A stretch of DNA of 33,217 nt from Actinomycetota bacterium (GTDB lineage Bacteria; Actinomycetota; Acidimicrobiia; IMCC26256; JAENVU01): the NCBI GenBank assembly GCA_016870395.1, contig VGBT01000028.1:1-33217 (forward strand), given 5' to 3'. The position numbers and the translations under genes were made by a program. A model generated the notes under the pieces. It was not told the DNA's origin. It did no database searches and saw nothing but the letters and a program-made list of their open reading frames with translations. Below, piece by piece: positions 1 to 33,217 of the stretch. Each line of letters starts with the position of its first letter. Position 1 is the first letter of the stretch.

Positions 1-235
1 CAGTCAGACCTGTCGATGTCTTGATCCGGCAACGGGGCAAGCGGGGGCTCCAAGAGCGAATTCTGGCTCGGCGGTTGGCGCATCGCGAAGTTCCCCTGAT
101 CGTTGAGGGTTGGGCAGGGGGAAGCACGGGGCCATCGTAAGCACTGGGTGTGACAGTCTGGCGGAGCGCTGGGAAGGGACCGGAAGCGTACGCATCGAAT
201 GTCGGAGACCTCGGCGCGCCCCTCCTGGCCCTTGG

Positions 236-255
236 TGCTAACCAGCTGCTAACCA
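236..255. repeat. Two tandem TGCTAACCA repeats
   Basis: TGCTAACCA occurs at 236-244 and again at 247-255, an 11-base period. The pair lies 130 bases from a tRNA-derived attachment-like site and about 270 bases from an integrase remnant. Short direct repeats near att sites can be arm-type binding sites for tyrosine recombinases; that role here is inference from position only. Confidence 0.45.
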
Positions 256-349
256 ACTTCGGCGGACGAGCGCGGACCGAGCCGCACCGGTCGGACGACG
301 ACGAGCGCGTCGCCGCTGGTAGCGTCGATCTCGACAACACAGCCGAGGA

Positions 350-367
350 CCGGGTCGCGCGACCCGG
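350..367. repeat. 18-bp perfect palindrome
   Basis: CCGGGTCGCGCGACCCGG is its own reverse complement over all 18 bases. It ends 15 bases before the tRNA-Arg 3' half. It could be a protein-binding site of the former mobile element or a short hairpin; nothing in the sequence decides between these. Confidence 0.6.
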
Positions 368-382
368 ACCACGGAAGCGGCG

Positions 383-424
383 CTACGGATCAGAAGGTTG
401 GGGGTTCGAATCCCTCCGAGCGCG
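383..424 (+). other. 3' half of tRNA-Arg(ACG), attachment-site-like
   Basis: From 383 the sequence reads as a tRNA from the anticodon loop onward: loop CTACGGA with anticodon ACG, 3' anticodon-stem strand TCAGA, a five-base variable loop, a T-arm with five paired bases around TTCGAAT (400-416), then a 3' acceptor strand and discriminator base. The 5' side does not fit: the bases before 383 do not pair with TCAGA, and there is no D-arm or 5' acceptor strand. A tRNA 3' half beginning at the anticodon loop is the classic identity segment of integrative elements. The integrase remnant at 524-713 supports that reading. It is not a working tRNA. Confidence 0.75.
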
Positions 425-523
425 CGGAAGAAGGCGCAGGTCAGGCTGTAGCGCCCTAAGCGAGGGCCGGACTGCTTCGGAGGATGGCAGCCAGATCGGC
501 AGCCACCAGGGCCGGTGGTGATT

Positions 524-713
524 TCAGCCTGTGCCGAGCGCCGCCTCCAAGCGATCGGCCGCCTCGCGTTGCGCTGGCGGCAGAACGCCTGCGTAGATAT
601 CTGCCGTGATCGCCAGCCCCGCATGCCCCAGTGTTCGGGAGACGACCTCAACGGCACCCCGCCGCCAGCATCGCCGTTGCGGCTGAATGCCGAAGGCTGT
701 GGAACCCTCGCCT
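524..713 (-). pseudogene. Tyrosine recombinase (integrase) C-terminal remnant
   Basis: On the minus strand one frame gives FHSLRHSAATAMLAAG, the HxLRH motif of tyrosine recombinases. A second frame gives EVVSRTLGHAGLAITADIY followed by about 20 residues to a TGA at 524-526. The catalytic tyrosine codon is at 592-594. The two pieces join into one normal integrase C-terminus if two single-base deletions are assumed near 648-657 (around the G-V-P-L-E stretch). Nothing upstream of the HxLRH block remains, because an IS3-family copy starts at about 714 and no N-terminal part was found beyond it. The 3' end faces the tRNA-Arg fragment 100 bases away. The gene is clearly inactive. Confidence 0.8.
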
Positions 714-776
714 TGGAGTTGCCCCGCTTTCCTGGACACCCGATCCTGGGCGTTGTCGAGGGGGAGGAGACCCGAG

Positions 777-1061
777 GTGGGTCGTCCAGCGAAGTACCCC
801 GAGGAGTTCCGGCGTGAAGCGGTCGCGTTGTACCGCGGTTCGGATCGATCTCGGGCTGAGGTCGCGAAGTCGTTGGGGATCGGGCATGGTTCACTCGCCG
901 CTTGGGTGAAGGCCGCGGCGCGCGACGAGGCGCCGGGCGCGCTCGACCCTGACGAGCGGGCGGAGCTCGAGCGGCTTCGTGAGGAGAACAAGGACTTGCG
1001 GATGGATCGCGAGATCCTGCGGAAGGCAGCCGCGTATGTCGCGCGGAAGACGAACAGGTGA
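777..1061 (+). CDS. IS3-family transposase orfA
   Basis: A 94-residue protein beginning MGRPAKYPEEFRREAVAL, with the helix-turn-helix of IS3 OrfA proteins (about residues 5-50) followed by a leucine-zipper-like segment (about 60-85, with ERLREENKDL). It would bind the element's ends and form part of the OrfAB fusion transposase. GTG at 777 is chosen because GGAGGAG sits about 8 bases upstream and the family N-terminus starts there. The stop TGA overlaps the GTG of orfB (GTGA), the usual place for programmed frameshifting in this family. This frame is intact, but its partner orfB is dead, so no active transposase is expected. Confidence 0.8.
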   Translation: MGRPAKYPEEFRREAVALYRGSDRSRAEVAKSLGIGHGSLAAWVKAAARDEAPGALDPDERAELERLREENKDLRMDREILRKAAAYVARKTNR

Positions 1062-1975
1062 GCCGCGCATTCGTCTTCGAGCACGCCGGGACGTTCCCGA
1101 TCAAGTGGCTCTGTGAGCTGGTCGGGGTCTCTCGGTCGAGTTTCTACGGGTGGGCCAGCCGCCGGCTGTCGGACCACGACGTCGACGACGCGTCGCGCGC
1201 GAACGAGATCTGCGACATCTACGTCGCGTTGCACGTACGGGTCGCCGCGAGTCCACGGCCAGCTTCGCAATCGTGGCCGCCGGCACGGCCGCAAGCGGGT
1301 TGCTCGACTCATGGGCGAGTGCGGGCTGGTCGGCGTGCACGGGCGACGCAAGTGGCGGCGCGGCAAGCGAGACACCGCCCCCGCGGGTGACCTGTTGGAG
1401 CGGGACTTCACCGCCGAGCGGTCGAACCAGCGGTAAGTCGCTGACATCACCGAGTTCGCGTGTCTCGACGGCAAGCTGTTCCTTGCCGGCATCAAGGACC
1501 TCTGCGACCTGGCGCTGGCGGGTTGGTCGATGGGTGAACGTCAGACCACCGACCTCGTCGTCAACGCGCTCGTGATGGCACTCGCGCGCCGTGCGCCCGA
1601 CGGCGAGCTGCTGCAACGACTGGTTGAACCCGGTCAGTTCACGAGTGTGCGATACGGCGAACGACTCGCGGAGCTCGGCGCGGTCCCATCGATCGGCAGC
1701 GTCGGCGAAAGCTTCGACAATGCCCTGGCCGAATCGGTGAACGCGCTCTACAAGACCGAGCTGATCTACGGACCCGACCAGGGACCGTGGAAGACGGTCG
1801 AGGATTTCGAGCTCGCGACCCTGAGCTGGGTGCACTGTCACAACACCGCGCGGCTCCACAGTCACTCCAGCGACGTGCCACCGGACGAGTTCGAAGCCGC
1901 GTTCTACGCTGCCGACCAGGCCACCCCAGAGGGGTCGGAAACCAATAACCCGAGCCTCCAACCAGGGCGATTCAG
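1058..1975 (+). pseudogene. IS3-family transposase orfB (DDE integrase core), broken
   Basis: The first about 60 codons match OrfB (WLCELVGVSRSSFYGWASR). A one-base loss near 1240 moves the rest into another frame (TYGSPRVHGQLR). In that frame a TAA at 1434-1436 replaces the tryptophan that normally precedes the first catalytic aspartate (WVADIT). The usual HSDxGSQ block with the second aspartate is replaced by QRLVEPGQF near 1620-1645. The conserved end, with GSVGESFDNALAES and its catalytic glutamate, is intact. Three separate lesions show long-standing inactivation. After about 1950 the frame runs out of the element without a family-like end. Confidence 0.85.
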
Positions 1976-2277
1976 AGTGCCGTGCAGTCGGTGCTCCTTC
2001 CGGCCGCGGGTTGGGATCACGACCTCTACTTCTGCTCGTTCTCGACCATCGCACGGGTGTTCGCTTCTGCGTGACGTCGCCCGCCGCCGTGCTCTTCGAC
2101 ACCGTCGCACCGTTCCTGCTTCACAAGGCTCTCTGTCGCATCCTCGACCCAATTGAGTCCAACTGAATTCCTTGTTCCCGGTGAGTTCGCCCGACTCGGC
2201 AGCATTATCGAGCTGTCGATGCGTGGGCTCCGACCGGCACGTGACGACGTGACCATGCTCGTTGTAGTTTCGGGCGC
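1976..2277. other. Spacer with possible gene remnant, then upstream region
   Basis: No intact gene is seen. On the plus strand one frame gives AGWDHDLYFCSFSTIARVF (about 2005-2070) and another gives SPAAVLFDTVAPFLLHKALC, running to a TGA at 2155-2157. Together they look like a frameshifted C-terminal fragment of a protein I do not recognise. The last 40 bases hold a likely promoter for the gene at 2278. Confidence 0.35.
2241..2270 (+). promoter_or_regulatory. Putative leaderless promoter for the gene at 2278
   Basis: TAGTTT (2265-2270) fits the TANNNT -10 consensus and ends 7 bases before the ATG. GTGACG (2241-2246) is a weak -35 match at an 18-base spacing. No Shine-Dalgarno sequence precedes the ATG. 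Transcription probably starts at or next to the start codon. Confidence 0.45.
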
Positions 2278-3990
2278 ATGATCGAGATCACCGAATCGCA
2301 TGCCCGCGGTGTCGAGCCGGACGACCGTCAGACCGTCACGACCCCGGGTGGGCAGCGCGCACATCGGCTTCACGTCGCGCAATCCGAACGCGTCGCTCGA
2401 AAGTTCTTTGCAGTCGGTGACGACGCGTGGTGTCTCGTGGGCAACGGGCTCGCGAATCAGACGTTCGTGCGGGGGCCCGAAGGCATCATCGCGATCGACA
2501 CGGGCGAGTCGATCGAGGAAATGCGGGCCGCCATCGCCGCTCTGCGTGAGGTGACCGGCGAACCGATCGTCGCTGTCGTGTACACGCACTTCCACTACGT
2601 TGCCGGTACGCAGGCGGTGCTCGACGAGGCCGGAGCTGACACCCCGATCTGGGGTCATGCGATGATCGACGCGAACCGCAGCAGAGCCCAAGGTGAGATT
2701 GGCCCGACGTACATCCGCGGGGTGATCGAACAGTTCGGGATTGCGCTTCCGTCCGAGGGAGACGATGCCGTTGTCAACGTCGGCCTCGGCCAGGCATGGC
2801 ACAACGCGGAGCACGCTCCCTTCACGAGTGGCTACGTGGCGCCGACCCACACCTTCGACGCGGACACGACGATCTCGGTAGCGGGTCTCGAACTGCAGAT
2901 AACGCTCGCGCCGTCGGATGCCGACGACTCTGTCACCATCTGGTTCCCCGAGCTCGAGCTCGCGGTTCACAACATTGTGTGGCCCGTGTTGTTCAACGTG
3001 TTCGCGATTCGCGGCGAGGAGTACCGCGACCCTTGCATCCTGCTGAGCGGAATGGATCACCTTCACGGGCTCAGCGCCGAGCACTTGATCGGCACTCACG
3101 GCCCGCCGATGTCTGGTCGTGACGAGATCGCGGCGCGCGTTACCCGTTCGCGCGACGCGATCCAGTTCCTATGGGATCAGACGGTTCGTTGGACCAACCG
3201 CGGTGCGACCGGACCCGAGCTCGCGCACCTCGTCGTGCTGCCCGAATGCTACGACGACGACTACCTCACCCAGCAGCTCTATGGCCTCGTCGAGCACCAC
3301 ACGCGTCAGATTCGCAGTGGCCTGTTCGGGTTCTTCGACGGTGATCCACAGCAGCTGCTCCCGCTGCCTCCTGCGCTGCGTTCAGAGCGGTTCATCGACG
3401 CGATGGGCGGGCGTGATGCCGTGCGCGATCGCGTTCGAGCGGCACTCGACGACGACGTGCGCTGGTCGCTCGAGCTCGCAGGCATCCTCGCCGCTGCAGC
3501 TGACGCGCAGAGCGAGGATCGCGAACTGCTCGCCGCAGCGTTGCGCGTCGCCGCCCGCCGTACGACCGCCGCAAACATTCGTAACTGGTGCCTCACTCGA
3601 GCGCGTGACGTCGAGGGAACCGGCGATCTGTCACTCATGCGCGCGCACCGCTTCAATCGCGAGCAGGTCCTCGACTGGCCAGCGACTACCGCAGTTCACA
3701 TGCTGCGCGTGCTTGTCGATCCCAGGTTGCTCTCTGGCGTCAATCTGCATCTTTGCGTCGAACTGGACGAAGACCGAGCGGGTCTTCACTTCCGCAACGC
3801 GATCGCGTGTCCGACCGACGGCGCCGGAGCCGAAGCAACCCTGCACACAAAGCACGCGACGTGGGCGGAGTTGCTCGACGGAACTCTCGCGCTTGGCGAC
3901 GCGATTGGCGACGCGCGAGTCACGATCGACGGAGACGTCGCTGCGGTCCGCGCTGCGCTTCGCTGCATCGACCTCCCCGCGTTCCGGTGA
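2278..3990 (+). CDS. Alkylsulfatase-like metallo-beta-lactamase protein with altered metal site
   Basis: This 570-residue protein has the three-part layout of SdsA1/YjcS-type alkylsulfatases (type III): a metallo-beta-lactamase domain (about 40-275), an alpha-helical dimerisation domain (about 280-425) and an SCP2-like C-terminal domain (about 435-570). Known members hydrolyse alkyl sulfate esters with two zinc ions. The metal motif is unusual: the family's HxHxDH is here H104-F-H106-Y-V108-A109, so the aspartate and last histidine are missing. The downstream glutamate ligands appear as D214 or D216 and H231 (PSDADDS, AVHN), while GTH274 is kept. It may bind one metal, use a different metal set, or have changed reaction. 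ATG is supported by the leaderless promoter. Its stop overlaps the next sulfatase start (GTGA), so the two are probably co-translated. No signal peptide is visible, so it is probably cytoplasmic. Confidence 0.8.
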   Translation: MIEITESHARGVEPDDRQTVTTPGGQRAHRLHVAQSERVARKFFAVGDDAWCLVGNGLANQTFVRGPEGIIAIDTGESIEEMRAAIAALREVTGEPIVAVVYTHFHYVAGTQAVLDEAGADTPIWGHAMIDANRSRAQGEIGPTYIRGVIEQFGIALPSEGDDAVVNVGLGQAWHNAEHAPFTSGYVAPTHTFDADTTISVAGLELQITLAPSDADDSVTIWFPELELAVHNIVWPVLFNVFAIRGEEYRDPCILLSGMDHLHGLSAEHLIGTHGPPMSGRDEIAARVTRSRDAIQFLWDQTVRWTNRGATGPELAHLVVLPECYDDDYLTQQLYGLVEHHTRQIRSGLFGFFDGDPQQLLPLPPALRSERFIDAMGGRDAVRDRVRAALDDDVRWSLELAGILAAAADAQSEDRELLAAALRVAARRTTAANIRNWCLTRARDVEGTGDLSLMRAHRFNREQVLDWPATTAVHMLRVLVDPRLLSGVNLHLCVELDEDRAGLHFRNAIACPTDGAGAEATLHTKHATWAELLDGTLALGDAIGDARVTIDGDVAAVRAALRCIDLPAFR

Positions 3991-6317
3991 CCGCATCCGA
4001 ACTGCCTCGTCCAACGCCAGAGTTCTCCGGGAAGATCGCCCGTCTGATCAAGGATGCGACCCCACGGCGACTCGCCAGTCCGTCCGCACCCGAGGGCGCA
4101 CCGAACGTGCTGCTTGTCCTCCTCGACGATGTCGGATTCGGAGCACATTCCACGTTCGGCGGTCCGGTTCCGACGCCTGCCTGTCAGGCCGTCGCGGATC
4201 GAGGGCTGCGCTACAACCAGTTTCACACGACGGCGCTGTGTTCACCGACCCGTGCCGCGCTGTTGACGGGCCGCAACCACCACGCGGTGCACATGGGCGG
4301 GATCACCGAGATCGCGAACTCATTTCCCGGATACGACTCAGCGATCCCTCCCGAGGCTGCAACCGTGGCCCAAGTGCTGCGCATGTCCGGCTACGCCACC
4401 GGATGCTTCGGCAAATGGCACCTCGCGCCGGGATGGGAACAAGGCCCCGCGGGGCCTTTCGATCGCTGGCCGACCGGGCTGGGGTTCGACCGGTTCTACG
4501 GAGTTCTGGGCGCCGAGGCGTCGCAGTTCGAGCCGCCCGTCTACGACCAGACGACGCCCATCGCCCCGTATGTCGGCCGCGACGACTACCACCTCACCGA
4601 AGACCTCGCCGATCGCGCGATCGAGTGGATCGAGCGAGTGACCGCATCCGCGCCCGGTAAGCCGTTCTTCTGTTACTTCTCCACGCCGGCGGTGCACGCG
4701 CCCCACCACGCCCCGAAGGAGTGGATCGACCGGTTCGCCGGGGAGTTCGACGACGGTTGGGACGCGTTGCGCGAGCGGATCTTCGCGGAGCAACGGCGGC
4801 TCGGCGTGATCCCCGATGGGACACGCCTGACACCGCGCCCCGAGCAGGTACCGGCGTGGGATGAATACCCGGAGCGCTACCGACCCATTGCCCGCCGGCT
4901 GATGGAGTGCTTCGCCGGATTTCTCGCGCACACCGACGCGCAGATCGGGCGGGTAATTGATGCGATCGGCCGGCTCGGTCTGCTCGACGACACGTTGGTC
5001 ATCTACATCACCGGCGACAACGGCGCGTCCGCAGAAGGAACCGTCCACGGCGCGTGGAGCGCACCCGCGTTCCAAAATGGATTCCAAGAAGATCCCGAGT
5101 GGTTGTTGGAGCACATCGACGACTTCGGAACCGCCCGTTGCGAAAACCACTTCAACGTTGGGTGGGCCTGGGCGCTCGACTCGCCGTTCCAATGGATGAA
5201 GCAAGTCGCCTCGCATTTCGGCGGCACCCGCAACGGCATGGCGTTGTCGTGGCCGAGGCGCATCGGCGACGCCGGGGCGCTGCGCACGCAGTTCCATCAC
5301 GTCATCGACATCGCACCGACGATCTATGCCGCGGCTGGGGTCACACCACCGGCGCGGGTCAACGGGATCACGCAGATGCCGCTTGACGGTGTGTCGATGG
5401 AGTACACCTTCGCTGTCGACGGCCCCAGCGCTCGTACCACGCAGTACTTCGAGATCCTCGGAAATCGCGCGATCTACCACGACGGCTGGATCGCCTCGTG
5501 CTTTCACGGTCGCCTCCCGTGGGTGCGAGTTCAGGGCTACGAGTTCGACGGCCCGCAAGAGCACTGGGAGCTATACGACATACGCGACGACTTTTCTCAG
5601 TCGGTCGACCTCGCCGCGCTTCACCCTGAGTTGCTTGTGGCGATGCAAGATCGTTTCGACGAGGCCGCCTCGCGCTGCGGCGTGTACCCGCTACGCGACC
5701 CAGGCTCTCCCTTCTGGGGCGAGTTCTCCGTACCGTCCTCACTCGGTGAAGCCACTGCGGTGACGTACACCGCATCGCACGTGCGCATGCCTGAGTCGTC
5801 GGTCGTCAATCTGAAGAATTGTTCGTGGCGGATCACTGCGGAAATCGACGTCGGTATCGCTCCTGCGCGCGGCGTAATCGCATGTCAGGGCGGCACTATG
5901 GCAGGCTGGTCGCTCTACCTCGACGATGGCCGACCAACCTATTTGTACAACTGGTTCGGCAAAGAGCTCACGTTCGTATCCGCCCCGCACGCACTTGCGG
6001 TTGGCGGGCACTTCGTCGTTGTCGAGTTCGATTCGGATGGGGGAGTCGGTCCACCTGGAGTCGTCACGTTGTCCGTCGATGGTGTTGCGGTTGTCTCAGG
6101 CCGGGTTGAGCGCACCGTGCCGATCGTGTTTTCGATGAGCGGCGAGACCTTCGACGTCGGGACCGATACCGGTTCACCGGTCGGACCGTACCCTCACCTG
6201 TTCCCATGTACGGCGACGATCCGTGGTGTGACGCTTGAACGCCTGAGCGAGCCCGGCGCCGCGATCGCCGCCGCCGAGCGCGCCGGCCTCATCGAAGCGG
6301 GTCTGCGAGCTCAGTAA
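3987..6317 (+). CDS. Arylsulfatase (type I, formylglycine-dependent)
   Basis: A 776-residue sulfatase close in size to long actinobacterial arylsulfatases such as the mycobacterial AtsA type. Metal-binding DD is at residues 47-48 (LLDDVGFG). The signature CSPTR begins at C85, the cysteine converted to formylglycine by a separate maturation enzyme not present in this window. GKWHLAP and TGDNGAS supply further active-site and calcium ligands. The last 200 or so residues form a beta-rich C-terminal region. The reaction expected is hydrolysis of a sulfate ester; the substrate cannot be read from sequence. GTG at 3987 is chosen because it overlaps the preceding stop and leaves a normal N-terminus; the frame stays open further upstream but only as a shadow of the previous gene. 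No signal peptide is seen. Confidence 0.9.
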   Translation: MTASELPRPTPEFSGKIARLIKDATPRRLASPSAPEGAPNVLLVLLDDVGFGAHSTFGGPVPTPACQAVADRGLRYNQFHTTALCSPTRAALLTGRNHHAVHMGGITEIANSFPGYDSAIPPEAATVAQVLRMSGYATGCFGKWHLAPGWEQGPAGPFDRWPTGLGFDRFYGVLGAEASQFEPPVYDQTTPIAPYVGRDDYHLTEDLADRAIEWIERVTASAPGKPFFCYFSTPAVHAPHHAPKEWIDRFAGEFDDGWDALRERIFAEQRRLGVIPDGTRLTPRPEQVPAWDEYPERYRPIARRLMECFAGFLAHTDAQIGRVIDAIGRLGLLDDTLVIYITGDNGASAEGTVHGAWSAPAFQNGFQEDPEWLLEHIDDFGTARCENHFNVGWAWALDSPFQWMKQVASHFGGTRNGMALSWPRRIGDAGALRTQFHHVIDIAPTIYAAAGVTPPARVNGITQMPLDGVSMEYTFAVDGPSARTTQYFEILGNRAIYHDGWIASCFHGRLPWVRVQGYEFDGPQEHWELYDIRDDFSQSVDLAALHPELLVAMQDRFDEAASRCGVYPLRDPGSPFWGEFSVPSSLGEATAVTYTASHVRMPESSVVNLKNCSWRITAEIDVGIAPARGVIACQGGTMAGWSLYLDDGRPTYLYNWFGKELTFVSAPHALAVGGHFVVVEFDSDGGVGPPGVVTLSVDGVAVVSGRVERTVPIVFSMSGETFDVGTDTGSPVGPYPHLFPCTATIRGVTLERLSEPGAAIAAAERAGLIEAGLRAQ

Positions 6318-6493
6318 CGGCGCGCCGCCGGTGCGCTCGACCCGCTCGACGACCGATCGGAAGGATCCCTGAGACCTCCATCAGTGCCCATCGTCGCGGC
6401 GGGTTCGGGGCGGGGAAGGGCCGCTCGACCGGTATCCGGGGGTCTCTCGATTGTAGGCGTGCGTTCCGTCGACTCGGCGCGGTTGCGGAAGCT

Positions 6494-7885
6494 CTAGACC
6501 GCCTCAGCGAACCAGTTGGCATGGAAACCGATCGGCACGCGGCGCGGGATGTGCACCCGCGCGACCGGGCCGGCCGCCACGTCACGCGCGTCGAGGATCG
6601 CGAGGTCGGTGCAGTCCGTGGCGCGGTCGGTGACGAGCGTGAGCAGCCAGCCGTCGTCCTCGGCGGTGCCGTTCGGGTCCGGCGCAAACGCGTGCTCGCC
6701 GGAGACCTCCGAGTCGGCGTAGAAGCACTCGGTGGCGTTCCCGGTCTGGGTGTCGTACTTCACGACCCCGTGGAACTCGAACTCGAACTCCCAGGTGCGG
6801 GCCATGCAGTTGTAGAGGTACCGAGTGGGTCGGGTGGCGAGATCGTCGTTCACCCTCGGGAACTCGCCCCCACGGTCGTCGGTCTGCTCGGCACGAACCG
6901 TGTTCGCAGCGAGGTCGATCGACCACGACCACGGGACGGGTGCCTCCTTGCCGGTCGGTTCGTCGAACTCGAAGCCACCGGGCATGTGCGAGAAGCGTGG
7001 CGCACGCACCTCGACACGCCCGTCCTCGTCCCAGGCGTTGAAGAAGTGCACGATGTACTGGTTGTCCACGTCGTACCAACGGATGTCGGCGTTGTTGCCG
7101 CGGCGGGGCATCACGCCGAGCCGCGTGCCCTGATCGGGTGCCCACCGCATCATTGGGCCCCCGCTCATCATCGACTCGGCATCGAACAGCGCGGGCGAGT
7201 CGAGGAACACGACGTGCTTCTCGGTCACCGCGAAGTCGTGGATCATCACGGCGTTGGGGATGTCGATGTCGGCGGAGTGCACGAGCACCCCGGACGCGTC
7301 GACGACGTGATACCGGAGGTACGGCGGGAACGGGGAGTAGCCGAAGAACAACATCTCGCCCGAGACCGGATCGATCTTCGGGTGTGCGGTGAACGAGCCG
7401 ACGAGTCGGCCGTCGAAGTCGCACTCACCGAGCGTCTCGAGCTCGCGGCTGAGCATCGTCGGGGGGCACGCCTCCATGAGGGAGAGGATCCGGTTCGCAT
7501 GGCGCACGGTGTGCGTGTTGGAGGTGTTCTTGATCATCCCGCCTTCGGCGGCGACGTCGGGCTCGGGGATCGCGAACTCGGCCAGCCCGCCGTAGAGCGC
7601 GCGGCCCCGGGCGCGTTCGGCCAGCAGGCCCTTGGACTCCACCCAGCGGTTGCGGTATCGCACTCCGCCGTCCTCGAAGTAGACGGCGTGCACCATGCCG
7701 TCACCGTCGAACGGGTGGTACTTCCCGCGGGGCGCGAACTGCGGGTTCGGGCCGTTGCGCACGAACATCCCGTGCAATCCGGCCGGGACCTCACCGGTCA
7801 CGGTGAGATCGCGGTCGTCGCGCTCGTCGGTGACGGGTGTCATCAGTCCGGTAAGGAACGGCGACGGCGGCATTGTGACGGTCAT
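6494..7885 (-). CDS. Carotenoid oxygenase (RPE65/CCD family)
   Basis: A 463-residue protein matching non-haem iron carotenoid/stilbene cleavage dioxygenases, which cut a conjugated double bond with O2. All four iron-binding histidines are present with family-like spacing: H168 (FTAHPK), H216 (MIHDF), H280 (IVHFF) and H455 (GFHANW). The N-terminus has the usual GEVPAGLHGMFVRNGPNP block. It follows the ABC transporter genes on the same strand after 62 bases, but that gap contains a TetR-type operator, so it probably also has its own regulated promoter. The convergent arylsulfatase ends 176 bases away with no clear terminator between. Substrate could be a carotenoid, apocarotenoid or stilbene-like aromatic; sequence alone does not decide. 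Confidence 0.92.
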   Translation of the reverse strand: MTVTMPPSPFLTGLMTPVTDERDDRDLTVTGEVPAGLHGMFVRNGPNPQFAPRGKYHPFDGDGMVHAVYFEDGGVRYRNRWVESKGLLAERARGRALYGGLAEFAIPEPDVAAEGGMIKNTSNTHTVRHANRILSLMEACPPTMLSRELETLGECDFDGRLVGSFTAHPKIDPVSGEMLFFGYSPFPPYLRYHVVDASGVLVHSADIDIPNAVMIHDFAVTEKHVVFLDSPALFDAESMMSGGPMMRWAPDQGTRLGVMPRRGNNADIRWYDVDNQYIVHFFNAWDEDGRVEVRAPRFSHMPGGFEFDEPTGKEAPVPWSWSIDLAANTVRAEQTDDRGGEFPRVNDDLATRPTRYLYNCMARTWEFEFEFHGVVKYDTQTGNATECFYADSEVSGEHAFAPDPNGTAEDDGWLLTLVTDRATDCTDLAILDARDVAAGPVARVHIPRRVPIGFHANWFAEAV

Positions 7886-7908
7886 GGGGTCCCCCGATCC
7901 ACAGCAAG

Positions 7909-7921
7909 TGAACAGTGTTTA
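7909..7921 (-). promoter_or_regulatory. TetR-type operator upstream of the carotenoid oxygenase
   Basis: TGAACAGTGTTTA contains the perfect 9-bp palindrome AACAGTGTT, a typical TetR-family operator core. It lies 24 bases upstream of the oxygenase ATG. A related sequence, TGAACGCTGTAAG, lies in front of the tetR gene at 13364-13376; the two share TGAAC, two variable bases, then TGT. The link to that TetR protein is inference. Confidence 0.55.
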
Positions 7922-7947
7922 TCACCTGGTCGCGCTCCGGTGCCCGG

Positions 7948-8688
7948 TCACTCGGCGAGCCCCAGGTAGCTGCGCGCAATGCGGTCCTGATCGCCCAGCA
8001 GGGCCGCGGCCTCACCCGTGAGCACGACGCGGCCGTTGAACAGGACGTGCGCCCGGTCGGCCACTGCGAGGGCAGCAGTGACGTACTGCTCGACGAGCAG
8101 CACGCCAAGGTCGTGCTCGCGGGCCAACCCGCGAACGAGGGGCAGCAGCTGCTGCACGACGATCGGAGCGAGGCCGAGGCTCAGCTCGTCCAGCATCACG
8201 AGGCGGGGCCGGGCGACAAGTGCCCGTGCGATGGCGAGCATCTGCTGTTCGCCACCCGACATGAGCCCGGCCTTGCGGTCGACGACCGCGGCGAGATGCG
8301 GCATCGCCGCGAGCACCTCGTCGACCGCCGCGTGATCGCCGCGCCGTGCCGCGAGCCGCAGGTGCTCGCGACCGGTGAGCCCGAAGAACAGGCCGCGGTC
8401 CTCCGGAACGTGCGCGACGCCAGCGCGCGCGACCACCGTCGGACCGACACCGCGCGTGCCACGGACGCGCGGCCGCAGTGACACCGAGAGCACGTCGACC
8501 TCACCTGCCAGCAACGGCAGCAGAGCGGAGACGGTGCGCAGCGTGGTGGTCTTGCCGGCGCCGTTCGGGCCTAGCAGCGCGACCACCTCGCCCGCGTGCA
8601 CCCGCAGGTCCAGTCCGTGCACGATCTCGACCTCGCCGTAGCCGGCATGCAATCCGCGGATATCGAGCAGCACCTCGGGCCTACTCAT
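7948..8688 (-). CDS. ABC transporter ATP-binding protein, LivF type
   Basis: A 246-residue ATPase with Walker A GPNGAGKT (about 39-46), signature LMSGGEQQ, and Walker B with the catalytic glutamate (LVMLDE). Length and the C-terminal GLAP/VEQ blocks fit LivF, the second ATPase of branched-chain amino acid or amide-type uptake systems. It acts on the cytoplasmic face, powering import by the fused permease encoded upstream. Its ATG overlaps the stop of the LivG-type gene by four bases (ATGA), so it is part of the tetR-led operon. Substrate is unknown; many relatives import aromatic or other hydrophobic acids rather than amino acids. Confidence 0.9.
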   Translation of the reverse strand: MSRPEVLLDIRGLHAGYGEVEIVHGLDLRVHAGEVVALLGPNGAGKTTTLRTVSALLPLLAGEVDVLSVSLRPRVRGTRGVGPTVVARAGVAHVPEDRGLFFGLTGREHLRLAARRGDHAAVDEVLAAMPHLAAVVDRKAGLMSGGEQQMLAIARALVARPRLVMLDELSLGLAPIVVQQLLPLVRGLAREHDLGVLLVEQYVTAALAVADRAHVLFNGRVVLTGEAAALLGDQDRIARSYLGLAE

Positions 8689-9431
8689 GTCGCGTTCCCG
8701 AGGTATGCGGCGGTCACCGCCGGGTCGCTTGCCACCGTCGCAGTTGGGCCGCTCGCGATCACCGAGCCGACGTCGAGCACCACGAGGTCCCGGCAGACGT
8801 CGAGCACGAGTGACATGTCGTGGTCGACGAGGAGAACACCGACGCCGGTGGCAGGCAACCGGCGCAACAACCCAGCCAGCGCGACCGTCTCATTGGGGTC
8901 GAGACCGGCCGCGGGCTCGTCGAGCAGAAGCAGGCGCGGGCCGGTGGCCAGCGCGCGGGCGACGCTCACGAGACGCCGCTGGCCGTGCGACAGCGCCTGT
9001 GGCCGCTCCGCCGCGAGGTCCGGGACCCCCACCAGCTCGAGCAGCCTGGCGACGTCCACACGACGCGAGCTCCGGAACGGGGCGACGAGGTCGAGCAGCG
9101 TCGACCACCAGTGTCCGATGCTTGCCGCGACCTGCACGTTCTCGGCGACGGTGAGGTCGTCGAACAGCTCGATCGACTGGAAGGTGCGAGCGAGCCCGGC
9201 ACGTGCCCGCTCGTGTGGCTCGAGGCCTTCGAGACGACGGCTGCCAAGCATCACGGTGCCGTGGGCCGCGACGAACCCACACAGCGCGTCGATGGTCGTC
9301 GTCTTCCCGGCACCGTTCGGGCCGATGAGCCCGGTCACCGAGTCGAGCGCAACGTCCAGATCGACGTTCTCCACGGCGAGCAGCCCGCCGAAGGAGACGG
9401 AGAGACCCCGGACCGCGAGCGTGCCGGTCAT
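8685..9431 (-). CDS. ABC transporter ATP-binding protein, LivG type
   Basis: A 248-residue ATPase with Walker A GPNGAGKT and Walker B LLLLDEP followed by AAGLDPNE. The signature reads ALSHGQRR, with histidine instead of the first glycine of SGGQ, a variation seen in this family. The block RTFQSIELFDDLTVAEN is typical of LivG. It pairs with the LivF-type ATPase downstream. Both boundaries are four-base ATGA overlaps, with the permease upstream and LivF downstream, so translation is coupled across the set. Confidence 0.9.
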   Translation of the reverse strand: MTGTLAVRGLSVSFGGLLAVENVDLDVALDSVTGLIGPNGAGKTTTIDALCGFVAAHGTVMLGSRRLEGLEPHERARAGLARTFQSIELFDDLTVAENVQVAASIGHWWSTLLDLVAPFRSSRRVDVARLLELVGVPDLAAERPQALSHGQRRLVSVARALATGPRLLLLDEPAAGLDPNETVALAGLLRRLPATGVGVLLVDHDMSLVLDVCRDLVVLDVGSVIASGPTATVASDPAVTAAYLGNAT

Positions 9432-11293
9432 GTCTGCTTCCGTTGCAGCCGCCGCGCGCCGCGCGCCGCGAGCGCCGCCAATCCGTCGGGGGCGAAGATC
9501 ACCACCACGACGAGCAGCGCGCCGCTCACCGCGAACTGCGTTGCCGAAGTGGAACCGGTGGTCCCGCCCTGCAGCTGAGTCAGGACACCCCCGGACGCGA
9601 GCAGTCCGGCGACGACCGCGCCCGAGATCGCGGCGATGCCCCCGAGATAGCAGAGAGCGAGCACAGCAAGACCGCCCACGACTATGAACTGCTGCGGCGA
9701 CAAAGCGGGCAGCTCGTAGGCGAGCAGCGCGCCTGCAACACCGGCCAGCCCGCTCGACAGCGCGAACGCACCGAGCTTCGCGGCGCGCACGTCGATGCCA
9801 CTCGCCGCGGCCGCCCGCTCATTGCTGCGCACCGCCAGCCACCGCAGCCCCGTAGAGCTGCGCCGTAGGTTGGCGACCCCGAGAGCGCAGACCAGCAGGG
9901 CGGTGAGCACCAGCACACCGAACTCGGGTCGGAAGCTGTCGCGCCCCTGGCCGAGAAAGCCGAGGTCGATCCCCAACAGCCGCGGCCGGGGGACCCCTGA
10001 CAGGCCGTTGAGCTCAGGCGACGCGAACACCAGCTGTTCGATCGCCACCGCGGCCCCGAGCGTCGCGACCGCGAGCGTCATCCCGCGCACCCGAAGCGCC
10101 GGAATGCCGACGAGCACGCCGACGACGACCGTGAGCGCGATCGCGAGGAGAGGTGCCCACGGGAACGGCACGCCCTCGAGCGCGAGCTTCGCGGTCGAGA
10201 ACGCGGCGAGGCCGGTGAACGCGTACTGCGCGAGGGAGATCTGGCCGAGGTAGCCGGTGAGCACCACGCTGGACAACCCGACGATCGCCGCGATCATCGA
10301 CACCACGATCGCGAGGCGCCAGAGATCCTCGAGCGTGAAAAGGGCCATCAGCGCGAGTGCACCGAGGACGAGAGCAACCGGCACCGGGCGGTACGGCACG
10401 GGGGCAGCGGGAGGGCGCCCCTCGACGAGCGACTCGCGCATCGGCAGCTTCGGGCCGCGCCAGGTGATCGCGACGATGATCACGATCACCGGCAGCGCCG
10501 CCGCGAGACCCCCGCGAGGCAGCCAGTCGCCGGTCCAGTCGGCCCGGGCCTGGAACGTCCCGAGCGCCCCGGCCGCCATCGAGATCACGACCGCGCTCGC
10601 GAGGGTCGCGCCGAAGCTCGACAGCCCACCGATCAGTGCCGCGGCGAGCGCCGGGACGATGAGCAGGCTCGTGTCCAGGGGGTCGAGCCGGCCGGAGACG
10701 CCGGCGAACAAGATGATCGCGAGTCCGGCGGTGACAGTGGCGATGATCCAGTTGGCGAAGCCGAGGCGGCTCGGCGAGATGCCCATCAGCATGAGGCCGG
10801 TCTCGTGCTCGGCGCCGGCCCGCGTGGCGAGTCCGAAGCGCGTCAGGCGGAACACGAGCGACAGCACGAAGGTAAGGACGATTGCGAGTCCGAGCAGCAC
10901 GAAGGCGTACTGCGGGACGCGAGCGCTGCCGATGTAGACGGCGTCGGTCGGCAGCAGCGAGTCGAGGCGCAGCGAGACCGCGCCGCCCCCCGATTGTCCC
11001 ACGCGCAAGGCCATCACCGACTGCAGGTAGAGGAAGACGCCGAGTGACGCGACGACGCGTGCCAGCGGTGGCGCGTGACGCAGAGGTCGGAAGACCAGGC
11101 CGTAGACGGCAGCACCGAGCGCAGCTGCGACGAGGATCGCGACGGTCAGCGCCGTGAGCACCGTTGGCCGGTCGATCACGTGCACCCTCGCGGGCAGTCC
11201 GAGGATCGGCAGGATGAGGTCGCCCCCCAGCTCGGTGCTGCGCACGTCGAAGTTGCGCATCGAGAAGTACGCGTACGCCACGTACATGCCCAT
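9428..11293 (-). CDS. Fused LivH-LivM-type ABC permease
   Basis: From the first ATG (11293) the protein has 621 residues. The first about 290 resemble LivH and the rest resemble LivM, with a basic linker around residues 285-310. The LivM half holds GYLGQISLAQYAFTG and the cytoplasmic coupling stretch ASGIDVRAAKLGAFALSSG. It forms the membrane channel of the import system. Homology clearly starts earlier: the same frame upstream encodes SLTGLGTGAVVAVLAIGLVL and then FRASNVLNFAHAA, the normal LivH first helix. In that upstream stretch there is no ATG, GTG or TTG; the codon where a start is expected is GTA at 11428-11426, overlapping the TAG of the preceding gene. The true start is therefore unresolved, and the full protein is probably about 666 residues. 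The 3' end overlaps the next ATPase by ATGA. Confidence 0.85.
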   Translation of the reverse strand: MGMYVAYAYFSMRNFDVRSTELGGDLILPILGLPARVHVIDRPTVLTALTVAILVAAALGAAVYGLVFRPLRHAPPLARVVASLGVFLYLQSVMALRVGQSGGGAVSLRLDSLLPTDAVYIGSARVPQYAFVLLGLAIVLTFVLSLVFRLTRFGLATRAGAEHETGLMLMGISPSRLGFANWIIATVTAGLAIILFAGVSGRLDPLDTSLLIVPALAAALIGGLSSFGATLASAVVISMAAGALGTFQARADWTGDWLPRGGLAAALPVIVIIVAITWRGPKLPMRESLVEGRPPAAPVPYRPVPVALVLGALALMALFTLEDLWRLAIVVSMIAAIVGLSSVVLTGYLGQISLAQYAFTGLAAFSTAKLALEGVPFPWAPLLAIALTVVVGVLVGIPALRVRGMTLAVATLGAAVAIEQLVFASPELNGLSGVPRPRLLGIDLGFLGQGRDSFRPEFGVLVLTALLVCALGVANLRRSSTGLRWLAVRSNERAAAASGIDVRAAKLGAFALSSGLAGVAGALLAYELPALSPQQFIVVGGLAVLALCYLGGIAAISGAVVAGLLASGGVLTQLQGGTTGSTSATQFAVSGALLVVVVIFAPDGLAALAARGARRLQRKQT

Positions 11294-11424
11294 CGCCGCG
11301 TGCGCGAAGTTCAGGACGTTCGACGCGCGGAACGTCAGGACGAGCCCGATCGCGAGAACCGCGACGACTGCCCCGGTACCGAGGCCTGTCAGCGATTGCT
11401 GGAAGTAGGGCGTGATGGCGCGCT

Positions 11425-12738
11425 CTACTTCCCGGACCGACCCGCGAACGCTCCGACGTCCAGCCAGCCGGTGATACCCGTGACCTCCCCCTCACTGAGC
11501 CGACCTAGGGACTGCTGGGGCGAGCACATCGCCGGGTAGCCCTCCAGCTGGTGTCCGTCGCACGTGTACGGGTGACCGAAGAAGCTCGGGTGGTTCTTCC
11601 CGTCGCGTAAGGTCTGGAGGATGCGAGTGCGCGTAACGTCGTCGCCTCCGATCGTTCGCAACACGGCGTAGAGGTTCATGACCGCTCTGAACGACACGGT
11701 GCCGGCACTCAGCGCCTCGTATCCGTATTTCGGGCCGTAGCGCGCCGAGACCAACCGGTACAGCACGTTGTCGGGATGGCTCGGGTCGAGATCTGCTTCG
11801 AGGTTGAACACCGCTCCCTCGGCCGCGCCGTCTACCGAGTCGACGATCTTCGGCGCCGCGCACGCGCCGGTGTACATGATCGGCATCTTCAATCCGAGCT
11901 GCTTTGCAGTCAGCATCGTGGGCTTGCAGCCGCTGTCTGCGGTCAGGGCGATGATCGCGTCGGGTTCCGATTGGACCGCCGTGTTGAGCGCCTGCACCAT
12001 GTCGGCGTTGATCGTGGCGACGCTCACCAAGGTGGTCTTCACTCCGCGCCGTTCGAGCGCGCGCTGGCCGAGCTTGGCGGCGTCTGTGATCGGCCCGAAG
12101 TCAGCTGCGATGATCGCCACGTGCTTCGCGTGGTGCTTTCGCAGTGCGTACTCGCCATGGCCGAGCACGGCACCCCAGATGCCTCCGCTGAACTGGAAGC
12201 TGACCGGGCTGCGCGCAGCCTCGAAGCTCACCGGGATCCCGCCAACGTACGGGATGTTGTTGTTCTCGAGGGTGGTGATGCCAGTGCCCCACACGTCGAT
12301 ACCACCGACGACGGCGTCGACCTCCTCCGCCACCATCCGCTGTGCGCAGGCCTGGGACAGATCAGGGCTGAACTGGGTGTCGCAGGTTACGAGCTCGATA
12401 GGGTGTCCGTCGACTCCGTTCAGCTCGTTGTTGATGAAGTCGATCGCGGTGCGGTCGGCGGCGGTGAGCTCGGGGAACGCGCCGGCCGCGCCCGTGTCTT
12501 GGTTGATCGTGCCGATCTTGATCGGGGTGCCGGTCGCTCTCGTCGGCTTCTCGGGCAGAAGTGGATCGAGCGTCGTGCCTTTCGGCGCGCACTTTAGGAC
12601 CGAGGTGGCGTGGGCACAGTCGTCGGTGCCCGCCAAGGTCGAGGTTGGTGCCGTCGCACTTTTCGGGATCGGTTCCGAACACGCGGCGAGCCCGGCGAGC
12701 CCGAGCGCCGCGACAACGAGAGAGAGGAGGCGGCTCAT
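11425..12738 (-). CDS. Substrate-binding lipoprotein of the ABC uptake system
   Basis: A 437-residue periplasmic-binding-protein family member (LivJ/Peripla_BP_6 type). The N-terminus MSRLLSLVVAALGLAGLAAC is a lipoprotein signal peptide with lipobox LAAC; lipidation would be by Lgt (a copy is at 24840). The mature part begins its ligand domain with IKIGTINQDTGAAG. Several cysteines may form disulfides. ATG at 12738 is chosen because it overlaps the tetR stop (ATGA) and gives the signal peptide; longer frames upstream only shadow tetR. It captures the substrate outside the membrane and hands it to the fused permease encoded next. Confidence 0.9.
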   Translation of the reverse strand: MSRLLSLVVAALGLAGLAACSEPIPKSATAPTSTLAGTDDCAHATSVLKCAPKGTTLDPLLPEKPTRATGTPIKIGTINQDTGAAGAFPELTAADRTAIDFINNELNGVDGHPIELVTCDTQFSPDLSQACAQRMVAEEVDAVVGGIDVWGTGITTLENNNIPYVGGIPVSFEAARSPVSFQFSGGIWGAVLGHGEYALRKHHAKHVAIIAADFGPITDAAKLGQRALERRGVKTTLVSVATINADMVQALNTAVQSEPDAIIALTADSGCKPTMLTAKQLGLKMPIMYTGACAAPKIVDSVDGAAEGAVFNLEADLDPSHPDNVLYRLVSARYGPKYGYEALSAGTVSFRAVMNLYAVLRTIGGDDVTRTRILQTLRDGKNHPSFFGHPYTCDGHQLEGYPAMCSPQQSLGRLSEGEVTGITGWLDVGAFAGRSGK

Positions 12739-13343
12739 GGACCTGAATCCCGCACCGCAAGGCCGTCGACCACCGCGTCGATGACGGATGTGGCGAGGGC
12801 GCGGTCGATCGTTTGCTCGGCGGCGGGGTCGCCGACGGTGAGCAGCGTCGCGACGCCGTGCACCGCCGACCAGATCGTGAGTGACGCGAGAACCGGATCT
12901 GACTCGCGCAAGCTTCCCTGTGCGATCGCGGCCTCCACCGCGCTCGACGCGAGCTTCCATGCCTTTGACGCAAGTGGCAGCTCGGCCGGGCCCGGGTCCT
13001 CCAGCCACGGCGGTCGGTAGGCGAACATCACCGCGAAAAGTGCGGGACTCGCCACCGCGCACTCGACGTACGCGGTGCTCTGCATCTTGATCTGCTCGAC
13101 CGGGTCGACCTCGGCGTCGGCGGCGCGTTCGATTGCGTCGATCAGCAGCGCGAACTCTGCGTCGGCGATCGAGGCGACGATCGCGTCCTTCGAGTCGAAG
13201 AACCGGTAGAGCGACGGCGCGGTGACCCCGAGCCGGGCCGCAAGTCCGCGGAGAGAGAAGGCGCCGATCCCCTGGGCGACGATCATCGCTCGCGCCGTGT
13301 CGAGGATCGCGTCGCGCGACAGGCGCGGCGATCTCGTGGTCAT
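12735..13343 (-). CDS. TetR-family transcriptional regulator
   Basis: A 202-residue protein with an N-terminal TetR helix-turn-helix (about residues 10-55; DTARAMIVAQGIGAFSLRGL, then LGVTAPSLYRFFDSKDAIV) and a C-terminal ligand-binding domain of usual size. It is the first gene of the transporter operon and overlaps the lipoprotein start by four bases. A purine-rich GGGGG ribosome binding site lies about 10 bases upstream of the ATG. An operator-like sequence at 13364-13376 overlaps the likely -10 box, which suggests self-repression relieved by a ligand, perhaps the transported compound. Confidence 0.92.
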   Translation of the reverse strand: MTTRSPRLSRDAILDTARAMIVAQGIGAFSLRGLAARLGVTAPSLYRFFDSKDAIVASIADAEFALLIDAIERAADAEVDPVEQIKMQSTAYVECAVASPALFAVMFAYRPPWLEDPGPAELPLASKAWKLASSAVEAAIAQGSLRESDPVLASLTIWSAVHGVATLLTVGDPAAEQTIDRALATSVIDAVVDGLAVRDSGP

Positions 13344-13363
13344 GTCATCCCGACCCCCTGAGG

Positions 13364-13379
13364 TGAACGCTGTAAGGTA
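13364..13379 (-). promoter_or_regulatory. tetR promoter (-10 TACCTT) with overlapping operator
   Basis: On the minus strand TACCTT (13379-13374) fits TANNNT and lies about 30 bases before the tetR ATG, leaving room for a leader with a ribosome binding site. On the plus strand TGAACGCTGTAAG (13364-13376) resembles the site at 7909-7921 and overlaps the -10 box. Binding here would block transcription of the whole transporter operon. Confidence 0.5.
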
Positions 13380-13380
13380 C

Positions 13381-13816
13381 GCGCGCTTCCGGGTTCGGTC
13401 AACGCGCCCGGAGCTCGCCGAGCTGCCGACGCTGAGGCTGCACTGCGGCCTCCGACTCGAGATTTCGCCGGCTTCACGCTGAAGGTCGAGGCGCTTCTGC
13501 GCGTCTCACGGAGCGGGCGCGGGTCACTGGCTTTCCGCAGCCCGGCGACGGGGTAGTGCTTCCGCTCGTTCGAGCCGGTCGGCGTCGAGCACGGTCAGGG
13601 CCGCGGCGACCGCGCGTGTGGCGCCGCACCGCGTCGCGGTCGAAGCGAGGAACTCGGCCCGGCCGCTGGGACAAGGCGACGGACCGGACCCATCCGGAGC
13701 ACCTCAAGGCCGTGGATCGTGCTCGTGCGATCGTAGGGTACCTGTCGGACCTCTGGGGCTCGATGAAGCGCCAGTGGATGACGAGCGTGCCCCGGGCTCG
13801 GGCTCGAACCTGAACC
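13381..13816. other. No recognisable gene
   Basis: No frame shows a protein family I recognise or a convincing start. A plus-strand stretch around 13660-13800 (HPEHLKAVDRARAIVGYL) looks protein-like but has no supported start and stops at 13811-13813. It may be decayed coding sequence, in keeping with the pseudogenes that follow. Confidence 0.4.
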
Positions 13817-14187
13817 TCACCAAGGAGGAGTACCGCGCCGCGCTCCTGGCAGTGCAGGGATCCAGGATCGGCAGTGGCTCGATGACGACGTGATCGCCGT
13901 CGAGTCCTCGAACCACGATGCAGTGTGAGCAGTGCCTGCTGAGTGACAGCCATGGTGCAGACCCGCCGCGTCGAGGTCGGCCTCCCAGTCGTGGAGCTGG
14001 CGGTTTACCCTGCGCACGAGCAGGTGGCCGCGCTCGGTCAACGCCAGCGTGATGCGGCTGCGGTCATCGGGATCGGCCCCACGTTCGAGAACGCCGGCCA
14101 TCTCGAGCCGGTCGAGGGTGGGCGTCATCCCGCCGGTCGTGCGTCCGAGCAGCTCGCAGATGCGGGTCGGCCTCAGGGGGGTACACC
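13817..14187 (-). pseudogene. Truncated MarR-family regulator
   Basis: The minus strand reads LRPTRICELLGRTTGGMTPT, then LDRLEMAGVLERGADPDDRS and LALTERG. This is the winged helix-turn-helix of MarR proteins with its recognition helix and wing. The family's N-terminal helices are missing: the match begins abruptly at about 14187. The C-terminal dimerisation helix decays after WEADLDAAG into unrelated residues. Only about half a normal gene is present, with no proper start. It abuts an unrelated broken gene on the opposite strand, as expected at a deletion or rearrangement junction. Confidence 0.65.
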
Positions 14188-14189
14188 CC

Positions 14190-14656
14190 AGGCAACCCGA
14201 GCGACCCCGATGTCGTGGGACGGGCAGAATTCGGGTTTGTGATCAGGAAGCGCGTGTCGGACCCGGCTCCGATCGGCAGCACCGAGTTCCAGCTGCGCAT
14301 CCGCAAGCCCGGTCACGACGACGACGCCCACGGGCGGCGTGACGACCGTCGGGACGACTGCTGAAACCGCGCTCCGAACTTCAACCTGAAGTCGACGAGC
14401 TACACGTCGCTCGCCGTGACCGACGCGAACACGAAGGCCGTCCACCGCAACACCGCAAAGGTGAACGGCGTCACCGGCTACGAGTTCCTCGTGTCGGTGA
14501 TCGATGGCCGATCGTCACCTTCACCTGACAAGTTCCGCATCAGGGTGTGAAAGACGTCGACTGGTGAGGTGCTCTACGACTACATGGTCGGCTCGCCCGA
14601 CACCGCGTCGGCCACGACGCTCGTATCTGCCGGCTCGATCGTGATCCACACCTAGG
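14190..14656 (+). pseudogene. C-terminal fragment of a large surface/repeat protein
   Basis: Read in segments, the plus strand gives RAEFGFVIRKRV, TEFQLRI, NFNLKSTSYTSLAVTD, KVNGVTGYEFLVSVIDG, DKFRIRV, KTSTGEVLYDYMVG and GSIVIHT before a TAG at 14654-14656. This series resembles the conserved C-terminal module of large secreted bacterial repeat proteins (post-PKD/cadherin-type ends), from memory of the family. It is interrupted by a stop (TGA near 14360), a frame change near 14510 and another TGA at 14548-14550 where the family has tryptophan. No upstream repeats remain. Confidence 0.6.
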
Positions 14657-14721
14657 TGGCAGGGGGTCGGCACTCGCCGTGCCGCCCCCCGCTCCGGCGA
14701 CGAAGTCGTGGTGCCAACGGC

Positions 14722-15990
14722 TCAGGGCCCTCGTAGCTCTTCGACCACCCCGAAGCGTTCGGTGTAAAAGCCCAATGCCCGCCGACGTTCGTCGAGGTCC
14801 AGACCCAGCGCGGTCGCGTCGTAGACGACGGTGCCGTGGCGGCCACGGGGGTGCGCCGACATGAACCGTCCCAGAGCGGCCTCGGTCTCGTCGGTGAAGG
14901 GCTGACCGGCGACCTCGTAGATCCGCCGCACCATCGCGAGGTCGTCGGCCATGTACTCGTGGAACCGCACGTCGATGGCCTGCGCGTCGGGGAGCACGTC
15001 GCGGTCTCGGGCGCAGCCCCACAGCAGTTCCTCGACACGTTGGGACCAGTAGCGGCCGAGGACGAGCGGGTCCGGGTGGGCTGCGTTCATGCGCGCGCCA
15101 TAGGCGATCATCGTGCACACCGATGCGGTCACCGCGACGGGGTCACGATGGGTCACCACGAACGTCGCGTCCGGGAACACGCGCAAGAGCGGGACGAGCT
15201 GCTCGCTGTGCTGGGGCGACTTCAGCACCCAGCGCGTCCCGCCGCGCAGCCAGGTGAGAACCTGCAGCACCTGGCGCAGGTACCCGTAGTGCGGCGTCTG
15301 GTCGTGCGCGAGGTAGTAGTCGCGATAGGTCGGGACGAAGCAGCTCGACTCGAACAGCATCGACGAAAAGTCGATCGCGAGCAGCTGGATCTCCTCGTGC
15401 ACGTGGTCGACGGTCATCTCGTGCATCCGCTTGAACAGCGGCATCGACTGGTCGAGCCAGTCGAGCGCGAGCTCGGTTCGGGCGAGGCGCGGATCGGGGT
15501 CGAGGCCCCGCTCCGCGGGTGGGAGCACCGGCTCGAGGCTCTCCCAGTACGGCAGGGAGCGCAGCGCCGGGTCCGCCGAGATCAGGTTGTGCAGGTGGGT
15601 GGTGCCCGTGCGCGGGAGTCCGACGATGACGATCGGCCGCTCGACGGGGACCTCGGCGATCTCGGGGTGGCGGACGAGCAGATCCTGGATCAGCAGCCGG
15701 CTGCGCAGCAGGCCGGACAGCAACGCGTGGTTGCTCACCACGCCGAACGGCGCCAGGCCCGCCTCGTCACGCAGGGAGCGGCACAGGATCTCGAGCCGCT
15801 CGCGGAAGCCGGGGTCGCCGAAGTCGTCGAGGCCTGTCTCGCGCTCGGCCTGTGCCGTCAACGCGCTCACCTCGAGCTCGAGCTCGTCGGCGACCGGACC
15901 CAGGGACTCGCGGACCGCCGCGACCTCGGGCGTGAAGCGCGGATCCGCGAAGTCGTCGATGCGGGCCGGTTCGGGACGTGCGGCAGTCAT
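14722..15990 (-). CDS. Sulfotransferase family protein
   Basis: A 422-residue protein with the PAPS-binding features of sulfotransferases: the 5'-phosphosulfate loop GLPRTGTTHLHNLI (about residues 125-138) and the 3'-phosphate-binding block VVTHRDPVAVTASV in the second half. It would move a sulfo group from PAPS to an acceptor, or possibly act on a related hydrophobic substrate. ATG at 15990 is preferred over the in-frame GTG at 15999 because a TAGGTG hexamer ends 6 bases before it, as for leaderless genes. The divergent DUF1214 gene starts only 24 bases away. Relatives are common in actinobacteria next to DUF1214 genes, but substrates are mostly unknown. Confidence 0.88.
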   Translation of the reverse strand: MTAARPEPARIDDFADPRFTPEVAAVRESLGPVADELELEVSALTAQAERETGLDDFGDPGFRERLEILCRSLRDEAGLAPFGVVSNHALLSGLLRSRLLIQDLLVRHPEIAEVPVERPIVIVGLPRTGTTHLHNLISADPALRSLPYWESLEPVLPPAERGLDPDPRLARTELALDWLDQSMPLFKRMHEMTVDHVHEEIQLLAIDFSSMLFESSCFVPTYRDYYLAHDQTPHYGYLRQVLQVLTWLRGGTRWVLKSPQHSEQLVPLLRVFPDATFVVTHRDPVAVTASVCTMIAYGARMNAAHPDPLVLGRYWSQRVEELLWGCARDRDVLPDAQAIDVRFHEYMADDLAMVRRIYEVAGQPFTDETEAALGRFMSAHPRGRHGTVVYDATALGLDLDERRRALGFYTERFGVVEELRGP

Positions 15991-16014
15991 GACCAACACC
16001 TAACGTCCCTCGGT
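15991..16014. promoter_or_regulatory. 24-bp divergent promoter gap with overlapping -10 boxes
   Basis: TAACGT (16001-16006, plus) ends 8 bases before the GTG at 16015. On the minus strand TAGGTG (16002-15997) ends 6 bases before the ATG at 15990. The two hexamers overlap by two bases, so both -35 regions would lie inside the opposite coding sequence. Neither start has a clear ribosome binding site. Confidence 0.5.
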
Positions 16015-17103
16015 GTGCAGACGCAAGACGGCCATGACGACATCACCGTGCCCGAGACCGCCGCCGCGGTGCGAGACCTGCTCGCGGTCCTCTCGTCACT
16101 GGAGGCGCGGTTCAGCGCCGGTGATCCCGCGCTGACCGACCAGCGATCACTGCTCGAGGCGTACCGATGGATCTTCTCGATCCTCCAGGTGGGCGCAGAT
16201 GTCCATCTCTGGGCAGACGCCCAGCGCCCCCGGTTCGTCGAGATCGTCGGTCCCTACAAGAAGTGGGGTGGTGACAACGCCGACGCGTTCTACCAGTACA
16301 TGCCGATCGACCCATCCCGCACCTACCGCGTCCGGGCGCGCAAGGGCGACGCGGCGTACTACTCGCTCACCGTGTACGGCGGGCCCGACGACGGCCACTA
16401 CTCGGAACGCATCGTGGGCTCGGTCAACGACCGCGACATCACCCCAGCCGAGGACGGCACGATCGAGATCGTGCTCTCACCTCGCGAGCACCCGGGCGCG
16501 TCGATCCGGCTCCAGCCCGACGCGGTCTGCGCGATCACCCGCGACTACCTTGTCGAGCCCACGGTCGGACGCCGGATGGCATGGCAGGTCGAGTGTCTCG
16601 ACGGCGAGGGCGAACCGAACCTGTCGGACGCCGAGCTGGCCCGCCGCTTCCGGGCCGTGCGCACGTGGATCGAGGACCAGGCCCGGATCACGCCGCTGGC
16701 CCAGGCCGACGGGAACGTGGTGGAAGAGCCGTACCCGGTGCCCACGGAGACCTTCGGCTGGGCGGCGGGCGACGCGGCGTACGCGATGGGTGCGTTCGAC
16801 CTTGCCGAAGGCCAGGCGCTGGTGATACGCGGCCGCTCCCCCGAGTGCTCGTTCTGGAACCTGTGCCTCTGGAACCCTTTCCTGCACACCTACAACTACG
16901 ACTACGACCGGGTCACCATCAACGGCGGCCAGGTGCGCTACGAGGCGGACGGCTCCTGGGAGATCGTGGTGGCCGGGAGTGACCCCGGCCACCCGAACTG
17001 GGTTCGCACCCAGGGCCATCGCCGCGGCCGGCTGTGGTTCCGGTGGTTCCATCCGGCGGCGACGCCCGAACGTCCGACCGTCACTGTCGTGGCGCTGGCC
17101 TGA
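16015..17103 (+). CDS. DUF1214 domain protein
   Basis: A 362-residue protein whose body matches the DUF1214 family (YQYMPIDPSRTYRVRARKGD, YYSLTVYGG, and near the end FWNLCLWNPFLHTYNYDYD). Family members often sit with DUF1254 or with sulfotransferase and steroid or lipid catabolism genes; the biochemical role is not settled. No signal peptide is visible. GTG at 16015 is chosen from the leaderless -10 box; the frame stays open far upstream only as a shadow of the sulfotransferase gene. Its stop lies 8 bases from the convergent stop of the lipoprotein gene. Confidence 0.82.
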   Translation: MQTQDGHDDITVPETAAAVRDLLAVLSSLEARFSAGDPALTDQRSLLEAYRWIFSILQVGADVHLWADAQRPRFVEIVGPYKKWGGDNADAFYQYMPIDPSRTYRVRARKGDAAYYSLTVYGGPDDGHYSERIVGSVNDRDITPAEDGTIEIVLSPREHPGASIRLQPDAVCAITRDYLVEPTVGRRMAWQVECLDGEGEPNLSDAELARRFRAVRTWIEDQARITPLAQADGNVVEEPYPVPTETFGWAAGDAAYAMGAFDLAEGQALVIRGRSPECSFWNLCLWNPFLHTYNYDYDRVTINGGQVRYEADGSWEIVVAGSDPGHPNWVRTQGHRRGRLWFRWFHPAATPERPTVTVVALA

Positions 17104-17111
17104 ACGCCTCA

Positions 17112-18392
17112 CTACACGGCGATCTGAAGGCGGGGAGCGGTCACCGGCTTGCCCGTCGTGTCGTAGGACCACACGTCGTAGGCGCCATGGCCTGGCTCGA
17201 AGCCGGCCCAGTCGTCGAAGCGTGAAGATGCCCCGCGATAGTGGATCGACCGGCCGGCCTCGAGCGCGGCTTTGCAGGCCGCGAACGTGTTGCACTCGGT
17301 CTTGCCCTCGAGGTTCTTCGAGAACGCGCGCTTCAGCGCGACCGGGTCGTCGGTGCCCGCCTTCACCGCCGCGAGGGCGCTCAGGATCGCGCAGTCGTAG
17401 TAGTAGGAGGAGAACACGTTGTTCACCCCGCTGGTCGCGATGACGGCGTCGAAGGGGCTCCCCACCCCGGCGGGTACCGCGGCCGGGGTCGTGCCCTTCA
17501 TGCCCGCGATGATGGCGGGGTTCGCCGGGTCCACGAGCCCAGCGAGACGCGTCGACTCCATCGCGTCGGTCCCGTAGGTCGGCAGCGTCGTCGGGTTGAT
17601 GCCGACCGAGTTCAGGGCCGCGAGCGCCTTCGCTCCGTCCTCGGGGAAGCCGATGACGACCACGGCGTCCGGACCGGATTCGGCGACGCGGGCCGCGTCG
17701 GCCGCCAGGCCGGCGCCCGCGGGGTCGTAGGCCACGATCGGCTTCGGCGTCGCCCCGCCCCGGCGCAGGGCCCGAGCAGTCGCGCGGGCGAGGCCGAGGC
17801 CGTACGCGTCGTCGCGCACGAGGAACCCAGGCTGCTTCCGGCCGTCCTGGGTCAGCAACTGCGCGAGCGCGCGGGACTGGAGGCGGTCCGACGGGGTGGT
17901 GCGGAAGTAGTAGCCGTCGGAGTCGGCGAGGGAGAGCGCGAGCGCGGTGTTGGAGCCGGCGCACTCGAGCACGCGGGCCTGGGCGACCTGCTCGAGCTGG
18001 GCCAGGGCGACGTTGGACGACGACGGTCCGATCACCACGTCGACCTTGTCGGTGTCGACGAGCTTGGCGAGCGACGCGTCGGCGGTCGTCTGCGTGGAGG
18101 CGTCGTCGGCGACGCTGAGCGTCACCGGCGCACCGTTCACGCCCCCGGCGACGTTCATCTCGGCCACCGCGAGCTCGACAGGCTTCGTGAACGACGGAGA
18201 CAGCAGGGCGAGGTCGCCGGTGACGGAAGCGAGCTGACCGATCGCGAGCGTCTCGTCGACGTTGCCGCGCTCGGTGCTCGTCGTGGTGGTGGTCGACGCG
18301 GCGCCCTCGCCGTCGTCGCCGGTGCACGCGCCGGCGAGCAGCGCGAGCGTGATAACGACCGCGATCGCGACCAGCGGGAACCCGCGCGACAT
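17112..18392 (-). CDS. Second substrate-binding lipoprotein, no transporter nearby
   Basis: A 426-residue Peripla_BP_6-type protein. The N-terminus MSRGFPLVAIAVVITLALLA is followed by lipobox LAGAC and a Ser/Thr-rich linker with a run of threonines. The ligand domain starts LAIGQLASVTGDLALLSPSF. ATG at 18392 has AAGGGAG about 6 bases upstream. No permease or ATPase is adjacent. It could feed the LivHM-type system at 7948-11293 or one elsewhere, or act as a sensor. The MOSC gene ends 41 bases upstream on the same strand, so the two may be co-transcribed. Confidence 0.88.
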   Translation of the reverse strand: MSRGFPLVAIAVVITLALLAGACTGDDGEGAASTTTTTSTERGNVDETLAIGQLASVTGDLALLSPSFTKPVELAVAEMNVAGGVNGAPVTLSVADDASTQTTADASLAKLVDTDKVDVVIGPSSSNVALAQLEQVAQARVLECAGSNTALALSLADSDGYYFRTTPSDRLQSRALAQLLTQDGRKQPGFLVRDDAYGLGLARATARALRRGGATPKPIVAYDPAGAGLAADAARVAESGPDAVVVIGFPEDGAKALAALNSVGINPTTLPTYGTDAMESTRLAGLVDPANPAIIAGMKGTTPAAVPAGVGSPFDAVIATSGVNNVFSSYYYDCAILSALAAVKAGTDDPVALKRAFSKNLEGKTECNTFAACKAALEAGRSIHYRGASSRFDDWAGFEPGHGAYDVWSYDTTGKPVTAPRLQIAV

Positions 18393-18433
18393 GGTTCTCC
18401 CTTCGCACATCCGGGCGCCGGGCGCCGGGCGCG

Positions 18434-19300
18434 CTAGACGAGCCGGATGTCTTCCCCGACGGTAACCGGGCCGGGGGTCCGGACGGTCGCGTAGACCCCG
18501 AGGTTCTGGTCGGCGTCGCGAACCACCGTGCGCAGCAGCCCTCGATCCTCCGGCAGATCGGCGAAGCCTCGGGTGATCATCACGCATCGTGGGCAGGGGG
18601 CGACGACGTCGAGGATCGTCCCGCCGATCATGATGCTGCGTCCGATCCAGGCCTGCTCCGGGAAGCCCGCACCCGCATCGTTCGCCGCGTCGCTGTCGCC
18701 GACGGTGACCAACACGTTGGGCCGAAAGCGGCGGATGTCCACCCGCGAGCTAGGTGTCAGGTGCTGCAGCGTCGCGAGCGAGCGATCGGTGACGAGCAGC
18801 AGCGGGTACGCGTCGAAGTAGGTGCCCGGGGGCGACTCGTACTCGACGAGCTCGGGCGGGAACACCGAGAGGTCGGGCAGCGGCTCGTCTTGTTCGCGAC
18901 CGAAGATCCCGCGCAGCTCCTCGAGCAGGTCGTCGCTGTCCGCCGCGCCTCGCCGGTAGTGCTCAGGGTCGGCCTGGAGTGGCCAGAGCGTGACGGGGTG
19001 GTCGAGCGTGGCGCTCAGCCGCTCGTGCACCGTGGCGTCGTTCGATCTGACCGCGCTGCCGTCGGGCAGCGTGATCTCGATCTCCGGCGGGGGCGCTCCG
19101 AGCGCCGGCGGTTCGAGGAAGCGCGCGGCGAGCCCCATGAGCCCGGCGATCTTCTTCGCGCCGCGAATCCCACGGCGTACCTCGTCTCGCACCGCCCAGC
19201 CGCGGTCGCCGAGCACGCCGCCGCTCGTCAGTTCGGTGCCGTCGATCCGCTCGCCGCCCATCGACTTCGCCGGATATCGCCAGAGCTCGCCGACCCGCAT
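18434..19300 (-). CDS. MOSC domain protein
   Basis: A 288-residue protein with an N-terminal beta-barrel segment (VGELWRYPAKSMGGE) and a C-terminal MOSC domain holding the conserved cysteine block APCPRCVMIT. MOSC proteins handle molybdenum-cofactor sulfur or act as Moco-binding reductases such as the YcbX/mARC type; which applies here is unclear. ATG at 19300 is preferred because GAGGAG lies about 6 bases upstream and the family N-terminus starts there; an upstream in-frame start at 19345 would add 15 poor residues. The divergent sulfatase starts 76 bases away. Confidence 0.88.
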   Translation of the reverse strand: MRVGELWRYPAKSMGGERIDGTELTSGGVLGDRGWAVRDEVRRGIRGAKKIAGLMGLAARFLEPPALGAPPPEIEITLPDGSAVRSNDATVHERLSATLDHPVTLWPLQADPEHYRRGAADSDDLLEELRGIFGREQDEPLPDLSVFPPELVEYESPPGTYFDAYPLLLVTDRSLATLQHLTPSSRVDIRRFRPNVLVTVGDSDAANDAGAGFPEQAWIGRSIMIGGTILDVVAPCPRCVMITRGFADLPEDRGLLRTVVRDADQNLGVYATVRTPGPVTVGEDIRLV

Positions 19301-19364
19301 CACCACTCCTCGCCTCGACGCGTGCCGGATGTCTACCAAGGTCACCGGTCCTTGGGTCGGGCGC

Positions 19365-19370
19365 TAGCGT
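19365..19370 (+). promoter_or_regulatory. Leaderless -10 box for the sulfatase at 19377
   Basis: TAGCGT fits TANNNT and ends exactly 6 bases before GTG at 19377. No ribosome binding site is visible. A -35 box is not clear. Confidence 0.5.
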
Positions 19371-19376
19371 GCGGTC

Positions 19377-20897
19377 GTGAGTGGCCGGCATGCCAACGTG
19401 TGCTTCATCACGGTCGACCAGTGGCGGGGCGACTGTCTCGGCGTGGCGGGGCACCCCGTGGTGCGGACCCCGGCGCTGGACCGTCTTGCCGCGGAGGGTG
19501 TGTGCTTCCGGCGCCACTATGCGCAGGCGACGCCCTGCGGCCCCAGCCGGGCGTCGCTGCTGACGGGCCAGTACCTGCACAAGCACCGGTCGGGGCTCAA
19601 CGGCACGCCGCTCGACTCCCGGTTCACCAACCTCGCACTCGTTGCGCGCGCGGCCGGTTACGACCCCGTGCTGTTCGGCTACACGGACCAGTCGCCCGAC
19701 CCGCGGGTGCTCGACGTGGACGACCCGCGGCTGCGGACCTATGAAGGCGTGCTTCCCGGCTTCCGTGCGGTCGTCGACCTCCCCGAGCACCTCGAGCCGT
19801 GGGGAGCATGGCTGCGCGAGCTCGGCTACGAGGTGCCCGACGACGTACGGCGTATGTACGACCCGATGACCGACGCGCCCGGAGCGCCGGTCCGGTACGC
19901 GCCGGAGCACTCCGAGGCCGCGTACCTCGTCGGCGAGGTCCTCGCCCATGTCGACCGCTGCGGGGACGAGCCCTGGTTCGCACATGTCGCGTTCATCCGC
20001 CCGCACCCGCCGTTCGTGGCCCCCGAGCCCTACGCGTCGATGTTCGACCCGGCCGACGTGGGACTCCCGATCCGCCACCCGAGCCCGGAGGTCGAGGGCG
20101 CGGCGCATCCCCTGCTCGCGGCCGCAGTCTCGGTGCCGGGCGTGCCCGGGCCGCACGACGAGGAGGGGATCCGGCAGCTGCGCGCCACCTACTACGGGAT
20201 GATGGCCGAAGTCGACGCCCAGCTCGGCCGGCTGTTCGACGGCCTGCGCGAGCGCCGCCAATGGGACGACACGCTCGTGGTGGTGACGTCGGACCACGGG
20301 GAGCAGCTCGGCGACCACTGGCTCACCGACAAGCTTGGCTGGTTCGACGAGAGCTACCACATCCCCCTGATCGTGCGTGACCCCTCGCCCGAGGCCGACG
20401 CCGGACGCGGGAGCCTGGTGGAGCACCGCTTCACCGAGAACGTCGACGTGATGCCCACGATCCTCGAGTGGATCGGCGCAGCGGTCCCGGTACAGTGCGA
20501 TGGTCGATCGCTGCTGCCGTTCCTGCGCGGTGAGGATCCGTTCCCCTGGCGCAGCGCCGCGTACTGGGAATGGGACTTTCGCGATCCGATCGGCCAGTGG
20601 GCCGAGCGAACGCTCGGGATCACGAGCGACCAGTGCGCGATCTCGGTGCTGCGAGACGAGCGCGGCAAGTACGTCCACTTCGCAGCGCTCCCACCGCTCT
20701 TCTACGACCTCGAGCTGGACCCGAACGAGATGGTCGACCGGGCGACGGATCCTGCCTACGCCGTGACCGTGCTCGGCTACGCGCAGCGGTTGCTCTCCTT
20801 GCGGATGGAGCACGTCGACCAGACCCTTACCTGGACCGTGGTGACGCCCGAGGGTGTGCTCGACGGCCGCGACCCCCCGCCGTTCGCTCGCCGCTGA
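19377..20897 (+). CDS. Sulfatase / phosphonate monoester hydrolase-like protein
   Basis: A 506-residue member of the alkaline-phosphatase superfamily, sulfatase branch. The signature CGPSR begins at C54, the predicted formylglycine. Other ligands are D14 near the N-terminus (FITVDQWRGD) and SDHGEQLGDHWLTDKLGWFD, with its metal-binding Asp-His. The overall pattern (CGPSRASLLTGQY, then DHGEQLGDH) is closer to phosphonate monoester hydrolases and related phosphodiesterases than to the arylsulfatase at 3987. It might act on sulfate or phosphate esters. No signal peptide is seen. It needs a formylglycine-generating enzyme encoded elsewhere. Confidence 0.88.
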   Translation: MSGRHANVCFITVDQWRGDCLGVAGHPVVRTPALDRLAAEGVCFRRHYAQATPCGPSRASLLTGQYLHKHRSGLNGTPLDSRFTNLALVARAAGYDPVLFGYTDQSPDPRVLDVDDPRLRTYEGVLPGFRAVVDLPEHLEPWGAWLRELGYEVPDDVRRMYDPMTDAPGAPVRYAPEHSEAAYLVGEVLAHVDRCGDEPWFAHVAFIRPHPPFVAPEPYASMFDPADVGLPIRHPSPEVEGAAHPLLAAAVSVPGVPGPHDEEGIRQLRATYYGMMAEVDAQLGRLFDGLRERRQWDDTLVVVTSDHGEQLGDHWLTDKLGWFDESYHIPLIVRDPSPEADAGRGSLVEHRFTENVDVMPTILEWIGAAVPVQCDGRSLLPFLRGEDPFPWRSAAYWEWDFRDPIGQWAERTLGITSDQCAISVLRDERGKYVHFAALPPLFYDLELDPNEMVDRATDPAYAVTVLGYAQRLLSLRMEHVDQTLTWTVVTPEGVLDGRDPPPFARR

Positions 20898-21244
20898 GGC
20901 CGGCGTCGGGACCCTCGAGGCGCCGGGAAATCCAGCCAATCCCGCGAATCGGGCAGTGTGAACAGGGTCACCAGCAGGTCCCGTGAGACCCTGACCGCGC
21001 CGGGTGGGCCCCGGGTTCCGGGGGCGAACGGGTACTCCCGCGGCCTCCCGTCGACCTGCGCCGGGTGCCAGATACTGGTAGACGCCTCGCCGGGTGCCCC
21101 CCCTACCGGGTAGCGTCCCTGGTGGAAACGCCCCCGATCCTCCGGTATGCGGCTTTCCGCCCCCTTCCTCGTACTGCTCTCGGCGCGCGCGCCGTGGCAG
21201 GGCGACGGGGCGGCGTGCACCTGGCGGAGGCACAGGAGAACCTG
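20898..21244. promoter_or_regulatory. Upstream region of the Rpf-like gene with three CGCCGGGTG copies
   Basis: The 347-base gap has no gene. CGCCGGGTG occurs at 20998-21006, 21059-21067 and 21088-21096. A TANNNT hexamer TAGCGT lies at 21111-21116; if it is the -10 box, RNA would start near 21122 with a leader of about 120 bases before the ATG. The three copies would then lie upstream of the transcript and could be regulator sites. I could not assign a riboswitch class. Confidence 0.4.
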
Positions 21245-21844
21245 ATGAAGACCAGACGCAGCGCGACCTTCGTGGCCGCGTTCGCCGCTGTCGTCGGCGG
21301 TGCCTTCGTGATGGCCGCGGCGACCGCCGCGAGCGCCGGCCCCTCACGCGACCAAGCCATCGATGCCCGTCTCGACCATCCGCATGAGGTGCGGCCGGCC
21401 GCCGCATCCCTCACCATCGGGTCGATCGATCCGACCCTCCTCAACCAGGCCACCGCGGCGGCCGAGCGCAGGCTCGCCGAGACCGTGCTGGTCAACGCGC
21501 TGGTCGAGAACGCCCGGCGCGAAGCAGCTGCCGCCGAGCGCGCAGCCGCCCGTCGCCGGAGCGCATCCGCTCCCTCTTCCTCCTGGCAAGGCCCCGACGG
21601 CGTGCTCGCGTGCATCCGCCATCGGGAGAGCCGAGGCAACTACGGCGTCGTGAACTCCGGATCGGGAGCTTCGGGCGCCTACCAGTTCATGCCGGGAACG
21701 TGGAACAGCACCGCACGTTCCGCGGGCCGATCCGATCTCGTCGGGTTGAACCCCGCCAACGCCAGTCCGGCGGACCAGGACGCCTTGGCCCAGCACCTGC
21801 TGGCCATGCAGGGCCTCCGTCCGTGGGGTGGCGCCTGCGGCTAG
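21245..21844 (+). CDS. Secreted transglycosylase-like (Rpf-type) protein
   Basis: A 199-residue protein with a Sec signal peptide (MKTRRSATFVAAFAAVVGGA, cleavage near ASA-GPS), an Ala/Glu/Arg-rich helical linker (about 75-110) and a C-terminal lysozyme-like domain of about 80 residues. The domain has CIRHRESRGNYGVVNSGSGA with the likely catalytic glutamate, then GAYQFMPGTWNST, and ends at a cysteine that can pair with the first. It probably cleaves peptidoglycan outside the membrane. ATG at 21245 has AGGAG about 8 bases upstream. A hairpin separates it from a second gene of similar type. Confidence 0.88.
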   Translation: MKTRRSATFVAAFAAVVGGAFVMAAATAASAGPSRDQAIDARLDHPHEVRPAAASLTIGSIDPTLLNQATAAAERRLAETVLVNALVENARREAAAAERAAARRRSASAPSSSWQGPDGVLACIRHRESRGNYGVVNSGSGASGAYQFMPGTWNSTARSAGRSDLVGLNPANASPADQDALAQHLLAMQGLRPWGGACG

Positions 21845-21850
21845 CCGCCC

Positions 21851-21879
21851 GCGGGCCGCGTCACCGAGGCGCGGCCCGC
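21851..21879 (+). terminator. Strong hairpin between the two Rpf-like genes
   Basis: GCGGGCCGCG (21851-21860) pairs perfectly with CGCGGCCCGC (21870-21879) around a 9-base loop, 7 bases after the stop codon. There is no run of T after it, so it may be a partial terminator or an RNA-stabilising element. Confidence 0.6.
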
Positions 21880-21917
21880 GCGCTGTCTCACCCCGTCACG
21901 TGAAAGGGAGGCTGATC

Positions 21918-22400
21918 GTGTTTCGTCGTCTCGGAGTCGCTCTGGGCTCCGCATTGCTCCTGCTGGGCATCGGGCTCACGACCCGCGCCGTGCTCCCCGG
22001 TTCTCGGGCTGCCGTTGCCGAGGTGGAGACCCGCGGAGCGCAGGTCCCGTCCAACGTCACCGAGCTCCACCTCGACCCGGCACTCGTCCGGCAGGCCCAG
22101 GCCCGCGCCGAGGAGCGCGTGCGGGTCGCGAGCTACCTCGCTGCTCTCGCCGAGTTCTATCGACCGAAGACGGGTGTGAACTGGGACGGAATCGCCCGTT
22201 GCGAGACGGGCGGCAACTGGGCGCACCAGACCCAGTACGACGGGGGCCTGGGGATCCTGCACGCGGCCTGGGTCGAGTTCGGCGGACGCCAGTTCGCGGA
22301 GTACGGCAGCCAGGCGACCCGCGAGCAGCAGATCGTGGTCGCCGAGCGGATCCACGCCCGCCACGGACTTTCCGGCTGGGGCTGCAAGGCCTACGGCTAG
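21918..22400 (+). CDS. Rpf-like (resuscitation-promoting factor family) secreted protein
   Basis: A 160-residue protein: N-terminal hydrophobic signal or anchor (FRRLGVALGSALLLLGIGL), a charged helical middle, and a C-terminal Rpf-like domain from VNWDGIARCETGGNW to the end. The catalytic glutamate is in CETGG; a second cysteine near the end (GWGCKAYG) can form the fold's disulfide. The GGLGI segment replaces the GGLQF of mycobacterial Rpf. GTG at 21918 has AAGGGAGG about 8 bases upstream; longer frames upstream have no such site. It likely remodels peptidoglycan. Confidence 0.85.
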   Translation: MFRRLGVALGSALLLLGIGLTTRAVLPGSRAAVAEVETRGAQVPSNVTELHLDPALVRQAQARAEERVRVASYLAALAEFYRPKTGVNWDGIARCETGGNWAHQTQYDGGLGILHAAWVEFGGRQFAEYGSQATREQQIVVAERIHARHGLSGWGCKAYG

Positions 22401-22443
22401 CGCGGTGCAGGGCGGGGGCGTCGGAGGGGGTCTGCCCAGCCGG

Positions 22444-22449
22444 TACCGT
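22444..22449 (+). promoter_or_regulatory. Leaderless -10 box deciding the start at 22456
   Basis: TACCGT fits TANNNT and ends exactly 6 bases before GTG 22456, which is in frame with the kinase-like gene. There is no ribosome binding site at this or at the upstream in-frame ATG (22405). Confidence 0.5.
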
Positions 22450-22455
22450 GCCTCG

Positions 22456-24045
22456 GTGGTCCCGGCACCGGCCGACGCAGACGTCGGCGCGTTCAGCGAC
22501 GCCCCACCCTGGCTGGTCGACCCGGGTGCCCTCACCTGGCGCCGGGGCCTGGCCGGGGTGCGGGCTCGCACCGCGGCGTCGGTACCCCGTCTCGCCACGC
22601 CGCCCAGGGTCCCGCCCGTCGGCCGCTTCGTGGCCGTGATCGCCGGGGTCGGCGGCGCGCTCGCGGGCTGGTACCTGGGCGAGCGGGGCACCGAGCAGTC
22701 CCGGGCCGGGCTCTCCCGCCGTCTCCGCCAGGCGTTCGAGCGGCTCGGCTCCACCTACATCAAGCTCGGCCAGATCGTCTCCGGCGGCGAGGGCCTGTTC
22801 CCCGAGGAGCTCGTCGCCGAGTTCAAGCTGCTGCGCGACCGGGTGCCGGCGGAGCCGTTCGACGACGTGCGCGTCGTGGTGGAGGCCGAGCTCGGTCGAG
22901 CGCTGCCCGAGGTCTTCGCGACCTTCGACGAGGTGCCGCTGGCCGCGGCCTCGATCGCGCAGGTGCACGCCGCGACCCTCCGCACGGGTGAGTCCGTGGT
23001 CGTGAAGGTGCAGCGCCCCGGCATCGAGCGCCGTGTGCGTGCTGACCTGGGATCGATGGCCTGGCTCGCGCCGCGTCTCGTCGGGCGCATCCCGGTGGCC
23101 GCGCTCGCGAACCCACCTGCGCTCGTGGAGCTCTTCGCGGAGACGATCGTCGAAGAGCTCGACTTCCGGCTCGAGGCCGAGAACATGCTCGACATCGGCG
23201 CGGTGCTCGCCCGCGTCGGGATCCGCAACACGATCGTGCCGCGTCCGCATCCCACGCTCGTCACCCGTCGGGTGCTCGTGATGGAGCGGCTGCACGGCTA
23301 TGCCTTCGACGACGTCGAGGGCATGCAGGCCGCGGGCATCGACACGTCGGCCCTTCTTCGCAGCGGACTGATCTCGTTCCTCGAGGGCGCGCTACTGCAC
23401 GGCGTCTTCCACGGCGACTTGCACGGTGGCAACTTGTTCGTGTTCCCCGACGGCCGCACGGCACTCCTCGACTTCGGCATCACCGGACGCCTCGACGAGC
23501 GCAAGCGGCTCGCGTTCCTGCGGCTGCTGGTGCTCGGCACCGCGGGAGACGTGCGCGGCCAGCTCCGCGCGCTGCGCGATCTCGGCGCGTTCCCGCCCGA
23601 CACCGATCTCGAGGCCGTGATCGCGGATCTGGGACTCGACGGACCCGTGAAGGATCCCACGACGATGTCTGCCGACGACCTCGTCGCGGAGCTGCGCGAG
23701 GTGACCACGAAGCTGCTCGGGTACGGGGCGAGAGCACCGAAGGAGCTGATGCTGTTCGTGAAGAACATGATGTTCCTCGACGGCGCGACCGCCTCGCTCG
23801 CTCCCGACCTCGACATCCTGGGCGAGGTCGCGCACATCTACGCCTATTTCCAGGAGACCTACGGTGAGCAGATCGCGGCCGACCTCGGTCTCGACCCCGG
23901 CGCCCGAGTCGAGCTCGATCTCGAGGCAGTGAAGGCGGGGATGGGACTGGGCGAGGACTGGGGCGACTCGCTCACGTATGCCGACGTGCGGGCCCGCCGC
24001 GAGGTGATCCGGCGGCGCATGGACGAGCATCGCCGAAAGCGTTAG
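22456..24045 (+). CDS. ABC1/UbiB (AarF) kinase-like family protein
   Basis: A 529-residue atypical kinase. It has the family KxGQ motif (K103-LGQ), an alanine-rich loop (PLAAASIAQVH), the ATP-site lysine K184 (VVVKVQRPG), the catalytic-loop block HGDLHGGN (319-326) and the DFG motif (D339). UbiB-family proteins are ATPases linked to lipid or isoprenoid quinone metabolism; the partner here is unknown. A hydrophobic N-terminal stretch (VGRFVAVIAGVGGALAGW, about 55-72) may anchor it. The start is taken at GTG 22456 from the leaderless promoter. The stop is followed after 9 bases by a glycosylase pseudogene. Confidence 0.9.
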   Translation: MVPAPADADVGAFSDAPPWLVDPGALTWRRGLAGVRARTAASVPRLATPPRVPPVGRFVAVIAGVGGALAGWYLGERGTEQSRAGLSRRLRQAFERLGSTYIKLGQIVSGGEGLFPEELVAEFKLLRDRVPAEPFDDVRVVVEAELGRALPEVFATFDEVPLAAASIAQVHAATLRTGESVVVKVQRPGIERRVRADLGSMAWLAPRLVGRIPVAALANPPALVELFAETIVEELDFRLEAENMLDIGAVLARVGIRNTIVPRPHPTLVTRRVLVMERLHGYAFDDVEGMQAAGIDTSALLRSGLISFLEGALLHGVFHGDLHGGNLFVFPDGRTALLDFGITGRLDERKRLAFLRLLVLGTAGDVRGQLRALRDLGAFPPDTDLEAVIADLGLDGPVKDPTTMSADDLVAELREVTTKLLGYGARAPKELMLFVKNMMFLDGATASLAPDLDILGEVAHIYAYFQETYGEQIAADLGLDPGARVELDLEAVKAGMGLGEDWGDSLTYADVRARREVIRRRMDEHRRKR

Positions 24046-24054
24046 GCATCGGCC

Positions 24055-24647
24055 GTGTCCGAGCTTTTGAAGATGCAGGCACTCGCCGAGCGGCTCGACG
24101 CAGCGTTCGCGGATGCCGAGATCGCGGCGGTGGTCCCGCTCGGCTTCGCGGCCCTCAAGACCTATGTACCGGCCCCGGAGACCACGCGCGGTCACTGCGT
24201 CGAGCAGATCAGGCGGCGGGGGAAGTACCTCGTGGTCGAGCTCGACGGGCGCGCGATCCGCGTGCGGAAGCACGGTACCGAGCGCAAGGCGGCGTGGTGG
24301 GTGCTCGCCCCGGGTGACGACGGTCCGCTCGAACGACTCGGGCGGGGCTACACCGGCCACGTGCTGCACCGCGCGCACGTGTCGCCGCACGTGTCGCCGT
24401 ACGCGACGCCGACGCCACCACGCTCGCGGAGGCACTCGACGCGGAGCGCGAGCGCACCGGTGGGCTCTCGGAGCCGAAGCTCGGGACTCGCTTTCGCGTC
24501 CACAATCGTCATGGCACGCGGTGCCCCGAGTGCGGCGAGATCATGCGCCGAGTCAGGTACGAGTCCACTGAGATCACGTACTGCACCGGGTTCCAGACCG
24601 GTGGCAAGGTGCTGGCCGACCGCCGCCTCTCCCGCCTGGTCAAGTAG
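24055..24647 (+). pseudogene. Broken Fpg/Nei-type DNA glycosylase
   Basis: The N-terminus (SELLKMQALAERLDAAFADA, then PLGFAALKTYVPAPE and GKYLVVEL) resembles the N-terminal domain of an actinobacterial Fpg/Nei subgroup. After a compressed middle (GTERKAAWWVLAPGDDGPLE directly followed by RGYTGHVLHRAHVSP) the reading frame changes near 24400. The rest continues in another frame: LAEALDAERERTGGLSEPKL, RFRVHNRHGTRCPECGEIM, YESTEITYC and QTGGKVLADRRLSRLVK before TAG at 24645-24647. Sections between the two halves appear deleted, and the fourth zinc-finger cysteine is phenylalanine (YCTGFQ). An active glycosylase is very unlikely. Confidence 0.75.
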
Positions 24648-24671
24648 GAGCGAGAGCGGGGAGATGGAACA

Positions 24672-24691
24672 CCCCCGCCTTGCGGCGGGGG
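24672..24691 (+). terminator. GC-rich hairpin after the glycosylase pseudogene
   Basis: CCCCCGCC (24672-24679) pairs with GGCGGGGG (24684-24691) around a 4-base loop. No T-run follows. It lies 24 bases after the stop; the 148 bases from here to lgt show nothing else recognisable except the lgt -10 box. Confidence 0.6.
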
Positions 24692-24827
24692 CATCCGTGG
24701 CTGGGGTGAGCGCGAACCTGCAGCGGCAGCCGTCTGACGTTCGAGCGGTCACCGCCGAGGTCTCGACTCGCCTGCGATATCGGCAGGGGGTCGTGTGACC
24801 TGAAGTGGCGGATCAACCCCGACTCTC

Positions 24828-24833
24828 TAGGCT
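24828..24833 (+). promoter_or_regulatory. Leaderless -10 box for lgt
   Basis: TAGGCT fits TANNNT and ends exactly 6 bases before the lgt ATG at 24840. There is no ribosome binding site. Confidence 0.5.
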
Positions 24834-24839
24834 GGCGAC

Positions 24840-25661
24840 ATGCTCCCCGCCCTGCTCGCCTCGATCCCGAGCCCGCCCGAGGACGTGATCCGGATCGGCC
24901 CGGTTCCCCTGCACATGTACGGGCTGATGATCGCCATAGGGGTGCTCGTCGCGGCCAAGGTCACCGAGGTCCGGTGGGTCAGGCGCGGCCACGACGCCAA
25001 GGAGTTTGGTGACCTGGTCGTGTGGCTCGTCCTCGGCGGGGTGGTCGGGGCGCGGCTCTACCACGTGGTCACCGACTACCAGTTATTCCGCGACGACCCG
25101 CTCCGGGTTTTGCGCATCTGGGAGGGTGGGCTTGCGATCTGGGGCGCGGTCCTCGGCGGCGCGCTCGTGGCCGTCGTGATGACGCGCCGACGGCACCTGG
25201 ACCTGGGGGACCTCCTCGACTGCGCGGCGCCGGCGCTCGCATTCGCGCAGGCGATCGGTCGGTGGGGCAACTGGTTCAACCAGGAGCTGTTCGGTCGGCC
25301 GACCACGCTGCCGTGGGGGCTCGAGATCGACCCGGTCCACCGTCCTGCCGGCTACGAGCGGTACGCGACCTTTCACCCGACGTTCCTCTACGAGTCGCTG
25401 TGGTGCGCCGCGCTCGGGTTCACGCTCCTCTGGGTCGACAAGCGCTTCACACTCGCGAAGGGCCAGCTCTTCGCGCTGTACTGTGCGGGTTACACGGCGT
25501 TCCGCTTCTTCATGGAGCTGATCCGCAGCGACGAGGCGCATGAGATCGGGCCGCTGCGCGTGAACGGTTGGGTTAGCGTCGTGGTCTTTGTAACGGCGGT
25601 CACGGCGTTCGTGGTGCTCGGGCGCCGTCAGCGGGCGCACGAGACCGCGCTGACTCCCTAG
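24840..25661 (+). CDS. lgt: Prolipoprotein diacylglyceryl transferase
   Basis: A 273-residue polytopic membrane protein matching Lgt, which transfers diacylglycerol from phosphatidylglycerol to the lipobox cysteine of prelipoproteins. The family signature GRWGNWFNQELFG starts at G140, and GARLYHVVTD and HPTFLYESL are also present. About seven membrane segments are visible, as expected. The start is supported by the leaderless promoter. The two lipoproteins in this window (12738 and 18392) would be among its substrates. An ABC exporter follows 56 bases downstream on the same strand; TAGGAT right after the stop could be a separate -10 box for it. Confidence 0.95.
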   Translation: MLPALLASIPSPPEDVIRIGPVPLHMYGLMIAIGVLVAAKVTEVRWVRRGHDAKEFGDLVVWLVLGGVVGARLYHVVTDYQLFRDDPLRVLRIWEGGLAIWGAVLGGALVAVVMTRRRHLDLGDLLDCAAPALAFAQAIGRWGNWFNQELFGRPTTLPWGLEIDPVHRPAGYERYATFHPTFLYESLWCAALGFTLLWVDKRFTLAKGQLFALYCAGYTAFRFFMELIRSDEAHEIGPLRVNGWVSVVVFVTAVTAFVVLGRRQRAHETALTP

Positions 25662-25717
25662 GATGAGGTCGCCCCTCGCCGACCCTCCGCACACGACCTC
25701 CGACGCTTGGAGCCCAG

Positions 25718-26470
25718 GTGACGAACGCCGCCCCTGCCACCACCGCGACGATCGCGGCTCGGGCCGTCATGGCATCGAAGATCTACGGGCAGGGTGACAA
25801 CGAGGTGCGTGCGCTCGACGGCATCAGCGTCGAGTTCGCGCAGTCGCGGTTCACCGCGATCATGGGACCGTCTGGTTCCGGGAAGTCGACGCTGCTGCAC
25901 TGCCTCGCAGGCCTCGACAGGGTGACGAGCGGCCAGGTGTTCCTCGGCGACGTCGAGATCAGCGCGTGCACCGAGAAGCAGCTCACCCTGATCCGGCGCG
26001 ACCGGATCGGCTTCGTCTTCCAGGCCTACAACCTCATCCCCACGTTGAACGCCGAGGAGAACATCACCCTCCCGATGGCGCTCGCGGGTCACAAGCCGGA
26101 CCGCGCGTGGTTCGACAACGTGGTCGACGCCGTGCACCTGCGCGACCGCCTTTCGCACCGCCCGAGTGAGCTCTCGGGTGGCCAGCAGCAACGCGTCGCC
26201 GTCGCCCGCGCGCTCGTCTCGCGCCCCGACCTGATCTTCGCCGACGAGCCGACGGGCAACCTCGACTCGCGCAGTGGCGCGGAGATCCTCACGTTCATGC
26301 GCCAAGCCGTCACCGATCTGCAGCAGACCATCGTCATGGTCACCCACGACCCGGGAGCCGCGAGCTACGCGGACCGCGTCGTATTCCTTGCCGACGGCAA
26401 GATCGTCGACGAGATGCAGGACCCCACCGCGGAGCGCGTGCTCGACCGCATGAAGTCCTTCGGGGACTGA
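25718..26470 (+). CDS. ABC transporter ATP-binding protein, MacB/LolD type
   Basis: A 250-residue ATPase with Walker A GPSGSGKST (about 49-57), Q-loop VFQAYNLIPTLNAEEN, signature LSGGQQQR and Walker B LIFADEPTGNLDSRSG. These are typical of the LolD/MacB group, whose members drive mechanotransmission rather than classic transport. GTG at 25718 has GGAG about 7 bases upstream. The FtsX-type permease gene starts one base after its stop, so they form one unit. Confidence 0.93.
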   Translation: MTNAAPATTATIAARAVMASKIYGQGDNEVRALDGISVEFAQSRFTAIMGPSGSGKSTLLHCLAGLDRVTSGQVFLGDVEISACTEKQLTLIRRDRIGFVFQAYNLIPTLNAEENITLPMALAGHKPDRAWFDNVVDAVHLRDRLSHRPSELSGGQQQRVAVARALVSRPDLIFADEPTGNLDSRSGAEILTFMRQAVTDLQQTIVMVTHDPGAASYADRVVFLADGKIVDEMQDPTAERVLDRMKSFGD

Positions 26471-26471
26471 C

Positions 26472-29045
26472 GTGTTCCGACTCACCTGGAAGGGACTGCT
26501 CGCGCACAAGGTGCGCTTCGCCCTCACCGCGTTCGCGGTGATGATCGGCGTGTCGTTTCTGGTGGGCACGAACGTGCTCACCGACACGATCCGCAGGACC
26601 TTCGACGATCTCTTCGCCGACATCAACGAGGGCACCGACGCGTTCGTGCGTTCGCGTGACGAGATCGACTCGCAGTTCGGCCCCCAGCGGGATCGGATCC
26701 CGGCCAACCTCTTGCCCGAGATCCGACGGATCGACGGGGTCCGTGAGGCCCAGGGCTCACTGTTCTTCTACGCGCAGCTCGTCGACCGTGACGGCGACGC
26801 GATCGGCAACCCGGGCCAGGGCGACCCGACCTTCGGCGGGAACTGGACTCCCGAGGGCCTGCTCAACCCGTGGCAGCTCGTGCGCTACGAGGGGGCGGCG
26901 AGCCGGCCGCCGCGCACCGCCGACGAGGTGGTGGTCGACAAGAGCTCCGCCGACAAGGGCGCCCTCTTGGTCGGCGAGAAGGTGCGGGTGCTCACCCAGG
27001 CGGCACCGAAGGAGTACACGCTGGTCGGGGTGGTGAGGTTCGGTGACGTGGACAGCCCGGGCGGGGCGTCGGCGAGCATCTTCACCACCTCGGAGTCGCA
27101 GCGGATCACCGCTGCCCCCGACGCGTTCGACTCGATCGCGGTCGCGAACGGCGATGGAGTGTCGCAGGCGGAGATGGTCCGGCGGGTCGAGGCCGCGATC
27201 GGGCACCCGAAGCAGTACGAGGTGCTCACGGGAGCGGAGATCACCAAGGAGAACCAGGACGAGATCGCGCGGGCCATGTCGTTCTTCACGATCGGCCTCT
27301 CGATCTTCGCCTACGTCGCGCTGTTCGTCGCGGTGTTCCTCATCTTCAACACCTTCTCGATCGTCGTGGCCCAGCGGCTGCGCGAGCTCGCGCTGCTGCG
27401 GGCGATCGGCGCGTCGGGCCGTCAGGTGTGCTGGTCGGTCCTGGGGGAGGCGGTCATGGTCGGCCTGCTCGCGTCCGCCGCCGGCGTGTTGGGCGGCGTC
27501 GTCGTCGCTGGCGTGCTCAAGGCGTTGTTCGCCGGTTTCGGCATGGAGCTTCCGTCACAGGGGCTGGTCGTCGCTCCCGATGTGGTGGTACTCGGGCTCA
27601 TCGTCGGCACGCTCATCACGACGGTGTCCGCGGTGTTCCCGGCGCGCCGAGCGGCCCGCGTGCCACCGATTGCGGTGATGCGCGACGTGGCGATCGAGCG
27701 GGCGGGCCACCGCCTGGGCTGGACGGTCGCGGGTGTTGTGCTGACCGCGTTCGGCGTCGCGGTGCTGCTCTACGGGCTCCTGGGCAGCCCGAAGAACGGG
27801 ATCGCGTACGTCGGCTTCGGCGCGCTCGTGCTCTTCATCGGCGTGGCCGTGCTCGGACCGACGCTCGCGTGTCCGGTCGGACGGCTACTGGGATGGCCGC
27901 TCGCGCGGCTGCGGGGGATCACGGGAGAGCTCGCTCGCGAAAACTCGGTGCGCAACCCCCGTCGCACCTCGCTGACCGCGGCGGCCCTGATGATCGGCGT
28001 CGCGCTCGTCGGGTTCATCACGATCTTCGCGTCGAGCACCAAGGAGTCGATCAGCGTCGCCGTCGACCGTGTGTTCCGGGCCGACTACGTCATCACGACG
28101 CATGGCGGAGGATTCGGCGGCGGCTTCAGTCCTGACCTCGCCGAGGAGGTCGACGCGCTGCCCGAGATCCAGACCGCGAGCGGCCTGCGCTTCAACGTGT
28201 TCGAGATCGACGGGAGCAGCAAGTTTTTCGCGTCGTCGGATCCCGTCGGCATCGACGAGCTCTTCGACGTCGACCCGATCGCGGGTGACTTCGCCACGCT
28301 CGGCGTGAACCAGCTCGCGATCTCTCAGAAGGTGGCCGACGCCAAGGGTTGGAAGGTCGGCGACGAGCTGCCGGTGAGGTTCCCCGTCGGTAACAAGGGG
28401 ACGATGACGGTCGGCGCGATCTACGGCACCGGTCAGCAGGAGGGCCTGAGCGACTACTTCATCTCGCTCGCCGCATACGACTCCCGCTACAACGAGCATC
28501 TCGACAACCAGGTCTACGCGCGCCTGAGGCCGGGCGTGACCCCGGAGGAGGGCAAGCGGGCCATCGAGCCGGTCGTGAAGCGATACCCGAACGCCGAGCT
28601 CCAGGACCAGGCCGAGTACAAGCAGGCGCAGGAGGCCCAGATCAACCAGTTCGTCAACCTCGTGTACCTCATGTTGGCGCTGGCCGTGATCATCGCGGGG
28701 ATCGGGATTGCCAACACGCTCGCGCTGTCGATCTACGAGCGGACCCGCGAGCTCGGGCTCCTGCGTGCCGTCGGGATGAGCCGCGCCCAGCTCCGCTCGA
28801 CCGTCCGGTGGGAGGCCGTGATCATCGCCCTGTTCGGGACCGGCCTCGGCTTGGTGATCGGGCTCTTCTTCGGCTGGGCGGTCGTCGAGGCGCTGAAGAG
28901 CGAGGGCATCACCGAGTTCGCTCCCCCGGGGTTCCAGCTGATCGTGGTGGTCGCGATCGCGTTGGTGGTCGCGACCATCGCCGCGATCTTCCCGGCCCGC
29001 CGTGCTTCCCGCCTGGACGTGCTCCAGGCCATCCAGACCCAGTAG
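26472..29045 (+). CDS. FtsX-like ABC permease, MacB-type core
   Basis: An 857-residue membrane protein with an N-terminal helix (about 12-30), a large extracytoplasmic MacB-type domain, an FtsX domain (about 270-395), further helices around 420-470, a second N-helix-like segment and outer domain (about 495-730), and a final FtsX domain (about 735-850). This duplicated 10-helix layout is common in Gram-positive exporters of lipids, lipoproteins or antimicrobial peptides. The ATPase partner is directly upstream. The substrate is unknown. GTG at 26472 follows the ATPase stop by one base. Confidence 0.92.
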   Translation: MFRLTWKGLLAHKVRFALTAFAVMIGVSFLVGTNVLTDTIRRTFDDLFADINEGTDAFVRSRDEIDSQFGPQRDRIPANLLPEIRRIDGVREAQGSLFFYAQLVDRDGDAIGNPGQGDPTFGGNWTPEGLLNPWQLVRYEGAASRPPRTADEVVVDKSSADKGALLVGEKVRVLTQAAPKEYTLVGVVRFGDVDSPGGASASIFTTSESQRITAAPDAFDSIAVANGDGVSQAEMVRRVEAAIGHPKQYEVLTGAEITKENQDEIARAMSFFTIGLSIFAYVALFVAVFLIFNTFSIVVAQRLRELALLRAIGASGRQVCWSVLGEAVMVGLLASAAGVLGGVVVAGVLKALFAGFGMELPSQGLVVAPDVVVLGLIVGTLITTVSAVFPARRAARVPPIAVMRDVAIERAGHRLGWTVAGVVLTAFGVAVLLYGLLGSPKNGIAYVGFGALVLFIGVAVLGPTLACPVGRLLGWPLARLRGITGELARENSVRNPRRTSLTAAALMIGVALVGFITIFASSTKESISVAVDRVFRADYVITTHGGGFGGGFSPDLAEEVDALPEIQTASGLRFNVFEIDGSSKFFASSDPVGIDELFDVDPIAGDFATLGVNQLAISQKVADAKGWKVGDELPVRFPVGNKGTMTVGAIYGTGQQEGLSDYFISLAAYDSRYNEHLDNQVYARLRPGVTPEEGKRAIEPVVKRYPNAELQDQAEYKQAQEAQINQFVNLVYLMLALAVIIAGIGIANTLALSIYERTRELGLLRAVGMSRAQLRSTVRWEAVIIALFGTGLGLVIGLFFGWAVVEALKSEGITEFAPPGFQLIVVVAIALVVATIAAIFPARRASRLDVLQAIQTQ

Positions 29046-29061
29046 CTCCCATCTCCGACCG

Positions 29062-29110
29062 GATCTCGGCACGCTCGGGTCCGCATACAGAGCCGATTCG
29101 TGCCGAGATC
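29062..29110. terminator. Bidirectional hairpin between convergent genes
   Basis: GATCTCGGCACG (29062-29073) and CGTGCCGAGATC (29099-29110) are perfect 12-bp inverted repeats around 25 bases. The permease gene ends at 29045 and the convergent gene's stop is at 29111-29109, so the right arm touches that stop codon. It probably terminates both transcripts. Confidence 0.6.
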
Positions 29111-30131
29111 AGGCGCGGAGGCGCTCGCAGACGTCGGCCGCGGCGAGCAGGTACACCGGGTCGGGAACGATCGCGTGCTCGCGCAGGCAGGCCTCGGTCA
29201 GCTTGATCGCGTGCTCGTCACCGCTCGCGACCGCGCGGTCGGCCAGCTCGTCGGCGTCGAGCCCTCTCGCGTCCGAAGGGTCGACCGTCGCGAGGCCACG
29301 CTCGCCCCAGCCGAGGTACAGGGCGGCGGCCGCCTGCCACGCGGCGCCGAGCGCGACCGGTTGGGCGTCGGCCGGCAGGTGGGAGAGCAACGAGCGTAGG
29401 CAGGTTGGGCCCGTCACCGCGTGCACGAGCGGGATCACGCCGCTCGCGTCGACCGCGAGGTACGCGCGGGCGAAGGTCGCGGTGACCGCCGAGAGCGAGG
29501 TGGGCTCGAGGGCCTCCACCGCGCCGGCGAAGCCGGTGACCTCGGGCAGCGGGGCCAGGACCTCGGTGATCAGCCACCCGCCCCGGCTGGGCAGCTCCAG
29601 CGCGCCGACGCGGTGCAGCGCGTCGGCCAACTGCACGCCGCCCGAGAGCGTCGGGCGGCCCGGGAGCGTCTGGTAGCGCGCCGACCAGTACGCGAGCCCG
29701 CGCGCGAGCTCGTCGACGCGCTGGGGCGACAGGTGGTCGGTGAGCGCCCGCGTCGCGTGTGCGGCGCGCAGCACGCCATGACACGCGGCCCCGAACAGGC
29801 CGGGTGCGAGCACCGGCGCCCATCGGGCCAGCACGTCGTCCGGCGGCGAGGCCGCGAGCTCGCTTCGGAACCGGGCCAGCCACGCCGGGTACGCCGAATG
29901 GTGACCGAGCGCAGCAAGCCGCTCGTCGTCGGCGAGCGGTGCCGCAACGGGCGGCGCCGGCGCGAGGTGCGCCACGTAACGCTGCACCCAGGGCATCACG
30001 GCCTCGGTGCGTCCCATGCGAAGCAGCGCCTCGGCCGCCATCGGCCCGTGGCTGGAGAGCCCGTTGTGCCATTCGGGGCCATAGGGAGCGAGCACGTCGA
30101 GGGCGTCGTCGAGCACGTCGTGGTCGGTCAT
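29109..30131 (-). CDS. Questin oxidase-like family protein
   Basis: A 340-residue protein resembling the questin oxidase-like family (DUF4243): N-terminal YGPEWHNGLSSHGPMAAEAL with conserved histidines, then HHSAYPAWLARFRSEL and HGVLRAAHATRAL. Named fungal members do Baeyer-Villiger-type cleavage of anthraquinones; bacterial functions are unknown. ATG at 30131 lies 20 bases after the purE stop, so the pair is probably an operon. There is no signal peptide. The assignment is from remembered motifs and is less firm than for neighbours. Confidence 0.7.
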   Translation of the reverse strand: MTDHDVLDDALDVLAPYGPEWHNGLSSHGPMAAEALLRMGRTEAVMPWVQRYVAHLAPAPPVAAPLADDERLAALGHHSAYPAWLARFRSELAASPPDDVLARWAPVLAPGLFGAACHGVLRAAHATRALTDHLSPQRVDELARGLAYWSARYQTLPGRPTLSGGVQLADALHRVGALELPSRGGWLITEVLAPLPEVTGFAGAVEALEPTSLSAVTATFARAYLAVDASGVIPLVHAVTGPTCLRSLLSHLPADAQPVALGAAWQAAAALYLGWGERGLATVDPSDARGLDADELADRAVASGDEHAIKLTEACLREHAIVPDPVYLLAAADVCERLRA

Positions 30132-30151
30132 GGGGATCCCGTCTGCGGTGA

Positions 30152-30652
30152 CTACCGGCGGTCGCGCAGCTTGGCGTCCTTGTCGAGGACCATCTGCTCG
30201 AGGCCGGCCTGGTACCGCTCCATCCGCGCGCGTAGGGTCGGGTCGTGCGCGCCGAGGATCCGCACGGCGAGCAGGCCGGCGTTGGCGGCGTTGCCGACCG
30301 CCACCGTCGCGACCGGGATGCCCTTCGGCATCTGCACGATGGACAGCAGCGAGTCGAGCCCGTCGAGGTTCCCGAGCGGCACCGGCACGCCGATGACGGG
30401 CAGCGGTGTCTTCGACGCCGTCATGCCCGGGAGGTGGGCCGCGCCGCCGGCGCCGGCGATGATCACCCGCATCCCGCGCGCGGCGGCCGTCTCGGCATAG
30501 TCGAACATCGCATCGGGGGTGCGATGGGCCGAGATGATGCGCACCTCGTGCGGCACCTCGAACTCGGCGAGCACGTCGACGGCACCCTGCATGACCGGCA
30601 GGTCCGAGTCGCTGCCCATGATCACGCCCACCAGCGGAGTGCCCTCGGTCAC
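30152..30652 (-). CDS. purE: N5-carboxyaminoimidazole ribonucleotide mutase
   Basis: A 166-residue protein of normal PurE length. It has GSDSDLPVM (residues 13-21), the active-site SAHRTP and the [12 protein letters not shown] loop. It catalyses the N5-CAIR to CAIR step of purine synthesis as an octamer in the cytoplasm. GTG at 30652 is set by TAACGT ending 6 bases upstream and by the family N-terminus. purK is not adjacent. A nitronate monooxygenase-like gene diverges 47 bases away. Confidence 0.95.
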
Positions 30653-30658
30653 CCTCCG

Positions 30659-30692
30659 ACGTTAGCGCCGCGGCACGCCCACGCCGTAGGTT
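30659..30692. promoter_or_regulatory. Divergent leaderless promoters for purE and the gene at 30700
   Basis: Minus strand: TAACGT (30664-30659) ends 6 bases before GTG 30652. Plus strand: TAGGTT (30687-30692) ends 7 bases before ATG 30700. Both fit TANNNT, and the ATG at 30700 lacks a ribosome binding site. Confidence 0.5.
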
Positions 30693-30699
30693 GCGCGTC

Positions 30700-31668
30700 A
30701 TGAGAACCCGACTGACTGACGTGCTCGGCATCGAGCACCCCGTGATGCTGGCCGGAATGGGCGGCGTCTCCTACTCGAAGCTGGTGGCTGCGGTGTCCGA
30801 GGCCGGCGGCTTCGGGTGCTTCGGAGCATCCACCATGAGCAGCGAGGAGATGGTGGCCGAGATGCGCGCCGCCCGCGCGCTCACCGACAAGCCGTTCGGC
30901 GTCGACCTGCTCACCGCGATGCCCGATCGCCTGTTGACCGACGTCGAGAACCTGATCCGCGAAGGGGCGTCGGTGTTCGCGGCCGGCCTCGGCGTGCCGC
31001 GCGACGTCATCTCGCTGTGTCACGAGCACAACGTGCTCGTGCTGTCGATGTGCGGGAAGGTCCGTCACGCCGTCGCGGCGGTCGAGGCAGGCTGCGACAT
31101 CGTCGTCGCGCAGGGCACCGAGGCCGGCGGGCACACGGGCCAGGTCGCGACGATGCCGCTGGTGCCGCAGGTGGTCGACGCGGTCGGCGACCGGGTGCCG
31201 GTCGTCGCCGCGGGTGGCATCTTCGACGGTCGCGGGCTCGCGGCCGCGCTCGCGCTCGGCGCCGACGGTGTGTGGGTGGGCACGCGATTCATCGCGACCC
31301 CCGAGGCGCGCTCCGCGCCGGGCTACAAGGACGCGCTGCTGCGCACGATGGAGGACGGCACCGCGATCAGCCGGGCGTTCACCGGCAAGACGCTCCGCGC
31401 CGTCGCCAACCAGACCACGCGCCACTTCGAGGAGCACCCCGAGGAGCTCAAGCCGTTCCCGGACCAGCTGATGGCGTCGATGACCGGTGGCTGGATGCAC
31501 CTCGGCGCCGACGAGCGCACCCCGGGCGTCGATCCCGACCGCGAGTGCTACCCGGCGGGCCAGGGCGTGGGCGCGATCCACGAGCTCGCGTCGGCGGGCG
31601 AGCTGGTGCGCTCGATCGTGGAGCAGGCCGAGCAGGCCCTCGCCCGAGCCGGCGCCACCGTCGGTTGA
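30700..31668 (+). CDS. Nitronate monooxygenase family protein
   Basis: A 322-residue FMN-dependent TIM-barrel enzyme of the 2-nitropropane dioxygenase/NMO family. It has the N-terminal IEHPVMLAGMGGVS, the GTEAGGHTG block with likely catalytic H145, and VVAAGGIFDGRGLAAALALG with GADGVWVGTRF, which bind the FMN phosphate. Typical members oxidise alkyl nitronates; some relatives act as enoyl-ACP reductases. ATG at 30700 is chosen over the in-frame TTG at 30691 because the -10 box overlaps that TTG. Confidence 0.9.
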   Translation: MRTRLTDVLGIEHPVMLAGMGGVSYSKLVAAVSEAGGFGCFGASTMSSEEMVAEMRAARALTDKPFGVDLLTAMPDRLLTDVENLIREGASVFAAGLGVPRDVISLCHEHNVLVLSMCGKVRHAVAAVEAGCDIVVAQGTEAGGHTGQVATMPLVPQVVDAVGDRVPVVAAGGIFDGRGLAAALALGADGVWVGTRFIATPEARSAPGYKDALLRTMEDGTAISRAFTGKTLRAVANQTTRHFEEHPEELKPFPDQLMASMTGGWMHLGADERTPGVDPDRECYPAGQGVGAIHELASAGELVRSIVEQAEQALARAGATVG

Positions 31669-31691
31669 GCTGACCTCCATCCAACGCCGGG

Positions 31692-31731
31692 TTTGTGCGC
31701 TGAGGAGCGGATAGCGCTCCTGTCGCAACAA
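31692..31731. terminator. Hairpin between convergent genes
   Basis: AGGAGCG (31703-31709) pairs with CGCTCCT (31715-31721) around a 5-base loop. The stem extends outward with small mismatches (TTGT-GCG against CGCAACAA). It lies 24 bases after the monooxygenase stop and 30 bases from the gmd stop, so it may serve both strands. Confidence 0.6.
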
Positions 31732-31760
31732 TCCGGGTGAGGGTGTCGGCGAGTGACGCC

Positions 31761-32756
31761 CTAGTGGCGCCCGGTGTCGAACTGGGCCTGCTCTTCTTTC
31801 AGGTCGGCCTCGTACATCCTGCGCACGAGCTCCTCGAAGGTGACCTTCGGCTGCCAGCCCAGCTTCTCGCGGGCTTTCGACGCGTCGCCGAGCAGGAGGT
31901 CGACCTCCGCCGGGCGGTTGAAGCGCGTGTCGTGCGTGACGTAGGGCTCCCAGCCGTCGTAGCCCGCGATCCGGAACGCGACGTCGAGGAACTCCCGGAT
32001 GGTGTGGGTCTCACCGGTCGCGATCACGTAGTCGTCGGGCTCGTCCTGCTGGAGCATCAGCCACATCGCCTCGACGTAGTCGCCTGCGTACCCCCAGTCG
32101 CGTGCCGACTCGAGGTTGCCGAGGCTGATCGTGTCTTGCAGGCCGAGCTTGATGCGTGCGAGCGAGTTGGTGATCTTGCGAGTCACGAACTCGAGCCCGC
32201 GACGCTCGCTCTCGTGGTTGAAGAGGATGCCGCTGCTCGCGTGCAAACCGTACGACTCGCGGTAGTTGACAGTCATGTCGTGGCCGAAGACCTTCGCCAC
32301 GCCGTACGGCGAGCGCGGGTGGAACGGCGTGCGTTCGGTCTGAGGCGTCTCGCGGACCTTGCCGAACATCTCCGACGACGACGCCTGGTAGAAGCGGGTC
32401 GGGTTGCGCTCGGAGCCCCCGACGATGCGAACGGCCTCGAGCATCCGCAGCACCCCGAGGCCGGTGATCTCCGCGGTGAGCTCGGCCTGCTTGAACGACA
32501 GCTGGACGAAGCTGATCGCGCCGAGGTTGTAGACCTCGTCGGGCTGGACCTGCTCGACGGTCGCGATCAGCGACGGGAAATCTCGCAGGTCGCCCTCGAC
32601 CAGCTCCACCCCGAAGTTCTCCTCGATGACGAGCCGTGCCTTGGGGTTCGCCTGGCCGTGGATGAGCCCGAAGACCTGGTAGCCCTTGCTCGTGAGGAGC
32701 TGGCTCAGATACCGGCCGTCCTGGCCGGTGATGCCGGTGACGAGCGCGCGCTTCAT
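31761..32756 (-). CDS. gmd: GDP-mannose 4,6-dehydratase
   Basis: A 331-residue short-chain dehydrogenase-fold enzyme. NADP-binding GITGQDG is at residues 8-14, the SSSEMFG segment contributes the catalytic acid/serine region, and YGVAK gives the Tyr-Lys pair. [15 protein letters not shown] is characteristic of Gmd. It converts GDP-mannose to GDP-4-keto-6-deoxymannose for deoxysugars in surface glycans. ATG at 32756 has GAGAGG about 9 bases upstream; TAACCT about 65 bases upstream is a possible -10 box. No partner epimerase is in the window. Confidence 0.95.
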
Positions 32757-32823
32757 GCGGCAACCTCTCGGGCGGGGGGCGACCCTCCGGATCCCGATCT
32801 CGGGACCCGAGCGTGGAACGAGG

Positions 32824-33217
32824 TTAGTCCCGGTTCCAGGGGCCTCCGGGGTCGAGCTGCATCAGGAACTCGGCGCAGCGGGTCTCCTCCTCGTCCTCTC
32901 CGATCGCGGCCGCGGCGCGCCGCAGGGCGTCGAGCGAGCGTAGGAAGCCGTGGTTCGTCGGTTCCGCCCAACGCACGTACCCGCTGCCCCGCCAACCGGC
33001 CTGGCGGAGCTGGTCGAGGCCGCGGTGATACCCGACCCGGGCGTACGCGTAGGCGTCGACCGGATCGTTGGCGAGCGCGGCGAGCTCGGCCCAGGCGGCG
33101 CAGCTGCGCGGGTGCCGGGCAGCGACCTCGACGAGCGCCCGGCGCTGCGCGACCGGGTCGGTGAGCTCGCGGGCCGCGTCGAGCGCGGGCTGCGCCGGGT
33201 TCTCGGGCAGTGCGGTC
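32824..33217 (-). CDS. DUF3151 family protein, 5' end outside the window
   Basis: The minus strand encodes at least 130 residues ending in TAA at 32826-32824; the start lies beyond the window edge. Readable blocks are [76 protein letters not shown] and [17 protein letters not shown]. These match the DUF3151 family, which is mostly actinobacterial and of unknown function. Most of the family's about 140 residues are present. It is upstream of gmd on the same strand with 67 bases between. Confidence 0.85.

Follow-up and report, generated by a model that had tools for sequence, protein, structure and literature searches.

The type III alkylsulfatases SdsA1, SdsAP, Pisa1 and YjcS (family S3 of SulfAtlas) share a three-domain build, and they are the closest described relatives of the protein studied here. 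The hallmark motif of the metallo-beta-lactamase superfamily is HxHxDH (PMC7785958). In a comparison of alkylsulfatase crystal structures, the ligands of one zinc are Asp/His/His/Glu and those of the second are His/His/Glu/Glu, and the second zinc is reported to be the more easily lost; the equivalents of the ligands in SdsAP are H192, H194, D196, H197, E303, E322 and H367 (PMC5426288). Family S3 is delimited by HxHxDH, by at least 30% identity with SdsA1 over about 600 residues, and by a sulfate-loop pattern, [AGSIT]-[EDNA]-...-[HP]-[NDQA]-...-[RCT]-G-...-R (PMC5066984).

The window, that is, the whole stretch of DNA that we analysed, comprises 33,217 nucleotides of contig VGBT01000028.1 from an actinobacterium of the class Acidimicrobiia. 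On its + strand, positions 2278-3990 encode an alkylsulfatase-like protein of 570 amino acids, identified by open reading frame, Pfam, profile alignment, fold match and tree. The frame is intact from its ATG start to its TGA stop, as a previous reading of the DNA from its letters (hereafter, the sequence-only reading) had noted. That reading also recognised three domains of the SdsA1 type. Two of these exceed their Pfam cut-offs: Lactamase_B (PF00753; residues 56-107, window 2443-2598; 29.4 bits versus 22.7) and the alkylsulfatase dimerisation domain, Alkyl_sulf_dimr (PF14863; residues 311-446, window 3208-3615; 91.1 bits versus 26). The third, Alkyl_sulf_C (PF14864), falls short of its cut-off (20.5 bits versus 27), yet its region is covered by both the profile alignment and the fold match. 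In NCBIfam, only distant SoxH-related and beta-lactamase models are hit by the window protein and by the 61 sequences of the clade alignment described below; the scores of the window protein against these models are far below cut-off.

The predicted AlphaFold2 model of the window protein has a mean pLDDT of 92.7, and crystal structures of the SdsA1 family overlay it along its whole length (Z 33-39, about 540 residues). The best match outside that family scores Z 23.8, and the only full-length relatives among solved structures are SdsA1, SdsAP, Pisa1 and two YjcS proteins. The metallo-beta-lactamase alpha-beta-beta-alpha fold is thus present, as indicated by the PF00753 match and by Z values of 16-39 to many of its members; its hallmark motif is absent. 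Compared with the type III alkylsulfatases, the window protein has the same three-domain build but only 21-25% identity in structure alignments, and it differs by a two-residue deletion, a change of His to Tyr, a change of the bridging Glu to Asn, and a change of a loop His to Phe.

We mapped the residues by means of a profile of 61 clade members aligned with the solved structures, and by a separate MAFFT alignment of 44 sequences. The residues H104-F-H106-Y-V-A-G110 (window 2587-2607) occupy the position of HxHxDHxxG in SdsA1-type enzymes, and in both alignments a two-residue gap directly follows H106. The Asp is therefore missing, and Y107 takes the place of the motif's final His. According to the sequence-only reading, V108 and A109 stood where the Asp and His ligands should be; we reject this direct substitution in favour of the two-residue deletion, which is clearest when HRHPDHPFGS from Nitratireductor (L145) is compared with HSHYAFGS from Vibrio (L146). 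H231 had likewise been proposed as the replacement for a later glutamate ligand, and this proposal does not hold either: the place of the bridging Glu is taken by N232, while H231 aligns with the preceding Ala, which is not a ligand, and varies among the relatives. A further pair of candidates, H127 (2656-2658) and D217, we reject as new ligands specific to the variant proteins, since relatives of the dinuclear type carry both.

We take the SdsA1 ligands E280, E299 and H344 to correspond to D214, N232 and H274, respectively. In these terms, the window protein keeps the equivalents of SdsA1 H169, H171, E280 (as the Asp D214, window 2917-2919; E303 in SdsAP), H344 (H274, window 3097-3099; H367 in SdsAP) and two loop arginines, and three of the four ligands of one metal site are absent from it. 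It follows from the published ligand sets and our mapping that the window protein keeps the ligands of the labile site minus the bridging Glu, and that the other site is lost except for H274. One metal site of the SdsA1 family has thus been dismantled in concert, with H104, H106, D214 and H274 kept; the homology and the fold match suggest that these residues should meet in space.

The equivalent of the SdsA1 sulfate-binding loop, residues 231-250 (window 2968-3027), has N232 for the bridging Glu, F239 for a His, and a new residue, E247, while R245 and R250 are kept. F239 aligns with H317 of Pisa1, which is presumably a catalytic residue. None of the 30 sequences of the variant clade in our tree, the window protein included, matches the S3 loop pattern, versus 11 of the 19 other sequences; the window protein departs from it at two positions, H231 and F239. 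It has HFHYVA in place of the S3 zinc motif, a change represented as HxHY in 115 relatives including the window protein itself, and its identity with structure 2cg2 is 21% over 541 aligned residues of a structure alignment, below the 30% of the family definition. The dimerisation domain expected of S3, PF14863, is present. Judged by these comparisons, the window protein lies outside the published sequence definition of S3, though it clearly derives from the same stock.

How widespread is the altered motif? A scan of bacterial and archaeal genome contigs yielded 157 relatives, 80 of which were kept and inspected, and surveys of the window's order and class supplied further ones. The relatives were recovered either through similarity over the whole protein or with patterns from which the motif itself is absent. 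Among 119 loci with strong similarity, a set from which known duplicates were removed but which is not fully dereplicated by species, 115 carry HxHY and four carry HxHxDH. All 115 HxHY sequences, whose identity to the window protein extends down to about 30%, have H104, H106, Y107, H127, D214, N232, R245, R250 and H274, and all but one have F239 and E247 (114 of 115 for each). Such a pattern, found in 115 of 115 sequences, is far beyond chance. Position 231, on the other hand, is occupied by Asn (62 sequences), His (34), Gln (18) or Asp (1). In the window's class, 37 of 395 genomes contain a match at E <= 1e-60, one of which (in genome G289) is the dinuclear-type protein L140. A survey of the phylum gave nine matches, all within the same class, and members also occur in Alpha-, Beta- and Gammaproteobacteria.

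In a maximum-likelihood tree of 49 sequences, all 30 HxHY sequences form one clade with a support of 100/100, separate from 11 SdsA-type sequences and from three relatives of the dinuclear type: L140 from the window's class, L145 from a Nitratireductor plasmid, and L147 from a Caballeronia plasmid. These three have 28-31% identity with the window protein and have H127, D217 and further residues in common with the variant clade; unlike it, they retain HxHxDH, the Glu/Asp ligand and the bridging Glu, and hence both metal sites. Since they keep all ligands and already have H127 and D217, the change concerns one site, and the part special to the clade comprises the deletion, Y107, N232, W235, Q152 and, nearly always, F239 and E247. 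The deletion, the change of His to Tyr and the change of Glu to Asn always occur together in the 30 variant sequences of the tree. The deepest branch, which is a long one, is the Vibrio fortis protein L146 (WP_261905484.1, annotated as an alkyl sulfatase dimerization domain-containing protein). It has the same deletion and the equivalents of Y107 and N232, but only 29% identity with the window protein, with Pro at position 239 and Ser at 247. Two shorter relatives, L103 and L104 (about 440 amino acids), have a dimerisation-type C-terminus and no [TS]HxH by pattern search; they may represent another degenerate branch.

These results bear on one rival explanation of the altered motif, namely a sequencing error, a frameshift or gene decay in a single genome. 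The gene does adjoin decayed remnants of mobile elements, but its frame is open, and the same change recurs in 115 sequences from many assemblies which fall into a single clade; the conserved clade refutes this explanation, whose chances are negligible. The sequence-only reading had argued that this was not simple decay and that the protein may define a clade with a new metal site. The survey and the tree support this view, and the variant does not occur only here. The alignments and the tree point to one concerted conversion followed by long retention, rather than to repeated decay. The evolutionary fact of a variant lineage is solid. In the literature on mononuclear or degenerate alkylsulfatases, a search whose scope took in few of the subscription papers, we found no description of the HxHY clade; the lineage is real, conserved and apparently undescribed.

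The reading we prefer, and which we hold to be somewhat probable, is that the lineage arose from two-zinc type III alkylsulfatase stock and is now a one-metal hydrolase, acting in a pathway with a formylglycine (FGly) sulfatase. The metal would most likely sit on H104, H106 and D214, possibly helped by H274, and these residues would correspond to the SdsA1 site for the second, more easily lost zinc. The other site is gone, by deletion of the Asp and replacement of the His by Tyr and of the bridging Glu by Asn, and its space is probably filled by the invariant residues Y107, N232 and W235. A water molecule on the single metal, probably zinc, would attack the substrate, while R245 and R250, which correspond to the arginines of the sulfate loop in SdsA1, would bind its anionic group. 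The substrate pocket would owe its shape to the dimerisation and C-terminal domains. For the actinobacterial proteins, the substrate could be the same sulfated compound that the downstream FGly sulfatase targets, or its product. The full-length homology and the fold match to SdsA1, SdsAP and Pisa1 speak for the one-metal hydrolase, as do the residues kept throughout the 115 variant sequences, the joint replacements within a single clade, the dinuclear-type relatives with all their ligands, and the pairing with an FGly sulfatase. Against it, what remains is the weaker of the two sites of the parent family, and its bridging Glu is lost as well; Phe stands opposite H317 of Pisa1 in 114 of 115 sequences; E247 is unexpected in a sulfate binder; and most proteobacterial members are found without an adjacent sulfatase. 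The family could even bind no metal at all.

A narrower version of the one-metal reading would have the protein still acting as an alkylsulfatase or sulfate-ester hydrolase, by the type III reaction with one zinc. Both sulfate-loop arginines are kept, the gene is paired with an FGly sulfatase, and mono-zinc metallo-beta-lactamases (CphA and Sfh-I, and mono-zinc BcII) are active with one zinc. CphA and Sfh-I are among the fold neighbours of the window protein; they retain the motif-2 Asp, their zinc occupying not the site proposed for the HxHY clade but the other one, and the dimerisation and C-terminal domains are absent from all three enzymes. However, the zinc pair that activates the water in SdsA1 cannot form in the same way, Phe replaces the conserved His of the sulfate loop, and the S3 loop pattern does not fit. 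The nearly invariant E247 is, moreover, unexpected in the sulfate-loop equivalent of a sulfate binder. With the two arginines seeming to argue for sulfate-ester hydrolysis, and the lost His and the new Glu against it, we entertain this version only tentatively. Slightly easier to entertain, though still short of probable, is the broader proposal that a single concerted change turned the dinuclear site of an alkylsulfatase scaffold into a mononuclear one (two His, one Asp, and perhaps a third His) with a rebuilt pocket, giving a hitherto unrecognised enzyme family whose reaction is other than alkyl sulfate hydrolysis.

The pairing with a second sulfatase gene, which the sequence-only reading had remarked upon, is shown by our analysis. 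A type I (FGly) sulfatase of 776 amino acids with a GTG start, identified by open reading frame and Pfam, lies at 3987-6317 on the + strand and overlaps the end of the variant gene by four bases (GTGA); its FGly motif C85-S-P-T-R is at 4239-4253. At 67 of the 82 actinobacterial-group loci whose flanks are long enough, the variant gene is followed directly, on its own strand, by an FGly sulfatase gene; at three more, the sulfatase gene is adjacent but differently oriented. The partners have identities with the window's partner from 42% upwards, mostly 64-79%, and every partner checked carries the FGly motif, C-[SA]-P-[ST]-R or something close to it. At 31 loci of canonical or other type, whose flanks are short (about 1.5 kb for most), there was no such partner. 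In the window's genome, the formylglycine-generating enzyme family is represented by a single gene, set beside nine matches to PF00884; one of the latter, with SGSH_C, is a second sulfatase gene at window 19377-20897.

So tight a coupling with an active-looking sulfatase, along with the loss of half the metal ligands, would also suit a catalytically dead protein with a structural or regulatory role, perhaps in partnership with the neighbouring sulfatase, and metal-free or non-catalytic metallo-beta-lactamase domains are indeed known, in class-C flavodiiron proteins and Trz1 (PMC7785958). We consider this unlikely, for the retained ligands and pocket residues are invariant in 115 sequences with identities down to about 30%, as suits an active site, and 20 of 23 proteobacterial loci have no adjacent sulfatase (three of 23 do).

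The neighbouring genes vary among lineages. In one freshwater group they include an isopenicillin-N-synthase-like oxygenase, a ferredoxin/molybdopterin-type subunit and a dimethylglycine-dehydrogenase-like protein; in other lineages, an FMN-dependent dehydrogenase, a zinc-type dehydrogenase, an epoxide hydrolase and DUF3604 proteins. Such varied neighbours suggest catabolism of a small molecule, without naming it. Another metal is conceivable as well: H104, H106 and D214 amount to a 2-His-1-carboxylate set, and iron enzymes occur within the fold (PMC7785958), so that the protein might carry a single non-haem iron and catalyse a redox or oxygenase reaction. This we regard as distinctly improbable, as there is no direct sign of iron, the HxH pair belongs to a site that holds zinc in the parent family, and the neighbouring genes examined include no conserved reductase partner. 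The isopenicillin-N-synthase-like 2OG-Fe(II) oxygenase of the freshwater actinobacterial group is encoded by a gene that immediately precedes the variant gene (L007:288-1274, with 20 similar loci). The DUF3604 proteins lie beside the variant gene in proteobacterial loci (L050:1030-4979 and L064:2804-4780); in L050 the variant gene is directly preceded, on its own strand, by a Pfam-confirmed DUF3604 gene (3042-4979), which itself follows a second gene of similar appearance. A literature search for DUF3604 together with sulfatase found no papers.

The HxHY lineage looks like a natural experiment in which exactly one of two catalytic metals was removed from a scaffold that has been studied well, and the outcome long kept. 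The surviving relatives of the dinuclear type allow a comparison, so that the role of each alkylsulfatase metal becomes directly testable. An automatically assigned name such as 'alkyl sulfatase' cannot be relied on in this lineage. The recurring pair of unlike sulfatase-type proteins, for its part, directs attention to their shared substrate, if there is one.

The gene pair probably reached this genome by lateral transfer, to judge by its composition, surroundings and relatives. GC3 is 0.77 in both genes (2278-6317), whereas the measured neighbours lie at 0.86-0.93. An IS3-type insertion sequence has left remnants with broken frames at window 687-2153 (HTH_Tnp_1 at 687-1058, integrase core at 1530-2153), which end about 120 bases before the alkylsulfatase-like gene. 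The tree places the window protein nearest to one from a different family of the same order, and a genome of the same genus, G021, carries a much more distant member. Further upstream, at 385-640, a short frame on the - strand resembles the C-terminal end of a tyrosine recombinase (TLGHAGLAITADIYAG...) and adjoins a stretch that resembles the 3' end of a tRNA gene (GGTTCGAATCC), at which ARAGORN finds no complete tRNA; the two together suggest an old integration site. On the other side of the gene pair, window 6494-13062 contains an RPE65-type carotenoid oxygenase gene followed by an ABC transporter cluster of the branched-chain amino acid type.
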